Below are positions 1 to 64,000 of a stretch of DNA of 64,000 bases, in pieces (position 1 is the stretch's first letter; each line of letters opens with the position of its first letter). Location of the stretch: positions 1-64,000 of the forward strand of contig JAPOVQ010000021.1 of the NCBI GenBank assembly GCA_026708035.1, read 5' to 3'. Source of the stretch: Chloroflexota bacterium. GTDB taxonomy: Bacteria > Chloroflexota > UBA11872. The notes beneath the pieces were generated by a model that saw only the letters and a program-made list of their open reading frames with translations, ran no database searches and had not been told where the DNA came from. The position numbers and the translations under genes are program-made.

Positions 1-467
1 GGCGGTGCCGAGGCCCTTCCCCACGCGCCCCGCCCCCAATAATTCAAAGGTCTCCTCTGGGAGAGGGTCAGGGTGAGGGAATCCGGCGGCCCGCACCGCG
101 TGCAGCGTGGGACCGCCACCCCCGCAACCGGCCGATGCATTCGATGTAGGGGCGCCCCCCGTGGGCGCCCGTTCCCCTCCGTTCGTGGTGAGCCCTTCGG
201 CAAGCTCAGGGCAGGCTCCGTCGAACCACGTCTTTTGGATCGGGGCTAGCCGGACGTCCAAACGCCCTGTAGGGGCGTCCCTTGTGGGCGCCCGCTTTCT
301 CCTCGTCGCCGCAAGCCGGCCTCTCTCTTGAAGAGATCCTCGCGAAACCACTTCGTCATTCCGGCGAAAGCCGGAATCCAGTCCGGTCAGGTCTGGAGGC
401 GTTGGACCCTTGCCCGGTGGCCCGCGCAGGCTCCGACGGGGCAGGCTTCAAACCTGCCCCTGCCAAC
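1..467. repeat. Intergenic repeat cluster (families A, B, C, D)
   Basis: No gene is supported here. The stretch holds a family A element at 51-79 (CTCCTCTGGGAGAGGG followed by a GTGAGGG tail), a family D element at 181-230 whose ends are complementary (GTTCGTGGT / ACCACG), family B palindromes at 146-171, 268-294 and 438-460 (GGGGCAGG, loop, CCTGCCCC), and a family C palindrome at 354-381 (CATTCCGGC / GCCGGAATC). All recur elsewhere in the window, always between genes. Confidence 0.8.
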
Positions 468-1931
468 CTACGATCCCCCCGCGAACCACACCTCCACCCA
501 GGTGCTCACGAACAGCGACCCGTCCGCCTCGCTCACGTCTCGCACCTCGATGCGCAGGCGTCCCGGCGCGGTCGTCCCCGTCACGGCGATCGACCGCGCA
601 AACGTGCCCGGCCCGTCGAGATCGCCTTCCACCGTGATATAGCTCTCGCCCACCACCGTTCCGGCCTCGTCGTAGATGCGATATGTCAGGTTCTTCTCGA
701 ACGGCATCACGCTGATCCGCCCGCGAACCTCGATCTCCGTGCCCACCGTCGCGCCGCTCAGCGGCGCCTCCAGCACCAGCTCGCGCACCGGGCGGTCCAT
801 TTCCTCATCCGGCTGTGCGCCGTACATCGACGGAGTGGCCTCCAGGACCACCAGCACATTCGTCCGAGCCACCGCCGAACCGGCGCCTGCGTCCACGATC
901 TCGATGCGTCCCGGTACACCCTCGCCCGCGATGAACTCCACCGGCGCGGCGAACGTCCCCAGAGAGCCCTCGAAGCCCTCGACCGGCAGCGTGCCCATGC
1001 CGATCACCCCGCCGCGAGCGTCATAGACCAGGTAGCGAAGGCCGTCGCCCGAAGGGCGCATGGTCGTCGTACCTCGAACCTCGAACCCGCTAGCAACGGT
1101 CTCGCCCGGCAGTGGGGACTCGACCACCAACGCCCGCCGCTCCGCCAGCTTGCCGTCCCGCAGAGCGAAGTCACGAGTGATTTCGAGCGTCGGGCAGCAC
1201 AGTCCATCGCCGGCGCGGTGTGTCACCGTCTCGGCGACGATCCGTCCGCCGGCGATCGTCAGGCTCCGCACCGGCACCCGGTCTCCCAGGTACGTCCGCG
1301 CCGCCTGCACCGGCTCACCGTCCCGATCGAGTACGGCGACCAGATGCTTGAACGTGCCGCTGCCGCCGCCGGAGGTAAAGAGAACCACGGCCGCATCGGC
1401 GATCCCATCGCCATCGAGGTCGCCAAAGGCGACCGTGTCGTTGTCGATGCCCGTGTAGTCCCGTTCCGTCGCGCCCTCGCCATAGGCGATCGATCCCTCG
1501 CCGTCCTCGAGCCGGATGGGGGTGTTTTCCTCACCGAGAAGCGGCAGGCGGTATTCGGCGTTCCGCAGCTGCTCCAGCGTCAGCCGCTGCGTAGTCATGG
1601 TGGAAGCTATTGGGGATTCCCAATCGAAACGCTCGCTGTTCGGCCGCTGCTGCAATCCCTCCGGACCGTTAATCCAGGTGCGCGAACCGTCGGTGAACCC
1701 GGTCCAGTTATCGGACTTGCGCCAGATCAGCTCTCCGTTGCTCGTGGATTGCCGCGTCGTACCCGTTTCCGGATCGTGCCGCTCGTCCTCCAGGCAGTCG
1801 CCCACCACGTCCGGAATCAGGTCGCGCAGCGCCTTGAACCCCAGTTGAAACGAACAGTCCTGGGCCACAACCGGCTGAAACGAGAACAGCAGGGCGATCA
1901 GGGCCACCGCCAGCAAGAGCCTAGTCTTCAT
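468..1931 (-). CDS. Secreted protein with two C-terminal Gmad2 domains
   Basis: The 487-residue product starts with a clear signal peptide (charged MKTR, a hydrophobic stretch to about residue 22, then a VVAQ-type cleavage end), so it acts outside the membrane. Around residue 170 it has a calcium-loop-like GDLDGDGIADA motif. The C-terminal half has two similar immunoglobulin-like Gmad2 domains, at about 268-370 and 386-485, each opening with the pattern ESPLPG/EAPLSG...FEVRG. Gmad2 domains occur in spore-germination and cell-surface proteins of many bacteria, where they are thought to mediate binding; no enzyme motif is visible. It is monocistronic, with its 3' end against the repeat cluster and its 5' end towards the toxin-antitoxin locus. 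Domain assignment is by pattern recognition; the biological role is unknown. Confidence 0.8.
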   Translation of the reverse strand: MKTRLLLAVALIALLFSFQPVVAQDCSFQLGFKALRDLIPDVVGDCLEDERHDPETGTTRQSTSNGELIWRKSDNWTGFTDGSRTWINGPEGLQQRPNSERFDWESPIASTMTTQRLTLEQLRNAEYRLPLLGEENTPIRLEDGEGSIAYGEGATERDYTGIDNDTVAFGDLDGDGIADAAVVLFTSGGGSGTFKHLVAVLDRDGEPVQAARTYLGDRVPVRSLTIAGGRIVAETVTHRAGDGLCCPTLEITRDFALRDGKLAERRALVVESPLPGETVASGFEVRGTTTMRPSGDGLRYLVYDARGGVIGMGTLPVEGFEGSLGTFAAPVEFIAGEGVPGRIEIVDAGAGSAVARTNVLVVLEATPSMYGAQPDEEMDRPVRELVLEAPLSGATVGTEIEVRGRISVMPFEKNLTYRIYDEAGTVVGESYITVEGDLDGPGTFARSIAVTGTTAPGRLRIEVRDVSEADGSLFVSTWVEVWFAGGS

Positions 1932-2017
1932 CGATCAGGCCTTCCCGCTCGTCCATGAGCGACGACTTGAAGGGATGCCTACGTTAGCAGCGTCCGGCTC
2001 AGGCCGCTGAGGACCTG

Positions 2018-2101
2018 CCCGACGACGAGATTGATCAGCCGTCCCTTGCGATAGAACACTCTGCGCACCTGGCAGCCGTTGAGGTGGGCGTGGGCGCCGC
2101 G
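2018..2101 (-). pseudogene. Decayed second copy of the leuS 3' end
   Basis: Read on the minus strand this stretch encodes AHAHLNGCQVRRVFYRKGR and then LINLVVG. That matches the last residues of the intact LeuRS (HLNGRQVRRVFYREGR, LINLVVG) with only about two changes in the last 23. The nucleotide match to 3007-3090 is roughly 80%, and most differences are synonymous. The copy lacks the stop after VVG, runs on for about a dozen residues to a TAG, and has no upstream LeuRS sequence. It therefore looks like the tail of a formerly functional leuS. It lies in the same orientation as the real gene, and the toxin-antitoxin pair sits exactly between the two tails. Confidence 0.8.
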
Positions 2102-2186
2102 GAGGCCCGTCCAGCCTCATACTCGCCGTGCGGCGGAGTCGTACTACACTGTGTGACGCCAGCATACGGACGAGGCGACCAGTGCG

Positions 2187-2609
2187 ATGAGCCGGCATCT
2201 GTCGGTACGCGTGGGCGATGACCTGTTCGAGCAGTTGGAGACCCAGAGCCGGAGAAGCGGGCAGTCACGATCGGCGGTCGCCAAGCAGTTGCTCGATGAG
2301 GGCCTGCGCATGGAGCAACATCCCGGGATCGTCTTCCGCTCGGGCCCCGGGGGGCGCCGCCCGGGATTGATCGGCGGTCCGGACGTGTGGGAGGTGGTCG
2401 GCGCGCTTCGCGGAGCGGATGGCGGCGATATCGACAGTCTGGCAAGCATTGGCGAGCGGACCGGACTGACCGCCGATCAGGTGGGAACTGCCCTGCGCTA
2501 CTACGCCGACTACACCGACGAAGTCGCCGCCTGGATTCGGCGAGTCGAGGAAGAGGCTGAACGAGCCGAGGCCCGCTGGCGACGGGAGCAAGCGCTGCTC
2601 GGCAGGTGA
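2187..2609 (+). CDS. Ribbon-helix-helix antitoxin with DUF433-like C-terminus
   Basis: The 140-residue protein has an N-terminal ribbon-helix-helix segment (SVRVGDDLFEQLETQSRRSG, residues 5-24, then a SRSAVAKQLLDEG helix). This is typical of CopG/Arc-type DNA-binding antitoxins. A second module follows, from about residue 47 (GIVFRSGPGGRRPGLIGGPD then VWEVV), resembling DUF433-type antitoxin domains, and the protein ends in a charged helix. Its stop codon overlaps the GTG start of the following PIN-like gene (GTGA), so the two are translationally coupled. The expected role is to bind and neutralise that toxin and repress the pair's own promoter. No obvious operator palindrome was found upstream. 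Confidence 0.8.
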   Translation: MSRHLSVRVGDDLFEQLETQSRRSGQSRSAVAKQLLDEGLRMEQHPGIVFRSGPGGRRPGLIGGPDVWEVVGALRGADGGDIDSLASIGERTGLTADQVGTALRYYADYTDEVAAWIRRVEEEAERAEARWRREQALLGR

Positions 2610-2959
2610 AGCTGCTGCTCGACGAGATGTGGGCGCCCGCGATCGCCGAGGCGCTGCGGGACCGCGGGCATGAGGTTGTGGCCGTGGCCGAACGGCGCGA
2701 CCTTCGAGGCATGTCCGATGCGGCAATCTTCGATGCGGCGCAGGCGGAATCTTGGGTGATCGTGACGGAAAACGTCGTGGACTATCGACCGCTCGCGGCA
2801 GCCGCCATGCGCGCCGGTCGTGCCTCGCCGGCGCTCATTTACACCAGCAACCGAGCCTATCCGCGAGCCAATCGGCGGACGGCCGGGCGGCTGGTGGCGG
2901 CTCTGGACGCCTTGCTTACGACACGCGACGCGGTCGAGAGCGAGCACTGGCTCGAATAG
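2606..2959 (+). CDS. DUF5615-type PIN-like toxin
   Basis: This 117-residue protein begins KLLLDEMWAPAIAEALRDRG, the N-terminal signature of the DUF5615 PIN-like family. It has the conserved early acidic pair (DE at residues 5-6), a middle SDAAIFDAAQ helix and VIVTENVVDY, which carries the second acidic/Asn cluster of the nuclease fold. PIN-like toxins are Mg-dependent RNases. It starts with GTG inside the antitoxin stop codon. The pair is wedged between a decayed leuS tail and the real leuS 3' end, which suggests that the module moved here together with a piece of leuS. The family assignment is good; RNase activity is inferred. Confidence 0.8.
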   Translation: MKLLLDEMWAPAIAEALRDRGHEVVAVAERRDLRGMSDAAIFDAAQAESWVIVTENVVDYRPLAAAAMRAGRASPALIYTSNRAYPRANRRTAGRLVAALDALLTTRDAVESEHWLE

Positions 2960-3003
2960 CCAGGGATTGAGCCGGGGCTACGAAAGCGTCGAATCGCAGC
3001 CGA

Positions 3004-5655
3004 TCATCCGACCACCAGGTTGATCAACCGCCCCTCGCGGTAAAAGACCCTGCGCACTTGGCGGCCGTTCAGATGGGCCTGGGCGCGCTCGCTGGCCAGC
3101 GCCAGTTCGCGCGCGCCGTTTTCGTCGATGGTCACCGGCGCCTCGATGCGGTCGCGCACCTTGCCGTTCACCTGCACCACTAGGGTGAAGGTCTCATCCG
3201 CCGCCAGGTCCGGGTCCCACTCCGGCCAGGGCTGCAGGTGGATGCTCTCCGTGTGACCGGTGCGCTCCCACAGCTCCTCGGCCATGAACACCGCGCTGGG
3301 CGCCAGCAGCACCAGGAAGGTCTCGATCGTCTCGGTCCAGATGGGCCGGGCGCGGAGCTCCTCGTCGCCCACCTCGACCAGGAAGTTCGTGAACTCCATC
3401 AGCGCCGCGATCATGGTGTTGAACTTGAGCCCGTCGATGTCCTGGCTCACGCGGCGGATTGTCTGGTGCAGGCGGCGGCGCAGCTCGACCTCGACATCGG
3501 CATATGCCGCGCGCCGCCGCTCGGTGTCGCCCACCGGCTGGTCGAGCACCACGTTCCAGACGCGGCCTAGCCAGCGCGAGACTCCCACCCGCCCCTGCTC
3601 GCTCCAGGGCAGCGTGCGATCGAACGGTCCAATGAACAGGACGTAGCAGCGCAGCGCGTCGCCGCCCGCGGCGGCGGCAACGTCGTCGGGTGACACGACG
3701 TTGCGCCAGGACTTGGACATCCGGGTCACGCGGAACTCGACCAAGGCCTGGCCGTTGCGCTGCGCGCGCTCGCCGGTCAGCTCGAAGCGGGCCTCCAGGG
3801 GAAAGCGGCGGAACGGCTGTGCCGACTCGGGGTGCTCGTAGGCGTCGGCCCCGTCGGCCGCGCCGATGCGCGCGCCGCCCTGGCTGTCGATCCGCAGGGC
3901 GGCCTCGTCCACCCAACCGCCCTGGGCCAGCAAGATGCCCTGGTGGCGCAGGGCCTTGAATGGCTCGGTGAGATCCACCACTCCGGCGTCGCGCAAGGCC
4001 TTGGTCCAGAAGCGGGCGTAGAGCAGGTGCATCACGCTGTGCTCGGCCCCGCCGACGTAGAGGTCCACCGGCATCCAGCGCCGGATCGCGTCGAGATCGA
4101 AGGCCTGGTCCTGCTGGTCCGGGCTGCAGAAGCGCAGGAAATACCAGCTCGAGCAGGCAAAGCCGCCCAGGGTGTCGGTTTCGCGCCGCCCCGCGCCGCC
4201 GCAGGACGGGCAGGCGGTGTTGACCCAGTCCTCGGCGGCATCGAGGGGCGCGCGCCCGCCCAGCTGCTGCGGGTCGATCTGGTCGAGATGCGGCAGCAGC
4301 ACCGGCAGCTCGTCTTCCGGCACGGGGACCTCGCCGCAGTGGTCGCAGTGCACGATCGGGATCGGCGTGCCCCAGTACCGCTGGCGCGAAATCAGCCAGT
4401 CGCGCAGCTTGTAGTTGATGGCGAAATCGCCGGCGCCTTGGTCGCGCAGCCACTCCGTGACGGCACGGATGCCCTCGCCTGAGGGCAGGCCGTTGAACCG
4501 GCCCGAGTTGACCATCGCACCTTCACCCAGGAAGGCCTCGGTCAGCGCCTCGCCTTCCCATTCGGGGGGAGTGATGACGGTGCGGATCTCGATGCCGTAG
4601 CGCGTGGCGAAATCGAAGTCGCGCTGGTCGTGGGCCGGCACCGCCATGATGGCGCCCGAGCCGTAGGACATCAGCACGTAGTCGGCGATCCAGATAGGCA
4701 GGCGCTCGCCGTTGACCGGGTTGACCGCGTAGCCGCCGGTGAACACGCCCGTCTTGTCGTCGTCCAGCGCCACCCGCTCCAGCTCGGCCTTCCGCGCCGC
4801 GGCGGCCACGTAGGCAGTCACCTCGTCGGCGCGCTCCGGCGTGGTGACCTCGGCCACCAGCGGGTGCTCCGGCGCCAGAACCATGAAGGTGGCGCCGAAC
4901 AGCGTGTCCGGCCGCGTGGTGAAGACCGGCATCTCGTCCCCGGCCTCGGTGGTGAACACCACGTCGGCGCCCTCGCTGCGGCCTATCCAGTTCACCTGCG
5001 CGCTGCAGGTTTCGTCAGGCCAATCCAGCCCTTCCAAGTCTTCGATCAGCTGGTCGGCGTAGTCGGTGATCTTGAAGAACCACTGCGTCAGCTCGCGCTG
5101 GCTGATGTCGGTGTGGCCGCGCCAGTCGGTGCCGTCGGCGTTGACCTCTTCGTTCGCCAGCGCGCCGCAGATCGGGCACCACCACTGCATGCCGGTGGCG
5201 CGATAGGCCAGCCCGCGCTCGTAGAGCTTGAGGAACATCCACTGGGTCCAGCGGTAGTACTCGGGATGCGTGGAGTTGATCTCCCGCGCCCAGTCGAAGG
5301 ACGCGCCCGCTAGGTCCAGTTGCCGCTTGTAGTTGGCGCTCCACTCGCGCGTCAGATCGGCCGGGTGGCGCCCGGTCTCGATGGCGGCGTTCTCGGTGGG
5401 CAGGCCGAAGGCGTCCCAGCCCATGGGGTGCAGCACGTCGTAGCCCCGCATGCGCATCACGCGCGACAGCACGTCCGTGGGCACATAGTTGCGCAGGTGA
5501 CCCACGCTGATGCCGTCCCCCGAGGGATAGGGGAAGAAATCCAGGCAGTAAAACGTGGGCCGATCCGAGGGCTCGGGCGTGCGGTAGAGGTCCTGCTCGG
5601 CCCAGCGCGCACGCCATTTGGGATCGATTTCGGCGGGAGAAAACTCGACAGTCAC
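3004..5655 (-). CDS. leuS: Leucyl-tRNA synthetase
   Basis: The 883-residue class I aminoacyl-tRNA synthetase charges tRNA-Leu in the cytoplasm; two of its tRNA substrates are encoded in this window. The HIGH-type signature is in PYPSGDGISVGHLRNY near residue 42. The CP1 editing insertion follows, including the TRPDTLFGATFMVLAPEHPL region. A Cys-rich pair (CDHCG, CPSCGG) near residues 430-490 suggests zinc binding, and the KMSKS loop reads RMSKSWRNVVSP near residue 645. The length is normal for bacterial LeuRS. The anticodon-binding and C-terminal domains are complete, ending LINLVVG. The start chosen is the first Met of MTVEFSPAEIDPKWRARWAE, which fits the family N-terminus. The gene is probably monocistronic, with repeats upstream. 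Confidence 0.97.
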   Translation of the reverse strand: MTVEFSPAEIDPKWRARWAEQDLYRTPEPSDRPTFYCLDFFPYPSGDGISVGHLRNYVPTDVLSRVMRMRGYDVLHPMGWDAFGLPTENAAIETGRHPADLTREWSANYKRQLDLAGASFDWAREINSTHPEYYRWTQWMFLKLYERGLAYRATGMQWWCPICGALANEEVNADGTDWRGHTDISQRELTQWFFKITDYADQLIEDLEGLDWPDETCSAQVNWIGRSEGADVVFTTEAGDEMPVFTTRPDTLFGATFMVLAPEHPLVAEVTTPERADEVTAYVAAAARKAELERVALDDDKTGVFTGGYAVNPVNGERLPIWIADYVLMSYGSGAIMAVPAHDQRDFDFATRYGIEIRTVITPPEWEGEALTEAFLGEGAMVNSGRFNGLPSGEGIRAVTEWLRDQGAGDFAINYKLRDWLISRQRYWGTPIPIVHCDHCGEVPVPEDELPVLLPHLDQIDPQQLGGRAPLDAAEDWVNTACPSCGGAGRRETDTLGGFACSSWYFLRFCSPDQQDQAFDLDAIRRWMPVDLYVGGAEHSVMHLLYARFWTKALRDAGVVDLTEPFKALRHQGILLAQGGWVDEAALRIDSQGGARIGAADGADAYEHPESAQPFRRFPLEARFELTGERAQRNGQALVEFRVTRMSKSWRNVVSPDDVAAAAGGDALRCYVLFIGPFDRTLPWSEQGRVGVSRWLGRVWNVVLDQPVGDTERRRAAYADVEVELRRRLHQTIRRVSQDIDGLKFNTMIAALMEFTNFLVEVGDEELRARPIWTETIETFLVLLAPSAVFMAEELWERTGHTESIHLQPWPEWDPDLAADETFTLVVQVNGKVRDRIEAPVTIDENGARELALASERAQAHLNGRQVRRVFYREGRLINLVVG

Positions 5656-5828
5656 GGGTGCCTGCGGCGGATGGACGCGGACTTCATTCTAGGGCAGTCG
5701 GCGGTCGATGGTCCGGTAGGGGCAGGTTTCAAACCTGCCCGTTCGGGTGATGCGGTGTCTGGCGGGCGCCGGTCCGGTCCCCTCTCCCTCTGGGAGAGGG
5801 TTAGGGTGAGGGCGCCGGTCAAGGGCAT
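5656..5828. repeat. Intergenic repeats (family B then A)
   Basis: A family B palindrome at 5716-5741 (GGGGCAGGTTTCAAACCTGCCC) is followed by a family A element at 5780-5812 (CCTCTCCCTCTGGGAGAGGG with the TTAGGGTGAGGG tail). No gene is present. Confidence 0.8.
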
Positions 5829-7178
5829 CTAGTTCGCCGCCGGCAACTCAATCCGAAACGTCGAGCCCTCGCCCGGCGTGCTCGTCGCCGTCAGGCGGCC
5901 GTCCATGGCCTCGATCAGAGCCCGCGCAATCGCCAGACCGAGCCCGCTGCCGCGGGTCTTGCGGCCCGAGGCGTCCGTGCCGCGGTAGAACCGGTCGAAG
6001 ATGTGCGGCAGGTCCTCGGCGGGGATGCCCTCGCCCGTATCCGTAACCTCGATCCAGCCGGCCCCTTCGTCCTGCGTGCCCGAGCGAACGCAGATCGCGC
6101 CGCCCGACGGCGTGTGGCGCACCGCGTTGTCGAGCAGATTGGCCAGCACCTGGCGCAGCCGCGCCTCGTCGGCCCGGGTCGTGCCCGGCGAAGACTCCGA
6201 CTCCAGTGCCACGCCTTTGGCCTGCGCCTGGCTCCGCATCGCCGAGGCCGCGTCATTGAGCACGCGATCGAGGGAAACTTGCTCAATCGAGAGGTCCAGC
6301 TTGCCTACGTCCGCCAGTGAGAGATCGCGAATGTCTTCGACCAACCGGTGCAGCCCCTCGGCGCGGTCCAGCGTCGACCGCAGCGTCTCGTCCGAGCGGT
6401 CGTAGACGCCGTCCAGCATGGCCTGAAGATTGCCCTCGATCACGGTCACCGGCGTGCGCAGCTCGTGGGCGATATCGGCAAACAGGTTGCGGCGCGCGGC
6501 CTCCTGGGCCTGCAAGCCGGCCGCCATGTCGTCGAAGGCCGCGCCGACGGTGGCCAGTTCGTCCCGGCCGGCAAGCCCGCTGCGCGAGCGCAGATCGCCT
6601 GACGCCACGCCGCGCGCCGCCGCCGTCAGCCGCCGCAGCGGCCGGGTGATGCCGGCAGCGATGACAACACCGACCATGAGCGCCACGCCCACGGCGATTG
6701 CCAGGCCAATCAGCAACGACCGCACCGTCTCGTTGATGAAGGCTCGTTCCAGCACGGCGCGAGCGTCGGATCCGATGGGCAACGGCCCCGCCGGGCCCAG
6801 CGCTTGGGGCATGTGCAACTGGCCGATTTCTCGGCCCGCCGCTACTAGCGGCGTCGCCGGCCAGGCGGCGATGGCCAAGCGGGATCGGATGCCGCCTGGG
6901 CCCCAGACCAAGTCGCCCTCGGTGTCCACCACCGCCAGCGGCAACCCGCGCGGCTGGCCTCGGGAAAACACCTCGCGCGCCGCCTTCCGAAGATCGCCCG
7001 TGCGCTCGTAGGCCGCCGCGAGCCGGTCGGCCGTATGCTCGGCTTCGTGGTGGCGAACGTCTGACGCGAACCTCTCGAACCGGCTGGCCGTCGTCAGTCC
7101 CACCACCAGCGCGGCTGTGCCCACGGCCACCGCCGCCACCGCCACGAAGGCCAGCACCAGCCGCAGCGACAGCCGCAT
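5829..7178 (-). CDS. Sensor histidine kinase
   Basis: This is the membrane sensor kinase of a two-component system, 449 residues long. Transmembrane helices lie at about 6-28 and 155-177 and flank a roughly 125-residue extracytoplasmic sensor domain. They are followed by a HAMP linker (about 178-231), a HisKA dimerisation helix with the phospho-acceptor His238 in DIAHELRTPVTVIEGN, and a HATPase domain with N-box QVLANLLDNAVRHTP and G-boxes DTGEGIPAEDLP and GSGLGLAIARALIEAMDG. It starts 2 nt after the stop of the response-regulator gene, so both are made from one transcript. The ligand is unknown. The His-rich secreted protein just upstream is the obvious candidate partner or target. Confidence 0.93.
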   Translation of the reverse strand: MRLSLRLVLAFVAVAAVAVGTAALVVGLTTASRFERFASDVRHHEAEHTADRLAAAYERTGDLRKAAREVFSRGQPRGLPLAVVDTEGDLVWGPGGIRSRLAIAAWPATPLVAAGREIGQLHMPQALGPAGPLPIGSDARAVLERAFINETVRSLLIGLAIAVGVALMVGVVIAAGITRPLRRLTAAARGVASGDLRSRSGLAGRDELATVGAAFDDMAAGLQAQEAARRNLFADIAHELRTPVTVIEGNLQAMLDGVYDRSDETLRSTLDRAEGLHRLVEDIRDLSLADVGKLDLSIEQVSLDRVLNDAASAMRSQAQAKGVALESESSPGTTRADEARLRQVLANLLDNAVRHTPSGGAICVRSGTQDEGAGWIEVTDTGEGIPAEDLPHIFDRFYRGTDASGRKTRGSGLGLAIARALIEAMDGRLTATSTPGEGSTFRIELPAAN

Positions 7179-7180
7179 GG

Positions 7181-7864
7181 CTACGTGTCGCCCAGCCGGT
7201 AGCCGACCCCGGTGACGGTCACGACGTAGCGCGGCTCGCCGGGATCGGGTTCCACCTTGCGCCGCAGGTTGCGGATGTGGCTGTCGATCGAGCGCTCCAA
7301 TGTGATGCTGTCCGGGCCCGCCACCGCGTCCAACAGGTCCGCGCGTGACAGCACCCGTCCGTCGGCACGCGCCAGCGTCGCCAGCAGATCGAATTCGGTG
7401 CGCGTCAGCGCCAGCAGATTTCCGTCGCGCCTGACCTGGCGGCGGTCGACGTCGATTTCCAGCGAGCCCACGCGCGTGGACGCGGCGACCGGCTCCGCTT
7501 GCGCTCGCCGCAGGATCGTATGCACGCGGGCCACCAGCTCACGCGGGTGAAACGGCTTCGTCACGTAGTCGTCGGCGCCCAACTCGAGGCCCAGCACGCG
7601 GTCCGTCACCTCATCTCGCGCCGTCAGCAGCACCACGGGCCGCGGTCCGCGTTCCCGGATCGTGCGCAGCACGTCGAGGCCGCCGATGCCCGGAAGCATC
7701 AAATCCAGCACCACGATGTCGGGCTGCTGCGTGGCCTCGTGCATCAGGGCGGTCTCGCCGTCCTCCGCCGTGATGACCTCCATGCCTTCGCGGCGGAGGT
7801 AGGCGCTCACCAGGCGGCGAATGTCGGGGTCGTCGTCCACCACGAGGACGCGCTGGTGTTTCAC
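7181..7864 (-). CDS. OmpR/PhoB-family response regulator
   Basis: A receiver domain (residues about 4-118) contains the acidic pocket VVDDDPD, the phospho-acceptor Asp54 in VVLDLMLPGIGG, the switch residues (VVLLTA) and the conserved Lys in YVTKPFHPRELVAR. It is joined to a winged-helix DNA-binding domain (LTRTEFDLLATLARADGRVL, then TVTGVGYRLG). I placed the start at the GTG at 7864, which gives 227 residues, begins MKHQRVLVVDDD and has GGGAGA just upstream. The longer open frame adds about 20 residues unlike the family. It precedes the histidine kinase by 2 nt. It probably controls its own operon and the secreted protein upstream. Confidence 0.93.
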   Translation of the reverse strand: MKHQRVLVVDDDPDIRRLVSAYLRREGMEVITAEDGETALMHEATQQPDIVVLDLMLPGIGGLDVLRTIRERGPRPVVLLTARDEVTDRVLGLELGADDYVTKPFHPRELVARVHTILRRAQAEPVAASTRVGSLEIDVDRRQVRRDGNLLALTRTEFDLLATLARADGRVLSRADLLDAVAGPDSITLERSIDSHIRNLRRKVEPDPGEPRYVVTVTGVGYRLGDT

Positions 7865-7941
7865 GGACAGTCTCCCGGAATCGTCACGGCGGCGGGAGCC
7901 GGCCGCCGACCGGCTCCCGCACACCGTACGCCTGGGGGAGG

Positions 7942-8748
7942 CTACAGAGCCAGCCGGCTCGCACTGGCGTCCGCCGGTGTCGATTTGGAGGAGTGGCAGC
8001 CGCCGTGCTTGCCGCCGGACTTCCCGTGGCCGAAGCCGCGGCCCCAGCCGTGACCCCGCCCCGGCTCGTCGGTGTTGGTCACGATGGATTCCACGCGATC
8101 CGCCAGCCCGTCCTTCATGGTCTGGGCGCGCTCCTCGCTCAGGCGTCCGGACTCGACCGCCGCGTCAATTGCCGCCGTTGCGCGGGAAACAAGCTCGGCA
8201 ATGTAGGCGTCCTTGGTCACGCCGTTGGCCTCGCCGATGTCCGCCAGCGACGTACCCTCGACCCGGCCCGCACGGATCTCCTCGACCGAGAGGCCCGACA
8301 GCTCGCTGAGCACGACGACCGGCGACGGCTTGCCGTCGAGCTTGACGGCCCAACCGCGGCTCCGGCCGTGCCAGCCGGCCTCACTGGTGACCATGGCCGT
8401 CACCTTGTCGGTGAGACCCTCTTTGATCTCCGCGGCGCGATCGTCGGAGAGCTTGCCGTCGGCGACCGCGTCATCGATCGCCGTTGTGGCGGCCTCCACC
8501 ACCGCCCCCACGTAGTCGTCGGTCGTGACGTCATTGGCCTCCGCGATGTCGGCCAGCGAGTCGCCGCTCTGCCGCGCGCCGCGGATTTCCTCGACCGAAA
8601 CACCAGTCAGGTCGCTCAGGATCTCTACTGGTGAGACCCGCTTGCCGCCAAACCCGCCGCCCCCGTGCGCCAGCGCGAGGCTCACGGCCACCACCGACAC
8701 CATGGCGGCGCCCGCTGCGGCGAGCGCCAGTTTCCTCCACCGACCCAT
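7942..8748 (-). CDS. Secreted tandem-module protein with His/Gly-rich tail
   Basis: The start at 8748 sits 6 nt after AGGAGG and gives a 268-residue protein with an N-terminal signal peptide (MGRWRKLALAAAGAAM... ending near LALAHGGG). Two homologous modules of about 95 residues follow. Each carries the pattern LS(D/E)LTGVSVEEIR...(S)LADI(A/G)EAN(D/G)VT and then an acidic helix ending DRA(A/E)...LTDKV; they resemble DUF2680-like secreted repeats. The tail is rich in Gly and His (GRGHGWGRGFGHGKSGGKHG, plus a Cys), suggesting that it binds transition metals. The gene lies 77 nt upstream of the response regulator on the same strand, so it may be sensed or regulated by the two-component system. 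Function is otherwise unknown. Confidence 0.8.
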   Translation of the reverse strand: MGRWRKLALAAAGAAMVSVVAVSLALAHGGGGFGGKRVSPVEILSDLTGVSVEEIRGARQSGDSLADIAEANDVTTDDYVGAVVEAATTAIDDAVADGKLSDDRAAEIKEGLTDKVTAMVTSEAGWHGRSRGWAVKLDGKPSPVVVLSELSGLSVEEIRAGRVEGTSLADIGEANGVTKDAYIAELVSRATAAIDAAVESGRLSEERAQTMKDGLADRVESIVTNTDEPGRGHGWGRGFGHGKSGGKHGGCHSSKSTPADASASRLAL

Positions 8749-8791
8749 CCACATCCTCCTTGCCGTCAGGCGAGGGCATCTGTTCACGAGA

Positions 8792-8815
8792 TTGACGATA
8801 GAAACGGCCTGTCAA
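8792..8815 (-). promoter_or_regulatory. Inverted repeat with -35-like TTGACA, putative operator
   Basis: The dyad TTGAC-N14-GTCAA lies 44-67 nt upstream of the start at 8748. On the minus strand its distal arm forms a perfect TTGACA hexamer (8810-8815), although no good -10 box follows. The position fits a promoter with an overlapping regulator site, possibly for the response regulator encoded by the same operon. Confidence 0.35.
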
Positions 8816-8883
8816 CCCGCCCCGCAGACGCAATGCAGAGCGTGTGCAGTTTTCGGAGCCGTATTCCCGCCGCGCTGATCGGC

Positions 8884-8914
8884 CGGACGTAGGGGCGGTT
8901 CGCGAACCGCCCCC
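8884..8914. repeat. Family B palindrome
   Basis: TAGGGGCGGTTCGCGAACCGCCCC is a near-perfect palindrome between the secreted-protein promoter and the MFS gene end. Confidence 0.75.
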
Positions 8915-8941
8915 GCACCCGCGCCCGTTCGCTAGCAACCC

Positions 8942-10294
8942 TCAGTCGCGGGCGGTGGCCTCGGCTGCCGCGCGCTCGGGAGTGGAACTCGGCTGCTCGC
9001 CGGCCGCGTGCATCCCCGCCGCCGTGAGTCCCCACAGCTGGCGGCCCCACAGCGCCACGAACACCCCCACGCACAAGCTCAGGCTGCCGCCGATCGCCAT
9101 GGCCACGGGCGTTCCCAGACGCTCGGCGGTCGCCGACAACGGCAGCAGGCCAAGCGGCATCAATCCCCAGTTGATCATCCACACCGCCATCACGCGCCCG
9201 CGCATATGCGCCGGCACCAGCAGCTGCACGATGGTCTGGGACAGCGCCATGTGAATTCCCTGAAACATGCCGACGCACGCCAGGACGAGCGCCACGAACG
9301 GGAGGAACCGCGTGAACGACAGGACCACGTACAACGCGCCGTTGATGACGATGGCGGCAATGGCCAGCCGGCCGGGACGGCGGACTTCCGGCGCCGCGAC
9401 CAGGGCCAGTGCCCCGAGCACCGCGCCCGCACCCAGCGCGCTGGTTACCAGGCCCAGGTCTTGCACGCCGGCCTGCAGGTCCTGCTTCACGAAGGCCGGC
9501 AAGAGCATCGTGAGCGGGTAGCTGAACAACGCCGGCGCCAGGGTGAGCACCATGAGCGAGCGGATGGGCCCGTGACTCAGTACGTAGACGAATCCGGCGC
9601 GCAGGATCGCCACCGGCGATCCCTGCGCGCGCGGGCGCTGCTCGTCGGCGTCGATGCGCCGCACGTTCAGGATGCTCCAGATGTAGCCGCCGACCATGGT
9701 GAAATAGGCCGCCGCGATGCCGGCCGCGCCGACGATCAGGCCGGCCAGCGCGGGGCCGATCACCCGGGCCAGGTTCATCGTCGTCGCGTTCAGGGCCACG
9801 GCGTTGCGCACCAGCGCGCGGGGAACCGCCTCCGAGATCAGGGCGTAGCGGGCCGGAACGCTCAGGGCGAACATGGCGCCGGTCAGCGTGGCGCTTATCG
9901 CCAGATGCCATACGGCAATGGCGCCCGTGGCCACCAGGGCCCCAATGGTCAAGGCGGTCAGGCCGTTCACGCTCTGGGCCATCATCAGCAGCCGCGGTCG
10001 GCTCAGCCGGTCGGCCAGTAGTCCACCCACCGGCGACAGCACCAGCATGGGCAACGACATGAAGAAGGACAGCAGACCGAGCGTGAAGGGTGAATTCGTC
10101 AGCTCGACGACCAACCACCCTTGCGCCAGGAACTGCACGAAGTGAGCCGTCATCGCGCCCGCGTTGGCGCGCCAGAGCCGGCCGAAATTCGGGTGCGCAA
10201 ACGACGGAAGGAAGCGCTCGCGGGTCGCCCGCCAGAGACGTGGCAGCGCCGCCGGCCGCGCGACGGGCGGGTCGGCGGCGTTCTCGCGGGTCAT
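8942..10294 (-). CDS. MFS transporter (MFS_3, EntS-like exporter)
   Basis: This 450-residue integral membrane protein has about 12 hydrophobic helices and the features of the major facilitator superfamily. The loop 2-3 motif reads GGLLADRLSRPRLLM, and the second half has a related SALGAGAVLGALALV...VRRPGRLA region. The opening FAHPNFGRLWRANAGAMTAH is typical of the MFS_3 (enterobactin-exporter-like) family, so drug or siderophore efflux is the likely role; the substrate is not visible. The start at 10294 has GGAGGT 7 nt upstream, whereas the open frame reaches back another 12 codons without a site. It is monocistronic, with a repeat-rich spacer upstream. Confidence 0.88.
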   Translation of the reverse strand: MTRENAADPPVARPAALPRLWRATRERFLPSFAHPNFGRLWRANAGAMTAHFVQFLAQGWLVVELTNSPFTLGLLSFFMSLPMLVLSPVGGLLADRLSRPRLLMMAQSVNGLTALTIGALVATGAIAVWHLAISATLTGAMFALSVPARYALISEAVPRALVRNAVALNATTMNLARVIGPALAGLIVGAAGIAAAYFTMVGGYIWSILNVRRIDADEQRPRAQGSPVAILRAGFVYVLSHGPIRSLMVLTLAPALFSYPLTMLLPAFVKQDLQAGVQDLGLVTSALGAGAVLGALALVAAPEVRRPGRLAIAAIVINGALYVVLSFTRFLPFVALVLACVGMFQGIHMALSQTIVQLLVPAHMRGRVMAVWMINWGLMPLGLLPLSATAERLGTPVAMAIGGSLSLCVGVFVALWGRQLWGLTAAGMHAAGEQPSSTPERAAAEATARD

Positions 10295-10647
10295 CGCGGG
10301 CACCTCCGGCGCAGCGCGTTCACCTGCCAAACCACAGGGACTCGGTGCAGCGCGCTGCCCTCACGATACTCCGACCGTGCTGGGGAGCGAACCTCGGCAT
10401 TTGCTCCGACCTCTTCTCCCCTCGTGGAGACCCTTGGGTATTCCCTCCACATGGAGATGGGAGACCGGGCCTGGTCCCCTCTCCCTGGAAGGGAGAGGGT
10501 GAGGGTGATCCGTGGCTCCGGCGCGAGATGACGCTTCCTGGTGACGGAAGGCTTGCATCAAGGGTGTCCGGCGGATCGGAACCCGGCTGCCGGCCACGTC
10601 CGTGGCATCATGCGCCCGCGTCGATAGCCTCGGTAGTGAGGTCGGCA
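10295..10647. repeat. Intergenic region with family A elements
   Basis: A degenerate family A copy lies at about 10405-10465 (CTTCTCCCCTCGTGGAGA then CTCCACATGGAGATGGGAG), and a clean copy lies at 10477-10505 (CCCTCTCCCTGGAAGGGAGAGGG plus GTGAGGG). No gene was seen; long frames crossing this region have no family resemblance. Confidence 0.7.
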
Positions 10648-11700
10648 ATGCCCTCAGACATCGTGCGAATCGGGATCGTGGGCGCCGGCGGGATCGTGCG
10701 GCAACGGCATATGCCGGGACTTCAGGCGATACCGGGAGTCGAGATAGTCTCCGTCTGCAACCGGCGCCGCGACTCGGCGGAGGCTTTCGCGGACGAATAC
10801 GGCATCCCGCGAGTTGTCGACCATTGGCGCCAGGTCGTGGACGACCCGGACGTCGATGTCGTCTGGATCGGCACCACGCCCTACATGCACGCGCGCATTT
10901 CCATCGCCGCGCTCGACGCCGGCAAGCACGTGTTCTGCCAGGCGCGGATGGCGCGCAACCTGGCCGAGGCGCGGGCGATGGTCGCCGCCGCCGACCGGCA
11001 TCCGGAGCTTGTCGTGGCCATTTGCCCGCCGCCATTTGGCATGGCCGGCGAAGCCACGATGAGGCGCCTGCTGCGCCGGGAGCGCGTCGTGGGCGACGTG
11101 CAGCAGGTGCGACTCACCATGCTCGCGGCGAGCCTGACCGCCGGCGAGCCCGAGCTGCACTGGCGCCAGGACATCGAGCAGAGCGGCAACAACGTGCTCA
11201 CCGTTGGCATCTACGCCGAGGTCATGCACCGCTGGGTCGGCCGCGCCGTCGAGCTGCAAGCCCGCACCGACCTCTACACCCGCCAGCGCCGCGATCCGGC
11301 CACCGGCGAACTCGTCAACGTGCAGATTCCCGATTCCGTCAGCGTGATCGGTCAACTCGCCTCGGGCGCCGACTTCGTCTACCAGTGGTCCGGGGCGGCG
11401 CATCTCGGTCCCACCGGCGAACTGTGGATCTTTGGCGACGCCGGCACGCTCACCTACGACTTCGGCGCCGACCGCATCCGCCACGCCGCGCTCGACGACT
11501 CCGAGCTGCGCGACGTGCCGATTCCCGACCACGAGCGCGGCGGCTGGCAGGTCGAGGCGGACTTCATCCGCGCCGTTCGCGAAGGCGGCGACACCGGCCT
11601 GTCGCCCGACTTCACCACCGGCGAGCACTACATGGAGTTCCTCGAAGCACTCACCCACTCGGCCCGCCACGGCGAGCGCGTCTACCTGCCGCTGGCCTAG
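10648..11700 (+). CDS. Gfo/Idh/MocA-family oxidoreductase lacking the EKP lysine
   Basis: This 350-residue NAD(P)-dependent dehydrogenase-like protein begins with a Rossmann fold (VRIGIVGAGGIVRQRHMPGL) and continues with VWIGTTPYMHARISIAALDA, the usual nucleotide-binding half. The C-terminal half has the sheet domain of the family (WRQDIEQSGNNVLTVGIYAE). Family members oxidise or reduce sugars and related polyols. The catalytic EKP motif that normally follows GKHVxCE is replaced by GKHVFCQARMARNLAEAR, so the conserved lysine is absent; this enzyme may use another residue or another reaction. The start at 10648 (MPSDIVRIGIVGAGG) fits the family. The longer open frame has no support. Confidence 0.88.
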   Translation: MPSDIVRIGIVGAGGIVRQRHMPGLQAIPGVEIVSVCNRRRDSAEAFADEYGIPRVVDHWRQVVDDPDVDVVWIGTTPYMHARISIAALDAGKHVFCQARMARNLAEARAMVAAADRHPELVVAICPPPFGMAGEATMRRLLRRERVVGDVQQVRLTMLAASLTAGEPELHWRQDIEQSGNNVLTVGIYAEVMHRWVGRAVELQARTDLYTRQRRDPATGELVNVQIPDSVSVIGQLASGADFVYQWSGAAHLGPTGELWIFGDAGTLTYDFGADRIRHAALDDSELRDVPIPDHERGGWQVEADFIRAVREGGDTGLSPDFTTGEHYMEFLEALTHSARHGERVYLPLA

Positions 11701-11909
11701 GAAGTCTGTGACCTAATTCCTTCCCCCTGGAAGGGGGAAGGCCAGGATGGGGGTCTTCGGCGGGCATCCCTATGCTCCGAGGAATGCACCGCCGCGCGCT
11801 GGCGCGCCCCAAATCCGTCATTCCCGCGAATGCGCGAATCCACGCGGCGACTCGGGGAGGCGCGTTCCGCGTCTGGTGTAGGGGCGGGTTTCAAACCCGC
11901 CCGTGCTGC
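11701..11909. repeat. Intergenic repeats (families A, C, B)
   Basis: Three elements sit in succession: family A at 11718-11752 (TTCCCCCTGGAAGGGGGAA), family C at 11817-11843 (CATTCCCGCGAATGCGCGAATCC) and family B at 11878-11903 (GTAGGGGCGGGTTTCAAACC with its complementary arm). Confidence 0.75.
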
Positions 11910-12173
11910 TCACTCCGGCGCGTGCAGGTCGTCAAGCAACTCATCCACGCTGTCGAACTGCTGAAGACCGCCCGCGCGGGCTTCCCGCATCGCCGCGATC
12001 GTGGTGTCGTTGGGCGTCAGCGGCGCGAACGGCAGCGCCTTGTCGTGCGCCACCCGCGTCAGCAGCAGCCGCACCGCGTCAGACACGGTCAGGCCCATGG
12101 CGGCCAGCACCGCCGCCGCCTCTTCCTTCACCGCCCCGTCGATACGTGCCTGCACCAGCTTGTTGGCCGGCAT
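11910..12173 (-). CDS. RelB/DinJ-type antitoxin without adjacent toxin
   Basis: The product is 87 residues when started at the ATG at 12173, which has GAGGGG just upstream and gives MPANKLVQARIDGAVKEEA. The short N-terminal strand followed by AAVLAAMGLTVSDAVRLLLT is the ribbon-helix-helix signature of the RelB/DinJ family. RVAHDKALPFAPLTPNDTT is the usual linker that wraps a RelE/YafQ toxin. No RelE-like frame lies on either side: only repeats separate it from the Gfo/Idh gene and from the next spacer. It is therefore an orphan or solitary antitoxin, perhaps retained as a regulator or as protection against a toxin elsewhere. Confidence 0.8.
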   Translation of the reverse strand: MPANKLVQARIDGAVKEEAAAVLAAMGLTVSDAVRLLLTRVAHDKALPFAPLTPNDTTIAAMREARAGGLQQFDSVDELLDDLHAPE

Positions 12174-12559
12174 CGATGCCCCTCGTCTGGGTGCGCCACC
12201 CAATAGTGTGAATGACGTTGTAATGCACATCGGCCCAGGCTGCGGTCCGCCTGGGGAAACTCAAGCGCGGCTGGTCCGGTCCCCTTGTATGTGCCAGGGC
12301 GCGCATGTTCCCAGGACTCCCGGAACGTCCGAGGGCAGACGCCGGGCCGGGACAGACCGATTAGCCCTGGGTCCCTTGCGAGACCGTGGGAGAGCGGGAC
12401 CGCCCCGGCCCGTAGTGCTCTCCCATCCCAGGGAGAGGGGGTCGGAAGTTGCTCGACTCAGTTCGGGTTTGGTCCCTTCTCCCCCGGTGGGATAAGGCTA
12501 GGATGAGGGGGATTCGGGAATGGCCGAAGGGTTGCGCGCAGGCTTCCCTTTGTGGGAAC
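12174..12559. repeat. Intergenic spacer with two family A elements
   Basis: Family A copies lie at 12418-12440 (CTCTCCCATCCCAGGGAGAGG) and 12473-12511 (CCCTTCTCCCCCGGTGGGATAAGG with an AGGATGAGGGG tail). No gene is supported. Confidence 0.7.
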
Positions 12560-12838
12560 GATGAAACGACCCGGCCGCCCACAGATGAGTCGCGAAACCC
12601 GCCGAGCGCCCACCGTCCGCGATCAATCGTGCTGGTGGTGGTGGACCAGTTGTCGGCGCGGTGGGTCGAGGAATGCCTGGCCGGCGCGGCGCCGCTGCCC
12701 AACCTCGCCCGCTTGCAGGCGCGCGACCCGGCCTGCGACGGCACGCGGCGCGACCTGCGCGACCGGCTGCTCGAGCTGCTGATCGAGCAGGACTACCCGC
12801 ACTCGCCGCGAGGGAGGTTTGCCTATGGCGTGCCCTGA
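12560..12838 (+). pseudogene. Sulfatase-like remnant with internal deletion
   Basis: An open frame here joins a sulfatase/alkaline-phosphatase-superfamily-like N-terminus (RSIVLVVVDQLSARWVEE, then LPNLARLQAR) directly to what looks like the tail of such a protein (LRDRLLELLIEQDYPHSPRG then RFAYGVP). The whole catalytic core, including the formylglycine CxPxR motif, is missing, so this is probably a deletion derivative. It overlaps the start of the following acetyltransferase gene by 14 nt, as genes of one operon do, which supports its having once been real. The assignment is tentative. Confidence 0.5.
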
Positions 12839-13271
12839 CGGGCCGGCCGGGATCGAGTACCGCGACACCGCCGAGGGGCTGGAGGCGCGCCAGCTGGCGA
12901 CGGGCTTCTTCGTCGATTGGCTGCGGCAGCCGACGCCCGAGGCGCATCTCGACATCCTGCGCGGGAGCGCAAACGTGGTGGTGGCGATCGACGAGGAGTC
13001 GGATCAGGTGGTCGGGTTTGTCACCGCCATCAGCGATGGGGTGCTGAGCGCCTACATCTCGCTGCTGGAAGTGCTGCCGGAGTATCAGGGCCGCGGGATC
13101 GGCTCCGAGCTGATGCGGCGGCTGCTGGAGCAACTCAAGGACCTCTACATGGTGGACACGCTCTGCGATGTGGACGTGCAGGCGTACTACGCGCGATTTG
13201 GCATGAAACGGGCGACGGGGATGCGCATCCGGCGGTATGACCGGATTCCGAGCGGGGAGACGGACGGATAG
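12825..13271 (+). CDS. GNAT-family N-acetyltransferase
   Basis: This 148-residue protein has the GNAT fold. A beta-strand region (VVVAIDEESDQVVGFVTAIS) leads into motif A, AYISLLEVLPEYQGRGIGSE, whose Q-x-x-G-x-G/A loop binds acetyl-CoA. A C-terminal strand-helix (AYYARFGMKRATGMRIRRYD) follows. The start at 12825 has GGGAGG 7 nt upstream. The family transfers acetyl groups to amines; the substrate cannot be told from sequence. It overlaps the end of the sulfatase-like remnant and is followed by two family B repeats. Confidence 0.88.
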   Translation: MACPDGPAGIEYRDTAEGLEARQLATGFFVDWLRQPTPEAHLDILRGSANVVVAIDEESDQVVGFVTAISDGVLSAYISLLEVLPEYQGRGIGSELMRRLLEQLKDLYMVDTLCDVDVQAYYARFGMKRATGMRIRRYDRIPSGETDG

Positions 13272-13406
13272 ATCGGACGGGCCGGTTTGAAACCGGCCCC
13301 TACCGTCCAGCCGGCGCGCGTCACGACGCGGCGCAGCCCTGGACCAGAAATGCGGAGTCGGGTAGGGGCGGGTTTGAAACCCGCCCGTAAGTTTCAATCG
13401 TCTGCA
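13272..13406. repeat. Two family B palindromes
   Basis: GGGCCGGTTTGAAACCGGCC lies at 13278-13303, and GTAGGGGCGGGTTTGAAACC with its complementary arm lies at 13362-13387. The stems differ between copies but remain complementary. Confidence 0.8.
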
Positions 13407-13842
13407 TCACGACGCGGAGTCTCCGTAGCACACAACCTCGACGCCATACTTCTCAGCCAAGGGCCCAAGAACTGCGTCGTTCCACTCGCACACGGCAACG
13501 GACATGACAGTCCTGGGTCGAAAGGCACGCATCAACTCCCTGGAGAACAACGCCTGTCCCAGCAGATACATCCCGAGCCTGCCCGTCTTGGTCTGGACGA
13601 CGACTATGTCCTTGTCCCTGAGGTCCTGCTCAGCGTGTTCGGCCCGATCCAGAATCCGCTTTGGTCCGCCAAGAATGATCACCCCGTCCAAATCCCGATA
13701 GCCTTGTTGACCCCGCACCGCCCTGACTGCACGGAACTCCTCCATGAGTGTCCCGCCGACTGACTCCCAGTAGCGGCGAGTTAGCGGCGTCTCATACTTG
13801 CTAACCGGCGACCTCCCAAAGGCGTAGCTACCGAGTCGGTAC
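13407..13842 (-). pseudogene. 5'-truncated gene of unknown function
   Basis: The first available start is the ATG at 13745, giving 112 residues (MEEFRAVRAVRGQQGYRDLD... ending EKYGVEVVCYGDSAS). The frame remains convincingly protein-like for about 32 codons upstream of that ATG (LYRLGSYAFGRSPVSKYETP then LTRRYWESVGGTL). There is no start codon before it hits a TGA inside the end of the neighbouring membrane-protein gene. The original N-terminus therefore seems to be lost at a junction with that gene's stop codon. The visible part alternates strands and helices (DGVIILGGPKR, DIVVVQTKTGRL) like an alpha/beta domain, but I do not recognise the family. Confidence 0.55.
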
Positions 13843-13845
13843 AGC

Positions 13846-15306
13846 CTACGCCGGCGCTCCCAGGATCACAGGCAGGGTGAGGCCCACCACGAGCACCAGC
13901 GCCCAGAGGGCCGGGGCGGCGCTTTGGAGGGCCTCGCGGCGGCGCTCAAGGCGCGCCTCGTCGGCCTGGCGGCGGGCGATCCACCAGGGGTTGTGGCGGG
14001 TCTCGAACCAGTGATAGGTCAGCCCCAGCCCCGCGCCGTAGGCCAGGTGCCCGACCAGGCTCGCCGTCAATGAGGCGGCGCCGGCCGCCGACCACGCGGG
14101 CGTGGCGCCGAGCAGCATGGGCATGAGGATCTGCGGGCCGAGAATCCAGAGGAAGAAGCCGTAGGAGACTCCCCAGCCCACGGCTGAGCCCGCGTCGTAG
14201 CTCTGGCGGCGGAAGAGCAGGCCGTAGGCCGCGCCGAAGAGCATGGCGATGACGAGGTGGATCACCAGCCCTGCAATGTCGGACTCGCCGCCCATGAGTC
14301 CCGCCACGCCGCGCAGCGCGCCGACCTGGACCATGACGTAGGTGAAGAGCAGTCCGCCGACGACGCCGGCGGCAATGCCGCGTCCCAGGGCGCGCAGGCC
14401 GCGGGTCCCCACGCCTTCCTCGTCGTCCGAGCTGTCGACCTCATCGAAGAGGACGCGCCAGAGCCCGCGCAGCCATTGATAGCCCACGCCGAGAAAGCCG
14501 CCGAAGACGAGATAGCCGAGCAGCGCGGGGTAGGCGTCCGCGGCGGCGCCTGCCGACCAGGGGAGGCCACCCTCCAGGATGAGCGGGAGGACCGTCAGCC
14601 GCAGCACGACCCAGAGCAGGAAGCCGTACATCGCGCCGCGCACGAGTCCGGCCCCGGCGCTGTCGCTGGGGCGCTGGGCCAACGCCGCGAATCCCGCCCC
14701 GGCGACCGCGCCGACGATCAGCGCGGCCAGCCAGGCCGGCGCCCCGGCCGTGTCGGCCGGCAGCGCGGCGAACGTGGGCGTCTGCCCCTGGTCGTTCAGC
14801 AGGCCCGCCGCGATCGCCGCCGCCGCGAGTCCCGCGGCAGCCCCGAGACCGATCCCCGTGAGCGACGGCCGGTGCACCACCGGCCGGCTGAGGACCAGCA
14901 GCGCCAGGCCCGTCGTGGCGCCGAAGAGCAGGAAGCCGAGCAGCAGGTCGAACGACGACTGCGCGGCGGCCAGCGACCAGGTGACCGGCTGTCCGGAGGT
15001 GAGCGGGTAGAGCGTGAGGGGGTCGAGGAACCAGACGACCGCGCCGTAGGCGAGGCCCCAGAACACCAGGGCGTCGTTGCGGCGCGCCTGGTTGCGCACC
15101 AGGGCCGCGAACAGCACGCCGAACACCGCCGAGAGCGCGAAGTGCACCACCAGCCCGACACCCAGCGACTCGCGGGCGGTGACGATGAGCGCCATCGACG
15201 CCATCATCCCGAGCTCCAGCATGGCGAGGGCCAGCACCACGCCGCCCACCAGCCCGGCCAGCGCGCCGGTCAGCAACCATGCGCCGAGGCGATCGGAGCG
15301 GATCAT
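13846..15306 (-). CDS. Membrane protein of three tandem four-helix modules
   Basis: The 486-residue integral membrane protein is made of three repeats of about 150 residues. Each has a Gly/Ala-rich first helix, a second helix of the type VVHFALSAVFGVLFAALV or VIHLVIAMLFGAAYGLLF, a third of the type GxxYGxxLWxLxPxxLxP, then a PxWS loop and a last helix LxGHLxFGxxLG. The same module is fused to the N-terminus of the NDH-2 protein encoded just upstream, and the two genes overlap by 4 nt (ATGA). This points to a membrane partner or anchor of that dehydrogenase. No metal, haem or transport signature was recognised, although conserved His (GHL) and Trp residues recur in the modules. Confidence 0.8.
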   Translation of the reverse strand: MIRSDRLGAWLLTGALAGLVGGVVLALAMLELGMMASMALIVTARESLGVGLVVHFALSAVFGVLFAALVRNQARRNDALVFWGLAYGAVVWFLDPLTLYPLTSGQPVTWSLAAAQSSFDLLLGFLLFGATTGLALLVLSRPVVHRPSLTGIGLGAAAGLAAAAIAAGLLNDQGQTPTFAALPADTAGAPAWLAALIVGAVAGAGFAALAQRPSDSAGAGLVRGAMYGFLLWVVLRLTVLPLILEGGLPWSAGAAADAYPALLGYLVFGGFLGVGYQWLRGLWRVLFDEVDSSDDEEGVGTRGLRALGRGIAAGVVGGLLFTYVMVQVGALRGVAGLMGGESDIAGLVIHLVIAMLFGAAYGLLFRRQSYDAGSAVGWGVSYGFFLWILGPQILMPMLLGATPAWSAAGAASLTASLVGHLAYGAGLGLTYHWFETRHNPWWIARRQADEARLERRREALQSAAPALWALVLVVGLTLPVILGAPA

Positions 15307-17144
15307 GCGTCCCGCCCCACCGGCATCACCGGCTCGGGTGCGCGAGGGGTGTCGGCATCACCGTCACCAGCGCCAGCACTCGGCTCCGCCGCATCCGACG
15401 GCCCGGGCAGCAGCACGATGTCGCGCGGGAACAGCAGGTCGATGGCCCAGTCGAGCGCCACCCGCACCTTGCGGTCCATGCCCGGCAGCTTGGTGAAGTA
15501 GATCGTGCGCCACATGACCCAGGCGACGAATCCGGAGAACTTGCGGCCGGCCACTTCGGCGGCGGCGGTGCGAGACCCGAGCGCGACCAGCGATCCGATG
15601 GCGCGGTAGCTGAACGGCTTCGGCGCTTGCCCGCGGGCAACGGCCACGACGTTGTCGGCCACGGCCTTGCCCTGGCGGATCGCGTGCTGCGCGGTGGGCG
15701 GGTGAAAGGCGCCGGGCCGATTCACGTCGGGCACCTGCGCCCCGTCGCCCAAGGCCCACACGCCGTCGAGGCCCGGCACTTGCAGCGTGGGCTCGACGAC
15801 AAGTTGACCGCGCCGGTTGCGTTCGCAGGGCATCCCGCGCAGCAGTGGGCTGGGCTGATTGCCAGCGGTCCAGACCAGCGTGCGCGTCGGAATCCGGGTG
15901 TCGTCGTCGAGGGTCACGCTCTCGGCATCGGCGGCGGCCACGCGCTGGCCCAGCACGAACTTGATCCCGCGGCGCTCCAGCTTTTCGCGGGCGTAGTCGC
16001 CGAGCTCGCGGCTGAGCTCGGGGATGATGCGGTCGCTCGAGTGCACCAGCACGAACCGTGGCTCGTCGCGCCCAATGCCGGGGTAGTAGCGGCGCACGCT
16101 GCGCACGAGGTCGAAGAGCTCGGCGACGGCTTCGGTGCCCGCGAACCCGCCACCGGCGACGACGAAGGTCAGCAGCCCTTGCCGCGCGGGCGCGTCGGCC
16201 TGCTGCTCCGCGGTCTCCAGCGCCGCGATGACGTGGTTGCGCAGGCGGGCGGCGTCTTCGAGGGTCTTGAGGGTGAAGGCGTGCTCGGCCAGCCCCGGGA
16301 GCCCGTAGAACGCCGGCACCGAGCCGACGGCCACAATCAAATGGTCGTAGGCGATCCGCTCCGTCCGATCGGAACCTATGGGGATCGCGGTGATGCACTT
16401 GGCGTCGGCGTCGACCGCCTGGACGTCGGCGTGGCGAAAGCGCGTGTGCGGGCATGCGACGCGGATTGGAGCCGAGATCGCCTGGGCGTCCAGGCCGCTC
16501 GACGCGACTTCCGCAAGCATCGGAGTGAAGAGCAGGAAGTTGCTGCGGCTCACCAGGGTCACGTCGAGACACACGTCTCTCCGGTGCAGCTCTTCGAGGC
16601 GCTGCGCGGCACCCATGCCGGCAAAGCCGCCGCCGAGGATTACCACGCGCACGGGTTGGCCGGCCGCGCGAGCGGACGTGGGCGACTCGGCGCCGTGGCC
16701 GACCCCGGCGCGAGCCGCCAAAGCCAGCAGCACGCCGAGCCCCCCGCCGAACATCAGATGCGCGATGAGGCTGGGGAAGTGCCGCGACGCGGCCTCGACC
16801 GACCACGTGGGCGCCGCGCCGTCCAGCGCCGGACCGATGGTGAGCGGACCGACGACCCAGAGGATTAGCCCCGTCATGAGCGCCAGCGTGATGCGCGAGG
16901 CGTGCTCGCCCTGCCGACGCAGCGGAATCACGCGCGCAAATGCCCCGCCCACCGCGCCGCCAATGACCAGGTGAACGGCAAGCAGCGCGCCTTCCACCGG
17001 CGATCCCAGCAAACCGTCGAACCCGCCCATGGGCGTCGCCGGAACCAGGAACACGAGCGCGGCCGCGGCTCCCGCCAGGGCGCCGATCGGCACAGGCTCA
17101 CGCGCGATGCGCGTCACCAGGCGACCGGCGCGCCGGCGGCGCAC
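15303..17144 (-). CDS. NDH-2-type NADH dehydrogenase with N-terminal membrane module
   Basis: This is a 613-residue flavoprotein. Residues about 1-150 form a four-helix membrane module (ending TWSVEAASRHFPSLIAHLMF). They are followed by a pyridine-nucleotide-disulfide oxidoreductase domain, with an FAD-binding motif VRVVILGGGFAGMGAAQRLE near residue 167, an NAD-binding motif FVVAGGGFAGTEAVAEL in the middle, and the second FAD motif GVWALGDGAQVPD. Type II NADH dehydrogenases pass electrons from NADH to quinone at the cytoplasmic membrane face without pumping protons. The N-terminal fusion is unusual, since NDH-2 usually binds through a C-terminal amphipathic segment. It starts with GTG one base after the DM13 gene's stop and overlaps the next gene, so the three form one operon. 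Confidence 0.9.
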   Translation of the reverse strand: MRRRRAGRLVTRIAREPVPIGALAGAAAALVFLVPATPMGGFDGLLGSPVEGALLAVHLVIGGAVGGAFARVIPLRRQGEHASRITLALMTGLILWVVGPLTIGPALDGAAPTWSVEAASRHFPSLIAHLMFGGGLGVLLALAARAGVGHGAESPTSARAAGQPVRVVILGGGFAGMGAAQRLEELHRRDVCLDVTLVSRSNFLLFTPMLAEVASSGLDAQAISAPIRVACPHTRFRHADVQAVDADAKCITAIPIGSDRTERIAYDHLIVAVGSVPAFYGLPGLAEHAFTLKTLEDAARLRNHVIAALETAEQQADAPARQGLLTFVVAGGGFAGTEAVAELFDLVRSVRRYYPGIGRDEPRFVLVHSSDRIIPELSRELGDYAREKLERRGIKFVLGQRVAAADAESVTLDDDTRIPTRTLVWTAGNQPSPLLRGMPCERNRRGQLVVEPTLQVPGLDGVWALGDGAQVPDVNRPGAFHPPTAQHAIRQGKAVADNVVAVARGQAPKPFSYRAIGSLVALGSRTAAAEVAGRKFSGFVAWVMWRTIYFTKLPGMDRKVRVALDWAIDLLFPRDIVLLPGPSDAAEPSAGAGDGDADTPRAPEPVMPVGRDA

Positions 17145-17145
17145 G

Positions 17146-17907
17146 TTACGCGGGGAGGGTGGCGGTCGCGAACACGACGTGGAACGGCACGCAGTAGATG
17201 ACGACGCTGTTGTACGCCGAAAGGTCGGTGCCGGCCGGGATCTCGTAGTTCTGGTTGCCGATGTTGCCCTTCAGCGCGCCCACGTCGATGTAGTCGCCCA
17301 GCTGCTGGCTCGACGCCGGCGCGGGCGACGACGACAGCAGCACGCTCAGCGCCGGACCGTTGGTGACCTTGAAGTCCGTCAGGCGCAGCACCAGCTTGTC
17401 GTCGGGCGTGCGGAAGATGGTGGCGGTTCCGGAGCCGCGGTGAAAGTCGTCGGCGCCGCGGAACTGGCCCTCGCGCAAGAGCTCAGGCTGCGGCGCGGGT
17501 TCCGGCTGCGGCGCGGGTTCCGGCTGCGGCGTGGCCTCCGGCTCGGGCGTGGCCTCCGGCTCGGGCGTGGCCTCCGGCTCGGGCATGGCGGGCATCGGCT
17601 CGTCCATCATGGTGTCGGGCATGGCGGCGGCCGCCTCCATCACCCGCTCCTGGACCACCATGCGGTCCGCTTCGGCGAGAGCCTCGATCTCCATCAATGT
17701 GGGCATGGCGGCCTCGAAGTCGGCGACCATCTCCTGCTTCTCTTCCTCGGTCATGGTCTCCATGGCCGCGGGTTCCGGAAGCTCGAAGGGGAACGCCTCG
17801 TCCACCACGGTGTCGCGAAAGAGCGGCGACACAAGCCACCAGGCAATCGCCACCGCCGCGATGATTCCGACTATTCCGCCGCCGATCAGCACTCGTCGTC
17901 GAGTCAT
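17146..17907 (-). CDS. Membrane-anchored DM13-domain protein
   Basis: The protein has 253 residues. An N-terminal membrane anchor (VLIGGGIVGIIAAVAIAWWL, residues 6-25) is followed by an acidic, Met-rich helix region, a repetitive Pro/Glu linker (PEPEATPEPEATPQPEPAP) and a C-terminal DM13 domain (GSGTATIFRTPDDKLVLRL, DVGALKGNIGNQNYEIPAGT, YNSVVIYCVPFHVVFATATL). DM13 domains are proposed to take part in redox reactions through a nearly invariant Cys, present here in the IYCVPF motif. The domain faces outside. It leads an operon with an NDH-2 fusion and a multi-module membrane protein, which fits an electron-transfer role at the membrane. Confidence 0.87.
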   Translation of the reverse strand: MTRRRVLIGGGIVGIIAAVAIAWWLVSPLFRDTVVDEAFPFELPEPAAMETMTEEEKQEMVADFEAAMPTLMEIEALAEADRMVVQERVMEAAAAMPDTMMDEPMPAMPEPEATPEPEATPEPEATPQPEPAPQPEPAPQPELLREGQFRGADDFHRGSGTATIFRTPDDKLVLRLTDFKVTNGPALSVLLSSSPAPASSQQLGDYIDVGALKGNIGNQNYEIPAGTDLSAYNSVVIYCVPFHVVFATATLPA

Positions 17908-18168
17908 ATCAGCCTCCTTCGTACAGCCCTACGTGCGGCTGTCGAGGGCAGATTCAATTGGACGTAGTGTGTACCTCCGACACCATATGCCGCCAGTCGG
18001 TAGGAATCCTCTGAATGTGCCCGTGGGCCGCGCCCCAATCCGTTCGCCCTGAGCGAAGGCGAAGGGCCGTTCATGGTTCGACAAAGCCTGCCCTGAGCCT
18101 GCCGAACGGCGCACCGCGAACGGCAGGGGCACCTGTATGCCAAGGTCTCCTGCTTGTCCATAGCCGTC
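17908..18168. repeat. Intergenic region with family D element
   Basis: The family D element at 18041-18123 (TTCGCCCTGAGCGAAGGCGA, GTTCATGGTTCGACAAAGCC, then GCCCTGAGCCTGCCGAACGG) recalls 181-230. No gene is present. Confidence 0.7.
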
Positions 18169-18930
18169 CTAGGCACTGCTGTCTCCCACCATAGGCAGCG
18201 CCAGATCGAGCCGAGACGTGGTGAACTGGTCCACGCCGCACTCGAGGGCTCGTTCGATGGCGGTCGCGTCGTTCACATTGGCTCCGTGCACCAGCATGCC
18301 CGCGCCGTGCAGCCGTCCGACGAGCCCCGCGTCGATCATGCCTATGGGCAGATGCGCGATGCGAGCGCCCGCAAGGGTCATCAGTTCAATGACCTGCCGG
18401 CGGCCCAATTCCGGTCCCATCCACTTCGGCCACGGTTCGACGAAGAACATGCCGATGGGAATGCGGGGCTCGCGGCGATGCATGTGCCACAGGAGCGGAC
18501 GGTGCCCAGTCGTCAGTTCCACCGACGCAACGGCGTCGGCGGCGCGGACGGTGTCGAGCACCCGATCCAGGAACGCCAGCGTGGTCCCCTTGAGCTCGAT
18601 CTCGAGGCGCACGCGCCCGCCGGCGAGGCCGAGCACATCCTCGAGGGTGGGAATGCGCTCGCCGGCGAACTTCTCGTCGAACCAAGAGCCCGCGTCCAGC
18701 GCCTGAAGCTCCGCCAGGGTGTAGTCGCCGACGAGCCCCGCGCCGTCGGTGGTGCGGTCGAGGTAGTAGTCGTGATGCACCACCAACGCTCCGTCCCGGC
18801 TCGGGTGGACGTCCAACTCGATGCCGTCCGCCCCGGCCTCGATCGCGGCGGCGAAGGCCGGCAGCGTGTTCTCCGGAGCCGCAACCGTGTCGCCGCGATG
18901 CGCGATGACCAGCGGCATGTGGGGTGCCAT
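18169..18930 (-). CDS. Glycerophosphodiester phosphodiesterase
   Basis: The 253-residue TIM-barrel enzyme hydrolyses glycerophosphodiesters to glycerol-3-phosphate and an alcohol. It shows the GDPD signature: HRGDTVAAPENTLPAF near the N-terminus (catalytic His and Arg, metal-binding Glu), the metal-binding ELDVHPSRDGALVVHHD stretch with the second catalytic His, and LEIELKG in the middle. There is no signal peptide, so it is a cytoplasmic UgpQ-like form. It lies 29 nt downstream of the helicase gene on the same strand and is probably co-transcribed. A second Met at codon 5 (MPLVIAHRGD) is an alternative start. Confidence 0.92.
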   Translation of the reverse strand: MAPHMPLVIAHRGDTVAAPENTLPAFAAAIEAGADGIELDVHPSRDGALVVHHDYYLDRTTDGAGLVGDYTLAELQALDAGSWFDEKFAGERIPTLEDVLGLAGGRVRLEIELKGTTLAFLDRVLDTVRAADAVASVELTTGHRPLLWHMHRREPRIPIGMFFVEPWPKWMGPELGRRQVIELMTLAGARIAHLPIGMIDAGLVGRLHGAGMLVHGANVNDATAIERALECGVDQFTTSRLDLALPMVGDSSA

Positions 18931-18959
18931 GCCCTCGCCGCCCGAGGCCCCCGCGACGG

Positions 18960-20366
18960 CTAGCGCCCGCCGCCCGCCTGAGCCCCCGCCTGGCGGGGAC
19001 GACGCCGGCGACGGTTCGACCGAGGTTTGTGCCCATTCGCGCCGTTCGCTTTCGCCTTGCCGCCGCTCAGGCGTTCGCCGGGCATCACGCGTTGGCCGTT
19101 GGCGGCCGAGGCTGCTTCGGCGGGATCGTCGTCGACCGGCAGAAACTCGGTCTTGATTTCGTCCCAGTACCGACGCGGGATGCGGCGCTCGAGCGAATAC
19201 TCGATCGAGGCCAGCCGGTCGAGGCCGGCGCCGCTGACCAGGGTGACGGAGCGCCCCGCGCGTCCCATGCGGCCGGTGCGTCCGGTGCGGTGGGTGAACA
19301 TGTCGGGGTGGTCGGGGATGTCGTAGTTGATCACCTGGGCCAGACCCATGATGTCCAAGCCGCGGGCGGCGACGTCGGTGGCGATCAGCACATCGATCTC
19401 TTCCCGGCGGAACCGGTCCATCACGCGCTGCCGCGAGGGTTGGGGCATGCCGCCCTGGATGGCGTCCACCCGCAGGCCGCGGCGGCGCAATCGGTCGCGC
19501 AGGCGGTCGACCCCACGGCGGGTCCGGCCAAACACGATGGTCGGCACGCCGGGCGACTGCTGCAAGATGCCTTCGACGGCCGTGGCCTTTTCCATCTCGG
19601 GCACGACCCAGATCTCGTGGTCGATTTCGGGGAGGTCCTCGGGCCGGGTGTCCAGCGCCACGTGCTCGGGGTCGCGCAGATGCCGCAGCGTGAGCCGCGC
19701 CACCCAGCCCGGCACGGTGGCCGAGAACAGCGCCGTCTGCCGGGATGCCGGCGAATATCGCAGGATCGACTCGACCTGGGGCGCCATGCCGATGTCGAAC
19801 ATGCGGTCGGCCTCGTCGATGACGAGCATGCGTAGGTCGTCGACGTTCAGATCGCGGCTTTCGATCAGGTCCAGCACGCGTCCCGGCGTGCCCACCACGA
19901 CCTGCGCGCCCTGGGCGAGCGCGCGGCGCTGCGGGGTGTAGCTGAGCCCGCCGACGATGCGCACCGAGGGCGGGGCGTCCGGACCGAGCAACGGATCGAT
20001 GACGGTGCCGATCTGCTCGGCGAGCTCGCGGGTCGGCGCCAGCACCAGGGCCTGGACGCGCGGATGATCGGGGTCGAGTCCTTCAACGAGCGGGATGGCG
20101 TAGGCCAGGGTCTTGCCGGAGCCGGTTCGGGCTTGGCCGACGACGTCGCGGCCTTCAAGCAAGTGCGGAATGCAGGCGGCTTGGATGGGTGTGGGGCTGG
20201 TGATCTCGTCGGCCGCCAGCGCGTCGACGAGATCGGGTCGAACGCGCAGCGCGGTGAAACTCTCGATAGCGGGTGCCCTTCTGCTGCAACTGGCGCCCGC
20301 GGTGGGCCGATGATTGTCTGCGGCCCGCGCCCTACGTGGTGCGCTGGGCGCCTCTAGCTTTCTCAA
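18960..20366 (-). CDS. DEAD-box ATP-dependent RNA helicase
   Basis: All core motifs are present: Q motif (SPTPIQ), Walker A (ARTGSGKT), PTRELAEQ, TPGR, VIDEADRMFD, SAT, and motif VI HRTGRTGRMGRAG. A short basic tail rich in Arg and Lys, suitable for RNA binding, ends the protein. These enzymes unwind RNA during ribosome assembly or decay. The start is unresolved. The conserved fold begins at about position 20270 (AIESFTALRVRPDLVDALAA), and no ATG, GTG or TTG lies close to it. The TTG at 20366 is the nearest upstream option that does not overlap the divergent gene, although the frame stays open to 20459. The glycerophosphodiesterase gene follows. Confidence 0.9.
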   Translation of the reverse strand: MRKLEAPSAPRRARAADNHRPTAGASCSRRAPAIESFTALRVRPDLVDALAADEITSPTPIQAACIPHLLEGRDVVGQARTGSGKTLAYAIPLVEGLDPDHPRVQALVLAPTRELAEQIGTVIDPLLGPDAPPSVRIVGGLSYTPQRRALAQGAQVVVGTPGRVLDLIESRDLNVDDLRMLVIDEADRMFDIGMAPQVESILRYSPASRQTALFSATVPGWVARLTLRHLRDPEHVALDTRPEDLPEIDHEIWVVPEMEKATAVEGILQQSPGVPTIVFGRTRRGVDRLRDRLRRRGLRVDAIQGGMPQPSRQRVMDRFRREEIDVLIATDVAARGLDIMGLAQVINYDIPDHPDMFTHRTGRTGRMGRAGRSVTLVSGAGLDRLASIEYSLERRIPRRYWDEIKTEFLPVDDDPAEAASAANGQRVMPGERLSGGKAKANGANGHKPRSNRRRRRPRQAGAQAGGGR

Positions 20367-20443
20367 CCATACACAATCGCATGGCCGCCGCGCAGTAGTA
20401 TCGTGGCACCGGCGCGCCACCCGACGGACGCGAGGGGCCTGCG

Positions 20444-20959
20444 ATGACCGTGCCGCCAACGCCCGCGGCGGATGTTCAAGCGCTGTTCAAAGCCTCGATG
20501 GCGGCCCTGGCTTCCGGCGTGGCGGTGGTGACGGGCGCCGCCGCCGACGGATCGCCCCGGGGGCTCACCGTCACGTCGATTGCGTCGTACTCCGCCCATC
20601 CGCCGTCGGTGATCGTCTGCGTGGACGAGACGTGCAACAGCTATGCGGCGCTCACCACGGGGAGTCACTTTGCGGCGCATCTGCTGCAGGCGGAGCAGGC
20701 CGACGTGGCCACGCTCTTTGCCTCCAGCGCCATCGACAAGTTCGACCGCGTGTCGTGGACGCTGTGGGACGACCGGCTGCCCGTCCTCAGCGACGCGCTG
20801 GCGGTGGTGATCTGCCGCCGCATCAGCACGACGGTGCTCGGCGACCACGCGATCCTGGTGGGCGAGGTGGTGGATGGGTCGATGCAAGAAGCGCAGCCGC
20901 TGGTCTACTGGCGGCGTGGGTTCTACGAAGGGCCGGGCGCGCCGACGGACGGCGGCTAG
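20444..20959 (+). CDS. Flavin reductase-like FMN-binding protein
   Basis: This 171-residue protein of the flavin reductase-like domain family has the typical core: LASGVAVVTGAAADGSPRGL, TVTSIASYSAHPPSVIVCVD and NSYAALTTGSHFAAHLL, ending with VGEVVDGS and a short tail. Members reduce FMN with NAD(P)H, usually to supply a two-component monooxygenase. No oxygenase component is adjacent, so its partner is unknown. A GAGGGGC stretch precedes the ATG. The gene diverges from the helicase. Confidence 0.9.
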   Translation: MTVPPTPAADVQALFKASMAALASGVAVVTGAAADGSPRGLTVTSIASYSAHPPSVIVCVDETCNSYAALTTGSHFAAHLLQAEQADVATLFASSAIDKFDRVSWTLWDDRLPVLSDALAVVICRRISTTVLGDHAILVGEVVDGSMQEAQPLVYWRRGFYEGPGAPTDGG

Positions 20960-21022
20960 GGGGATTCGCACGGGCAGCCACAAGGGTTGCCCCTACACGG
21001 ACTTCAACGGGGAGCGGGAGCA
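20960..21022. repeat. Family B palindrome
   Basis: GGGCAGCCACAAGGGTTGCCC at 20971-20996 lies between the flavin reductase and the TIM-barrel gene. Confidence 0.7.
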
Positions 21023-22810
21023 ATGGCCACGACAGCGCGCGATCTTCTGGCCGACCGGGGCTATGCGGCGGATCCGATCTATCTGACCGATCTGGATCGC
21101 GTCACCCCGGCGTCGGCGCTCGCGTCCGGGCTGCGTCCGCACACCTGGCAGACGCTGCCATACGAGACCGAACACCTGCGCGGCGTGCTGCTGTGGGCGG
21201 GATTCGAGTCGCAGGCGCCCGCGGTCAGCTATCCGCTCGAGCGGCGCGGCTGGCACGCCATCAGCGTGGGATTCCACCCGACCAATGAGGACCAGGGCTG
21301 GCTGGAGCAGGTGCTGGTCAAGCTGAGCGGCGACGACACCTACTCGATGCTGCGCTGGGAGCCGCCGCGCGGGCTGGACGGGCACATGCGCCGGCTCCGG
21401 TTCGAGGAGCTGTTCTGGCGCGTGGCCAAGCTCGACGGCCAGGACCTGGTGTTCGAGCAGATCACCCGGCGCCTGGCGGCGGGCGATGGCCCGGGGACGA
21501 TTCAGGGCGAGTCGACCAAGATCGCCTACGTCAAGCTCGTGCCGCTCTCGGACGCCGAGGCGGCGGCGCATGAGCGGGACCTGCGCAACGCCTCCACCCG
21601 CCGGCTGTTCGGGCACAACGACGCGTTCTATCCCTACACCTATCGCACCACGACCGCCGAGGAGATCCGGCGCGAGGTGGAGCCCTACCGCGAGACGGAC
21701 TTCGGGCGCATCTACTGGGAGGTCGGCGGCGGCGACAAGCTCTATTACGACACCACCGTGGGGCGCAATCCGGCCGATCTCGACCTGCAGGGCTACAGCC
21801 GGCTGGGTGAGCGCCTGCTGGTGGAGAGCTTTCGCGAGTTCCGGCGCAAGGGCATCGATCCGGTGGACGTGGCGTTGCGGCACACCCACGACCTGGGGAT
21901 GGAGTTTCACGCCAGCTACCGGCTGGCGGCGTGGACCTACCCACCGACCACCATGGAGGGATTCTTCAAGGGCGGGTATTTCGAGCGGCACCCGGAGCTG
22001 CACTGCATCGACCGGCAGGGACGAGTCCTGCCGCGGCTCTCCTACGCATTCCCGGAAACCCAGGAATTTTGCCTTGCCGTGCTGCGCGAGATGGCGGCCT
22101 ATCCGGTCGACGGCATTGCGCTGCTGTTCAACCGGCGACCGCCGTACCTGGACTACGAGGCGCCGCTGGTCGAGAGCTTCACCCGCGAGTACGGCGAGGA
22201 CCCGCACGACCTGGACGAGCGCGATCCCCGCTGGCTGGCGCACCGCGCCGCCGTGCTCACGGCCTTCATGCGGCGGCTGCGCGCCGAAATGGACGCCGCC
22301 GGCGCCGCGCGCCAGGGCAAGCGGATCGACATTTCGGTGTGCGTGCTGGGCACCCAGGCCGACAACGACTTCTTCGGCCTAGACGTGGCCACGTGGGCGC
22401 GCGAGGGCCTGATCGACACGCTGATTCCCTACAGCCCGGCGCCGCTGGCCCTGCCGGTGGCCGAAGACACATGGATATCGGGCGAGCAGATCCAGCCGTT
22501 CGTGGAAGCTGTGCGCGGCACGCCGTGCCTGATGGCGCCGAACCTGATGCCGCGCGACCTGAGCGCGGACGACTACCGCCGCATGGCCTCGATGCTCTAC
22601 GGCGCCGGGGCCGAGCATCTGTTCGTGTGGGACTGCGCGGGCTCGTGGTTCCGCGCCAACCACCAGGAGCCCTGGAACGCGCTGCGCCGGCTGGGTCACC
22701 GAGACGAGATCGAGGCCTGGCGGCAAGCGGGCGAGCCGAGCCTGGCGAACCCCACCATTCCCCTCCGCACCCTGGGCGGTTGGGACATGACCACGATCGC
22801 GCCGGGCTGA
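21023..22810 (+). CDS. Glycoside-hydrolase-like TIM-barrel protein
   Basis: The 595-residue cytoplasmic protein has no signal peptide. The N-terminal third looks like a beta-sandwich with YETEHLRGVLLWAGFES and GWHAISVGFHPTNEDQGWLE. From about residue 190 it has features of glycosidase-like (GHL) barrels: GRIYWEVGGGDKLYYDTTVG, HTHDLGMEFHASYRLAAW, a VDGIALLFNRRPPYLDYEAP strand-loop and EHLFVWDCAGSW. Family members are annotated as putative glycosyl hydrolases, but catalytic acids cannot be assigned with confidence here. GGGAG precedes the ATG. The neighbouring GH172 and Gfo/Idh genes suggest sugar catabolism. Confidence 0.65.
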   Translation: MATTARDLLADRGYAADPIYLTDLDRVTPASALASGLRPHTWQTLPYETEHLRGVLLWAGFESQAPAVSYPLERRGWHAISVGFHPTNEDQGWLEQVLVKLSGDDTYSMLRWEPPRGLDGHMRRLRFEELFWRVAKLDGQDLVFEQITRRLAAGDGPGTIQGESTKIAYVKLVPLSDAEAAAHERDLRNASTRRLFGHNDAFYPYTYRTTTAEEIRREVEPYRETDFGRIYWEVGGGDKLYYDTTVGRNPADLDLQGYSRLGERLLVESFREFRRKGIDPVDVALRHTHDLGMEFHASYRLAAWTYPPTTMEGFFKGGYFERHPELHCIDRQGRVLPRLSYAFPETQEFCLAVLREMAAYPVDGIALLFNRRPPYLDYEAPLVESFTREYGEDPHDLDERDPRWLAHRAAVLTAFMRRLRAEMDAAGAARQGKRIDISVCVLGTQADNDFFGLDVATWAREGLIDTLIPYSPAPLALPVAEDTWISGEQIQPFVEAVRGTPCLMAPNLMPRDLSADDYRRMASMLYGAGAEHLFVWDCAGSWFRANHQEPWNALRRLGHRDEIEAWRQAGEPSLANPTIPLRTLGGWDMTTIAPG

Positions 22811-22883
22811 GCGGGGGAGGGGCGCTTCGCGAACCGCCCCCGTCCGTCATTCCGGCGGAAGCCGGAATCCAGATCGGATCCTG
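22811..22883. repeat. Intergenic repeats (families B and C)
   Basis: A family B palindrome at 22814-22841 (GGGGCGCTTCGCGAACCGCCCC) abuts a family C palindrome at 22846-22872 (CATTCCGGCGGAAGCCGGAA) between two convergent genes. Confidence 0.75.
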
Positions 22884-24431
22884 CTAGCCGCCCCGCTCCG
22901 GATGCAGCACGAGCTCCCGCCCGCGGTCGTCGATGGCGCGCAGCGCAAAAACCCAGGAGCCCCACGCGTGCCGGGCCAGCCCGTCGTCGGGGTTGTCGAG
23001 CTTGACCTGGAGCCGATTCCAGCCGGCCCGCAGCGCCAGCCGATGCTCCCGATGGCGGAAGTAGTCGTTTCGGCCCAACGACGCCCAGGGACCGTTGCCG
23101 ATGCGCAGGCGCAGGTCGTTCACCCAACCGGCCTGCAGCGTGACGGCGGCATCCGCGTCGGAGTGCAGCCATGTTTGCGCCAGCCCAAGCGCCGGATAGG
23201 TGAGCGAATTCTCGGGACCAATGGGGCGGAAGGTCAGCGAGAAGTCCACGAAGCCGTTGATGTCGGCGGCCGGCGCCCAGCGGGCGACGTGCCGATCGCC
23301 CCGGCGCCAGGGCGAGTCGGGCGGGTAGCCCATTTCGGCGAAGCGCTCGGCGGCATCGGCACGGTCGGCGGCGGCGTCCAGCGCGGCTTCGTGATCCGGA
23401 TGGAACGGCCCCATCAGTTGCCAGCGCGGTTCGGGGTCCGGCGCGCCCGTGGCGTCGAACGGCAGCTCGGAGCCGAGCAGCAGTTGATCCCAGTCCGGCA
23501 TGCGGAAGAACGGCCGGTGCGGCGGTTCCTGATACCAGTAGGCCGTGCTGCAGATGTCGTTGGCCATCGATCCGAAGCGCACCTGGAGCGATTGGCCATA
23601 GGGGATGGCGTCCGCCTCGAAGAAGCGGTAGGCCGCCAGCGTGTGGCGGGCGAGGGCGGGACCGAGGTCTTCCTGGGCGTAGTAGGGCACGCCCTGGTCG
23701 AGATGCGTGGAGGGCCGGTGCAGCACGCCGCCGTTGGAGGCGCCAAAGGCGTCCTCGCCGCCCGCCCCGCGCAAATGGGCGAAAGGTCCCTCGGGCGCGT
23801 CGACGGGGTTCGTGACATAGATGTTCTCGGCGCCCGCGTGCGACCAGCGCGCCCGGTCGTCGCGCACGGCCACGCCGTAGTTGAAGCCCAGGAATCGACC
23901 GCGGCCGACCGCATCCAGCAGCAGGTAGTTGCGTCCGAAGGCCTCGCAGGGATTTTCGCGCCGGAATTGCGCGTGGAAGCGCAGCGGCTGCGTGAAGGAT
24001 TCCGGTGGGTAGGCGTGCCAATCGGTCTGCAGCAGAATCCCGTCTTCGCCCACGTCCGGGCCTGCCACGGCCTCGATGCGCGCGCCCTCCCGAAACGGCA
24101 TGGGAAACGTGGCCGTGTATCCCGCGTGAGCCTGCATGGTGAGGTAGCGCGAGTCGAGCGAGTAGGGCGGCAAGCCGTGGAGTTGGCCGAAGAAGTCGCC
24201 GAGCGGCGCCTCGACGGCAGGCGCGTCTGCGCCGTCCCAGAACATGCGCAGGACTATCTGGCGCTGGTGCGCGGGCGTGGGCTGGCGCACGGAGGCGGCC
24301 CAGATGCGGCGGATGCAGCCGGGGCCGTCAAGCTGGGCCAACGTGACGGGAGTGTCGGGCGGCAGGTCCTGGTAGGTCGTGACACGCGCTGGCCTGAAGT
24401 GCTCGGGCAAGGTGAGCCATGAAGGGTTCAT
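22884..24431 (-). CDS. DUF2961 / GH172-family protein
   Basis: This 515-residue protein matches the DUF2961 family, now GH172, whose characterised members act on fructose- or arabinose-containing glycans. Recognisable segments are the early LDGPGCIRRIWAAS, the LRMFWDGADAPAVEAPLGDF block with GLPPYSLDSRYLTM, the PFREGARIEAVAG strand, and the later FGSMANDICSTAYWYQEPPH motif, near which the catalytic Glu is expected. A C-terminal jelly-roll-like extension (residues about 420-515, WVNDLRLRIGNGPWASLG, GWNRLQVKL) may bind carbohydrate. There is no signal peptide. It is transcribed towards the TIM-barrel gene and lies downstream of a Gfo/Idh gene on the same strand. Confidence 0.85.
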   Translation of the reverse strand: MNPSWLTLPEHFRPARVTTYQDLPPDTPVTLAQLDGPGCIRRIWAASVRQPTPAHQRQIVLRMFWDGADAPAVEAPLGDFFGQLHGLPPYSLDSRYLTMQAHAGYTATFPMPFREGARIEAVAGPDVGEDGILLQTDWHAYPPESFTQPLRFHAQFRRENPCEAFGRNYLLLDAVGRGRFLGFNYGVAVRDDRARWSHAGAENIYVTNPVDAPEGPFAHLRGAGGEDAFGASNGGVLHRPSTHLDQGVPYYAQEDLGPALARHTLAAYRFFEADAIPYGQSLQVRFGSMANDICSTAYWYQEPPHRPFFRMPDWDQLLLGSELPFDATGAPDPEPRWQLMGPFHPDHEAALDAAADRADAAERFAEMGYPPDSPWRRGDRHVARWAPAADINGFVDFSLTFRPIGPENSLTYPALGLAQTWLHSDADAAVTLQAGWVNDLRLRIGNGPWASLGRNDYFRHREHRLALRAGWNRLQVKLDNPDDGLARHAWGSWVFALRAIDDRGRELVLHPERGG

Positions 24432-24659
24432 CGGTGTCTCACTCCGTATCTCTGAATCGCCGGATCTCAGAGGCCGTGGGAGGGTTTGCTGGAGGGCCGG
24501 CGGGCCGGTCCGGCGCCTTCTCCCCTTGTGGGAGAAGGGTGGGATGAGGGGAATCCGGTGTCCGGTGGCCCAGACTGCGGGCAGCCTGGGAGTCGGAAGC
24601 GCTCACCGTCGCAGGCCGCACCCTCACCCATCGATGGAAAAAGGATCGGACGGGGCCGC
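24432..24659. repeat. Intergenic region with family A element
   Basis: The family A copy at 24517-24551 (CTTCTCCCCTTGTGGGAGAA then GGGTGGGATGAGGGG) is the only recognisable feature. Confidence 0.7.
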
Positions 24660-25670
24660 TCACGCGGCGCCGTCGAAGGGGCCCTTGTGACCGGCATAGA
24701 TGGCCTCGCAGAGCCGCATGGTCACCAGGCCGTCCTCCAGCGTGCTCCAGGGGCGGCGGCCGTTGAGGATGCAGTCGGCGAAGTGGCGCGTCTCGTTGAA
24801 ATGCGGACCGCCCTCGGGCGCAAGGTCCAGCGGCGCCTCGTACGGATCGCCGTCGGCGAAGAGCTCGAAGGTGTCGGGACGGTGCGCCTCCTCGGGCGGA
24901 CTCATGCGCGTGAGGTCCATGTAGGCCGAGAAGTCTTCGGCGTGCAGCTCGGCCCGCTGGATGCGGGTGCCCACGCCGAAGTGCGACATCAGCACCGCCC
25001 GTGCGCCGTTGGCGAAGGTGATCACGGCGTTGTGCCGCTCGCGCGCGGGGCTGGAGCGGTAGGTCTCGGCGTGGACGTGGGTGACGACGCCGGTCGTCTC
25101 CATCGTGTCCCCCGCCAGCCAGCGCAACAAATCGACGTGGTGGATCGAGTCGCAGACCAAAGCCGGCGGCATCAGGCCGCGACCCATGTTCTCGACCACG
25201 CGATCGCTCGGGTTCTTGTTGTAGGTGGCGGCGGCGTGCACGGGGCCGCCGCGGGCGAGCGCGAGTCGCTTGACGGCGAGAATCTGCGGGTAGTAGCGCC
25301 GGTTGAAGGAGACGATGGCCATGGCGCTGCTGGCGGCCTCGGCCTCGATCATGGCCGCGGTGTCGGCGCTGGTGTTGCCGGGCGACTTCTCGACCGAGGT
25401 GTGGATGCCGCGCTCCAGGCACTCGCGCACGATCGGCAGGAGCTGCCCGGGCAGGGTGACCACGTAGACCACGTCAGGGCGCGCGCGGTCGAGCATCTCG
25501 CGGTAGTCGGTGACGGCAACGTCGGGTTCGTGGGCCGCGGCCGCGGCCAGGCGCTGCTCGTCGAGGTCCGCCACGCCGACCAGCCGCATCTCGGGTTCGC
25601 CGGCAATCATCTGGAGATGACCGCTGCCGTGATTGCCGACGCCGATCACCGCCGCCTTGAGGGAGGCCAT
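24660..25670 (-). CDS. Gfo/Idh/MocA-family oxidoreductase
   Basis: The 336-residue NAD(P)-dependent dehydrogenase family protein has an N-terminal Rossmann fold (LKAAVIGVGNHGSGHLQMIA) and the catalytic lysine motif GIHTSVEKSPGNTSADTAAM, where the usual EKP reads EKS. The C-terminal domain contains the substrate-side His pair in CDSIHHVDLLRWLAG. Substrates of the family are sugars, inositols or similar polyols; the GH172 gene downstream makes a sugar substrate plausible. The start at MASLKAAVIGVGN fits the family exactly. Confidence 0.9.
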   Translation of the reverse strand: MASLKAAVIGVGNHGSGHLQMIAGEPEMRLVGVADLDEQRLAAAAAHEPDVAVTDYREMLDRARPDVVYVVTLPGQLLPIVRECLERGIHTSVEKSPGNTSADTAAMIEAEAASSAMAIVSFNRRYYPQILAVKRLALARGGPVHAAATYNKNPSDRVVENMGRGLMPPALVCDSIHHVDLLRWLAGDTMETTGVVTHVHAETYRSSPARERHNAVITFANGARAVLMSHFGVGTRIQRAELHAEDFSAYMDLTRMSPPEEAHRPDTFELFADGDPYEAPLDLAPEGGPHFNETRHFADCILNGRRPWSTLEDGLVTMRLCEAIYAGHKGPFDGAA

Positions 25671-25904
25671 AGCGCTCGCTCCTCGTACCTAAAGGCCGTG
25701 TTGAAAGGCCATTGACGCATAATGGCGCGATTTGCGCCGCAGCGGCGCCCCTCCGCGTAGGGGCGCCCCTTGTGGGCGCCCGCCTGCAACCCGCGCCGGG
25801 GAGGCAAAACCGATGACCGACTCCGATCGCGAAGCGCCGCGCCTCTGTGTAGGGGCGTCCCTTGCGGTCGCCCGACTGCAGCCGGTATCTGGGAGTTGAC
25901 GCCG
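25671..25904. repeat. Two family B elements upstream of pyrE
   Basis: GTAGGGGCGCCCCTTGTGGG with its downstream arm lies at 25757-25783, and a related copy with imperfect pairing (GTAGGGGCGTCCCTTGCGGT) lies at 25849-25874. Any pyrE promoter must lie here, but no clear box was found. Confidence 0.7.
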
Positions 25905-26504
25905 ATGGCAACAACTGATCGCGAGCGCCTGCGCCTCATGCTGCAGGAACGCTCCTTCATTTCGGGCACGTTCAAGCTCTCGTCCGGCCAAACCAGCTCC
26001 TATTTCTTCGACGGCAAGCAGGTCGTGCTGGACCCTGTCGGCGCGCACCTGGCCGGCAACGCGATGCTGGAGCTGATTCGGGAGCGGGCGCCCGACGCCA
26101 ACGCCGTGGCGGGACCCACCGTCGGCGCGGACCCGATTGTCACCGCGGCCATGCTCCTGAGCGCCAGTACCAAGCAGCCGCTCGCCGGACTATTCGTCCG
26201 CAGCGAGCGCAAGGACCACGGCACGGAGCGAATCATCGAAGGCCCGCTGCAGCGCGGCATGCGGGTGGTCATCGTCGACGACGCCGCGACCACCGGCGGG
26301 TCGCTGGCCTACACGACACGCTGCCTGCGCGAAGCCGGCCTGGACCTCGAGGTCGTCCTGGCAATCACCCTCGTCGACCGCCTGGCCGGCTACGAGGCCG
26401 CCATGAATGAAATCGGCGTCCCCGCCGCCAGCGTGTTCACCCTCGACGACTTCACGCCGCCAGAGTCCGCGAAGACGCCTGAGCCCGCGGCAAGCGTCGG
26501 CTAA
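25905..26504 (+). CDS. pyrE: Orotate phosphoribosyltransferase
   Basis: This 199-residue cytoplasmic enzyme converts orotate and PRPP to orotidine-5'-phosphate in pyrimidine synthesis. The hallmark PRPP-binding loop is VVIVDDAATTGGSL (about residues 122-135). The N-terminal GTFKLSSGQTSSYFFDGKQV and AVAGPTVGADPIVTAAMLL match the family, and the catalytic loop region contains VRSERKDHGTERIIEGPL. The start at 25905 follows GGGAG by 9 nt and gives the usual family length; the frame is open further upstream through repeats. No other pyrimidine genes are adjacent. Confidence 0.93.
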   Translation: MATTDRERLRLMLQERSFISGTFKLSSGQTSSYFFDGKQVVLDPVGAHLAGNAMLELIRERAPDANAVAGPTVGADPIVTAAMLLSASTKQPLAGLFVRSERKDHGTERIIEGPLQRGMRVVIVDDAATTGGSLAYTTRCLREAGLDLEVVLAITLVDRLAGYEAAMNEIGVPAASVFTLDDFTPPESAKTPEPAASVG

Positions 26505-26507
26505 AGA

Positions 26508-27227
26508 CTAAGCGGGCCGGCCGACGCAGACGTATCGGTTGGCGCTGAATAGGTAGTCGCCGCGGTCGGCGGCTTGCTGGAGATCGGCGCGCCAGTCGGC
26601 GAGCTCTTGGGCGGTTACGAGGGCTTTGGCTCGGAGCCATTCGTCGATGACTTGGACCTGCCAGAAGCCGAGGGCGCCGGGCTTGAAGATCTGCTCCGAG
26701 ATCACGCGGACGTGAACCTGAACGTCGCGCAGGCCGGCCCGGCGCATCAGCGACGGGGCCATCCGCCCGATCCAGCCGTTGGGTCCCGAGTCGCAGAAGG
26801 CGCGGAGAATGCGGCGTCCCAGCACCGCGTCGCTGGCGGCGAACACGAGGGTGTCCCAGTCGGTGTCGTCCGACACGACCAGGCCGTCGGGCGTGCAGAC
26901 GCGCGCGGCCTCGCGGAGCAGACGCACAGGATCGCGGACCCACTCGAGGGTCTCGGTTTCGACCACGAAATCGAAGGATCTGTCGGCGATGGGGAGCCTC
27001 ATGCCATCCCCGACCACTCGCGCGATTGGATGGTCGGGGCTCCGGCCAGGAGGCTTGGGGTCAATCCCCACGATCCGCCCGCGCACAACGTCACGGGCCA
27101 GGCTCAGCAGTCGTCCCTGCCCCGCGCCGATATCGAGCAGGCGCGCGGGCGGCGCGCCTGACCGCGCCAGCAGCCACTGGTAGTGGTTTCGCAAGCTGGC
27201 CGGCAGTGGCGGGATCTGATCGTGCAT
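26508..27227 (-). CDS. Class I SAM-dependent methyltransferase
   Basis: This is a 239-residue Methyltransf_11-like protein. The SAM-binding motif I reads RLLDIGAGQGRLLSLA, the acidic residue of motif II is in GRIVGIDPKPPG, and the post-motif GDGMRLPIADRSFDFVVETE and LLREAARVCTPDGLVVSDD complete the fold. The C-terminal region is likely to hold the substrate pocket; the substrate is unknown. The start at 27227 (MHDQIPPLPASLRNHYQWLL) precedes the fold sensibly, while the longer frame crosses the divergent promoter region. It is convergent with pyrE, with 3 nt between the stops. Confidence 0.88.
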   Translation of the reverse strand: MHDQIPPLPASLRNHYQWLLARSGAPPARLLDIGAGQGRLLSLARDVVRGRIVGIDPKPPGRSPDHPIARVVGDGMRLPIADRSFDFVVETETLEWVRDPVRLLREAARVCTPDGLVVSDDTDWDTLVFAASDAVLGRRILRAFCDSGPNGWIGRMAPSLMRRAGLRDVQVHVRVISEQIFKPGALGFWQVQVIDEWLRAKALVTAQELADWRADLQQAADRGDYLFSANRYVCVGRPA

Positions 27228-27346
27228 CTCGATCCAGGCTAGCCGAGCGCCGGGCGTAGCAGGGCTGGCCGGCGTCCGTCGGCGCTGATTCGTGTTGCCC
27301 GAGACTGGACGCCGAGACAATCGCGCAACATGCACAAACTGTTTGC

Positions 27347-27383
27347 TTGACAGTAAATAGTTCATCTGACAATCTAACTATTT
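27347..27383 (+). promoter_or_regulatory. Promoter/operator of the AbrB-PIN pair
   Basis: A TTGACA hexamer (27347-27352) begins an unusually AT-rich patch. Overlapping its downstream side is a perfect inverted repeat, AAATAGTT (27355-27362), 13-nt spacer, AACTATTT (27376-27383), ending 25 nt before the antitoxin ATG. The arrangement fits an autorepressor site for the downstream HTH/AbrB antitoxin. The -10 box is not clear (AATCTA at 18-nt spacing is the best candidate). Confidence 0.55.
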
Positions 27384-27408
27384 CCAATCGACTTTTGGAG
27401 CTTCGCTG

Positions 27409-27906
27409 ATGGCAACGCACACCTATGACTACGATCGGCAGCCTGCGGAACAGGTCGTGGTCGGCCTGACGACCAAGTCCGACAAGATTCGGGCGCTGTT
27501 TCGCGCCGGATACAGCCGGTCGGAGATTGCCCAGAGTCTCGGCATCCGCTACCAGCATGTCCGCAACGTGCTGGTGCAGGCGGGCTATATGGAGACACAG
27601 CTGAGTCGACCCTTGCTGGACGAAGACGCGGCGGGCGCAGATTTGGCGCCGGAGCAGGTCAGAACCACCATCGGTCCGGGCGGTCGGGTGGTGATCCCGG
27701 CGGAGTTCCGCGCGGCCCTGGGGATCAAGGAGGGCGACGCCGTGATCATGCGGATGGAGGGCGAAGACCTCCACTTGGTCAGTGACGCGACCGAAACCCG
27801 TCGAATTCGTGAAATGATCGCCCGCTACGTGCCCGAGGGCGTGAGCCTGGTGGACGAGCTGATCAAAGAGCGCCGCCGTGAGGCCGCCGCCGAGGAATCC
27901 ATGTGA
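27409..27906 (+). CDS. Antitoxin with HTH plus AbrB/SpoVT domain
   Basis: The 165-residue protein has two DNA-binding modules. An N-terminal helix-turn-helix (KSDKIRALFRAGYSRSEIAQ then SLGIRYQHVRNVLVQAGY, residues about 23-60) resembles resolvase/Hin-type HTH. The C-terminal AbrB/SpoVT swapped-hairpin domain (TIGPGGRVVIPAEFRAALGI then KEGDAVIMRMEGEDLHLVSD) ends in a charged helix that would bind the toxin. The reading frame overlaps the PIN toxin start by 4 nt (ATGA). An inverted repeat sits directly upstream as the likely operator. The expected role is neutralising the PIN protein and repressing the operon. Confidence 0.88.
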   Translation: MATHTYDYDRQPAEQVVVGLTTKSDKIRALFRAGYSRSEIAQSLGIRYQHVRNVLVQAGYMETQLSRPLLDEDAAGADLAPEQVRTTIGPGGRVVIPAEFRAALGIKEGDAVIMRMEGEDLHLVSDATETRRIREMIARYVPEGVSLVDELIKERRREAAAEESM

Positions 27907-28778
27907 GCCGCGCCGTGCTGGACGCGTCGGCGATGGTGGCATTCGTGCGCGATGAGCCCGGTGGAGAGATTGTGGACGGCTATCGCGGCGATGCGCTGGC
28001 CTCGGCGGTGAATGTCGCCGAGACCGCCGCCCGGCTCGTCGATCTTGGCCTGTCGCTGACCGAAATCCGACGCTCCATCGCCCACCTGTACGTGGACATC
28101 GTCCCTTTCGACGAAAAGCAGGCCCTTGCCACCGCCGCCTCCCGCCGCGCCACTCGCCACCGCGGACTCTCGCTGGGCGACCGGGCCTGTCTGGAATTGG
28201 CCGCGCGCCGTGGACTGCCGGCGGTGACGGCGGATCGGGCTTGGGCGGAGCTCGATGTCGATGTCGAGGTGCGGCTGATTCGGAGATTGAGGCGATTCGG
28301 CTGGTGTAGGGAGGTCCACCTGATGGATTGGGACTGGCGCGAGGACGTTAGATCGGCGCTGAGAGATTTCGCTACGGTGTCCGAACTAGCGGGAGAAAGA
28401 GTCGATCTTGGGTATGCAGACGCTGAGTTTCTAGACGCGCCCCATAAGCCGCGTGCTTTGCCGAAGGAAAAAATGGCGGTTTACGGCTTCTGGTTGGACG
28501 GCACGTGGCTAAAGGTCGGTAGGGCTGGAGAGAATTCGAATGCGCGGTACGTGTCCCAGCACTACACCGGAAGTGCCCCAAGCACGTTGGCAGGTTCGAT
28601 CAGAAACGATGAGCGCATGCGGAGCATCTCCGGTCTTGATCGAAAGGCTCTCGCAGCGTGGATCAAGCGGGAGACGAGCCGGGTGAACATTTTGCTGCCT
28701 GCCACGACAAACAAGGCCCTCATGCCGTTGCTGGAATCGTTCTTGCACATGCGCCTTCAGCCGAGATACGAAGGCTGA
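27903..28778 (+). CDS. PIN-domain toxin fused to a GIY-YIG-like domain
   Basis: Residues 1 to about 128 are a PIN RNase domain: AVLDASAMVAFVRDEPGGE with the first catalytic Asp, a conserved Glu in NVAETAARLVDLGL, LSLGDRACLELAARRGLPAV with the next Asp, and TADRAW with the last. From about residue 180 the protein has a second module (KMAVYGFWLDGTWLKVGRAG, then ARYVSQHYTGSAPSTLAGSI) resembling small GIY-YIG-like nuclease domains. An ATG at codon 141 (position 28323) has AGGGAGG 8 nt upstream, so the second module may once have been, or may still be, translated alone. The distal part is visibly lower in GC (about 55% over 180 bases counted). The PIN family is secure; the second domain is probable. 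Confidence 0.8.
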   Translation: MSRAVLDASAMVAFVRDEPGGEIVDGYRGDALASAVNVAETAARLVDLGLSLTEIRRSIAHLYVDIVPFDEKQALATAASRRATRHRGLSLGDRACLELAARRGLPAVTADRAWAELDVDVEVRLIRRLRRFGWCREVHLMDWDWREDVRSALRDFATVSELAGERVDLGYADAEFLDAPHKPRALPKEKMAVYGFWLDGTWLKVGRAGENSNARYVSQHYTGSAPSTLAGSIRNDERMRSISGLDRKALAAWIKRETSRVNILLPATTNKALMPLLESFLHMRLQPRYEG

Positions 28779-28989
28779 CGATCCAAGCTGCCAGTTGCGA
28801 TTGGGTGGAAGGGCAAACGGGCAGGCACAAGGCCTGCCCCTACGCGGACCTTGCTATTCGCGGCCGAGGTCGACCGTCTGAGATTCCTCGCTGGCGCTCG
28901 GAATGACGAAAGAGGGCGCTCGGAGTGACGAAACGTGCGCACGGGTGCCACGATGGGGCTGTTCCCGGCGTAGCCCCGAGGTGAGGCCG
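28779..28989. repeat. Intergenic repeats (families B and E)
   Basis: A family B palindrome at 28818-28843 (GGGCAGGCACAAGGCCTGCC) is followed by a family E element at 28870-28930 (CGTCTGAGATTCCTCGCTGG, CGCTCGGAATGACG, then a second CGCTCGGAGTGACG). Confidence 0.75.
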
Positions 28990-30213
28990 ATGTCGTCGAG
29001 CAATCGCGCGCAGCTGATGCGCGATGGATATCTGGTCAAGCGCGACGTGATCCCGGAGGGCCAGCTGGCGTCGCTGCGCGTGACCTTCGAGACGCTGCTC
29101 GATCGTCAGCGAGCGGTTTGGCGGCGCGAGCGGGGGCCCGACGACCCGCCGGGCGGCATCTGGGACAGCGCGATGCAACCGCGGCTGAGCAACACCGAGA
29201 CGTTCATCGACGCGGATACGGCCGAAGCGGTGGAACTGTGGGTGTCGGAGCCGATTCGCGGTCTGGCCGCGGAGCTGCTCGACGACGAGGGCGCCGGGAT
29301 CAGCGCGATGCAGATGATGTGCAACCCCACCTTCGACTACGGTCCGGCGCCGTGGCATCGCGACATCCACCCCATCGATATGGGACCGATGCAGTCGATG
29401 CAGGACAGCCTGGTGGAAGACGGGCCGAACTACATGCAGTGGAACATTCCGCTGTATGACGACAGCGTGTTTTGGATCGTTCCCGGCAGCCACACGCGGA
29501 TCAACAGCGAGGCCGAGAATCGCAGCCTGCTGGAAAACGCCCGCGTGCCGGTTCCCGGAGGCGAGCAGGTCGAGCTGCGCGCGGGCGACGTGTTGGTCTA
29601 CGTCAACTACCTGATCCACTGGGGCAGCCGCTACATGAGCGAGCCCAAGCGCCGCACCCTGCACGGCGGGCATACCATCTACCCCCACTGGGAGGACCTG
29701 GACTTCACGCGGCATCTCTCGGCGGAGGCTCGCGCCTGGTTCGAGCTGTGGGCCGCGCGCACGGCCAGGCTGAAGGACGACACCGAGCGCGCCCTGCGGG
29801 CGCTGCTGGACCGCGACGGGGACGCCTATGCGGACGCGCTGGAGGCGCTGCGGCCCGGCGCGGGCGCCGCCACCAAGCTGCAGCTGACGATCTGGCTCTG
29901 CAAGGCCGCCATGCACATCCACAACCTCAAGCGGCCGGACTACGCCAGCCTGCCGCCCGAGTTCCGCCGCCGCGCCGAATACAGCCACGGCATCTCGCTC
30001 AACTGGGGGCCGGAGTTTGCGGAGCGGTTCGGCAAACCCGAGGCGGACGCGATTTGGCAGCGGTTTGGCGCGCTGGAGGACCACCTGCTGGCGCCTGACG
30101 GCGAGGACTATGTGCCCGGCTACCAGTCGGGGCCGATTCCCTATTCCCTGGAGCGGATGCAGCGCGGCATCACCGTGGACGAGTTCATCGCCAGCTGGGA
30201 GCACGCGGCGTAG
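28990..30213 (+). CDS. Phytanoyl-CoA dioxygenase-family protein
   Basis: The 407-residue Fe(II)/2-oxoglutarate-dependent oxygenase of the PhyH family begins RDGYLVKRDVIPEGQLASLR and has the facial triad: the H-x-D motif in PWHRDIHPIDMGP and the distal His in VNYLIHWGSRYMSEPKRRTL, with a following Arg to hold 2-oxoglutarate. GVPGSH-type sequence appears as FWIVPGSHTRIN. The family hydroxylates varied small molecules, and the substrate is unknown. The start at 28990 follows a GAGG stretch and fits the family; the frame is open upstream into the repeat. It is flanked by repeats and is monocistronic. Confidence 0.9.
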   Translation: MSSSNRAQLMRDGYLVKRDVIPEGQLASLRVTFETLLDRQRAVWRRERGPDDPPGGIWDSAMQPRLSNTETFIDADTAEAVELWVSEPIRGLAAELLDDEGAGISAMQMMCNPTFDYGPAPWHRDIHPIDMGPMQSMQDSLVEDGPNYMQWNIPLYDDSVFWIVPGSHTRINSEAENRSLLENARVPVPGGEQVELRAGDVLVYVNYLIHWGSRYMSEPKRRTLHGGHTIYPHWEDLDFTRHLSAEARAWFELWAARTARLKDDTERALRALLDRDGDAYADALEALRPGAGAATKLQLTIWLCKAAMHIHNLKRPDYASLPPEFRRRAEYSHGISLNWGPEFAERFGKPEADAIWQRFGALEDHLLAPDGEDYVPGYQSGPIPYSLERMQRGITVDEFIASWEHAA

Positions 30214-30280
30214 GGCCCTGCCAAATCTGGAGGCGGCGGGGGCAGCGCCAAGGTCTCCATGCGCGGTGATGTCGGTAGGG

Positions 30281-30335
30281 TGGATTCCCGCCTCCGCGGG
30301 AATGACGGACGGGCGGCCACAAGAGCCGCCCCGAC
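30281..30335. repeat. Family C and B elements
   Basis: An inverted family C copy at 30281-30308 (GGATTCCCGCCTCCGCGGGA) runs into a family B palindrome at 30310-30335 (GGGCGGCCACAAGAGCCGCC). They form a compound element upstream of a tRNA gene. Confidence 0.7.
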
Positions 30336-30422
30336 AAGCGGCCGGGGACGTGCCATCGGACTGCCGCCAGGGCCGGTCCTACACGAAACCGAACCCGTGG
30401 CCGTACTCTGCAAGACATCCGT

Positions 30423-30505
<83 letters not shown>

Positions 30506-30513
30506 GCGGGCGC

Positions 30514-31251
30514 TCAGCCCGTTTCGCCGCCGAACTCGCGATTGACGCGCTCGTACTCGTCGGGGCTGCCGATGTCGAACCAGCGCCCGCGGAACACCTG
30601 GCCGATCACCGTGCGCCGGGTGTGCAGCCACTCCATCACCGACCCGAACTTGTCGGTACTGCCGCCGTCGGCCAGGTAGGCGTCGAAGTCGGCCAGGTTC
30701 GCGCGCGGGAATCCGTAGATACCGGTCCCGGCAAGCGTCGAACGGGGCGCCGCCGGCTTCTCCACAAACGAGACGATCCGATCATCGTCGTCCAGCTCGA
30801 CGATGCCGTAGCGCGTCGCCAATTCCAACGACTCGACGTCGTACAGCCCCACCACAATGTTGCTGACGGCGCGCGCCGCCAGCGGCCGCAGGTCGAAGTC
30901 GAACACGTTGTCACCGAGCACGATGACGAGATCGTCGTCGGGGTGCGCGGTGTCCAGGAAATACTTGATGTCGCCGATCGAGCCCAGCTTGGTCGCTTCG
31001 CTGGTGGTCTGATCGTTGTGCAGCGTCAGGCGCGGTTCCTGCTCGTGCGCCGCGGCCCAGTCGACGAACTGGGGAAAGAAGACATCGTGGGTGATGACGT
31101 GGATCTGCTGCATGTCGTCGATGGCGGCCAGCCGCTCGACCGCAAAGTCCAAGCTGCAGCGCGCGCCGATGGGCAACAGGTGCTTGGGCGTGGCGCGGGC
31201 GAGATCGCCCATGCGCGTGGCCCAGCCGGCGGCGAGGATCAACGCTTGCAT
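30514..31251 (-). CDS. Nucleotidyltransferase (sugar-phosphate type)
   Basis: The 245-residue enzyme of the NTP_transferase family opens with the nucleotide-binding signature MQALILAAGWATRMGDLARA then TPKHLLPIG. The metal-binding Asp lies in VLGDNVFDFDL, and a conserved VEKPAAP segment and GTGIYGFPR follow. Relatives (glucose-1-phosphate thymidylyl- or uridylyltransferases) make activated sugars for polysaccharides. The first Gly-rich loop reads AAGWATRM rather than the common AAGxGTRL, a modest deviation. The start at 31251 matches the family; the frame is open upstream. Only 8 nt separate its stop from the tRNA, and it is convergent with it. Confidence 0.9.
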   Translation of the reverse strand: MQALILAAGWATRMGDLARATPKHLLPIGARCSLDFAVERLAAIDDMQQIHVITHDVFFPQFVDWAAAHEQEPRLTLHNDQTTSEATKLGSIGDIKYFLDTAHPDDDLVIVLGDNVFDFDLRPLAARAVSNIVVGLYDVESLELATRYGIVELDDDDRIVSFVEKPAAPRSTLAGTGIYGFPRANLADFDAYLADGGSTDKFGSVMEWLHTRRTVIGQVFRGRWFDIGSPDEYERVNREFGGETG

Positions 31252-31296
31252 GCCGCCGATGATAGCGCCGGCCGCAAGGGCGGACGCGTGCGCCGC

Positions 31297-31302
31297 TATA
31301 CT
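31297..31302 (+). promoter_or_regulatory. Possible -10 box for the LysM gene
   Basis: TATACT lies 87 nt upstream of the GTG start of the LysM protein gene. The -35 region is poor, so this is tentative. Confidence 0.3.
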
Positions 31303-31388
31303 CGGCGACACCGCGAACGAGACTCCGCGCCGACATCCCGCTGCGGATCGGCAATGGGGATAAGCCGCCAGCCGGGAGAGTGGCGCGC

Positions 31389-31973
31389 GTGACCGATGCA
31401 CGCCGTGAATTGATCTTCGGAGCGCTCGGCCTCGCCATTCTCGCGGTCGTGGCGGTGGTCCTGGTCACGCAGGCTTCCGACAGTTTCCCGGGTACCGGCG
31501 GCGACTCCCCGTCGGACACGGCCTCCCCCGGTGTGACGGTGCCGCCGCTGCCTTCGCCGACGCCCACACCCACCCGTGCCCCGACCCCCACGCCCACGCC
31601 GCTGCCGCAGACCTACACCGTGCAAAGCGGCGACACGCTGGCGCTGATCGCCGAGCGCTTCAATGTCACGATCGAGGACCTTGCCGCGAAGAACGGCATT
31701 CTGGATCCCAACAACATCTTCGCGGGGCAGAAGCTCGAGCTACCCCAGCCGGACGAGCGGGTGACGCCCGCGGCGCCAACGGGCTCCGACGACGAGGTCT
31801 ACGTCGTGAAGGCCGGCGACACGCTGTTCGCCATTGCGCAGGAGCTGGGAGTGACCGTCGAAGACCTGGCCGATCTCAACGAGATCGCCGACCCGTCGCA
31901 GCTCTTCGTCGGCCGGCCGCTCAGGATTCCCGAGCGCCAGATCACGCCCCCCACGCCCCGCCCTTCGCCCTAG
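31389..31973 (+). CDS. Membrane-anchored protein with two LysM domains
   Basis: The 194-residue protein has an N-terminal transmembrane anchor (ELIFGALGLAILAVVAVVLV), a Thr/Pro-rich spacer (PTPTPTRAPTPTPTPLP) and two LysM peptidoglycan-binding domains: YTVQSGDTLALIAERFNVTI with NIFAGQKLELP, and YVVKAGDTLFAIAQELGVTV with QLFVGRPLRIP. It should sit on the outer face of the membrane and touch the cell wall. There is no catalytic domain. I chose the GTG at 31389 because GGGAG lies about 9 nt upstream; the GTG at 31380 is too close to that site. Confidence 0.9.
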   Translation: MTDARRELIFGALGLAILAVVAVVLVTQASDSFPGTGGDSPSDTASPGVTVPPLPSPTPTPTRAPTPTPTPLPQTYTVQSGDTLALIAERFNVTIEDLAAKNGILDPNNIFAGQKLELPQPDERVTPAAPTGSDDEVYVVKAGDTLFAIAQELGVTVEDLADLNEIADPSQLFVGRPLRIPERQITPPTPRPSP

Positions 31974-32082
31974 TCGCGCCGGCGGTGATGACGATTGGGG
32001 CCCAGCGCCGACATCCGCATGACGCGCGGAGCGCAAGCCGGGGCTGAACCGGTCCGCCGGTAGAGGATGAAGCGCCGCTCTC

Positions 32083-32088
32083 TATAAT
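32083..32088 (+). promoter_or_regulatory. Consensus -10 box before the MTHFR_C-type gene
   Basis: A perfect TATAAT lies 31 nt upstream of the ATG at 32120. The hexamer 17 nt further up (GTAGAG) matches the -35 consensus poorly. This is the clearest -10 element in the window. Confidence 0.5.
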
Positions 32089-32119
32089 CGGGGGTTGCCC
32101 GATTCGCGCTGCCGAAACC

Positions 32120-32521
32120 ATGTCAATCACCTCAACGGTCATCAAGCGCGCCGTCCGCCAAGCTCCGACGGAGGCGCTCACGCTCGTCGAGCGCGCGGTC
32201 AAGCGGCCGCTGTTCGGCTGCCAGATGTGCGGGCACTGCATCCTGCAGGACACGGCCTTCATCTGTCCGATGGCTTGCCCGAAGGGACTGCGCGACGGGC
32301 CATGCGGCGGGACCGACATGCATGGCATGTGCGAAACCGACCCGTCGATGCCCTGCGTGTGGCTGCGGATCTACGAGCGAGCGGAGCGCCTGGGGCGCGT
32401 CGACCGGCTGATGAAGCTGCAGGACGACTTGGACTGGCGCGGCCAGGGCACGTCGTCATGGGTGAGTCTGGTCAAGCGGGCGGCCGCGCGCATGCATCCG
32501 GAGGCGCGGGAGAAGTCGTAG
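32120..32521 (+). CDS. Stand-alone MTHFR C-terminal (MetV-like) Cys-rich protein
   Basis: The 133-residue protein has the Cys-rich core FGCQMCGHCILQDTAFICPM followed by ACPKGLRDGPCGG and MCETDPSMPCVW. This is the signature of the methylenetetrahydrofolate-reductase C-terminal family (MTHFR_C, MetV-like). In acetogens and relatives such proteins partner with MetF and are thought to bind metal or Fe-S through these cysteines. No metF is adjacent: the neighbours are a LysM protein and a DedA protein. A short 5' leader and a TATAAT box support independent expression. Family assignment is good; the partner is unknown. Confidence 0.83.
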   Translation: MSITSTVIKRAVRQAPTEALTLVERAVKRPLFGCQMCGHCILQDTAFICPMACPKGLRDGPCGGTDMHGMCETDPSMPCVWLRIYERAERLGRVDRLMKLQDDLDWRGQGTSSWVSLVKRAAARMHPEAREKS

Positions 32522-32552
32522 CGGGCGGCCCGCGGCTTGCCGCGGGTCGGCG

Positions 32553-33191
32553 TCAGGTGCGGCGGAAGATGCGCCGCCGGAGTCGGAAGAGTGCGATGGC
32601 CAGGAGCACCGCCCCGGCGACAACCGCGATGCTGATCCCGATGCTCACGTTTTCCTCGATCGCTTCGACCAGAAGCTCGTACTCGTCGCCGAGCGCCCAT
32701 CCAAGGCCCACGAAGATGCAGGCCCAGATGGTGGCGGAGATGGCCACCGAGGGCACGAACAGCCGGAAGTCCACCCGCGACACGCCGCACACCAGCGTCA
32801 AGATGACGCGAAATCCTGGGACCAGGCGAAGCAGGATCACCGCCCAAAACTGGTAGCGGCGGAGCCAGATCTCGATGCGCTCCTGGCGTTCATGGCTGAG
32901 GCGAAAGATGCCCCGCAGCCGGTTGATCAACCGAGTGCCGAAGTATCGTCCCAGCCAATATTGAATGGATGCCCCGAGGGTGGCCGATCCGACGGTGACC
33001 AGCAGCACGAGCAGCGGGTGCGCCTCGCCGCGGGATACCTGATAGCCCATGAGCACCAGCAAGGTATCGGCAGGCACCGGAAAGGGAACGCCAACCTCTT
33101 CGATGCCCACATACAGGGCCAAGCCCAGGTACTGGCTGACCCCCAGGAAGGCCGACAGGGCCTCGCGGAAGGCATCGAAGCCTTCACCCAT
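32553..33191 (-). CDS. DedA/SNARE-associated-family membrane protein
   Basis: This 212-residue polytopic membrane protein of the DedA (VTT) family shows the conserved YVGIEEVGVPFPVPADTLLV entry region, the GASIQYWLGRYFGTRLINR segment and the RLVPGFRVILTLVCGVSRVD motif with its essential arginine. Several hydrophobic helices follow, and the C-terminus is basic (RLRRRIFRRT). DedA proteins flip undecaprenyl phosphate or phosphatidylethanolamine and help keep membrane homeostasis. It is convergent with the Cys-rich gene. Confidence 0.9.
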   Translation of the reverse strand: MGEGFDAFREALSAFLGVSQYLGLALYVGIEEVGVPFPVPADTLLVLMGYQVSRGEAHPLLVLLVTVGSATLGASIQYWLGRYFGTRLINRLRGIFRLSHERQERIEIWLRRYQFWAVILLRLVPGFRVILTLVCGVSRVDFRLFVPSVAISATIWACIFVGLGWALGDEYELLVEAIEENVSIGISIAVVAGAVLLAIALFRLRRRIFRRT

Positions 33192-33452
33192 TCAAGGCCC
33201 CAACCCGGCGAACGGGCGTCTCGGTCAGCATGGGCGCGCCAGGCGCCGACTCACAGCGGGCGCGGGCGCTTGAGCGGCGCCAACCGGCCGGGCTGCACTT
33301 CGATCTGATGTGTCACGGGCGGCGCCCAGCTCTTTCGAATTCCGCCACACCACGGGCGATCTCCTGCCATTGCGCGCGTGCACGGCGTCCGAGACGCACG
33401 CTGCTGAGGTGAGGCCGCCTAGTCTACGTGCGGCCGCCGCGACGGTGACATT
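33192..33452. other. Intergenic spacer, nothing recognised
   Basis: About 260 bases contain no supported gene, repeat-family member or promoter that I can recognise. Confidence 0.5.
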
Positions 33453-34196
33453 CTAGGCGGCGCGGCCGGCCGCTCCATACCTGCCGAGGACGAACCGGAG
33501 CCGAATCCGCACCAGGTCCCGCAATACACCGAAGGCAACGAGCGAGGGCCGCAGGCGCGATCCGGGATGGTCGCGCCAGGCGACGGGGATCTGCGCCACG
33601 CGGTATCCGCGGTGCACGGCGAGCCGCAGCATTTCGACATCGAACACCCAGCGCTCGATCACCGTGCCACCGAACAGATCCTTGGCCGCTTCCCGACGAC
33701 AGAACTTGAATCCGCATTGGCTATCGGGGAAGCCGCGCAGCCCGGCGATCGTGGGCGTGATGGCGCGGAACATCCGGGCGCCGACCCGCCGGCCCGCGGA
33801 CTGAGCGCGGAGGGTGCGACTGCGAGGCATCGCACGCGAACCGATGACCACGTCGTAGCCGCGGTCGAAGGCTTCCAGCGCGCGGGGCAACTCGTCGAGC
33901 GGCGTCGACAAATCCGCGTCCACGAAACCGATGACGTCGGTATCCGCGGCCAGCATTCCGGCGCGGACGGCCGCGCCCTTGCCCCGCTGTCCTGGCAGCG
34001 TGATGACATCCACGGGCCGGTCCGACACCGCGTGACTCAAGGCGATGTCGACCGTGGCGTCGGTGCTGCCGTCATCCACCACGATGACGTGGGCGTCGAT
34101 TCCGGCCTGCGACAGGTAGGCCGACAGCGCATCGAGAGTGCCGCCCAGGCGCCGCGCCTCGTTGTAGGCCGGGATGACGAGGGTCAGCTTGGGCAT
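33453..34196 (-). CDS. Family 2 glycosyltransferase (DPG-synthase-like)
   Basis: This 247-residue GT-A glycosyltransferase begins PKLTLVIPAYNEARRLGGTL. The nucleotide-binding VIVVDDGSTDATVD and the DxD-type VIGFVDADLSTPLDELPR are clear, followed by GYDVVIGSRAM and the FPDSQCGFKFCRREAAKDLF acceptor-side motif. The pattern is closest to dolichyl/polyprenyl-phosphate glucosyltransferases, which transfer a sugar to a lipid carrier at the membrane. No membrane helices are present. The start at 34196 (MPKLTLV) is the family start; 27 upstream codons were discarded. Confidence 0.9.
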   Translation of the reverse strand: MPKLTLVIPAYNEARRLGGTLDALSAYLSQAGIDAHVIVVDDGSTDATVDIALSHAVSDRPVDVITLPGQRGKGAAVRAGMLAADTDVIGFVDADLSTPLDELPRALEAFDRGYDVVIGSRAMPRSRTLRAQSAGRRVGARMFRAITPTIAGLRGFPDSQCGFKFCRREAAKDLFGGTVIERWVFDVEMLRLAVHRGYRVAQIPVAWRDHPGSRLRPSLVAFGVLRDLVRIRLRFVLGRYGAAGRAA

Positions 34197-34295
34197 CAGC
34201 GCCCCGCCTTGGCGGAGCGCGCCTGGCTCGCAGCGGCCAGGAACGCAAAAGTGGTCGTGATCAATACCCTGCCTCAAGGCGCTGCGAGACCGCGC

Positions 34296-35981
34296 TCACT
34301 GTATCGAGCCGAACAATCGTTCCTCGGGCGTGCGCGCGGACTCCGGGTCAGCCGCCTCGAGCGAGCGATCGACAGGCGGCAATTGTGACCGCGCCCGCCG
34401 CCACGCGTCCACTACATCGGGCGACTCGCCGCCGTGAGGCGTGAGCCGCGGACGCACGCGACACAGCACCGTCGTATTGACCGCCGCGCCCGCCACTATC
34501 GCCTGTCCTTTGCTGAGCGCCGGCAGTTCGGCCAGCAGCTCGCGTCCGGCGCTCTCGACCGCGCCGGCGATGGCCTGCTGATCCACGGGGTTCACCACCC
34601 GCAGGATGCACTGGGTCATGCATTGGCTCAGCACGTCCTGGTCAAGCTTGCCGGGACGCTGTGAGATCAGTCCCACGGCAAACCCGAACTTTCGACCCTC
34701 GGCCAGGATCTGCTTGAGCAGGTTGGTGGTGGGCACCTCCTCGCCGGCCGGCGCGAAGTGGTGGGCTTCCTCAATGAGAGTGAACACCGGTGCCGGGAGA
34801 TACCGCTCGTCGTCCGAGCCGATGCGCTGCTTGGCGGTGCCCACGCGACCGTCGAACGAGCGGCGCAGCAGCGTCGCGGCGATGACCTGCTGCTCCTCGC
34901 GCGGCACCTCGTTGAGCTGCACCACGGTGCACTGCCCGGGCCGAATCAGCTCCTGCAGCGACGTGTGCTCGTAGTCATCGAAGATGCCGTCCTGGCGGCC
35001 AAGGGTGGCGTTGAGGCGCCACATCAACGCGCGCTTGACGAGCATGTAGTCGGCGCCATCGTCGCCGGCGTTGCGCGGGCCGCCGCTCAGCTCGACGTCG
35101 TTGACGGCTTCCGTCAGTTGCCGATACGTCCAGCGGCGGCCGCGGTCGATGCCGACGGCTCGCAGCGCCAACCTGAGGACCTCGCGCTGCGGTCCGGATA
35201 GCCCGTGCGTGGAGCCGACGAGCTGATAGATGTCGCTCGGGTGCAGCAGGTCGCGGCGGATCTTGATCTGCTCCGGGCGCACGACCAGCGTCCGCGCGCG
35301 ATAGCCGTCACCGCGGAAGCCGGGGTGGTTGGCGATCTCGTCGAGTGTGCCGTACTCCCCATGGGGATCGACGACCACCACCGCCGCGCCCACCGATGGC
35401 TGCATCAGCTCCTCGACGATCACGCCCGCGAGGTAGCTCTTGCCGGCGCCGGTGCCCGCGATGATGGCCAAGTGCGTGCTGGCAAACTCGTTCACGTCGA
35501 GCGTGATGGGCACGCGATCCCTGGCGCGCGTGAGCAGACTGCCGATGTGCGCCGCGCCGGGTTTACCGTGCGGAATCCGCGAAAGCGCGTGCGCCAGGTC
35601 GTCGTCCGGGACCAGATAGACGGGCCGTCCAGCGCGGGGCGCCACCCGCGGATTCACGAAGCCCAGCGTGTCGTCGAAGTAGCCCAGGACAGCGACGTCG
35701 AACTCATACAGCTCCGGCGTCGCATGATCGAATCCGATCAGCCCGGCCACCCGGCTGGGCGCGACCTGCGGGTCGGCCATGAAGGCGTCCGGATAGAGCT
35801 TGAGCGGGCGGCGCGCGTCGATGCGGCCCAGCACGGAGCGCAACTCCCCATCGACCCGGGCGTCGTACGCCACGAACTCGCCGATCTTGAGCTGGTCGTC
35901 GGCGTCCGGAGCGACCAGGGTGTAGGTATGCGGGGACTCGCCAGGCCCCTTGGTGGTGCCAACGGGCACGGCCCCGCTCAT
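34296..35981 (-). CDS. herA: HerA-family DNA translocase/helicase
   Basis: This is a 561-residue FtsK/HerA-type ATPase. An N-terminal HAS-barrel region (residues about 18-130) is followed by the Walker A loop AIIAGTGAGKSYLAGVIVEE (about 173-192), DPHGEYGTLDEI, the Walker B FTLIEEAHHFAP near residue 402, and a sensor region AEGRKFGFAVGLISQRPGKL. HerA is a hexameric DNA translocase that forms a complex with the nuclease NurA and, with Mre11-Rad50, resects DNA ends. It is the last gene of a five-gene operon, starting with ATGA overlap on the preceding gene. The context excludes the lone HerA proteins of defence islands. Confidence 0.93.
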   Translation of the reverse strand: MSGAVPVGTTKGPGESPHTYTLVAPDADDQLKIGEFVAYDARVDGELRSVLGRIDARRPLKLYPDAFMADPQVAPSRVAGLIGFDHATPELYEFDVAVLGYFDDTLGFVNPRVAPRAGRPVYLVPDDDLAHALSRIPHGKPGAAHIGSLLTRARDRVPITLDVNEFASTHLAIIAGTGAGKSYLAGVIVEELMQPSVGAAVVVVDPHGEYGTLDEIANHPGFRGDGYRARTLVVRPEQIKIRRDLLHPSDIYQLVGSTHGLSGPQREVLRLALRAVGIDRGRRWTYRQLTEAVNDVELSGGPRNAGDDGADYMLVKRALMWRLNATLGRQDGIFDDYEHTSLQELIRPGQCTVVQLNEVPREEQQVIAATLLRRSFDGRVGTAKQRIGSDDERYLPAPVFTLIEEAHHFAPAGEEVPTTNLLKQILAEGRKFGFAVGLISQRPGKLDQDVLSQCMTQCILRVVNPVDQQAIAGAVESAGRELLAELPALSKGQAIVAGAAVNTTVLCRVRPRLTPHGGESPDVVDAWRRARSQLPPVDRSLEAADPESARTPEERLFGSIQ

Positions 35982-36562
35982 CCGGCCGCCTCGATGCGCG
36001 TGCGCCAGGCGATGGAGTCCCGCAGCACGGCCACCGCGCCCGCGTGCGCGGGAAACGCCTCGACCAGGCGCTGGGTGATCGCCAGCGCCAGCTCCGAGGT
36101 CAGCGGGTGTCCGTGGGCCAGCAGCAGCGGCAGATAGGCCGCCCGCAGCCCGTCGTCGGCGCTATGGAAGGCCTCGAACTCGGCATCGACCAGCCGGTGA
36201 ACCGCGTCCCCGACGCTGAGGGCATGGGCCACCACGCCCTGCGTCACCTCGCCGCCAGCGGACCGTGAGCCGAGGAGCAGCACGCCGATCAGGGTCGCGG
36301 TCTCGGGCAACTGGTCGGGAGCGAGCGTTTGCAGCTCGGTGCTGGTGGTCAACCGGGGACCGAGCGCGCCGAACTCCGGGTTGACGAGCGTGGCGTCGAA
36401 GACGACGCCGATGGCCGAGTCGCCGGCGGACCGCGGAACGGCGACGAAGGTGCCAAAGGCGTAGTCGCCGGGCTCGGGCGCGACATCGACCTCGCCGGGG
36501 CGATCAACCTGCGCCACGTACTCCACGTGCGAGTTGGATTTCACGATCCTCGCGAGCCTCAT
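35978..36562 (-). CDS. HAS-barrel-like small protein between nurA and herA
   Basis: This 194-residue protein overlaps nurA and herA by 4 nt on each side, so it is an integral part of the operon. The N-terminal half (MRLARIVKSNSHVEYVAQVD, then GDYAFGTFVAVP and AIGVVFDATLVNPEFG) resembles the HAS barrel found at the start of HerA itself. The C-terminal half is helical (HALSVGDAVHRLVDAEFEAF, LALAITQRLVEAFPAHAGAV) with no catalytic motif. A plausible role is an adaptor or assembly factor that binds HerA or NurA; this is inference from position and fold impression only. Confidence 0.75.
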   Translation of the reverse strand: MRLARIVKSNSHVEYVAQVDRPGEVDVAPEPGDYAFGTFVAVPRSAGDSAIGVVFDATLVNPEFGALGPRLTTSTELQTLAPDQLPETATLIGVLLLGSRSAGGEVTQGVVAHALSVGDAVHRLVDAEFEAFHSADDGLRAAYLPLLLAHGHPLTSELALAITQRLVEAFPAHAGAVAVLRDSIAWRTRIEAAG

Positions 36563-37731
36563 CGGCGCCGCCGCTTGCTCGCCGATTTCCCGGAGAGATG
36601 GGCGTCCAGGCCATTGCGCTCGGCGAAGTCCTGGAACAGCGCGTGGAATCGGTCACGGTCGGCCTGGGTCAGCACCGCCAGCGCGTCGGCCGTCTCGGCG
36701 GCGTAGGGATAGCCATCGGCCTGGGCGACGACTTCGGCGCGAACGACGTCGGTCATCCATTCGGTGCGGCCGGCCTCGACCACCCAGCGTGGGAATTCGA
36801 GCCGCGCCGGCCGGCGGCGGGACGAGGCGCGCAAATAGAGAAAGGCGACCGAGCGCGCGTGCTCGCCGTAGCCTTCCAGGCCCGTGCCTCGCGCGCTGAT
36901 GAACGCCGGCGTGCGCGCGCCCCACGGGGCCGGCGGCAGCCAGACGCCATCGGTGACGCGACGCGGGGGGTCGGTGTGGCGCACCGCCGCCACCATGACG
37001 CCGAGGTCCCGCGCGCGGCTGGCGTCGATATAGCCCACGACCGGCACCGCATGCGATTCAGAGGCCACCAGCAGGCGCACCACCGCCGCCACGTAGCGCT
37101 GGCGTAGGTCGGGGTTCCTGACGAATGAGGCGATCAGACTGCCGTCGAAGATCGCCACTCGCTCAGTCTCTGCGTCGGAGTCTTCGATCCACTCGGTGAG
37201 GGCCGCGCACTCGGCCTGGAAGCGCCGCAGGTCCACAAGCTCGCGCGGATGGCTCTCTTGGTTGTCGGCGCCGTAGAGGTCCGTGGCCGGGATGGCCTCG
37301 AAGTGCAGGTCCTTGGAGTAGGCGTCCTTGGCGTGACCGTTGACGAAGCGGCCGATCTGCACCGCCCCCACGTCGATCGACCACTCGGACGACGGATAGA
37401 TCTGGCTCCCGTCCACGGCGCAGGTGGTGACGCCCGTGAGCGTGCGCATGGCCCAGGCGCGCCAGGATTCATGGGTGTCGCCGGCGTTGGCCGTGAATGG
37501 CCGCCACCACGCGCCGTCCGGCGTCGTGTCCCACTCGTCGGTGGGAAAAGCCCCTTCGGCGTGGTCGAGACCGCCGAGTGCATCGCGGAGCGCCTGGGCC
37601 GTGAGGCCGCGCATAACTCTTGCACCGCGGCGCAGGCCGTCGAGCTCGCGCGCGAACGCCTGGTCAAGGGTGAGGAAGTCATCGCGCCGGCTTTCCAGCG
37701 CCTCGATCACCTTGGTCCGCGACAGCGTCAT
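36559..37731 (-). CDS. nurA: NurA-family 5'-3' nuclease
   Basis: The 390-residue nuclease has a NurA domain: the first metal-binding Asp (about 107) is in TCAVDGSQIYPSSEWSIDVG, the second is in RVAIFDGSLIASFVRNPD, and VPVVGYIDASRARDLGVMVA follows. The C-terminus carries RTEWMTDVVRAEVVAQADGY, the late conserved acidic segment. NurA digests DNA ends and is driven by the HerA motor. It overlaps both the rad50 stop and the next gene's start by 4 nt (ATGA), giving translational coupling. It ends with a basic KSASKRRRR tail. Confidence 0.92.
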   Translation of the reverse strand: MTLSRTKVIEALESRRDDFLTLDQAFARELDGLRRGARVMRGLTAQALRDALGGLDHAEGAFPTDEWDTTPDGAWWRPFTANAGDTHESWRAWAMRTLTGVTTCAVDGSQIYPSSEWSIDVGAVQIGRFVNGHAKDAYSKDLHFEAIPATDLYGADNQESHPRELVDLRRFQAECAALTEWIEDSDAETERVAIFDGSLIASFVRNPDLRQRYVAAVVRLLVASESHAVPVVGYIDASRARDLGVMVAAVRHTDPPRRVTDGVWLPPAPWGARTPAFISARGTGLEGYGEHARSVAFLYLRASSRRRPARLEFPRWVVEAGRTEWMTDVVRAEVVAQADGYPYAAETADALAVLTQADRDRFHALFQDFAERNGLDAHLSGKSASKRRRR

Positions 37732-40661
37732 GCGACCTCGACCCGGCTCTCGCCGTTGACCTTGCGCACGTGAATCACGTGGTCGAGCATCCGCTCGAAG
37801 CTGTCGTCGTGGGTGATAACCACAAGCTGCTTGAAGCCACGCACGTGGAGAATCTGCTCGGCGAGGTTGGTGCGGCGGGTGTCGTCGAGATTCTGCGTCG
37901 GCTCGTCGAAGAATGCGACGTCAATGTGGAGCAGCTCGCGCAGCAGCGCCAGCCGCACCGCCAGCGCGGCGGTCATCTGCTCGCCCCCGGAAAGCTGGGT
38001 GAAGCTGCGGGTGTGACCGCCGCGCTCGAGGACGATGTCGTAGTCGGGGGTCCAGCGAAGGCGACCGGCGCGGTCGCCGAGCACCTCGCCGAAGATCTCG
38101 TCCGCCGCCTCGCTCACGTCGGCTAGCAGCGCCTCGGTGACGAGCGGCCCGGCGGCTCGCAGCACCCCCCGCATGAGCTCCGTGCGCTCGCGCAGGGCTT
38201 TCGCTCGGGCGACCGCACGGTTTTCGGCGTCGAGGCGGCCCGCAACCTCCGCGAGTTCGTCCAGTTCCTTCCGCCGCTCAGCGATCCGCGCATCTTGGGC
38301 CTCGGCGCGGGTGTCGAGCTCGGTCTTGCACGCGATGGCCGCGTTGCGAGCCTCGTGCGCCTCATCTCGCGCCGCGCGATCCGCCGCGGCTCCCAACCTA
38401 GCCGCCAAGCCCCAGGCGTCCGCTGTCGTTGTCACAGCGTCCCGGACCTGCGCCTGGACGACTTGCAGACGCTCGGCGCGTTGCTCCGTCTCGGACGCCA
38501 GGCGCTCGTGCTGGAGATAGCGCTCGTGGCCGGCGCGAGATTCGTCCAGCTTCCGCTGGGCGGCCTGGACTTCGGCGAGGCGCGGTTCGAGGTCGCGCAT
38601 TGTGACGTCGGCAGCGGCCCGCGCGGCGGCGGCGCGCTCGGCGTCTGCGACCGCTTGGCGCGCGGCCTGTGCTCGGGCGTCCTGCTCGTCGGCCAGCGCC
38701 TGGGCCTGGACCAGCCTGCCGCCGGCGCCGACGTGGGGTTGCAGGGCCTGCTCGGCCTCCTGAATCTGCCCGTTTAACCGCGCAGCGTCGCCGGCGGCTT
38801 GCCGCGATTCGGCCAGGGATTCAAGCGCACCGACCAGGCGCCGGGCCATGCCGATGAGGTGATCGGGCCGCGCCTCGGGCGGCAACTCGGCCTCGGCCGA
38901 GTCGATAGCGGCGTTGAGCGCCTTGGCGTCCTCGCCCTGCGCCGCCGTCGACACCGGGTGCATGCCCTCGAGCACCGCCCGCGCCGCGAGGTGCTCGCTT
39001 TTTGCGGCTTCCAGGGCATCGTGGCGCGCCGGCAAATCGCCCATGCGCCGTTGGGCATCCTCGGCCTCACGCAGCGCCGTCTGCGCCGTGGCCTCACCGT
39101 TCGCCAGCTGCTCGACGTGACGCTGGTGGCTCGAGGCGCGCTGCTCGAAGACCAGCGCCACATCCGGAACATCGGCCAGATTGCGGCATTCGGAGTCGAA
39201 GAAGGGACAGACTTTCGTTTGCTCCAGCAGGGCCGCGGCCTCGTCGTCAGCCGCCATGACCGCTGTGACACTGGCGCGCTGCGTCTGTAGATCTCGCAGG
39301 GCCTGACCACGCGAGTCGAGCTGGTCAACCAGGGGCCGTAACGCGGACGCCGCTTCCCAATCGGCTTCGAGTTGCCGGACCCGCGCTCCAGCTGCCTCGA
39401 CATCTGCGGCGCATCGCTGGTATCCGTCGGCGAAATCCCGCCGCGCTCCCGCAACCTGCGTTTGCGCGCGGTCGGCGCTTTCCGCGGTCGCCCTCGCAAC
39501 CGCAAGGCGGCCGTTCAACTCTTGGACGGCTACCACCGCTTCCGTCTCCGCAGCCGCCGCGTCGGCAAGCTTCCCGAGCCCTTCTGCGGCCGCCTTGGCC
39601 TCCGCCAGCGTCTGCCGCGCTTGGTCCCGGGCAACGGCGGCGCGGGTCTCGTCCGCCTGCAGCGACGACAGCCGTTCGCGCAGAACATCGCGCTCGCCGC
39701 TCACGTCTCCCAGCTTCTTGATCTCGTCCTGTGCCGCGGCATACGCTTCATGGTCGGCGCGGGTCTCGTCGACTTCGTCCGCCGCGCGTTTTGCCTCGGC
39801 CACCTGGCTCTCGGCGTCGCGCGCGGCCTGCTGGAGCGTCAGCAGCTGCGAGTCGGCGAGTTTGGCCGCCGTAAGGGCCGCGTCGGCGGCCTGCGCTTCC
39901 GCGTCATGCCGCTGCGCGGCCGCAACCGCCTGATCCAGCTTGGCTTGCGCCGCGATGCGGTCCTGCGCGATCTCGTGGGCCTCGCGCCGGGCTTCGGCGA
40001 GCGCCGCTTCAGCGGCGGGCTGCGCCTCCAACCGGTGCGCGAGCTCATTGGCCGTCGATTCATGCGCCACCCGCTGCTTGTCAAAGTGGTTGAGTAGCGG
40101 GCGGAGGTCATCGACCGCCCGCTTGAACTCGTCGACGCGCAGGATGGGATCGAAGCGCTCGCGGCGCAGGCTCGGGGTATCCAGGAAGTCCGCGGTGAGG
40201 CGGCCCTGCGGCACGCCGACGACTCGGTCGAACACCTCGTCGGGTCCGGTGAATCCGGCGACGCCCAGGTGCTGCGCCAGAAAGGCCTCGACATCGTCGG
40301 CGCGTTCCTCGAACACGCGTCGTTGCTCGACGTCGAAGATCTCCGAGTCCATCGACGCCTGGGGCGAGAGCGCCCCGGTGCCGCGGGCGCGGGTGCGGTG
40401 CAGCTTGCGCGTGACGCGGTAGCGCCGCTCGTCCAGCCCTGAGGTGAACTCGATCGCCACCGACGCATCCGTTGCGCCGTGTCGCATGACGCTCGCGAGG
40501 GGGCGTGGGCGGGCGTCGAACACGCCCAATCCGATGGCCTGGAGGATCGCCGTCTTGCCCGCGCCGTTGTCGCCCACGATGGCGGTGAGGCCGGGCGCCA
40601 TGTCGATGGCAGCGGTAGCAAAGCTCTTGAAATTGGTGATTTCGATGCGGTGGATCAGCAT
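37728..40661 (-). CDS. rad50: Rad50/SbcC-like SMC-family ATPase
   Basis: The 977-residue ATPase partners Mre11. The N-terminal nucleotide-binding half has MLIHRIEITNFKSFATAAID and Walker A GDNGAGKTAIL. Two long Ala/Glu/Arg-rich coiled-coil arms meet at an apex near residues 485-492 (KVCPFFDSECRNL). The C-terminal half has the signature FTQLSGGEQMTAALAVRLAL and Walker B/D-loop VAFFDEPTQNLDDTRRTNLA. The apex cysteines (485 and 492) are separated by six residues, instead of the CxxC of standard zinc hooks. The start at 40661 is the family start; the frame reads 50 codons further into mre11. It follows the mre11 stop by 1 nt and overlaps nurA by 4 nt. Confidence 0.93.
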   Translation of the reverse strand: MLIHRIEITNFKSFATAAIDMAPGLTAIVGDNGAGKTAILQAIGLGVFDARPRPLASVMRHGATDASVAIEFTSGLDERRYRVTRKLHRTRARGTGALSPQASMDSEIFDVEQRRVFEERADDVEAFLAQHLGVAGFTGPDEVFDRVVGVPQGRLTADFLDTPSLRRERFDPILRVDEFKRAVDDLRPLLNHFDKQRVAHESTANELAHRLEAQPAAEAALAEARREAHEIAQDRIAAQAKLDQAVAAAQRHDAEAQAADAALTAAKLADSQLLTLQQAARDAESQVAEAKRAADEVDETRADHEAYAAAQDEIKKLGDVSGERDVLRERLSSLQADETRAAVARDQARQTLAEAKAAAEGLGKLADAAAAETEAVVAVQELNGRLAVARATAESADRAQTQVAGARRDFADGYQRCAADVEAAGARVRQLEADWEAASALRPLVDQLDSRGQALRDLQTQRASVTAVMAADDEAAALLEQTKVCPFFDSECRNLADVPDVALVFEQRASSHQRHVEQLANGEATAQTALREAEDAQRRMGDLPARHDALEAAKSEHLAARAVLEGMHPVSTAAQGEDAKALNAAIDSAEAELPPEARPDHLIGMARRLVGALESLAESRQAAGDAARLNGQIQEAEQALQPHVGAGGRLVQAQALADEQDARAQAARQAVADAERAAAARAAADVTMRDLEPRLAEVQAAQRKLDESRAGHERYLQHERLASETEQRAERLQVVQAQVRDAVTTTADAWGLAARLGAAADRAARDEAHEARNAAIACKTELDTRAEAQDARIAERRKELDELAEVAGRLDAENRAVARAKALRERTELMRGVLRAAGPLVTEALLADVSEAADEIFGEVLGDRAGRLRWTPDYDIVLERGGHTRSFTQLSGGEQMTAALAVRLALLRELLHIDVAFFDEPTQNLDDTRRTNLAEQILHVRGFKQLVVITHDDSFERMLDHVIHVRKVNGESRVEVA

Positions 40662-40662
40662 G

Positions 40663-41952
40663 TCAGGGCAGCGCGGCCTCCACGATCGAGGCCAGGGCCG
40701 CCTCGTCTTGCCCCTCGAGGACCGATCGCTTGAGCTCGAGCGTGCGCTCGGCCAGCGTCTCGGCTTGGGCCGCGACCGCCGGCTCCTGGGCCAGCAACTC
40801 GCGCACCACATCGCGCTCGATCTGCTCCCGCGACCCGCTGCGGACGCGCACGCCGGCCCCCAGCGTGCGCTCCACCTCCACGGTCACGCGGGCGTGCAGT
40901 GGATCGTAATGCTCCTGGACGAGCTCTAGCAGCGCCGGCTGATCCAGCGAGGCCCGCTCGAATTCAAGCGCGCCGCGCAGCACGATCTCCACCATCGGAC
41001 GAGGTCCCGAGGCCGCCGACGGCGGGTCGAGCGCAGCGGCTACTTTTTCCCGCAGCGCCGCGAAGCTCTCCGTGCCGGTGACGTCGATGGCGAGACGCAC
41101 GAACGGCCGGCGTTCGACCACGTCGTCGAGAAACCGCGCCTTGATTCGCGGCGCGGCTTCGAGGTGCACTGTGACGTCGTACAACCCGCGCTCGCGCCCC
41201 GCGCCGGCCAGACCGGGTTCACCGATCAGCCCTTCCGTGATGCTGTGGGCCTCGAGCGCGCCGGGATTGAAGATCCAGGGCTCCTGGATGGGCACCTCGT
41301 AGCGGTAGTGGATATGTCCCAGCGCCAGGTAGTCGGCGACGCCACGCAGTTGCAGCAGGTCGGCCGCGCCCACGCCGCCCTGCCCGCCTGGCGACTCCTC
41401 ATCCACGCCCGTGTGCAGCACGCCGATCTGGAACTGCACGCCGTCCGCGGGCGCCGCCTGCGCCGCCTCGATCACCCGGGGCAGGTGGTCGGCCAAACGC
41501 GCGCCCAGATACTCCACGCCGAAGATGCGCACCGGCCCGATGTCCGTATAGGCCCCGTGGCCGCGCTCGGCGGTCCAGGGCCGCCACGCCAATCCTTCGC
41601 GCTCGGGGTCGATCTGCTGGAGCAAGCGGAGCCGGTTGCTCCGGCTGAGCTGCCAGAGCCAGGAGCGCTCGCCGCGGCGAAACCAACGCTCGTGATTGCC
41701 CTCGACGGCGACCACCGGAATCCCGTCCTGCGCCAGCAGGGCCAGGCCGGCGTCGGCGTCAGCGTAGGTGCGGGGATCGATGGACTTGGAGTCGAACAGA
41801 TCGCCCGCCAGGATCACGAAGTCCGGCCGCACCCGGCGGCAATAGGTCATGACGCTGCCAAAGGCGCGGGTGAAGTCCTCGGCGCGTTCGGTCAGGCCGT
41901 ATTGCTTGAAGCCCAAGTGCGCGTCGGCGAAATGGACGAAGCGAACCTGCAT
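40663..41952 (-). CDS. mre11: Mre11/SbcD-like nuclease
   Basis: This 429-residue calcineurin-like phosphoesterase has all five Mre11 motifs in order: FVHFADAHLGFKQY, FVILAGDLFDSKSI, VVAVEGNHERWF, the His of GVLHTGVDE, and LALGHIHYRYEVP. These bind two Mn ions for exo- and endonuclease cleavage. Capping and Rad50-binding regions follow. It is the first gene of the operon. Two adjacent start codons (GTG at 41955, ATG at 41952) are possible, and neither has an obvious ribosome site; I took the ATG. Its product would nick or trim DNA ends for NurA-HerA. Confidence 0.93.
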   Translation of the reverse strand: MQVRFVHFADAHLGFKQYGLTERAEDFTRAFGSVMTYCRRVRPDFVILAGDLFDSKSIDPRTYADADAGLALLAQDGIPVVAVEGNHERWFRRGERSWLWQLSRSNRLRLLQQIDPEREGLAWRPWTAERGHGAYTDIGPVRIFGVEYLGARLADHLPRVIEAAQAAPADGVQFQIGVLHTGVDEESPGGQGGVGAADLLQLRGVADYLALGHIHYRYEVPIQEPWIFNPGALEAHSITEGLIGEPGLAGAGRERGLYDVTVHLEAAPRIKARFLDDVVERRPFVRLAIDVTGTESFAALREKVAAALDPPSAASGPRPMVEIVLRGALEFERASLDQPALLELVQEHYDPLHARVTVEVERTLGAGVRVRSGSREQIERDVVRELLAQEPAVAAQAETLAERTLELKRSVLEGQDEAALASIVEAALP

Positions 41953-42051
41953 CACGCGTTACGGTATCACGCCGAACATAAAACGAACGCAGCACCGCAG
42001 GGTGCACGCCGACAGCCGCCTAGACTCCCGGCGAAGGCCGGACTCAGGGTA

Positions 42052-42618
42052 CTAGCTGCGGTTGATGACGCCGCAGGCGACGCGGTCGCCGGCGCCTGGG
42101 TCTTGGCCATAGCTGTCTGGCTTGGCGTGCACGATGATGGCCGAACCGTCGTCGTCCAAGATGGACTTCAGCGACGCCTGGGTGTTGAAGACGTTGGCGC
42201 GCGCGATTCCGCCGGCCCCGGCGTAGATGTTGGGCATGTCACCAGGATGGTTGGGGCCGTGGAGAAATCCGTGCCCCTTGTCGTCGGGACTCAGGTGGCC
42301 GCCCGCCGCCGAGAAGTCTGGCTCGCAACTGCCGGTCTCGTGGATGTGGAAGCCGTGCCAGCCCTCGGTCAAGCCGGTCAGGTCGGCCGAGACCAGCATG
42401 CCGTTCGGCCCCTGCGTCAGCGCGACGGTTCCCATGGAAACGCCGTCGGGCCCTGCCATCGTGGCGACCACGGTGACACCGAGGTCCGCCTCGTCCACCG
42501 ACTGGCCGTCGCAGGCAGTCAGCGCCAGCAGCGCGATGCCCAGGGCGAGGACGAACCAAGCGCCATGGCAGGCTCGGGGCTGTTTCCGCCGGTCACCAGT
42601 TGCGTGACTCATGTCCAT
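42052..42618 (-). CDS. sodC: Cu/Zn superoxide dismutase lipoprotein
   Basis: This is a secreted superoxide dismutase. A signal peptide with lipobox-like LALTACDG (Cys as likely lipid-anchor site) precedes the SOD domain. The copper/zinc ligands are visible in GWHGFHIHETGSCEP, AAGGHLSPDD, GFLHGPNHPGDMP and AIIVHAKPDSYG. The terminal GDRVACGVI provides the second Cys of the conserved disulfide. It dismutates superoxide outside the membrane and complements the cytoplasmic Fe/Mn enzyme at 48.4 kb. The start is uncertain among a GTG at 42633 and ATGs at 42618 and 42612; the difference is only a few residues ahead of the signal peptide. Confidence 0.93.
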   Translation of the reverse strand: MDMSHATGDRRKQPRACHGAWFVLALGIALLALTACDGQSVDEADLGVTVVATMAGPDGVSMGTVALTQGPNGMLVSADLTGLTEGWHGFHIHETGSCEPDFSAAGGHLSPDDKGHGFLHGPNHPGDMPNIYAGAGGIARANVFNTQASLKSILDDDGSAIIVHAKPDSYGQDPGAGDRVACGVINRS

Positions 42619-42741
42619 ATCCGCTTCGCGCACCGCCCGCGGGCGACTCTCAATGACCAGTCTAAGTTGCCGGTCGGAGTCGGTTCGGGATTAGGCGTAT
42701 GCTGCGCGGCGTGAGGGGCCGGCCGCCGGTGGGAGAAGGCC

Positions 42742-43515
42742 ATGCAGCTACCCGTGCGCTATCACGTGATGGAGAGCAGTGGCCCCGATGACAACTCCGA
42801 GGCCAACATCGCGCACGCGGCCGCCACCGTCGAATTGGACGTGGCCGAGGTCGCCATCGTGCTGGTGGACACCTGGGCAGGGCATCCGATGCCGTCGCAC
42901 CTGGAGCGCACGGGAGAGATCTGCCGCACGCGCATTCGTCCCGTGCTGGACGCGGCGCGGGCCGCCGGCGCGACGGTGATCTACGCCCCGTCGCCTCGGG
43001 TCGCGCCCGACTTCGAAGCCCTTCGCCACGACAGCCGCGAGACCGGGCCGCCGTCACCGCCCGTCGACGACTGGCCGCCCCAGGACTACCGCGACACGAC
43101 AGGGGGCTACAGCTCGCTGCGGAAGCGCCCCGGGGAGCTCCCGGAGAACTACGACGGGCCCATTCCCGACTGGTTCCCCATTCACGGCATCGACCCGTCG
43201 ATCCCGCCGACGCCGGGAGACGTGGTGGTGGCGACCGGCGCGGAGCTTCACGCGGCCTGCAAGGCCCGCGGCCTGGTGCACCTGATCTACGCGGGCTTCG
43301 CCACCAACATCTGCATCCGGTTCCGCGACTACGGCCTGCACGCCATGCGCGACCGCGGCTATGCGCCGATCCTGCTGCGCGACGCCACCAGCGCCATCGA
43401 GACGCGGGCCACGATCGGCAGCCTCAGTCTCACGCGCGCCGTGATCCTCGACCTCGAACGCTGGTTCTACACCGCCCTGACCGACGACCTGATCGCGGCC
43501 TTCGGCGACGCTTAG
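42742..43515 (+). CDS. Isochorismatase-like cysteine hydrolase
   Basis: The 257-residue hydrolase of the isochorismatase-like superfamily has the catalytic Asp in VAIVLVDTWAGHPMP, followed by the ARAAGATVIYAPSP strand. The nucleophilic Cys lies in IYAGFATNICIRFRDYG, and the C-terminal APILLRDATSA is typical. A 60-residue insert (SRETGPPSPPVDDWPPQDYR onward) separates the halves and may shape a substrate pocket. Amidase or N-carbamoyl hydrolase activity is likely, but the substrate is unknown. It is convergent with the next gene and overlaps it by 4 nt. Confidence 0.87.
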   Translation: MQLPVRYHVMESSGPDDNSEANIAHAAATVELDVAEVAIVLVDTWAGHPMPSHLERTGEICRTRIRPVLDAARAAGATVIYAPSPRVAPDFEALRHDSRETGPPSPPVDDWPPQDYRDTTGGYSSLRKRPGELPENYDGPIPDWFPIHGIDPSIPPTPGDVVVATGAELHAACKARGLVHLIYAGFATNICIRFRDYGLHAMRDRGYAPILLRDATSAIETRATIGSLSLTRAVILDLERWFYTALTDDLIAAFGDA

Positions 43516-44393
43516 CCCGTATCTCCGTTCGAGGCGAATTCGGCTTCGAGCGCGTTGAACCGGTCGAGTCCGATGAGCGTCTTGAACTCCTCGAGACCCG
43601 TCATCGGCCCCGCGCCCGTGGTCGTGCCGGTGACGTGCAGCGCGTCGAAGACGCCGCGCATCACGGCGGCGCTGGCGAACAGCCCGGACAGCGGATAGAC
43701 CACCATGCGAAAGCCGAGGTCTTGCAGCTCGGACGCCGACAGGAACGGCGTCGCGCCATCCTCGATCATGTTGGCGAAGAGCGGGACCTTGGATGGGAAC
43801 GCGTCGCGAATGGCGCGCAGCTCGTCGCGCGAGCGCGGCGCCTCGATGAATACCACGTCGGCCCCGGCGGCGTGGTAGGCGCGGCCGCGGTCGATGGCGT
43901 CGTCCATGTCGTTGACCGCGCGGGCGTCGGTGCGCGCGATGATGACCAGATCGTCGTCGCCGCGGGCATGCACGGCGGCGCGCAGCTTCTGCACATGGTC
44001 GTCGCGCGGGATGACGCGCTTGCCTTCCAGGTGACCGCAGCGCTTGGGCCACTCCTGGTCCTCCAGGATGACGCCGGCGATGTCGCCCTGCACGCACTCC
44101 GTCACGGTGCGAATCACGTTGAGCGGGTTGCCGTAACCGGTGTCCATGTCGGCCACCAGGGGAATGTCAACGACGCTGGCGATGCGCCGGGCGCGCTCGA
44201 TGATCTCCGTCTGCGTCAGCAGCCCGATATCGGGCACGCCGAGGGTGCTCGCGGCCAGGCCAAACCCGGTGGTGAAGAACTGCTCGAATCCGGCCTGCTC
44301 GATCAGGGTGGCCGAGAGCGCGTCGTAGGCGCCCGGCAGCACGATGATCTCGTCGCGGTCGAGTCGCCGGCGCAGGCGGGTGGAACGACGCAT
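43512..44393 (-). CDS. Isocitrate lyase / PEP mutase-family enzyme
   Basis: This 293-residue TIM-barrel enzyme of the ICL/PEPM family reads LPGAYDALSATLIEQAGFEQ, then the Mg-binding PLVADMDTGYGNPLNVIRTV, the VILEDQEWPKRCGHLEGK loop with the catalytic Cys-Gly-His, and DLVIIARTDARAVNDMDDAI. The pattern fits methylisocitrate lyase-like, oxaloacetate decarboxylase-like or carboxyphosphonoenolpyruvate mutase-like enzymes, and I cannot choose among them. The start at 44393 (MRRSTRLRRRLDRDEIIVLP) fits the family, and the longer frame upstream runs through repeats. Confidence 0.87.
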   Translation of the reverse strand: MRRSTRLRRRLDRDEIIVLPGAYDALSATLIEQAGFEQFFTTGFGLAASTLGVPDIGLLTQTEIIERARRIASVVDIPLVADMDTGYGNPLNVIRTVTECVQGDIAGVILEDQEWPKRCGHLEGKRVIPRDDHVQKLRAAVHARGDDDLVIIARTDARAVNDMDDAIDRGRAYHAAGADVVFIEAPRSRDELRAIRDAFPSKVPLFANMIEDGATPFLSASELQDLGFRMVVYPLSGLFASAAVMRGVFDALHVTGTTTGAGPMTGLEEFKTLIGLDRFNALEAEFASNGDTG

Positions 44394-44733
44394 GCTGGTC
44401 TCCGGTCGGGGGAGCGGCTGTTGCGCCGATTGTGCCGGACGGGCGCCGGGGAGTGCCGCAGGGGCGACGCATGCGTCGCCCCTGCGCGACGTCTCCCCAG
44501 CGCGCGGGGCTTGATCCCAGGCGGCACGCGGGCTGGGCCATCGGATTCGAAGCCTGGACCACCGAGCCGATCCGTCATTCCGGCGAAGAGCCTGCCCCAT
44601 ACTCGATACGGGGCCGGAATCCAGGCCCGTGCTGCAATCGAACAGTCCGCCACCCGAGATCGAACGTCTTAGATTCCTCGCTGCGCTCGGAATGACATTT
44701 GGGGTCGATTGGCCGGACGTCGGGCGCTGCCGG
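44394..44733. repeat. Intergenic repeats (families B, C, E)
   Basis: A family B palindrome at 44458-44485 (GGGGCGACGCATGCGTCGCC) is followed by a family C element with an interrupted stem at 44572-44623 (CATTCCGGCGAAGAGCCTGC, then CGGGGCCGGAATCC) and a family E element at 44661-44697 (CGTCTTAGATTCCTCGCTGC). Confidence 0.8.
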
Positions 44734-46002
44734 CTAGGCCGTTTCCTCGGCAGCGCGTGCTGGCTCGGGGGCCTGGGTGACGCGGATAAGCTCGGCGTCG
44801 TCGTTCACCGCCTCGGGCGTCACGACGACGGTGCGGACGTCGCGCTCGGAGGGCAGGCTGAACATGGTGTCCAGCAGCAGCTCCTCCAGCGTCGTGCGGA
44901 GGCCGCGCGCGCCCGTCTTGCTCTCCAGGGCGCGTTCGGCGATGGCCTCCAGCGCCGGGTCGGTGAACTGCAGCTCGACCTTGTCCATTGAGAACAGCTT
45001 CTGGTATTGCCGCACCAGCGAAGTCTTGGGCTCGGTGAGGATCCGGACCAGGTCCTCCTTGTCGAGCGCGTCGAGCGCCGCGGCAACGGGGAGCCTGCCG
45101 ACGAACTCGGGGATGAGGCCGTACTTGAGCAGGTCGTCGGCGATCACCTCGTGCACCACGCTTTCGGCCTCGCCGTACTTATCGCCGTCGGCGTAGCCGA
45201 TCCGCGGTCCGCGACCGAGCCGCCGGCTGATGATGCGATCCAGGCCTTCGAAGGCGCCGCCGCAGATGAACAGGATGTCGCGCGTGTCGATTTGAATAAA
45301 GTCCTGGTGCGGGTGCTTGCGCCCGCCCTGCGGCGGCACGTTGACCACCGCGCCTTCGATGATCTTGAGCAAGGCCTGCTGCACGCCCTCGCCGGACACG
45401 TCCCGCGTGATCGACGGGTTGTCGGCCTTGCGCGCGACCTTGTCGATCTCGTCCACGTAGATGATGCCCGTCTGGGCGCGCGCAATGTCGTAGTCGGCGG
45501 TCTGAATCAGCCGCAGGAGGATGTTCTCCACGTCCTCGCCCACGTACCCCGCCTCGGTGAGCGCGGTGGCGTCCGTGATGCAGAAGGGCACGTTGAGGAT
45601 GCGGGCCAGGGTGCGCGCGATCTCGGTCTTGCCGACGCCCGTCGGCCCGACGAGCAGCACGTTGGTCTTCTGCAGCTCGACGTCGTCCGCCATGGGGCCG
45701 GCGGCCACGCGCTTGTAGTGGTTGTAGACGGCGACCGAGACGATTTTCTTGGCGCGGTCCTGCCCGATGACGTATTCGCTCAGCTGCTCGAAGATGCGCT
45801 CCGGCGTGGGAATCCCGCCGGCGAGCGGTCGCGGGCCGGGCGTGCGCGCCTGCTCGTCGTTGATGATGCTGGTGCAGAAGTCCACGCACTCGTTGCAGAT
45901 GTAGACGCCGGCGGACCCGGTGATCAGGCGGCGCACCTGCTCCTGGGTCTTGCCGCAGAAGGAGCAGCTATAGCTGGTGCGGGGCGAGCGGCCGCGGGCC
46001 AT
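44734..46002 (-). CDS. clpX: ClpX, ATP-dependent unfoldase of ClpXP
   Basis: The 422-residue AAA+ unfoldase has an N-terminal four-Cys zinc finger ([17 protein letters not shown], then [10 protein letters not shown]), Walker [21 protein letters not shown], Walker [14 protein letters not shown] and the [17 protein letters not shown] region with pore and sensor loops. The C-terminal small domain ends with [20 protein letters not shown]. ClpX recognises and unfolds substrates and feeds them into ClpP. It lies downstream of clpP with a 42-nt gap; both follow tig on the same strand, the common bacterial order. Confidence 0.97.
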
Positions 46003-46044
46003 CAGAGTTTCCCGTGCGGCCGAGGGGCGCGCCTCGGCGATGCG

Positions 46045-46671
46045 CTATTCGGCACCGTCGACGGAAGGCTCGGCGGCGGCTTCGCGCGGCGCCATGATGT
46101 CATCGATGATCCCGTACTCAACGGCCTCGGGCGCTGTCAGGTAGTAGTCCCGGTCGGTGTCCTGGTGGATGCGCTCCTTGGGCTGCCCGGTGGCCTCGAC
46201 CAGGATGTTTTCCAGCCGTTCACGCACCTTGATGATCTCGCGCGTGCGGATTTCCAGATCGGTGGCCTGCACGAAACCCTCGATGCCCTGCGCGGGCTGA
46301 TGGAGCAGCATGGTGCTGTTTGGCAGCGCGTAACGCTTGCCCTTGGCGCCGCCCGCCAGAATCACGCACCCCATGCTGGCGGCCAGGCCGATGCAGTAGG
46401 TGGAAACCTGGTTCGGCACATGCTGCATGGTGTCGTAGATGGCGAGGCCGGCCGCCACGCTGCCGCCCGGCGAGTTGATGTACATGTAGATATCGGCCTC
46501 GGAGTCCTCGCTGGTCAGCAGCAGCAATTGGGCGATGACCGTGTTCGCCACCGCGTCGTCGATCGGCGTCCCGAGGAAGATGATCCGGTCGCGGAGCAGG
46601 CGCGAGTAGATGTCCATGCCGCGCTCGCCGCGGTCGGTGGTCTCGATGACGTAGGGGACGAGAAAACCCAT
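46045..46671 (-). CDS. clpP: ClpP, proteolytic subunit
   Basis: The 208-residue serine protease forms the barrel of ClpXP. The catalytic triad is visible: Ser99 in [17 protein letters not shown], His124 in [14 protein letters not shown] and Asp173 in [20 protein letters not shown]. The N-terminus [20 protein letters not shown] is the standard axial-loop sequence, and the substrate-groove [19 protein letters not shown] is intact. It sits between tig and clpX and is probably co-transcribed with both. Confidence 0.97.
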
Positions 46672-46698
46672 TCCGGTGACTCTTTCTGTTGCCGTTGG

Positions 46699-48108
46699 CT
46701 AGGGTGTCGCGGATTCCGACTCGGCGGCTTCGCTCGGTTCGGCTTCCGCCGCCGCGGCGTCCGCCACCGCTGCAACGTCGGGGTCCGGCTCGTGCGCCGA
46801 CTGATGGTCGTGCGCGGGCCCGGCCTGGCCGGTGACCGCCTCCACAAGCTTAGCTAACGCCTTGCGATTTCGAACGGCGGATTCGATACGCGCTCGACCC
46901 TCATCGCGGGCCAGCGAGCGGCGCACGGTGTCGCGTCGCGCCTCCGGGTAGCTGGCCGCCACGCGATCGGTTTCCTCGGCGACTTCGTCGTCGTCCGCCT
47001 GAATCTCCTCGGCGTCGGCGTAGTGCTCCAGCACGATGCCGCGATTCACGCGCAATTCGGCCTGCTCGCGCCAGTTCTCTTCCCATTCAGCACGGGTCTG
47101 GCCGATCGAGCCAAGGTAGGTATCGACCGCGATCCCGCGCGACACCATGGCCTGCGTCTCCCGTTCCAGGAGCGCCCCGTGCTCCTGCTCCACGAGCACG
47201 GCCGGCACCTCGAAGGTGGAGGCCTCGACGAGCGCGTCGAGCACGTCGTCTTCGAGCTTGGCCTGGGCCGCGAGGCGGCGTTGCTCCAACAGCCGCTCGC
47301 GAATGTCGCCGCGCAGCGCGTCCATGGAGTCGAGCCCCGCCATGGTCTGGGCGAAGGCATCGTCCAGGTCCGGCAGGCGCGCCTCGCTGACGCTCTGCAC
47401 GGCGCCACTGAACGTCACGCGCTGCCCGCGCAGGTCCGGGTTGGGATCGTCGAGCGGAATCTCGCTTTCGAAGGCGAACTCGTCACCCGCCGACTTGCCG
47501 GTGAGCTCTTGGTCGAACTCGGCCGGAAAGCCGTTTTGGCCCAGCCGCACGGAGTAGACCTGGGGTTCGCTTTCGGGGACTCCGGCGGCGTTGATGGAAA
47601 TCTCGACGCCGACCACGTCCTCGAGTTGCGACGGCCGCTCGACGGGGTCCCAGGTGGTGCGCATCTCCTGCAACTCCGCCACCTGGGTTTCAACGTCCTC
47701 GTCGGACACCTCGGGCATTTCGGCCTCGACCTCGAGGGCGGACACGTCGCCCAACTCGACCTCGGGCGCGACCGCGACCTCGGCGGAGAACACGAGCGGC
47801 GCGTCCAGCGACGGCACGTCCGGCAGATCGAGCTCCGGCTGATCGAGCGGCTCGACGCCCGTTTGCTCCACGGCGTCGGTGTAGGCCCGCGGAACCACGT
47901 GCTCCACCATCTCGCGCATGACCGCCTCGGCGCCGACGTAGCTCTCCACGATCGGGCGCGGGGCCTTGCCGCGGCGGAAGCCGGGAATGCTCACCCGACC
48001 CGAGACGCGACGAATGGCGCGCGCATATTCCCGCTGGAGGTCCTCGGGGCCTACCTCGACGTCGAGCCGGACGCGACTGCCTTCAAGCTTGCTGGCGGTG
48101 GCCTGCAT
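46699..48108 (-). CDS. tig: Trigger factor chaperone
   Basis: The 469-residue ribosome-associated chaperone has the ribosome-binding signature SIPGFRRGKAPRPIVESYVG near residue 42, a long N-terminal domain, a central PPIase-like domain (EDVVGVEISINAAGVPE, with DEFAFESEIPLDDPNPDLRG) and a helical C-terminal arm. An acidic C-terminal tail rich in Ala/Glu/Asp (AAAEAEPSEAAESESATP) is longer than usual. It cotranslationally binds nascent chains. It is the first gene of the tig-clpP-clpX operon; the tRNA-Leu(UAG) gene lies just upstream on the same strand. Confidence 0.95.
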   Translation of the reverse strand: MQATASKLEGSRVRLDVEVGPEDLQREYARAIRRVSGRVSIPGFRRGKAPRPIVESYVGAEAVMREMVEHVVPRAYTDAVEQTGVEPLDQPELDLPDVPSLDAPLVFSAEVAVAPEVELGDVSALEVEAEMPEVSDEDVETQVAELQEMRTTWDPVERPSQLEDVVGVEISINAAGVPESEPQVYSVRLGQNGFPAEFDQELTGKSAGDEFAFESEIPLDDPNPDLRGQRVTFSGAVQSVSEARLPDLDDAFAQTMAGLDSMDALRGDIRERLLEQRRLAAQAKLEDDVLDALVEASTFEVPAVLVEQEHGALLERETQAMVSRGIAVDTYLGSIGQTRAEWEENWREQAELRVNRGIVLEHYADAEEIQADDDEVAEETDRVAASYPEARRDTVRRSLARDEGRARIESAVRNRKALAKLVEAVTGQAGPAHDHQSAHEPDPDVAAVADAAAAEAEPSEAAESESATP

Positions 48109-48159
48109 GGGTGCTCACACGCTCCAAGGCGCCCCGCGACGGGCGGCGGGGCACTCAGG

Positions 48160-48243
48160 TGGGGAAGGAGAGACTCGAACTCTCACGGAGAAATCTCCAC
48201 GTGATCCTAAATCACGCTCGTCTACCAGTTCCGACACTTCCCC
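48160..48243 (-). tRNA. tRNA-Leu(UAG)
   Basis: This is a class II tRNA on the minus strand. The acceptor GGGGAAG pairs with CTTCCCC, the discriminator is A, and the T arm is GAGAG-TTCGAGT-CTCTC. The anticodon arm is CGTGA-TTTAGGA-TCACG with anticodon TAG, and a hairpin variable arm (GTGGAGATTTCTCC) follows. The downstream end of the gene is about 50 nt from the trigger factor start, so the two may share a promoter. Confidence 0.97.
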
Positions 48244-48424
48244 GCTCCACCGGAGCCGCACGAGGGCTGGATTCTGGACCGGGGCGTGTGCACGGCACCG
48301 CGGCAAGTATACGGACGCCGCGCAAGTTTTCGTGCATCTGTAAACGGCAGGCTACGATTGGACACCATTCTCACCGCATCCGACCCGCTTTGGGTCCACG
48401 TGCCCGCCTGGCGAGGAGTCCCGC

Positions 48425-49030
48425 ATGGCCTATGAACTGCCGCCGCTGCCGTACGCCTTCGACGCGCTGGAGCCGCATATCGACGCGCGGACGATGGAGA
48501 TCCATCACGACCGGCACCACGCGACCTACATCATGAACGCGAACAACGCGCTGGCCGACCACCCGGACCTGGCCGCGATGAGCGCGGAGGACCTGATTGC
48601 CGACCTGAGCGCGGTGCCGGAAGGCATCCGCACCGCCGTGCGCAACAACGCGGGCGGGCACGCCAACCACAGCCTCTTCTGGACGGTGCTGAGCCCGGAC
48701 GGCGGCGCCCCCAGCGGCGCCCTTGCCGCGGCCATCGACAGCGCCTTCGGGAGCTTGGACGCGTTCAAGGAAGAGTTTGCTCAGGCCGCGACGACCCGTT
48801 TCGGCTCCGGCTGGGCCTGGCTCGTCAAGCAGGCGGACGGCTCGCTGGCCGTCACCAGCACGCCCAACCAGGACAGCCCGCTGATGGACGGCTCCGGCAC
48901 GCCGATCCTGGGGCTGGACGTGTGGGAGCACGCCTACTACCTCAACTACCAGAACAAGCGGCCGGACTACATCGCGGCGTGGTGGAACGTCGTGAACTGG
49001 GACGAGGCCGCTCGCCGCTTCGGCGGCTGA
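48425..49030 (+). CDS. sodA: Fe/Mn superoxide dismutase
   Basis: The 201-residue cytoplasmic enzyme has the usual ligands: His27 ([19 protein letters not shown]), the His in [17 protein letters not shown], and Asp and His in [20 protein letters not shown]. The residues GSGWAWL and [16 protein letters not shown] are typical. The GGHANHS stretch and the Gln in PNQDSP cannot by themselves decide between manganese and iron, though the pattern is closer to the Mn enzymes. It is divergent from tRNA-Leu and monocistronic. It removes superoxide inside the cell. Confidence 0.96.
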
Positions 49031-49145
49031 GGCGGACGTTCGGCGGCGCGGGGGCAACATCATCAGTTGCCCCCGCGCGCCGCGCCTTTCTATGCTCGCC
49101 GCGCGGCGCCGGCCGCCTTCGCCCCTGAATCGACAGGCCTAGCCC
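49031..49145. repeat. Family B palindrome
   Basis: GCGGGGGCAACATCATCAGT followed by TGCCCCCGC (49048-49076) lies between sodA and the SIMPL gene. The stem is unlike other family B copies but pairs perfectly. Confidence 0.75.
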
Positions 49146-49958
49146 GTGTTTGCGCTGTTTCGGCGGCTTCCGTGGATCTACCAGATCGGCCTCATCGTCG
49201 TGCTGGTGGCCGCGCTCGTGGTATTGGGATTTCTGGCGCTGCAGCAGTTCCAGGCGGGTGCGGCACCCGAGGAAGAGGAAGTCTCGGCAACCGTCGATGT
49301 CGGCGGACTGCCGCAGTTCTTGCCGCCGGAGCAGCCGCAGGGCGTGCACGTCATCGGCGTGGGGGAGTTGGTGCGCACGCCGGACCTGGCCATCGTCGTC
49401 TTGGGCGTCGAGGCCAGTGCGGCCACGGCCGCGGATGCGGCGGCCAATGCGGAAGAGGCCGCCGGGGCCGTGGTGGAGGCCGTCAGAGACCTTGACGACC
49501 TCGGCCTCAACGACCATGACGTGCAGATCGGCGGCGTCACACTTGCGCCCACCTATCAGGCCGGGGAACGCGCGGGCACGCCGGCCGGCTACACCGCCAC
49601 AATGACGATCAGGATCCGCGTCGCGAAGCTCGATCGCGCGGCGGAAGTGGTGGACGCGGGATTCGCGGCCGGCGCCGAGGCCTTGCACTCGCTCACCTAC
49701 GCCCTGGCCGACGAGGGGGCGCACACCGAGGACGCGCTGCGCCTGGCAACCATCGCCGCCGCCAAAAAGGCCCGGGCCATTGCCGAGGCGCTGCAGGGCC
49801 GGGTGGCGGGATTGATCAATATTCAAGAAGAGGTCGGTGTATTCCCGGCAATTGCCAAGAAGGTGGACCCGGCGCAGGCGAAGCTCGCCGCCTTCGCGGC
49901 TCCTCCAGGCCAGGTGATCATCCGGGCCGTGGTGCGGGCCAACTTCGCCTTCGAGTAG
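49146..49958 (+). CDS. SIMPL-domain (DUF541) protein
   Basis: The 270-residue protein has an N-terminal membrane anchor (IYQIGLIVVLVAALVVLGFL) and a SIMPL domain. The domain opens GVHVIGVGELVRTPDLAIVV and continues with the helical repeat AATAADAAANAEEAAGAVVE, then GYTATMTIRIRVAKLDRAAE and LATIAAAKKARAIAEALQGR. The family is found in periplasmic or outer-leaflet proteins of many bacteria, with stress-related but poorly defined function. It is followed, 165 nt downstream, by the potassium transport operon. Confidence 0.88.
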   Translation: MFALFRRLPWIYQIGLIVVLVAALVVLGFLALQQFQAGAAPEEEEVSATVDVGGLPQFLPPEQPQGVHVIGVGELVRTPDLAIVVLGVEASAATAADAAANAEEAAGAVVEAVRDLDDLGLNDHDVQIGGVTLAPTYQAGERAGTPAGYTATMTIRIRVAKLDRAAEVVDAGFAAGAEALHSLTYALADEGAHTEDALRLATIAAAKKARAIAEALQGRVAGLINIQEEVGVFPAIAKKVDPAQAKLAAFAAPPGQVIIRAVVRANFAFE

Positions 49959-50123
49959 ACCGCGCACCGTCCCAACGCCGTTCGCACCGCAGCCATAGCG
50001 ACCGCACCGTAGCGCTCCCTGGTCCACGGGTTGCGCCGCGCGTCAAACGGCGCATCATGGTCCGGCGCGAGACATCATGCGGACGGTGACGGCCGCTACC
50101 CTGCGTCGGATTTTGGGGGTGGG

Positions 50124-51569
50124 ATGAGCATGAGCCGTCGCGGCGCGCCGGGGATCCCCGAGCCCCTGGGGCTGTCGGACCGCGTGGTCACGCTGCGTCG
50201 CCGGGCGACGCAACGCCTGCAAGGGGGCAAGCGCGCCCGCGCGCCCGGCACCGCGCGGCCGGGCGTGACCCTGGCCGCGGGCTTTGCGGGCTTGATCACC
50301 GTCGGCACCATCTTGCTGATGCTGCCCTTCGCCAGCGAGAGCGGCGGCACCGATTTCATCACGGCGCTCTTCACGGCCACCTCGGCCGTATGCGTGACGG
50401 GTTTGACCGTCGTATCCACCGCGGACCATTGGACCGCGTTCGGCGAGGGCGTGATCCTGGCGCTGATCCAGGTCGGTGCGCTCGGATTCGTGACCGGCGC
50501 GGTGGTGATCCTGACGCTGGCCGGGCGGCGCACCTCGTCGCGCGAGCATCTCCTCTTCGGCCAGCCATTGGGCCTGGACCAGCCCGGCGGCCTGCTGGGG
50601 CTGATCTGGCGCGTGGCCGCGTTGACGCTGTTCGCCGAGGCCGTCGGGTTCGGATTCGTGCTGTGGTACGCGACTGGCGACACGGCCATCGAGAATCCCC
50701 TGTGGTGGTCGGCGTTCCACGCGATTTCGGCCTTCACCAATGCCGGGTTCAACGTGGAGCCCGGCACCGCCAGCATGGGCCGGCTGGTGGACGCCACCAA
50801 CATCCTGGCGACGTTTGGCGTTCTCAGCGTCCTCGGCGGCGTGGGGTTCACGGTGATCTTCGACGGGCTGCGCCGGCGCTCGTGGCGCCGCCTTTCCCTG
50901 GAGAGCAAGCTCGTGCTCACCACCATGCTCGTCGTGTCGCTGGTCGGGTTCGTGGTCTTGTGGATTCTCACGCCGACATTTGGCGGCGCGATCGCGGACG
51001 ACGACCTGGGCGGGCGGACGGTCACGGCCGCCTTTCACACCATCAACCGCACCGCGGGCCTGACGACGGTCGACCTGGGCGCGCTGGGACTGGACGCGTG
51101 GACCGCGATCATGCTGCTGATGTTCATCGGCGGGGCCTCGGCGTCGGTGGCCGGCGGCGTCACGCTCAACACGGTCGGCGTGCTGGCCGTGGCCGCCGTC
51201 TCCCACATTCGGGGGCACCGCTCACCCACGGCGTTCGGCAGAACCATTGCCACGGTCTCGGTGACCCGAGCGCTCACCGTGGTGCTGCTGTCGGCGATGG
51301 CCGTGTTCCTCGCCACGCTGGTGATGAGCGTGGCCGAGCGCGAGTCGGGCCACCCGCTGGGCAACCTCCTCTTCGAGTCGATCTCGGCCTTTGCGGTAGT
51401 GGGATACTCCACCGGAATCACGCCCGACCTCTCGGTCGTCTCGAAAACGGTGCTCGTGATCGCCATGTTCGTCGGCCGGCTGGGCGCGCTGACCCTGGCG
51501 CAGGCGCTGGTGACGCGCGAGCGGCCCGAGCTGATCCGGTTTCCCGAGGAAACGATCAAAGTTGGCTAG
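50124..51569 (+). CDS. TrkH/KtrB potassium channel subunit
   Basis: This 481-residue multi-pass membrane protein forms the pore of a Trk/Ktr potassium uptake system. The first pore loop has the selectivity signature TATSAVCVTGLTVVST, and analogous SAFTNAGFN, NRTAGLTTVDLG and FAVVGYSTGITPDLSV loops mark the other three repeats. The start was taken at the ATG at 50124 after the GGGGGTGGG stretch (an ATG at 50130 is equally possible). The longer frame adds a stretch with no family resemblance. It is followed 21 nt downstream by its regulatory subunit. Confidence 0.93.
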   Translation: MSMSRRGAPGIPEPLGLSDRVVTLRRRATQRLQGGKRARAPGTARPGVTLAAGFAGLITVGTILLMLPFASESGGTDFITALFTATSAVCVTGLTVVSTADHWTAFGEGVILALIQVGALGFVTGAVVILTLAGRRTSSREHLLFGQPLGLDQPGGLLGLIWRVAALTLFAEAVGFGFVLWYATGDTAIENPLWWSAFHAISAFTNAGFNVEPGTASMGRLVDATNILATFGVLSVLGGVGFTVIFDGLRRRSWRRLSLESKLVLTTMLVVSLVGFVVLWILTPTFGGAIADDDLGGRTVTAAFHTINRTAGLTTVDLGALGLDAWTAIMLLMFIGGASASVAGGVTLNTVGVLAVAAVSHIRGHRSPTAFGRTIATVSVTRALTVVLLSAMAVFLATLVMSVAERESGHPLGNLLFESISAFAVVGYSTGITPDLSVVSKTVLVIAMFVGRLGALTLAQALVTRERPELIRFPEETIKVG

Positions 51570-51590
51570 CCACCCGCGAGCGGCATTCGC

Positions 51591-52244
51591 ATGCACATTC
51601 TCGTAGCCGGCCTGGGGCGATTCGGCCGCAACCTGGCCATCAACCTGACGCGCCTGGGCCACGACGTGATCGCAATCGACCAGGACCAGGGGGAGGTGCA
51701 AGACATCGCCCCGGATATCGAGTCCGCGGTCACCGGCGACGCCACCGACGAGGACGTCCTGCTTGAGATCGGGGCGCCCGACGTGCAGCTGGCGATCGTG
51801 GCCATGGCGGAGGTCGAGGCCAGCGTGCTGATCACGACCCACCTCAAGAATCTCAACGTGCCGATGGTGTTCGCCAAGGCGTCGAGCGACGTGCACCGCA
51901 CCATTCTGGAGCGGGTCGGCGCGGACCGCGTGATTTTCCCCGAGCAGGAGATGGCCGTGCGCCTGGCCCAGTCCGTCGAGGCCCCGCGCGCGATGGACTA
52001 TTTCGAGCTGCTGCCGCACCTGGGCATCGCCCAGATTCCGGCCGCGGCCTTCGCCGGCCGCACGCTGGCCAGCATGGACCTGCGCGGGCGGTACAACGCC
52101 GCCGTGCTGGCGATCAAGCGCGGCAACGAGCTGGTGGTGATGCCGGAGCTGACCGACCGGGTACAGGACGACGACGTGCTCGTGGTGGTGGGTCGCGACG
52201 ATCAACTCGCACAGATCGTGGACGCCAGCGCCGGCGACGACTAG
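51591..52244 (+). CDS. TrkA/KtrA potassium uptake regulatory subunit
   Basis: The 217-residue peripheral regulatory protein has an RCK N-terminal Rossmann domain (MHILVAGLGRFGRNLAINLT, then GHDVIAIDQDQGEVQDIAPD and SAVTGDATDEDVL). This domain binds nucleotide and gates the pore protein. A TrkA-C domain (LRGRYNAAVLAIKRGNELVV, then DDDVLVVVGRDDQLAQIVDA) ends it. The 21-nt spacing from the pore gene indicates one operon. Confidence 0.94.
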   Translation: MHILVAGLGRFGRNLAINLTRLGHDVIAIDQDQGEVQDIAPDIESAVTGDATDEDVLLEIGAPDVQLAIVAMAEVEASVLITTHLKNLNVPMVFAKASSDVHRTILERVGADRVIFPEQEMAVRLAQSVEAPRAMDYFELLPHLGIAQIPAAAFAGRTLASMDLRGRYNAAVLAIKRGNELVVMPELTDRVQDDDVLVVVGRDDQLAQIVDASAGDD

Positions 52245-52255
52245 GTCTTCCGGCC

Positions 52256-52396
52256 TGTGGATAGTCCGTGGAGAGCCCTGGACGGGCTATACCGCGCCTA
52301 GTCGCGCGGGCGGGCGCGGCTTCGAGTCCGAAGCGAGCGTCCCGGGGATCGCTTGCCTGAAACTCCCAGTCTGCTGTTCATTCGCACCTATCCACA
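52256..52396. promoter_or_regulatory. Inverted pair of DnaA-box-like sites
   Basis: TGTGGATAG (52256-52264) and CTATCCACA (52388-52396) are one base short of the DnaA-box consensus and lie in opposite orientation, 123 bases apart. DnaA is known to control ribonucleotide reductase genes in some bacteria, so a link to nrdJ is conceivable but unproven. Confidence 0.4.
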
Positions 52397-52418
52397 GGGT
52401 GAATCGAGCGCGAATCGC

Positions 52419-52488
52419 CTACCACATGTTGGCTGCAAAAACAAAGCGCCCCAAGATGTTGTGCACTATTGGCCGAAGGCTGTAGCAT
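52419..52488 (+). promoter_or_regulatory. NrdR-box-like pair and promoter ahead of the nrdJ region
   Basis: Two related 16-mers occur 30 bases apart, at 52419-52434 (CTACCACATGTTGGCT) and 52449-52464 (CCCCAAGATGTTGTGC). The second matches the NrdR-box pattern at 11 of 16 positions and the first at 9. The spacing of about three helical turns is what paired NrdR boxes show. The second overlaps a -35-like TTGTGC (52459-52464), which is 18 nt upstream of TAGCAT (52483-52488). Confidence 0.35.
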
Positions 52489-52599
52489 ACGCCCTACCGA
52501 GTCGCATCTTGCGGCCGGCGCGGGGGGCAGTCGCGCCGTAGGCGTAGAGAAAGGCGTAGGTGCTCGTCTCGGGCATGCAGCCGGGACGTCGGGGCAACC

Positions 52600-52932
52600 A
52601 TGATTCAGATCATCGGGGAGATGCACAAAACTCGCGACGGGCGATCCTTCTTCATCGATTACGCCGAGTTCATTCCGGAGGCCGGGGCCTATGACCTGGT
52701 GCTCTTCGGGCTGCGGCGGGATGAGCAGGATTTCTCGATGACGGTGGCATTTCCCGAAGAATCGATGAGCGCGTGGGGCGCGCGCGACTTCCTCGTGCGC
52801 GAGGGACTGGCGCACGTCCGCGCCCAACTGGACCACGGGGTCGAAGAGGACGGCTCGTTGATCGAGGCGCCCTCCGCGGCCAGCGGACCGACGTACCGGA
52901 TTTCCATGCCGCGACGCCCGCACCGGGCGTAG
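52600..52932 (+). CDS. Small uncharacterised protein upstream of nrdJ
   Basis: The 110-residue cytoplasmic protein has no signal peptide or membrane helix. Alternating strands and helices (SFFIDYAEFIPEAGAYDLVL, FSMTVAFPEESMSAWGARDF, LVREGLAHVRAQLDHGVEED) suggest a compact alpha/beta fold with an acidic surface. The final residues are basic (RRPHRA). I do not recognise the family. It precedes nrdJ by 120 nt on the same strand and probably shares its promoter, so a link to nucleotide reduction is possible but only positional. Confidence 0.6.
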   Translation: MIQIIGEMHKTRDGRSFFIDYAEFIPEAGAYDLVLFGLRRDEQDFSMTVAFPEESMSAWGARDFLVREGLAHVRAQLDHGVEEDGSLIEAPSAASGPTYRISMPRRPHRA

Positions 52933-53052
52933 TTCGTCATTCGGTAAGGGCGCTGCGGAGGCAGCGCCTTTGTTGTCCACAATGAAGTACAAGGAAGCGA
53001 GCGTCGCTTCCGCTGGAGCAGGGTCTCCGGTCGAACGGGGGAGAGGGAAAGG

Positions 53053-55698
53053 ATGCTAGAGACAAGGGCTACCGCTGCGACCACGCCGCAGAGCGCCGCG
53101 GCCTGGCCGGCCTTGTCCGACAACGCCCTTGCGGTGCTGAAAAAGCGCTATTTCCTGAAGGATCGCGTGGACCATCCCATCGAAGACGTCGACCAGTTTT
53201 TCGAGCGCGTGACGCGCGGCGTGATCGACATCGAGCGCGAGCGGGACTGGGTGGACGACGCCGGCCATCGCGAGCTCTTCGACGACATGTACGGGCTGCT
53301 GCGCGGGCTGCGGTTCGTGCCCAACAGCCCCTGCCTGATGAACGCGGGCAAGCCCGGCGGCTACGCCCAGCTCGCGGCGTGCTTCGTGCTGCCGATCGAC
53401 GACGACCTGCGCAGCATCAAGACCACGGACATGAACGCCGCAATCATTCACCAGACGGGCGGCGGCACGGGCTTCAACTTCTCGCGCATCCGGCCGCGTG
53501 GCGACTTCGTGCGCAGCTCGGGTGGCGTGGCCAGCGGGCCGGTGAGCTTCATGTCCATGATCGACTACTCCTGCGGCGAGATTAAGCAGGGGGGCACGCG
53601 CCGGGGCGCCAACATGGGCATCCTCAACGTCGATCACCCCGACATCGAAGACTTCATTCGCTGCAAGACCAGCGACGGGCGGATTGCGAACTTCAACATT
53701 TCGGTTGGCGTGACCGACGCCTTCATGTCGGCGGTGGAAGCCGGCGGGGACTACGACCTGGTGAATCCGCGCACGGGCGCGACCCACGTGGACCCGGCCA
53801 CTGAGACTCCCGCCCGCGCCAGCGCACCGGACATCTGGGAAAAGCTGGTGGACGGCGCCTGGCTGAACGGCGAACCCGGCATGATCTTCCTGGACCGGCT
53901 GGAGCGCACCAATCCCACGCCGTCGGTCGCGCGGCAGGACACCACGAATCCCTGCGGCGAGCAGCCGCTGCTGCCCTATGAGGCGTGCGTGCTCGGCAGC
54001 CTGAATCTCTCCAAGCACCTGACCGCCGACGGCGCCGCGATCGACTGGAGCGCGCTGCGCCGCGACGTGCGGCTGGCCATTCGCTTCCTGGACGACATGG
54101 TCGAGGCCTCGAACTTCCCGCTGGAGGACATCGACGCCATCGTCAAGCACGGCAACCGCCGCGTGGGCCTGGGAATCATGGGCTGGGCGGACATTCTGTT
54201 CACCCTGGGCATCGCCTACGACAGCCCCGAAGCGGAGGAGCTGGGCGAGCGGGTGATGCAGTGCATCAACGACGAAGGCCGGCGCGCCTCCGAGGCGCTG
54301 GCCGAAGCGCGCGGCGCGTTCCCGAACTTCGAGGGCTCGCTCTGGGACTCCCAGGGCCACGCCCCGCGCCGCAACGCCACCGTCACGACCATCGCGCCGA
54401 CAGGCACCATCAGCATGATCGCGGACTGCTCCAGCGGCATCGAGCCGCTCTTCGCGCTGATCTTCTGGAAGAACGTGATGCGCGACGGCGACGACAACGC
54501 GGCCACCTCGCTGCGCTACGTCAACCCGCAGTTCGAGCAGTACGCCCGCGCGCGCGGGTTCTACAGCGACGCGCTGCTGGACGCCATCACCGACAACCAC
54601 GGCAGCTTGCGCATCACCGAGCACACGCCGGACTCGGCGCGGCAGGCGCTGGAAACGGTCCCGGACGAGGCCCGCCAAATCTTCGTGACGGCGCACGACG
54701 TGACGCCGGATTGGCACATCCGGGTGCAGGCGGCGTTCCAGCGCCACACCGAGAACGCCGTGTCCAAGACCATCAACTTCCCGTACGAGGCGACGCGGGA
54801 GGACGTGGAGCGCGGCTATCGCCTCGCCTACACGCTGGGATGCAAGGGCGTGACGGTCTATCGCGACGGCAGCCGCGACTTGCAGGTGCTGACCACGAGC
54901 GACTCGGGCGATAAGACCCGGCGGGACGAGACCCCGGCCGAGGAGGCTCCGGCAGTCGTCGAGGCTGCCACGAACGGCCATGCCGCCGCGCCGGCCGAGG
55001 TAGCCAACGGGCATCCCGCGCCCGCACCGGCGCCAACGCCGCCGGCCGCCGCTCCCGAGCCGCTGCCGATGGTTGCGGCGCAGGAACGCGAGCGCCCGGA
55101 TCAGATTCGCGGCACCACGACGCGCATCCGCACCGGGTGCGGACCGCTGTTCGTCACGGTGAACGACGACGAACGCGGGTCCCCGTTCGAGCTATTCGCC
55201 ACGTTGGGCAAGGCTGGCGGGTGCGCGGCGGCGCAGACCGAGGCCATTGGGCGGCTCGTCTCGCTGGCGTTGCGCTCGGGCGCGCCGGTGGACGTCGTCC
55301 ACAGCCACCTGCGCGGCATCACCTGCCACCGGCCGACCGGATTCGGGCCGACCCGTGTCCTGTCGTGCGGCGATGCGATCGCGCAAGTCGTCGCGCTGCG
55401 CATGAGCTCGCAGCCCGAGGGCTACGTGCCGATGGTCGACCTGCAGGGCGAAGGCACCTACGCCCCGCCGAGTGTGACGCTGGAGGGCGACCGGTCGGAG
55501 CACGTGCCGGTCGCCGCCGCCGCGCCGGCTCCGCAAGCGAGCGCGGCCTCCATGGGACACGCCGAGGCGCAGCCGACGATGTCGGCGGCGGCGGGGATGT
55601 CCTTCGCCGGCGCCTGCCCCTCCTGCGGCAGCAGCCACCTGGTGTCGGCGGAGGGATGCCTCAAGTGCATCTCATGCGGCTACAGCGACTGCGGCTGA
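53053..55698 (+). CDS. nrdJ: Vitamin B12-dependent ribonucleotide reductase
   Basis: The 881-residue class II reductase makes deoxyribonucleotides from ribonucleotides using adenosylcobalamin, so it needs no oxygen. The N-terminal barrel begins NALAVLKKRYFLKDRVDHPI. Catalytic motifs are LVPNSPCLMNAGKPGG-like FVPNSPCLMN (first redox Cys), then the active-site TTNPCGEQPLLPYEACVLGS (Cys and Glu of the radical chemistry), followed by TVTTIAPTGTISMIADCSSG. The linker after about residue 620 is Ala/Pro-rich and ends in a Cys-rich redox tail (ACPSCGSSHLVSAEGCLKCI then SCGYSDCG). No intein is seen. GAAAGG precedes the ATG. Confidence 0.95.
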   Translation: MLETRATAATTPQSAAAWPALSDNALAVLKKRYFLKDRVDHPIEDVDQFFERVTRGVIDIERERDWVDDAGHRELFDDMYGLLRGLRFVPNSPCLMNAGKPGGYAQLAACFVLPIDDDLRSIKTTDMNAAIIHQTGGGTGFNFSRIRPRGDFVRSSGGVASGPVSFMSMIDYSCGEIKQGGTRRGANMGILNVDHPDIEDFIRCKTSDGRIANFNISVGVTDAFMSAVEAGGDYDLVNPRTGATHVDPATETPARASAPDIWEKLVDGAWLNGEPGMIFLDRLERTNPTPSVARQDTTNPCGEQPLLPYEACVLGSLNLSKHLTADGAAIDWSALRRDVRLAIRFLDDMVEASNFPLEDIDAIVKHGNRRVGLGIMGWADILFTLGIAYDSPEAEELGERVMQCINDEGRRASEALAEARGAFPNFEGSLWDSQGHAPRRNATVTTIAPTGTISMIADCSSGIEPLFALIFWKNVMRDGDDNAATSLRYVNPQFEQYARARGFYSDALLDAITDNHGSLRITEHTPDSARQALETVPDEARQIFVTAHDVTPDWHIRVQAAFQRHTENAVSKTINFPYEATREDVERGYRLAYTLGCKGVTVYRDGSRDLQVLTTSDSGDKTRRDETPAEEAPAVVEAATNGHAAAPAEVANGHPAPAPAPTPPAAAPEPLPMVAAQERERPDQIRGTTTRIRTGCGPLFVTVNDDERGSPFELFATLGKAGGCAAAQTEAIGRLVSLALRSGAPVDVVHSHLRGITCHRPTGFGPTRVLSCGDAIAQVVALRMSSQPEGYVPMVDLQGEGTYAPPSVTLEGDRSEHVPVAAAAPAPQASAASMGHAEAQPTMSAAAGMSFAGACPSCGSSHLVSAEGCLKCISCGYSDCG

Positions 55699-55733
55699 CC
55701 TCCGAGACGGGCCGCCGGACGGGAGCGTAATCG

Positions 55734-56348
55734 ATGAATGACGCCCCACAAGGCCAGCTCGTCAATCGGATGATCCGCGCGGCGCGGCTCGACCGTGAGC
55801 TCTACGCCGAGGTGACGGCAGACACGACGGCCACGCAGCAGGCCACGTTCGCGGTGATCATTGCCGCCCTCGCGGCGGCTATCGGGGCCTTCATCGGCTT
55901 TCAGGTTGAGCCGCCGGATCCGGGAACATTTGCCACCGGAGACCAAGAGGCTGACGACGCGAACTTCGTCTGGCTCATCTTCACCCCGATTCTGAGCGTC
56001 ATCGCCTGGCTCGCCTGGGCCGGGGTCGCGTGGTTCGCCGGAACGCGGCTGATCTCCACAGACGCGCAAGACGTAGGGTTCCTGCAGGTGGCGCGCGCAC
56101 TAGGATTCGCACAAGCGCCGGGCGTGCTGAACGTCGCAACATTCATCCCGGGCCTTGGAGTCATCGTGCAGATCGGCGTATGGCTCTGGGCGCTGGCCAC
56201 GAGCTTCTTCGCCATCCGCGAGTCGATGCGCTTGGCGAATGGTCAGGCTATCGCAACCATGATCCTCGGCTTCATTCCGGCCTTCATCATCGGTGTCGTG
56301 ATTGGGAGCGTCTTGCTCGCGGGAGCGTACGCCGGGGCGGCAACCTAG
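55734..56348 (+). CDS. Yip1-family membrane protein
   Basis: The 204-residue polytopic membrane protein begins with a soluble stretch (LVNRMIRAARLDRELYAEVT) and then about five hydrophobic helices, including FAVIIAALAAAIGAFIGFQV, LIFTPILSVIAWLAWAGVAW, PGVLNVATFIPGLGVIVQIG and TMILGFIPAFIIGVVIGSVL. The FLQVARALGFAQAPGVLN segment is typical of bacterial Yip1 proteins. The role is unknown; Yip1 proteins associate with membrane trafficking in eukaryotes. It follows nrdJ by 35 nt and may be co-transcribed. It is convergent with pckA. Confidence 0.8.
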   Translation: MNDAPQGQLVNRMIRAARLDRELYAEVTADTTATQQATFAVIIAALAAAIGAFIGFQVEPPDPGTFATGDQEADDANFVWLIFTPILSVIAWLAWAGVAWFAGTRLISTDAQDVGFLQVARALGFAQAPGVLNVATFIPGLGVIVQIGVWLWALATSFFAIRESMRLANGQAIATMILGFIPAFIIGVVIGSVLLAGAYAGAAT

Positions 56349-56352
56349 CTCC

Positions 56353-56366
56353 CGGCGTCGACGCCG
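56353..56366. terminator. Palindrome between convergent genes
   Basis: CGGCGTCGACGCCG is a perfect 14-base palindrome in the 22-nt gap between the Yip1 and pckA stops. It could form a hairpin at both transcript ends, but there is no T-tract, so a terminator role is tentative. Confidence 0.35.
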
Positions 56367-56370
56367 TCAC

Positions 56371-57978
56371 TCAGGCGCCGGCCGGTGGCTCCGCCGCCAG
56401 CACCTCCGCCGACACGGTCGCGGCGAACGGCTGGAAGGCCTCGCGCATGCGTTTCGCCAACTGCACGGCCTGCGCGTCGTAGCGCGCCGGGTCGGCCCAT
56501 TGGCCGCGTGAGTCGAGCAGGTCGCCGGGCACGTCGGGGCACGTCGCGGGCACGCGCAGTCCAAAGACCGGCTCGACGGCATCCGGCACGCCGTCCAGGG
56601 CGCCGCTGAGCGCGGCGCGGATCATGGCCCGGGTGTGCGGCAACTGCACGCGGTCGCTCTCACCGGCGGGGCCGCCCAGCCAGCCGGTGTTGACCAGCCA
56701 CACCTGCGGCCGGTGCTGCTCGAGCCGCTGGCCCAGCATCGCGGCGTAGGTCGGCGGCGGCAGCGGCAAGAACGGCGCGCCGAAGCAGGCGCTGAAGGTC
56801 GCCTGCGGATCGGTGACCCCGCGCTCGGTGCCGGCCACGCGCGCGGTGTAGCCAAGCAGGAAGTGATACATCGCCTGCTCGGTAGTCAAGCGTGAAATCG
56901 GCGGCAGGACGCCGAACGCGTCGGCCGCCAGCAGCACGATATTGCGGGGATGTCCGGCCATGCCGCCGGGCACCACGTTCTGCAAGTGCGAGATCGGATA
57001 GGCCCCGCGCGTGTTCTCGGTGATCTCGTCCGAGTCGAGGTCGAGCCGGCGCGTTTCGGGGTCCAGGGGAAGATTCTCCAGCACCGTGCCGAAGCGCCGC
57101 GTGGTCTGGTAAATCTCCGGCTCGTTTTCGGCGGACAGGCGAATGGTCTTGGCGTAGCAGCCGCCCTCGAAATTGAAGATCCCCGTGTCGCTCCAGCCGT
57201 GCTCGTCGTCGCCGATCATCGGCCGCTCGGGGTCGGTGGAAAGCGTGGTCTTGCCCGTGCCGGAGAGTCCGAAGAACAGCGCCACGTCGCCCTCGGCGCC
57301 AACGTTGGCCGAGCAATGCATCGACAACACGCCGCGCTGCGGCAGCAGGTAGTTGAGGATGGTGAAGATGGATTTCTTCATCTCCCCGCCGTAGGCCGTG
57401 CCGCCGATGATGATGACTCGCTCGGCGAAGTTGACCACGATGAACGTGCCCGAGTTGGTGCCATCCTCGTCCGGGTCGGCCTGAAAGCCGGGCATGTCGA
57501 TGACGGTGAACTCCGGCTCGTGGCCGGCGAGCTCGTCGGCGGTGGGCACGATGAACAGGTTGCGCGCAAAGAGGTTGTGCCAGGCCAGCTCGTTGATCAC
57601 CCGCACCGAGAGCCGGTAGCGGGGATCGGCGCCGGCGAAGCAGTTCTGGACGTAGAGGTTCCGTCCCTGCATGTAGGCGCGGAGACGCCCGAAGAGTCCA
57701 TCGAAGCGCTCGGGCTCGAAAGGCTTGTTGTGATTGCCCCACCACACGGCGTTCGCGCGCTCGGCGTCGCGCACCACCAACTTGTCGTTTGGCGACCGTC
57801 CGGTGTGGGGAACGGTTCGCACGACCAATGGGCCCAGATGCGCGACTTCGCCTTCGCCGGCGCGCACGGCGTGCTCGTAGAGCTTGCTCGTGGGGAGATC
57901 CCAAAAGACCTGTCCGTGATTCTTGATCCCGAGCGAGGCCAGGGATCCCGCTCGAGGGTCGTCGCCTGCATCCGACAC
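56371..57978 (-). CDS. pckA: Phosphoenolpyruvate carboxykinase (ATP)
   Basis: This 535-residue enzyme interconverts oxaloacetate and phosphoenolpyruvate with ATP, a gluconeogenic step. The substrate region is VVRTVPHTGRSPNDKLVVRD. The kinase-1a P-loop is FFGLSGTGKTTLSTDPERPM, kinase-2 is IGDDEHGWSDTGIFNFEGGC, and GGTAYGGEMKKSIFTILNYL and ENTRGAYPISHLQN are standard. I took the GTG start at 57978, which has a perfect AGGAGG with 7-nt spacing and gives the usual ATP-type length. The upstream open frame adds 49 residues unlike the family. It is divergent from the acetoacetate-decarboxylase gene. Confidence 0.96.
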   Translation of the reverse strand: MSDAGDDPRAGSLASLGIKNHGQVFWDLPTSKLYEHAVRAGEGEVAHLGPLVVRTVPHTGRSPNDKLVVRDAERANAVWWGNHNKPFEPERFDGLFGRLRAYMQGRNLYVQNCFAGADPRYRLSVRVINELAWHNLFARNLFIVPTADELAGHEPEFTVIDMPGFQADPDEDGTNSGTFIVVNFAERVIIIGGTAYGGEMKKSIFTILNYLLPQRGVLSMHCSANVGAEGDVALFFGLSGTGKTTLSTDPERPMIGDDEHGWSDTGIFNFEGGCYAKTIRLSAENEPEIYQTTRRFGTVLENLPLDPETRRLDLDSDEITENTRGAYPISHLQNVVPGGMAGHPRNIVLLAADAFGVLPPISRLTTEQAMYHFLLGYTARVAGTERGVTDPQATFSACFGAPFLPLPPPTYAAMLGQRLEQHRPQVWLVNTGWLGGPAGESDRVQLPHTRAMIRAALSGALDGVPDAVEPVFGLRVPATCPDVPGDLLDSRGQWADPARYDAQAVQLAKRMREAFQPFAATVSAEVLAAEPPAGA

Positions 57979-58157
57979 GAATCGGCCTCCTGAGTTTGGT
58001 GGCGGGCGCCTGATCGGGCCCTGCGGCCGTGCGCCAAAACCGGACGAAGCTGTCGCCCGGCGCACCGATGGTACAGATTCGCGCCGCGCAGCGATGGTTG
58101 CCGGTGGATGAGACGCTGGCGACAATGCGGGGCGGCGCGTTCAACGGGAGCCCGTGC
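57979..58157. promoter_or_regulatory. Divergent promoter region of pckA and the ADC-like gene
   Basis: About 180 bases separate the starts of two divergent genes, so promoters for both must lie here. The only site read with confidence is the AGGAGG of pckA (57986-57991). No clear -10 or -35 was identified. Confidence 0.4.
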
Positions 58158-58907
58158 ATGCCGATTCCACTGAGTCAGGTCGACGGGATGCCCGTGTCCT
58201 CCTCCTACTTTCCGCGTCCACCCGCCCGCTATCGGGGCATGCGCGCGCAGACGGTGCTGTTCCGCGCCGACCCGAACCGCGTGGCCAATCTGCTGCCCGA
58301 GTGCCTGACGCCGGCGCCTGACGGCGAATGCGCCGCCATCGGCGTGGACGCCCCGTGGTCGAGTCACTACGGCGCGTTTCAGGGCATCGTCGTGGCGGCT
58401 GGATGCCAGTTCGAAGGGCGCGCGGGCTACTACGTCGTCGTGCAGTACCTGAACTCTCGCGGCAGCATCCCGGCGGGCCGCGAGATCTGGGGCACGCCCA
58501 AGGTCTGGGCCGACATGCGCGTGGAGCAAGTGGAACGGGTGATGGCCACCACCGCCTCGGTTGGCGGCGTGGAGGTTGCCGCCGTGCGCTCGACGGCGCA
58601 CCTGGCATGTGATCCGGCCGACTTGCCCGACCTGACGCCGATGTGGCGCCTCAAGGTGATTCCCCGCGCCGACGGCGACGGGCTGGACGTATTGCAGCTC
58701 GTATCCGGCGGCCGGCAGGCCGCCGACACGGTGGTCCACGTCAGCCGCGCGGGCGACGGGGTCGTCGAGTTCCGCCCGTCGCCGGTATTCGACGTGACGG
58801 CGCTCGAGCCGCGCGAGTTCACCGGCGCCTTCTACGTCGAGTCCGACTTCACCGAGGATTTCGGGGTCATCGATCGGGACTTTCTGAAGGAGCCCTGGGA
58901 GGGTTAG
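58158..58907 (+). CDS. Acetoacetate decarboxylase-family protein
   Basis: The 249-residue protein of the ADC family has the Schiff-base Lys115 in REIWGTPKVWADMRVEQVER, preceded by YYVVVQYLNSRGSIPAGREI. The N-terminal YFPRPPARYRGMRAQTVLFR and the C-terminal FDVTALEPREFTGAFYVESD are consistent with the fold. Many family members use the lysine for aldol or dehydration chemistry instead of decarboxylation, so the substrate is open. GGGAG lies 9 nt upstream of the ATG at 58158; the frame is open further upstream. Confidence 0.85.
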   Translation: MPIPLSQVDGMPVSSSYFPRPPARYRGMRAQTVLFRADPNRVANLLPECLTPAPDGECAAIGVDAPWSSHYGAFQGIVVAAGCQFEGRAGYYVVVQYLNSRGSIPAGREIWGTPKVWADMRVEQVERVMATTASVGGVEVAAVRSTAHLACDPADLPDLTPMWRLKVIPRADGDGLDVLQLVSGGRQAADTVVHVSRAGDGVVEFRPSPVFDVTALEPREFTGAFYVESDFTEDFGVIDRDFLKEPWEG

Positions 58908-59041
58908 GCGGCGGGGGCAGGCCCCGACGCCAGCCATTCACCCCTTCGTCATTCCCGCCTTCGGAGACCCTTGAGTAGCTCCGCCGTCACTCCGGCGAAC
59001 GCCGGAATCCGGTCCGGTCGAACCGAGAGCCCGCGCCCCCG
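58908..59041. repeat. Intergenic family C elements
   Basis: CATTCCCGCCTTCGGAGACC and CACTCCGGCGAACGCCGGAA lie between 58947 and 59013, a compound of two family C half-elements. Confidence 0.7.
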
Positions 59042-60082
59042 CTAGGCCGGCTGCGTCTGTTTCAGCCAGTGATTCGCGATGGCGGCTTCCGCGATCTGGA
59101 TCGAGTTTGTCGCCGCGCCCTTGCGCAGGTTGTCGGACACCACCCAGAACACCAGGCCGTTCGGATGCGACATGTCCTGGCGAATCCGGCCCACCCACGT
59201 CGTGTCGTTGCCCGCCGCGTCCGACGGCATGGGGTACTGGTCGGCCGCCAGATCGTCGACGACCTGGACTCCGGGCACGTCTTCCAGCATCGCGCGCGCC
59301 TCGTCGGCGTCGAACGGCTCGCTGAACTCGGCGTGGACGGCCGCCGCATGGGCCCGGAACACCGGCACGCGCACGCAGGTGGCCGACACGGCCAGATCGG
59401 GAATGTGCATGATCTTGCGCGACTCGGCCCAGACCTTCCACTCCTCCTTGGAGTAGCCGTCGTCGCGCGGCGAGTCGATGGACGGAATCAGGTTGGAGGC
59501 GATCAGGTGCGGGAATACATCCGGGTCGACCGCCGGCGTCTCGCCGCGGGCCTGAGCGGACGTCTGCTCGGCCAGCTCTTCCATGGCCCGCCCGCCGGCG
59601 CCCGAGACCGACTGGTAGGTGTCGGCGATGATGCGCCGCAGCGGGTTCACCGCGTGCAGCGGCGCCAGCACCTGCACGATCGGCGTCGTGGAGCAGTTGG
59701 GAATGGCCACGATGCCCTGGTGCCAGGCGATGTCCTCCGCGTTGACCTCCGGCACCACCAGCGGCACCGCGTCGTCGTAGCGAAACGCCGAGCTGTCGTC
59801 GATGGCCAGCGCGCCGGACTCTGCCACGCGCGGGGCCTCGGCGCGGCTGATGTCGCCCGACGCCGATATGAGCACGAAGTCGAGACCCTCGTACACCGCG
59901 TCCTCGAGCGCCTCGACGGTGTACGGCTTGCCGTTGAACTCGATCTGCCGCCCGCGGCTGCGCGGGCTGGCCCACAGCCGCAGCTCGCGCACCGGGAACT
60001 GGCGCTCTTCCATCACCTGCAAGAACTCGCGGCCCACGGCGCCCGTGGCGCCGATCACTCCCACCGCATATCCCGCTGACAT
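59042..60082 (-). CDS. asd: Aspartate-semialdehyde dehydrogenase
   Basis: The 346-residue enzyme converts aspartyl phosphate to aspartate semialdehyde with NADPH, feeding lysine and threonine synthesis. The N-terminal Rossmann loop is YAVGVIGATGAVGREFLQVM, and the catalytic Cys130 is in GIVAIPNCSTTPIVQVLAPL. The downstream QSVSGAGGRAMEELAEQT and SATCVRVPVFRAHAAAVHAE, with the substrate-binding Arg and the active-site His, are typical. Its start codon overlaps the dapB stop by one base (TAATG), so the two enzymes of one pathway are translationally coupled. Confidence 0.95.
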   Translation of the reverse strand: MSAGYAVGVIGATGAVGREFLQVMEERQFPVRELRLWASPRSRGRQIEFNGKPYTVEALEDAVYEGLDFVLISASGDISRAEAPRVAESGALAIDDSSAFRYDDAVPLVVPEVNAEDIAWHQGIVAIPNCSTTPIVQVLAPLHAVNPLRRIIADTYQSVSGAGGRAMEELAEQTSAQARGETPAVDPDVFPHLIASNLIPSIDSPRDDGYSKEEWKVWAESRKIMHIPDLAVSATCVRVPVFRAHAAAVHAEFSEPFDADEARAMLEDVPGVQVVDDLAADQYPMPSDAAGNDTTWVGRIRQDMSHPNGLVFWVVSDNLRKGAATNSIQIAEAAIANHWLKQTQPA

Positions 60083-60864
60083 TAGGCTTCTCCCTCGGAG
60101 CTTGTGAGCAAGTGCTCCAGGCCGATCACCAGGCCGCTTAACCCGCGCACCTGTCGAACGGCCAGCAATACGCCGGGCATGAACGACTCCCGGCTCGTCG
60201 AGTCATGGCGGATCGTGAGCGTCTGCCCCTCCCCGCCGAATATCACTTCCTGATGCGCCACCAGGCCCGGCAGTCGCACGCTGTGCACTCGCACGCCGCC
60301 GCGCACGCCGCCGCGGACGCCCTCCAGCGTGAAGGCCTCGGTGGCGGCGTCCTGGGCGGGATGCCCGCCGCGCGCGCGCACGATCAGCTCCGCCGTGCGC
60401 GCCGCCGTTCCCGAGGGCGCGTCGCGCTTCCGGTCGTGGTGCAGCTCGATCACCTCGACGCTGTCCAGGTGTGGGGCCGCCATCGCGGCCATCTGCATCA
60501 TCAGCACGGCGCCGATGGCGAAGTTGGGCGCAATGAACGCCCCCATGCCCGTGGCGTCCGCGCGTTCGCGAATGGCCGCCACTTGGTCGTGCGACATCCC
60601 GGTCGTGCCGATCACCGGCGACACGCCGGCGTCCAGCGCCTCCAGCGCATGGTCCGCCGCCGCCTCGGCAACCGAGAAGTCCACCACGACCTCGGGCGAT
60701 GCCGCCTCAACGGCCTTGCCGAACTCCGTGAAGAACGGCGCGCTCCCAGGCGACGGCACCCGGTTGATCCGGGCGACAAGCTCCAGGTCGTCGGCGCCCT
60801 CCACGGCCGCCACGACCGCTTGGCCCATTTGGCCGCTGGAACCAAGCACGGCTACTCGAAACAT
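60082..60864 (-). CDS. dapB: 4-hydroxy-tetrahydrodipicolinate reductase
   Basis: The 260-residue reductase acts in lysine and diaminopimelate synthesis. FRVAVLGSSGQMGQAVVAAV is the NAD(P)-binding loop. The catalytic segment VEVIELHHDRKRDAPSGTAA contains the His-His and Lys, and VIGTTGMSHDQVAAIRERAD and IAPNFAIGAVLMM are standard. A short GVRGGVRGGVR tandem repeat lies in a surface loop (around residue 180). It follows pnp on the same strand with a 9-nt gap and overlaps asd by one base. Confidence 0.95.
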   Translation of the reverse strand: MFRVAVLGSSGQMGQAVVAAVEGADDLELVARINRVPSPGSAPFFTEFGKAVEAASPEVVVDFSVAEAAADHALEALDAGVSPVIGTTGMSHDQVAAIRERADATGMGAFIAPNFAIGAVLMMQMAAMAAPHLDSVEVIELHHDRKRDAPSGTAARTAELIVRARGGHPAQDAATEAFTLEGVRGGVRGGVRVHSVRLPGLVAHQEVIFGGEGQTLTIRHDSTSRESFMPGVLLAVRQVRGLSGLVIGLEHLLTSSEGEA

Positions 60865-60873
60865 GTTTCCGCC

Positions 60874-63096
60874 CTAGTCGAACCTGCGACCGCCGCGCTG
60901 GGGGCGGCGCGGACGACCGCCGCCGCGTCCGCCCGGCCCGTTGCGGCGACCGCCGCCGCGCGGCCCATCGCGTCCCGGCCGCGGCGGCGCCGTGGCCAGC
61001 GTCTCGGCGGGTGTCAGGTCTTGCAGCACCGCGCGCCGCGACAGGTTGATGCGGCCCAGGTGATCGACCTCAACCACCATCACCATGATGTCGTCCCCTT
61101 CGGACACGACGTCATTGACCGAGCCCACCGGCTCCTCGGCCAGCTCATTGATCGGAACCAAGCCTTCCTTGCCGGGCACGATCTCGACAAACGCGCCAAA
61201 GTTCATGATACGCGTCACCTTGCCCAGAACCGTGCGGCCAATCTCGACCTCGCCCGTCAGGTCCTTGATCATCTGGACGGCGCGGTCGGTACCCTCGCGG
61301 GTGGCCCCGCCGACGGTCACCGTGCCGTCCTCCTCGATGTCGATGCTGGCCCCGGTCTCGGCCTCCAGGCGGCGGATCATCTTTCCGCCCGGCCCGATCA
61401 CCGCGCCGATGCTGTCCGGCGGGATCGAGATCTGCGTGATCTTGGGCGCGAACTCGCCCACGTCGTCGCGCGGTTCGGCAATGCTCACCCGCATCACATC
61501 CAGGATTTGCAGCCGCGCCTCGCGGGCCCGCTGCACCGCCGCCTCGATCATCTCGGGGGTCAGATGCTTGACCTTGATGTCGACCTGGACCGCCGTGACG
61601 CCCTCGGCCGTGCCCGCCACCTTGAAGTCCATGTCGCCGAAGTGATCCTCGGCGCCCTGGATGTCGGTGAGGGCCACGAACTTGCCGTCGTCGCCGACGA
61701 TAAGGCCGATCGAGATCCCCGCGACCGGGGCCTTGAGCGGCACGCCGGCATCCATCAGGCTCAGCGTGCTGCCGCAGGTCGACGCCATCGAGGTCGACCC
61801 GTTGGACGACAGCACCTCCGACACCACGCGGATGGTGTAAGGGAAGTCTTTCAGGTCAGGCAGCACCGGCGCGATGGCGCGCTCGGCCAGCGCGCCGTGG
61901 CCAACCTCGCGGCGCTTCGGCGATCCCAGCCGTCCGGTTTCGCCGCTGGCATACGGCGGCATGTTGTAGTGGTGGATGTAGCGCTTGGGCTGGGCCATGG
62001 CTTCCAGGTCCGTGAGCCCGATGCGCTGCACGTCGCGCGGCGTGCCGAGCGTGGTCACCGCCAGCACCTGGGTCTCGCCGCGCTGAAACAGGCCGGTGCC
62101 GTGAATGCGCGGCAGCACGCCCACCCGCGCCGAGAGCTTGCGCAGCGCGGATTCGTCGCGTCCGTCCGGGCGAATCCCCTCATTGAGGATCAGCGCGCGC
62201 ACCGCCTCTGCCTCCACGTCGTGCAAGGCGTCGTCGATCCTCGCGGCATCGTGGTCGTCGCCAAGCTCGGTCTCGGCGTCCGCGGCGACCGCCCCGAGCA
62301 GCGCCTTGCGCTCCGCGCGATCCATCACCCGCGCCGCGTCCTGAATCCTGGACCCGTAGCGCTCGCTGACCGCTTCGATCAGCTCGTCGGCGGGCTTGAT
62401 GATGTCCACGTCACGCGCCGGCTTGCCGGCCAGGTCCTTCAGTTGCAGCTGGATGTCGACCAGGCCCTGGAGCTGCTCTTGGCCCCAGTTGATCGCGCGC
62501 ACCACGGTGTCGTCGGGCACCACCTGGGCCCCGGCCTCGAGCATCACCACGCCGTCGCGCGTGCCGGCCACGACCAGGTCGAGCTCCGGCTCACCGCCCT
62601 CGGGGTCGATGGGCGCGTTGGCCACCAGCTCGTCACCGTCCAGACCTACCCGCAGGGCGCCCACGGGTCCTTCGTAAGGCAGCCCGGTGAGCATCAACGC
62701 GGCCGAGGCGGCCACGATGCCCATCACGTCGGGCTCGTTCTCCCCGTCGTGCGTCAGCAGCGTCAGGACGATCTGCGTGTCATTGCGCATCCCATCGGGG
62801 AACAGCGGCCGAATGCAGCGGTCCGCGAGGCGGCCGGCAAGGATTCCCGACAGCGGCGGACGGCCCTCGCGGCGCAGCACGCTGCCGGGAATGCGGCCGA
62901 TCGAATAGGCCCGCTCCTCGAACTCGACTTGGAGCGGAAAGAAATCCAGCCCCTGGCGGGGGCTGGAGCAGACCACCGTCGCCAGCAGCGTCGTGTCGCC
63001 GTAGCGCGCCACGACCGCGCCGTCCGCCTGACCGGCCAACTCGCCGGTCTCCAGGCTGAAGGTTCGCCCTCCCAGCTCGGTTTCAACTCTGTGCAT
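60874..63096 (-). CDS. pnp: Polyribonucleotide nucleotidyltransferase (PNPase)
   Basis: The 740-residue phosphorolytic 3'-5' exoribonuclease has two RNase PH cores, the first starting VETELGGRTFSLETGELAGQ and the second around MDAGVPLKAPVAGISIGLIV. An all-helical linker separates them. A KH domain (IGAVIGPGGKMIRRLEAETG) and an S1 domain (GRTVLGKVTRIMNFGAFVEI) bind RNA. The C-terminus is a Gly/Arg-rich tail (GRDGPRGGGRRNGPGGRGGG), an unusual extra RNA-binding extension. The start at 63096 has GGGAG 9 nt upstream. The order rpsO-pnp-dapB-asd makes a ribosome/RNA and cell-wall precursor cluster. Confidence 0.95.
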   Translation of the reverse strand: MHRVETELGGRTFSLETGELAGQADGAVVARYGDTTLLATVVCSSPRQGLDFFPLQVEFEERAYSIGRIPGSVLRREGRPPLSGILAGRLADRCIRPLFPDGMRNDTQIVLTLLTHDGENEPDVMGIVAASAALMLTGLPYEGPVGALRVGLDGDELVANAPIDPEGGEPELDLVVAGTRDGVVMLEAGAQVVPDDTVVRAINWGQEQLQGLVDIQLQLKDLAGKPARDVDIIKPADELIEAVSERYGSRIQDAARVMDRAERKALLGAVAADAETELGDDHDAARIDDALHDVEAEAVRALILNEGIRPDGRDESALRKLSARVGVLPRIHGTGLFQRGETQVLAVTTLGTPRDVQRIGLTDLEAMAQPKRYIHHYNMPPYASGETGRLGSPKRREVGHGALAERAIAPVLPDLKDFPYTIRVVSEVLSSNGSTSMASTCGSTLSLMDAGVPLKAPVAGISIGLIVGDDGKFVALTDIQGAEDHFGDMDFKVAGTAEGVTAVQVDIKVKHLTPEMIEAAVQRAREARLQILDVMRVSIAEPRDDVGEFAPKITQISIPPDSIGAVIGPGGKMIRRLEAETGASIDIEEDGTVTVGGATREGTDRAVQMIKDLTGEVEIGRTVLGKVTRIMNFGAFVEIVPGKEGLVPINELAEEPVGSVNDVVSEGDDIMVMVVEVDHLGRINLSRRAVLQDLTPAETLATAPPRPGRDGPRGGGRRNGPGGRGGGRPRRPQRGGRRFD

Positions 63097-63143
63097 ATCG
63101 CACGTCTCCCGGGCGGGCCGGCGGAACAAGCGAAGAAAGGAGG

Positions 63144-63162
63144 GGGCAACCGGAGTTGCCGG
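63144..63162. repeat. Hairpin between rpsO and pnp
   Basis: GGGCAACCGGAGTTGCC can fold into a 6-bp stem with a CGGA loop (63145-63160). It resembles the family B variant at 49.05 kb. Such a hairpin could stabilise the rpsO mRNA end or be an RNA-processing site; it lacks a T-tract. Confidence 0.45.
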
Positions 63163-63319
63163 CTCGTTTCTTAGCTCGTCCGCGAAATTCGACCCGCCGA
63201 ACTATGCCGAAGCGAAATAGTTGAGGCCCGTCGGTGCAGCTTCGGCGATGAACCGGGGGCCAAGGACCATGAGAAAGGGATTTCCGGAGCGGCGCGCCGT
63301 CGGCAACTCGAGCCGGCGA

Positions 63320-63592
63320 CTATTGGCGCACCCGCAAACCAAGGGTGGTGATCACCTCGCGATAAGTCTCGGGCTGTGTGCGCCGCAGGTATTTCAGCAA
63401 GCGGCTCCGCCGCCCGACCATGCGCAGCAGACCGTAGCGCGTGTGCTTGTCGCCGCGGTGCTGCTTCAGGTGCTCGGTGAGCTCCTCGATCCGCGCGCTC
63501 AGCCCGGCAATCTGCACCGGCGCCGAGCCCGTGTCGTCGCTGTGCAGGCGCAACGCGTCGACCTGCTCGCGTTTGGGCGAAACGAAACCCAC
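63320..63592 (-). CDS. rpsO: 30S ribosomal protein S15
   Basis: The 90-residue primary 16S rRNA-binding protein of the small subunit has the family signature [20 protein letters not shown], followed by [20 protein letters not shown] and [20 protein letters not shown]. It starts with GTG at 63592, with TGGAG just upstream, which gives the normal S15 length; the frame is open for 15 more codons. It lies 223 nt upstream of pnp in the standard rpsO-pnp order, where S15 and PNPase levels are often coordinated. Confidence 0.93.
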
Positions 63593-64000
63593 GGTGGCTC
63601 CAGAAAAATCGCGGGCGTCCACTAGGGGCACCCGCATTGGGTATCGGGACGGAAAGTGATCCGCCCATCACTCGCCGCAGTGTACCGCACGATCAACTCC
63701 CGAAACGAGACGGCAGCGGGCGTCATTGAGTCCGTCACTCCCGCGAAGAGCCTGCCCCGTACTCAATGCCGGGCGGGAATCCATCCCCCTGGGTCAACCG
63801 TGGAGTCTCGGGCGCCCGTCGCTGCCGGGTAGCCATACGGCGCTCCGATGTCAAAGTCGCCCACACCAAGTCGCCCACGTCACCGAGCCTCCGTACTCGT
63901 CAGTCCTCGTATCAGGCGCCGTACTGCCTAGAATGCACCGGCTCCCGGTGGGCCCCTCGGTGGTGAGCCGGGAGCGCGGACACGGAGGGCGCGGCATTGA
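63593..64000. repeat. Upstream spacer with family C element
   Basis: An interrupted family C element lies at 63732-63783 (CACTCCCGCGAAGAGCCTGC, then CGGGCGGGAATCC) and closely matches the one at 44572-44623. No gene or clear promoter was seen in the remaining bases to the window end. Confidence 0.65.

Follow-up and report, generated by a model that had tools for sequence, protein, structure and literature searches.

Organization of the locus

The window, i.e. the whole 64,000-nt stretch of DNA that was analysed, carries a three-gene operon on its minus strand, which spans positions 13846-17907 (Table 1). The first gene encodes a DM13 protein, the second a fusion of a membrane module with an NDH-2 flavoprotein, and the third a membrane protein in which the same module occurs three times (the triple-module protein). 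The genes are tightly coupled, as a preliminary description of this DNA had stated. Only 1 bp separates the stop of the DM13 gene from the start of the NDH-2 fusion gene, which in turn overlaps the triple-module gene by 4 bp (ATGA). The DM13 protein consists of an N-terminal transmembrane (TM) anchor, a Pro/Glu-rich linker and a C-terminal DM13 domain, which scored 67.4 bits against PF10517 (cut-off 25). The anchored DM13 protein described upstream of the pair was thus confirmed. Its sole Cys, at about residue 239, was kept in 6/6 members of the window's genus, and we take it to be the conserved Cys of DM13 domains. Two other genes on the same strand were noted nearby: a 112-aa gene that follows the operon after about 100 bp, recurs in another locus (L033) and has a weak FakA-like hit as its best Pfam match, and a RelB-type antitoxin gene.

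Table 1. Positions of the operon genes, their modules and two nearby genes in the window
Feature	Position	Strand	Remarks
DM13 protein	17146-17907	-	253 aa; first operon gene; Pfam PF10517 2e-18
DM13 domain	17155-17448	-	C-terminal in the DM13 protein
NDH-2 fusion (module M4 + NDH-2 flavoprotein)	15303-17144	-	613 aa, GTG start; Pfam Pyr_redox_2 2e-44, NDH2_C 1e-8
Module M4	16707-17114	-	four helices; His58 (TM2), His129 (TM4); from similarity to M1-M3 and model helices
NDH-2 core	15417-16655	-	Glu338, His368 (codon 16041-16043), AQxAxR motif at 485-490
Triple-module membrane protein	13846-15306	-	486 aa, 13 helices; AlphaFold2 model
Module M1	14878-15306	-	His55 kept; Phe125 in place of the TM4 His
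Module M2	14437-14874	-	His pair missing in the window's clade
Module M3	13987-14409	-	His350 and His420 near-universal
Thirteenth helix, C-terminal in the triple-module protein	13861-13971	-	model helix 446-482; conserved APALW
112-aa gene	13407-13745	-	
RelB-type antitoxin gene	11910-12230	-	Pfam

Four homologous membrane modules

Four modules of about 140 residues, each composed of four helices, were recognized: M1 to M3 in the 486-aa protein and M4 on the NDH-2 protein. Local alignment with BLOSUM62 gave scores of 127-198 for all six pairs, whereas the maxima after shuffling were 77 (500 full shuffles per pair) and 90 (500 shuffles with the hydrophobic positions kept), i.e. 0/500 in every case. 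The absence of mutual similarity, which would have spoken against a shared module, was thus not encountered, and the earlier proposal of a module used three times in one protein and once more on the dehydrogenase held for every pair. A chance likeness of Gly/Ala-rich helices was ruled out by these shuffles together with the module tree. The motifs ascribed to the module were found in part: PxWS and GHLxFG are present, yet missing from some copies. In the window, M2 has no His, M1 lacks the TM4 His, and M4 reads AHLMFG.

The AlphaFold2 model of the triple-module protein, based on an alignment of 35 sequences, had a mean pLDDT of 89.9 and a pTM of 0.91. One helix layout is repeated three times in the model, with a thirteenth helix at the C-terminus. 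A Foldseek search with this model gave no match at E <= 0.001, and the best VIA-align match was 9u4t_A, from the MSMEG_3496 complex, with a Z of 5.9 over 117 residues at 4.4 Å. No match, to a solved cytochrome b or otherwise, exceeded what helical arrangements commonly give. Among solved structures, a profile search found no sequence homologue and a single-sequence search gave two chance-level matches. Such weak Foldseek and VIA-align results do not prove that the fold is new.

In a tree of 145 modules, built from few columns and with several long branches, M3 of all lineages formed one clade (support 100/98), and M1, M2 and M4 were distributed over two or three blocks corresponding to clades of the system. 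The single M3 clade across phyla implied that the triplication predates the spread across phyla.

Assignment to the DUF1440/YagU family

The Pfam matches place the module in the DUF1440 family, that of E. coli YagU. The DUF1440 model (PF07274) matched 35/35 aligned triple-module proteins at E <= 0.01, with a best value of 2.6e-14. The 486-aa protein of the window scored 52.9 bits as a whole, above the curated cut-off of 34.7; this score is the sum over two stretches, and single modules fall below the cut-off. DUF6789 (PF20587) matched 10/35 triple-module proteins (best 5e-7). The whole-protein score of the window protein was 22.3 bits, below the curated cut-off of 27.1, and M3 of the sister genus alone scored 31.2 bits. 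Direct comparison of YagU with the module alignments by hhalign (A5, and A3 of the triple-module proteins) was not significant; in one of the two comparisons the probability was 0.7%, with the His pairs in register. The family link is therefore drawn from the Pfam model. YagU has been reported to be acid-induced and to contribute to acid resistance (PMC2270276). In E. coli K-12, yagU (L185, 302991-303605) adjoins paoABC, a molybdenum/FAD/Fe-S aldehyde dehydrogenase, so this is another DUF1440 gene next to a redox enzyme.

Paired His site and membrane topology

Many module copies carry a pair of His residues, located towards the outer ends of TM2 and TM4, respectively. Among 135 copies, both were present in 68 and neither in 55; only the first was found in 9 and only the second in 3 (the His of M2 was counted at position 195). 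Because the two residues are kept or lost jointly, they point to one shared site. Both His of M3 (His350 and His420) occurred in 33/35 orthologues, and Trp residues are near-invariant in the same module. M4 had both in only 4/30 fusions. The pattern in the main clade is M2+M3. In the window's clade the pair is seen in M1 and M3, and partly in M4, with M1 of the window having lost one His. Conserved His and Trp residues as candidate ligands, which the preliminary description had advised looking for across the four copies, were thus found near-invariant in M3 and not across the set, since M2 of the window has no His and M1 only one. Standalone modules had both His in 13/15 cases; neither was found in two weak members (L096 and L097).

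According to the distribution of positive charges, the dehydrogenase is cytoplasmic, as are the N-termini and the TM2-3 loops, and the outer side bears the His pair and a conserved Trp loop. One value went against this topology, the average of 1.4 Lys/Arg in the TM3-4 loop of M1. By this topology the His sites would be remote from the FAD, so electrons seem unlikely to pass directly from FAD to His, and a quinone that moves between the two is favoured instead. Wherever the His pair occurs it is close to the outer face, and a chain of cofactors spanning the membrane is therefore not apparent.

The NDH-2 fusion enzyme

The model of the fusion protein showed a four-helix unit joined to an NDH-2 (pLDDT 83.5, pTM 0.75). 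Its fold matched 9a63_B with a Z of 48.8 and the NDH-2 of C. thermarum (4nwz) with a Z of 46.7 (1.8 Å, 386 residues). The Rossmann glycines of the FAD and NAD(P)H domains, including GGGFAG, were invariant in 30/30 fusions, as was Glu338, the catalytic Glu after the second GxGxxG motif. Asp467 was also kept in all 30. The quinone motif read AQxAxR in 29/30 fusions and AQxAxH in one. In a published set of 1762 NDH-2s, the catalytic Glu equivalent to Glu338 (E172 in S. aureus) was reported in 97%, and AQxAxR is a known variant present in 15% (PMC5299459). Judged by its modelled fold and its residues, the fusion is a true NDH-2, for which NAD(P)H:quinone activity is predicted.

A distinct feature is His368, found in 30/30 fusions where the second strand of the NAD(P)H domain ends. 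This position is occupied by Asp in 9mqy and by Glu in 4nwz and 9pxk, and an Arg follows two residues after His368 in 18/30 fusions. Loss of the NADH-favouring acid has been reported to go with NADPH use in some NDH-2s, and a single residue is described as not settling the choice between NADH and NADPH (PMC11670749). NDH-2B of S. aureus is reported to prefer NADPH and so sets a precedent for NADPH:quinone activity (PMC11302666). Because His368 replaces the acid in all 30 fusions and pentose-phosphate genes are neighbours in three lineages (see below), NADPH is plausible as the electron donor. The electron source had been proposed to be NADH; the enzyme is indeed an NDH-2 of NAD(P)H type, yet NADH itself is uncertain with His in place of the NADH-favouring acid.

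Distribution of the gene pair

Of the 19 family genomes, 17 encode the fusion, 16 of them in one piece and one across two contigs, and G006 and G018 lack it; the triple-module gene adjoins the fusion gene in those that carry it. Within the phylum, the module was present in 38/350 genomes. Outside the family there were 21 module-bearing genomes; stretches of 18 were read, and the full pair was found in four of them (G075, G281 with two copies, G301 and G328), most of the others encoding a single-module protein. In G281, a Ktedonobacteria genome (brp13), a DUF417-type gene lies upstream of each copy (L080/L081); the second copy has Tyr in place of the TM2 His of M3 and a shorter C-terminal tail.

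A scan of GTDB genomes yielded 63 loci, 56 of them with a callable triple-module gene. An NDH-2 gene was directly upstream on the same strand in 49 of the 56; six loci end at a contig edge and one has none. Where enough upstream sequence was available, the arrangement was thus found in 49/50 loci. The exception, a TA06 MAG (L117), has no NDH-2 match elsewhere in its genome. The fused module was detected in 46 of the 49 adjacent NDH-2s, the other three having short or truncated ORFs. Genes of the fetched loci came from a simple ORF script, and their starts and small genes are approximate. The alignments used above (A3, 35 of the 56 triple-module proteins; A4, 30 of the 49 adjacent NDH-2 proteins) were chosen for complete ORFs and diversity. 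By record titles, and MAG labels may be wrong, the pair occurs in about eight phyla; the named groups are Chloroflexota, Acetothermia, Actinomycetota (including Nocardia and Rubrobacteraceae), Bacillota, Deltaproteobacteria, Acidobacteria, Eremiobacterota and an Opitutaceae MAG.

The view of this locus as a redox operon built around a reused membrane module is upheld by these results. The modules are homologous, and an operon without conservation in any relative was not what we saw, as the pair is kept in 17/19 family genomes and in other phyla. No description of the pair was found in the open literature, a scope outside which most subscription papers and all preprints fall. The two-gene NAD(P)H dehydrogenase system is real and widespread, and apparently undescribed.

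Association of DM13 with the pair

The DM13 gene lies upstream of the pair in 6/6 genomes of the window's genus and in 0/11 of the sister genus. One DM13 gene each was nevertheless present in 18/19 family genomes, including G018, which lacks the pair. The gene of the sister genus is a close relative, located at another place in 6/6 stretches looked at. DM13 without the module was found in eleven genomes from the same order or class. A wider check took in 44 of the 63 loci (41 genomes), and DM13 was found in 16/41 pair-bearing genomes. Of the two co-occurrences that had been named as a check, that with NDH-2 was seen (49/50 loci) and that with DM13 was inconstant, and DM13 was rejected as a constant partner. 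Three lineages have DM13 near the pair, namely the window's genus, an Eremiobacterota locus (L145) and a Nocardia locus (L151). Chance would give 0.05 such cases outside the genus, and the two observed hint that DM13 and the pair are occasionally linked in function. As a general electron acceptor of the pair DM13 is ruled out, and it is a lineage-specific partner. Contig C7 of another genome (G208) carries a standalone module some 15 kb from a DM13 gene (176531 and 191115).

Neighbouring genes and standalone modules

Genes of sugar metabolism were found beside the pair in 7 of about 50 non-redundant loci. The neighbours were rpe, glucokinase and transketolase in L107, and transketolase, transaldolase-phosphoglucose isomerase (PGI) and a 6-phosphogluconate dehydrogenase-like (6PGDH-like) gene in L153. 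In L117, the triple-module gene without NDH-2 is accompanied by a 6PGDH-like gene and glucose-6-phosphate dehydrogenase (G6PDH). GH15 enzymes lie beside the pair in L124, L131 and L136, and amylo-1,6-glucosidase in L137. Pentose-phosphate genes were immediate neighbours in three lineages, against 0.13-0.19 expected if a genome holds 8-12 such genes per 4500, so a chance origin is unlikely under these rough assumptions. DUF417 genes occurred near the pair in L107, L120, L130/L150 and L132; we take DUF417 to be the family of E. coli RclC, from a Cu(II)-reductase operon. Clustering of the neighbours revealed nothing beyond the pair that recurs in more than four lineage groups, and no metal gene that recurs beside the pair.

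Ten standalone relatives (L085, L086, L088, L089, L090, L091, L093, L094, L095 and L159) are Met-rich, with 7.6-12.3% Met and MM runs, and all ten carry the His pair. The triple-module proteins, with a mean Met content of 2.8%, are not Met-rich. Neighbours of the standalone modules include CRP-type regulators (L085, L094), cupredoxins (L088), a DsbD-type protein (L086) and a Lipoprotein_15/CHRD protein (L089). The standalone Met-rich modules are possibly copper or thiol redox proteins.

Proposed role and alternative explanations

Module homology, the fixed gene pair, the intact NDH-2 core and the His pair in at least one module are established at the level of sequence. The reading to which we give somewhat more credence than doubt is that the NDH-2 fusion assembles with the triple-module protein into a single NAD(P)H dehydrogenase complex, integral to the membrane, with four DUF1440/YagU-type modules and about 17 helices. 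The flavoprotein would sit in the cytoplasm on M4, which in turn would dock on the three-module partner. It would oxidise NADPH or NADH and pass the electrons to a quinone at the membrane surface. The outer-face His pair, nearly always that of M3 plus that of M2 or of M1/M4 depending on the clade, may hold a quinone or a cofactor, for which heme b or a metal are candidates, and could thereby give the complex its specific acceptor. Judging from the pentose-phosphate and sugar genes nearby, the pair may serve to drain NADPH-level reductant. The DM13 protein would be an optional operon partner in the window's genus. Several observations speak against parts of this proposal: M4, which carries the enzyme, is mostly without the His pair, and L117 has a triple-module gene without NDH-2. 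Likewise, a single residue does not settle the donor, the outer position of the His sites disfavours direct transfer from FAD, the sugar genes concern 7 of about 50 loci with a chance estimate based on assumed gene numbers, and the TM3-4 loop of M1 disagrees with the topology.

The modules might instead serve only as an anchor or scaffold, with the enzyme being an ordinary non-pumping, quinone-reducing NDH-2 and the membrane part keeping it or neighbouring enzymes in position. The scarcity of the His pair in M4 agrees with this, as do the NDH-2 core and a quinone motif within the known range (AQxAxR in 15% of NDH-2s in PMC5299459). We nevertheless regard it as rather unlikely, for it leaves unexplained the near-invariant His350/His420 and Trp of M3, the joint presence or absence of the His pair, and the same pair in standalone modules. 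A role of the modules in binding or moving copper or some other metal, with the NDH-2 domain acting as a metal reductase or supplying the reductant, appears quite improbable. The Met-rich standalone relatives with the same His pair would fit such a function, together with the cupredoxins and the DsbD-type protein beside two of them and DUF417 near the pair; however, the triple-module proteins are not Met-rich, and no metal gene recurs beside the pair.

The preliminary description had proposed that the modules conduct electrons from NADH across the membrane to a DM13 domain facing outward. The tight three-gene operon of the window's genus and the DM13 genes near the pair in L145 and L151 are in its favour. 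The route was not borne out by the wider survey, in which DM13 was away from the pair in the sister genus, absent from beside it in most of the 41 pair-bearing genomes, and encoded by relatives without the pair (G018) or without the module (the 11 genomes mentioned above), and we now consider it very improbable. The membrane complex favoured here could also be extended to a bolder form, which at present seems unlikely. It would be a multi-phylum NADPH dehydrogenase with four pseudo-symmetric YagU-type modules, one to three of them with a bis-His heme, or else copper, towards the outer face, that transfers electrons from pentose-phosphate NADPH to a quinone held inside the assembly and on to an outer-face acceptor. 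If true, this would imply a redox role for the whole DUF1440/YagU family.

Comparison with known systems

Rather than a new enzyme class, the system represents a variant of NDH-2 that has a membrane assembly of its own. With known NDH-2s (4nwz, the mycobacterial 9mqy and S. aureus NDH-2B) the fusion shares the FAD and NAD(P)H Rossmann domains and the catalytic Glu, and likewise the AQxAx motif and the C-terminal NDH2_C helices. It differs from 4nwz and 9mqy by the His in place of the NADH-favouring acid. NDH-2 has been described as a single-subunit monotopic enzyme (PMC5220320), whereas the fusion has a four-helix module and a 13-helix partner. NDH-2s are taken as simple monotopic entry points to respiration, and a widespread form that is fused to a large membrane assembly of its own, and almost always paired with it, would represent a new design for the oxidation of NAD(P)H.

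YagU resembles the modules in its TM2 His and the Gly-His in TM4. It consists of one module, encoded beside paoABC, in contrast to the pair with its triplicated module and a further copy fused to the enzyme. The pair ties the uncharacterised DUF1440/YagU family to a firm functional association, with a precise site at His350/His420. DUF6789, a family without known function, is shared with part of the triple-module proteins by Pfam match. The DM13 protein of the window matches PF10517 above the cut-off, and DM13 is not a constant partner of the pair.

Follow-up and report, generated by a model that had tools for sequence, protein, structure and literature searches.

A predicted stand-alone HAS-barrel protein is encoded between nurA and herA in a bacterial mre11-rad50-nurA-herA operon of Chloroflexota

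The papers cited here present HerA-NurA as a system of archaea with a few outliers among bacteria. Whether it has a role in resection is contested: a 2026 study of the Thermococcus proteins doubted such a role and suggested DNA destruction (PMC12977600). In the archaeal operon of Sulfolobus and Thermococcus, the herA, mre11, rad50, and nurA genes are clustered on one strand, with herA beside mre11. Among bacteria, Oceanithermus profundus carries a nurA-hepA-sbcD-sbcC cluster with all four functions, published in 2017 (PMC5448004). Deinococcus radiodurans also possesses a HerA-NurA pair, in which NurA docks on the HAS-barrel ring of HerA (PMC9960219, PMC5448004); Mre11-Rad50 is absent from this bacterium (PMC12977600), and a third gene has not been described for it. 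Finally, the anti-phage HerA systems (HerA-SIR2/Nezha and HerA-DUF4297) have the HerA fold and the HAS-barrel in common with these proteins, and the partner of their HerA is SIR2 or DUF4297.

Here, we analyzed a locus in a 64,000-nucleotide stretch of Chloroflexota DNA (the window), which an initial annotation had described as a five-gene, same-strand operon of archaeal type. As summarized in Table 1, five open reading frames were found on the minus strand in the order mre11-rad50-nurA-small gene-herA, confirming the annotated coordinates and order, and the six genomes of the genus all shared this order. The junctions were also as annotated, since the mre11 stop codon (TGA at 40665-40663) is followed by a 1-nt gap and the rad50 start codon (ATG at 40661), while 4-nt ATGA overlaps join rad50 to nurA, nurA to the small gene, and the small gene to herA. 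The strict translational coupling deduced from these junctions held within the genus, where the three overlaps were retained in 6/6 genomes and the mre11-rad50 junction differed slightly in one, but it did not extend to wider relatives, in which only the small gene-herA overlap was regularly recurrent. The latter overlap was also found in distant lineages. Loss of the small gene in close relatives, named in the initial annotation as evidence against its reading, was not seen among the genus members.

Table 1. Genes of the operon and sequence features of their products in the window
Feature	Position	Strand	Description
mre11	40663..41952	-	429-aa calcineurin-like nuclease of an archaeal-like Mre11 branch; Pfam Metallophos
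rad50	37728..40661	-	977-aa SMC-type ATPase; Pfam SMC_N/AAA_23; Walker A/B, LSGG signature
Rad50 hook CPFFDSEC	39186..39209	-	Residues 485-492; C-x6-C replaces the usual CxxC
nurA	36559..37731	-	390-aa NurA nuclease; Pfam NurA 6.6e-27
NurA C-terminal tail KSASKRRRR	36562..36588	-	Residues 382-390; K, S, K, R, R invariant in 46/46 same-type homologues
Small gene	35978..36562	-	194-aa protein of an undescribed family, predicted stand-alone HAS-barrel
IVKSNSH signature	36527..36547	-	Small protein residues 6-12; predicted turn between barrel strands 1 and 2
herA	34296..35981	-	561-aa hexameric-type HerA translocase; has an N-terminal HAS-barrel of its own; Pfam DUF87 5.7e-38
HerA KGPGE	35937..35951	-	Residues 11-15; signature of the window's HerA subfamily
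HerA Walker A GTGAGKS	35436..35456	-	Residues 176-182

The locus thus groups herA, nurA, mre11, and rad50 on a single strand, as does the archaeal HerA-NurA-Mre11-Rad50 system, supporting the view that a complete enzyme set is encoded within one bacterial operon. It differs from the archaeal operon in that herA is placed last, a stand-alone HAS-barrel gene is added, the Rad50 hook has the C-x6-C form, and HerA belongs to a separate clade. The Oceanithermus cluster, compared by its description only, contains SbcD/SbcC in another gene order, with no small HAS-barrel gene mentioned (PMC5448004). Since this bacterial cluster has already been published, the four-enzyme linkage alone is not new, and the rarity in bacteria implied by the initial annotation was not borne out, because the mre11-rad50-nurA-small gene-herA order was found again in several Chloroflexota lineages as well.

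The catalytic motifs of all four enzymes were intact, as had been claimed. Residues D10, H12, D51, N86, H87, H180, H213, and H215 of Mre11 were invariant in 16 homologues, D107, E174, D196, and D261 of NurA were conserved in 46 homologues, and GTGAGKS together with E404/E405 of HerA was present in 33 homologues; a PDB sequence search gave no match for NurA. The claim of intact motifs needs one qualification at the zinc hook, since window Rad50 does not have one of the CxxC form. The hook was C-x6-C in the window genus; some relatives and the haloarchaeal plasmids had CPxC, and others had no cysteines there.

Archaeal homologues, rather than SbcCD or anti-phage HerA, were the nearer relatives of Mre11, Rad50, and HerA, and the archaeal-type designation was supported by both profiles and trees. 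Mre11 scored 39.2 bits with the SbcD model TIGR00619, below the cut-off of 77.65, and was placed in the tree apart from Chloroflexota SbcD and nearer archaeal Mre11. Nesting within SbcCD, the other counter-evidence named in the initial annotation, was not seen. In quick trees with SH-aLRT support only, HerA (99-100) and Mre11 (99) formed their own clades beside but outside the crenarchaeal sequences, with no nesting among archaeal chromosomal homologues, and the Mre11 tree followed host relationships. In the trees, these proteins constitute a separate, mostly bacterial clade that is vertically inherited in Chloroflexota. Both the separateness of this clade and its agreement with Chloroflexota relationships led us to reject a recent transfer from archaea into the window genome.

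The initial annotation had also proposed a comparison with recBCD/addAB. PF12705 was positive in 89 of 101 genomes and too broad to serve alone as a marker of AddB, so the search was instead run with an AddB protein of full length. This yielded no match in the window genome, although a divergent AddB may be missed by such a query. AddAB was present too in one genus member, and most of the sister genus had neither AddB nor NurA-HerA. Thus, AddAB and the operon did not show clean mutual exclusion, AddAB is not simply replaced across relatives, and the operon was rejected as a general AddAB replacement.

The product of the small gene had no match in Pfam (including the HAS-barrel family PF09378), NCBIfam, or PADLOC, nor did a PDB sequence search return one. 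When its AlphaFold model (pLDDT 86) was compared with solved structures (Foldseek/VIA), the best matches were all HerA N-terminal domains, with VIA Z scores of up to 12.4 (10.6 for the DrHerA HAS-barrel), and the next were F1-ATPase barrels (Z 8.9). The order of strands and helices equals that of residues 6-133 of the window HerA model, and a helical C-terminal part is found where HerA has its ATPase. On the basis of this model, the small protein folds as a HerA-ATP-synthase (HAS) barrel. Sequence homology to the N terminus of window HerA was considered and dismissed, being undetected by profile-profile comparison (hhalign), and for this reason the likeness to HerA rests on fold. The small gene appears to be a new part, although proteins consisting of a HAS-barrel alone may already have been mentioned in the 2004 literature on FtsK-HerA and the herA operon. 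A small HAS protein likewise lies between nurA and herA in other Chloroflexota operons (for example L185 and L187), and profile comparison indicated that it is homologous to the window's (95% probability, E 1.8e-8, 155 columns). In these operons, HerA and NurA belong to other subfamilies (the window profiles gave 75-90 and 77-102 bits, respectively), with no rad50 linkage in the loci seen.

Among 101 relatives, the small protein was found in 25 genomes and the window's HerA subfamily in 26, and the sole genome with this HerA and without the small protein was 69% complete. At the genus level, both were present in 13 of 60 genera and only one of them in none (0/60). NurA, detected in 62/101 Chloroflexota genomes overall, was found in 24 of the 25 with the small protein; in the remaining one, the small gene and HerA were present and NurA was undetected. 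In nine genomes of other phyla, the small gene was unlinked from herA, and a subfamily HerA (709-817 bits with the subfamily profile) was encoded in 9/9 of them. The small gene was found near nurA without herA there in Acidobacteriota and adjoining herA without nurA there in Ktedonobacteria, while three haloarchaeal plasmids carried the identical five-gene order. No small gene was found at the 20 archaeal loci examined. A candidate from a Thermofilaceae archaeon was set aside as a product of mis-binning or a chimera, because its small protein shares 99.5% identity with the one in a Nitrospinota MAG, while the herA-mre11-rad50 locus of the Thermofilaceae genome lacks the small gene. In the sister genus, NurA, the small gene, and the window's HerA subfamily were jointly absent in 13/13 genomes, and in the one genome examined there, mre11-rad50 was kept beside the same flanking genes.

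From these data, we infer a resection activity, a complex, and a role for the small protein: the operon probably, on balance, encodes a chromosomal machine for resecting double-strand-break ends, with the small protein as a HerA-NurA adaptor or regulator. Mre11-Rad50 would bind and open the broken end, the NurA dimer would sit on the HAS-barrel ring of the HerA hexamer, and HerA would pump the duplex in for NurA to cut, so that RecA receives a recombinogenic 3′ tail. The small protein, whose synthesis the overlapping genes would tie to that of HerA, would most likely act at the HerA-NurA interface, setting attachment or activity of the nuclease. Several points count against this reading: the sister genus lives without nurA, the small gene, and herA; the Thermococcus study doubts resection (PMC12977600); the haloarchaeal plasmid copies adjoin defense-like genes; the likeness of the small protein to HerA is one of fold; and one genome has the small gene and HerA with NurA undetected. 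More tentatively, and with somewhat less than even confidence, the small protein could be a third obligate HerA-NurA subunit, a stand-alone HAS-barrel that forms either a mixed ring or a second one where the HerA hexamer faces the NurA dimer. In that case, ends in many bacteria, and with the haloarchaeal plasmid systems, would be processed by a translocase, an adaptor, and a nuclease working as one three-part machine coupled to Mre11-Rad50.

A HAS-barrel predicted to lack an ATPase might instead be an inhibitor or storage form, rivaling the HAS-barrel ring of HerA for NurA and holding the nuclease inactive until an end has been marked by Mre11-Rad50. Its gene does lie between nurA and herA here, near nurA alone in Acidobacteriota, and beside herA alone in Ktedonobacteria, but the recurrent translational coupling to herA fits a stoichiometric HerA partner equally well, and we regard inhibition as unlikely.

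The initial annotation had left the choice between recombination repair and defense open. Rather less probable still is a defense machine of the kind proposed for other pairs of HerA and a nuclease, in which Mre11-Rad50 would detect free DNA ends and incoming linear DNA would be degraded by HerA-NurA. Recruitment of nucleases by HerA is known from anti-phage systems (cited in PMC12977600). In two of the three haloarchaeal plasmids, a helicase matching PADLOC SngC (Shango, ~900 bits) lies directly upstream of the operon, and in one plasmid a GajB-like helicase and a methyltransferase are close by as well. In the window genus, however, the locus is chromosomal, with synteny conserved across the genus, and housekeeping genes surround it in the window (ClpX, ClpP, trigger factor, SOD, and PNPase), with no strong match to defense genes among its neighbors. 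No SIR2 or DUF4297 effector adjoins herA, the partners of which are NurA and the small protein. Window HerA scored far below the curated cut-offs of both anti-phage HerA models (90.7 versus 800 and 78.9 versus 850 bits), and its closest structures were Thermococcus and Sulfolobus HerA of the archaeal HerA-NurA rather than anti-phage HerA. In addition, a search of viral contigs yielded no small gene, and Mre11 follows its hosts. The housekeeping chromosomal neighborhood favors repair, and the haloarchaeal plasmid context could still reflect defense.

Chance assembly of an ordinary SbcCD with a HerA-NurA set, the small gene being a bystander, has a precedent in SbcD/SbcC beside nurA-hepA in Oceanithermus (PMC5448004) and in the commonness of NurA in the phylum, but it is already disfavored and highly improbable given the low SbcD score of Mre11, its grouping away from Chloroflexota SbcD, and a small protein that accompanies HerA from lineage to lineage, including where the two genes are not linked.

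The operon reveals a mostly bacterial branch of HerA-NurA that is vertically inherited in Chloroflexota and also occurs in other phyla, Acidobacteriota and Cyanobacteria among them. The partner protein in this branch is undescribed and closely tracks HerA. If the small protein sits between HerA and NurA, it would offer a way into the attachment and switching of the nuclease. With a sister genus lacking exactly nurA, the small gene, and herA, and with haloarchaeal copies near defense genes, the choice between repair and defense is directly testable.

The five genes that the initial annotation had read as a coupled operon were all found on the minus strand of the window, with one spacer base between mre11 and rad50 and ATGA overlaps at the remaining three junctions. 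The identities of mre11, rad50, nurA, and herA are secure by Pfam and NCBIfam, while the 194-aa small protein encoded between nurA and herA had no match in either database. The catalytic motifs, annotated as intact, were complete in the operon enzymes, but the Rad50 hook departs from the expected CxxC. This hook reads CP[FY][FLY]xxxC in relatives, is a canonical CPxC at three loci (L101, L108, and L136) and on haloarchaeal plasmids, and is without cysteines at three others (L034, L035, and L039). The window genome assembly is 3.46 Mb and 96% complete, and near-identical operon copies occur in public genomes titled uncultured Chloroflexota.

Positions of the operon, its motifs, and related features (L numbers denote loci outside the window)
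Feature	Locus	Position	Remark
mre11	window	41952-40663	minus strand; first in transcription order
rad50	window	40661-37728	minus strand; second
nurA	window	37731-36559	minus strand; third
small gene	window	36562-35978	minus strand; fourth
herA	window	35981-34296	minus strand; fifth
Rad50 hook motif CPFFDSEC	window	39186-39209	C-x6-C instead of CxxC
NurA C-terminal tail K..SK..RR	window	36562-36588	
Second Mre11-like phosphoesterase	L176	4119-8356	beside 997-aa AAA_27 ATPase (YhaO/YhaN-like)
AddAB	L181	3908-10380	window-genus genome G004
Second HAS-type family	L185	9089-9688	about 200 aa, between nurA and herA
Second HAS-type family	L187	6736-7332	as above
Second HAS-type family	L058	2505-3107	as above
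Small gene, Thermofilaceae assembly	L165	7640-8469	contig end
Zinc-ribbon-like protein	L135	9392-9901	
Zinc-ribbon-like protein	L139	9453-9941	
Zinc-ribbon-like protein	L144	9430-9993	
PD-(D/E)XK nuclease-domain protein	L046	10359-14156	Thermogemmatispora
SngC-like helicase and operon	L280	1-10623	helicase directly before the five genes
SngC-like helicase and operon	L281	1-10602	as above
DES-1 beta-lactamase call	L283	2710-2871	Halorussus

The five-gene order was kept in all six genomes of the window genus, in which the three ATGA overlaps are identical and the mre11-rad50 junction deviates once; the flanking clpX, PEP-mutase-like, isochorismatase-like, SOD, glycosyltransferase, and DedA-like genes are syntenic throughout the genus. 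Further Chloroflexota share the identical order, Anaerolineae and Aggregatilineales assemblies among them, and in some relatives herA is displaced by one gene or onto another contig. Distant lineages carry small gene-herA at one locus and either mre11-rad50-nurA (L177 and L178) or rad50-nurA (L182 and L183) at another. Outside the genus, the small gene-herA ATGA overlap is the only junction that recurs regularly.

A search with the small gene returned 72 loci in public genomes, hosted by Chloroflexota, Acidobacteriota (Pyrinomonadaceae and others), Cyanobacteria, one Cloacimonetes, and one Nitrospinota assembly. A copy in a Thermofilaceae archaeon assembly was set aside as likely contamination or a chimera, being 99.5% identical to the Nitrospinota copy (L146). 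In Acidobacteriota, a gene for a zinc-ribbon-like protein of 160 to 190 aa separates nurA from the small gene, and herA lies at a different place in the genome; in Thermogemmatispora genomes a gene for a protein of ~1,265 aa with a nuclease domain adjoins small gene-herA.

The AlphaFold model of the small protein, built from a 65-sequence alignment, was confident (pLDDT 86, pTM 0.81). As modeled, the protein is a HerA-ATP-synthase (HAS) barrel, since HerA N-terminal domains (Z up to 12.4) followed by F1-ATPase barrels (Z 8.9) ranked highest in Foldseek and VIA-align comparisons. Its strand/helix series is the same as that of residues 6 to 133 of the window HerA model, and C-terminal to the barrel it has helices where HerA has the ATPase; the operon is therefore predicted to encode two HAS barrels, one in HerA and one free. 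Sequence homology to the window HerA N terminus was undetectable directly. An hhalign comparison did detect homology (95%, E = 1.8e-8) with a different small protein encoded between nurA and herA in Chloroflexota, which belongs to a HAS-type family paired with a different HerA subfamily and absent from Pfam.

Counted without regard to shared ancestry, the small protein occurred in 25/101 relatives and the operon's HerA subfamily (signature KGPGE) in 26/101, the single mismatch being a 69%-complete genome; at the genus level, both were present in 13 of 60 genera and one alone in none. In nine genomes of other phyla the small gene lies apart from herA, yet HerA was present at 709 to 817 bits with the subfamily profile, with which other HerA proteins reach at most about 256 bits. 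The tie is strengthened by these genomes, as they keep both genes though unlinked. NurA was present in 24 of the 25 genomes having the small protein. Its K..SK..RR tail, possibly a docking or DNA-binding tail, was invariant across phyla, in 46/46 sequences of the operon type, and was also found in haloarchaeal copies and in NurA unlinked from herA; most NurA proteins of the other subfamily have a related S.K..SK tail.

All 13 sister-genus genomes were without NurA, the small protein, and KGPGE-subfamily HerA. One of them was inspected closely: its mre11-rad50 pair adjoins the same PEP-mutase-like and isochorismatase-like neighbors, and its Mre11 is sister to that of the window in trees. All five genes are found in relatives farther out, so the simplest reading is that the trio was lost as one unit; its joint absence suggests two functional modules, one made up of nurA, the small gene, and herA and the other of mre11-rad50.

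Judged from sequence, the operon is archaeal-like in kind and not a recent import. Mre11 scored 90 bits with archaeal models versus 39 with SbcD (cut-off 77.65), and the best model for HerA was the archaeal repair HerA (197 bits). With crenarchaeal sequences and Chloroflexota SbcD, the operon Mre11 fell on the archaeal side in a separate, supported clade (99), and HerA likewise in one of its own (99 to 100), in quick trees with some long branches that leave the precise sister group uncertain. Gene linkage by itself is not new, since a nurA, hepA (HerA), sbcD, sbcC cluster was reported from the bacterium Oceanithermus profundus in 2017 (PMC5448004). Our literature search, whose reach excluded two key older papers, returned no description of the small HAS-barrel protein or its co-occurrence with HerA, of the Chloroflexota operon, or of the haloarchaeal plasmid copies.

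These plasmids, from Natrinema zhouii, halophilic archaeon DL31, and Halobaculum marinum, have the gene series metallophosphoesterase-SMC ATPase-NurA-hypothetical-DUF87, in the exact operon order, and a fourth, from Halorussus salilacus, has the last two genes. In trees, the plasmid copies cluster with the bacterial clade, apart from crenarchaeal chromosomal operons. On two plasmids the gene just upstream encodes a helicase matching the PADLOC model for SngC, from the Shango defence system (about 900 bits), and on the DL31 plasmid there are genes for a GajB-like helicase and a methyltransferase as well. Thus, the operon is able to move and is at times located in a defence neighborhood. The SngC-like gene is itself preceded by another (for an ATP-binding protein in L280). 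A PLSDB-listed DES-1 beta-lactamase (162 bases) that overlaps the Halorussus herA end is probably a spurious prediction.

DNA end processing for homologous recombination is the best-supported function of the operon because of its enzyme set, with a HerA structurally nearest that of archaeal HerA-NurA, and because it occupies a chromosomal syntenic locus amid housekeeping genes in a genome with no match to AddB. RecJ is present there and provides an independent resection route; the genome's second Mre11-like/ATPase pair (contig 19) is of a different type, found also in the sister genus. Within the window genus AddAB occurs in one genome, whose AddB shares 71% identity with the AddB of two sister-genus genomes; the absence of AddAB from close kin of the carriers indicates sporadic gain or loss. 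A defence system is a real rival, favored by the plasmid context of the haloarchaeal copies and by a recent argument that Thermococcus HerA-NurA destroys duplex DNA rather than resecting it (PMC12977600). In Deinococcus, the ring of HAS barrels on HerA is the docking site of NurA (PMC9960219, PMC5448004), so the small protein would most likely be an adaptor or regulator at the HerA-NurA interface. Given its hhalign match to the second nurA/herA-flanked family, bacterial HerA-NurA operons may generally include a free HAS-barrel subunit.
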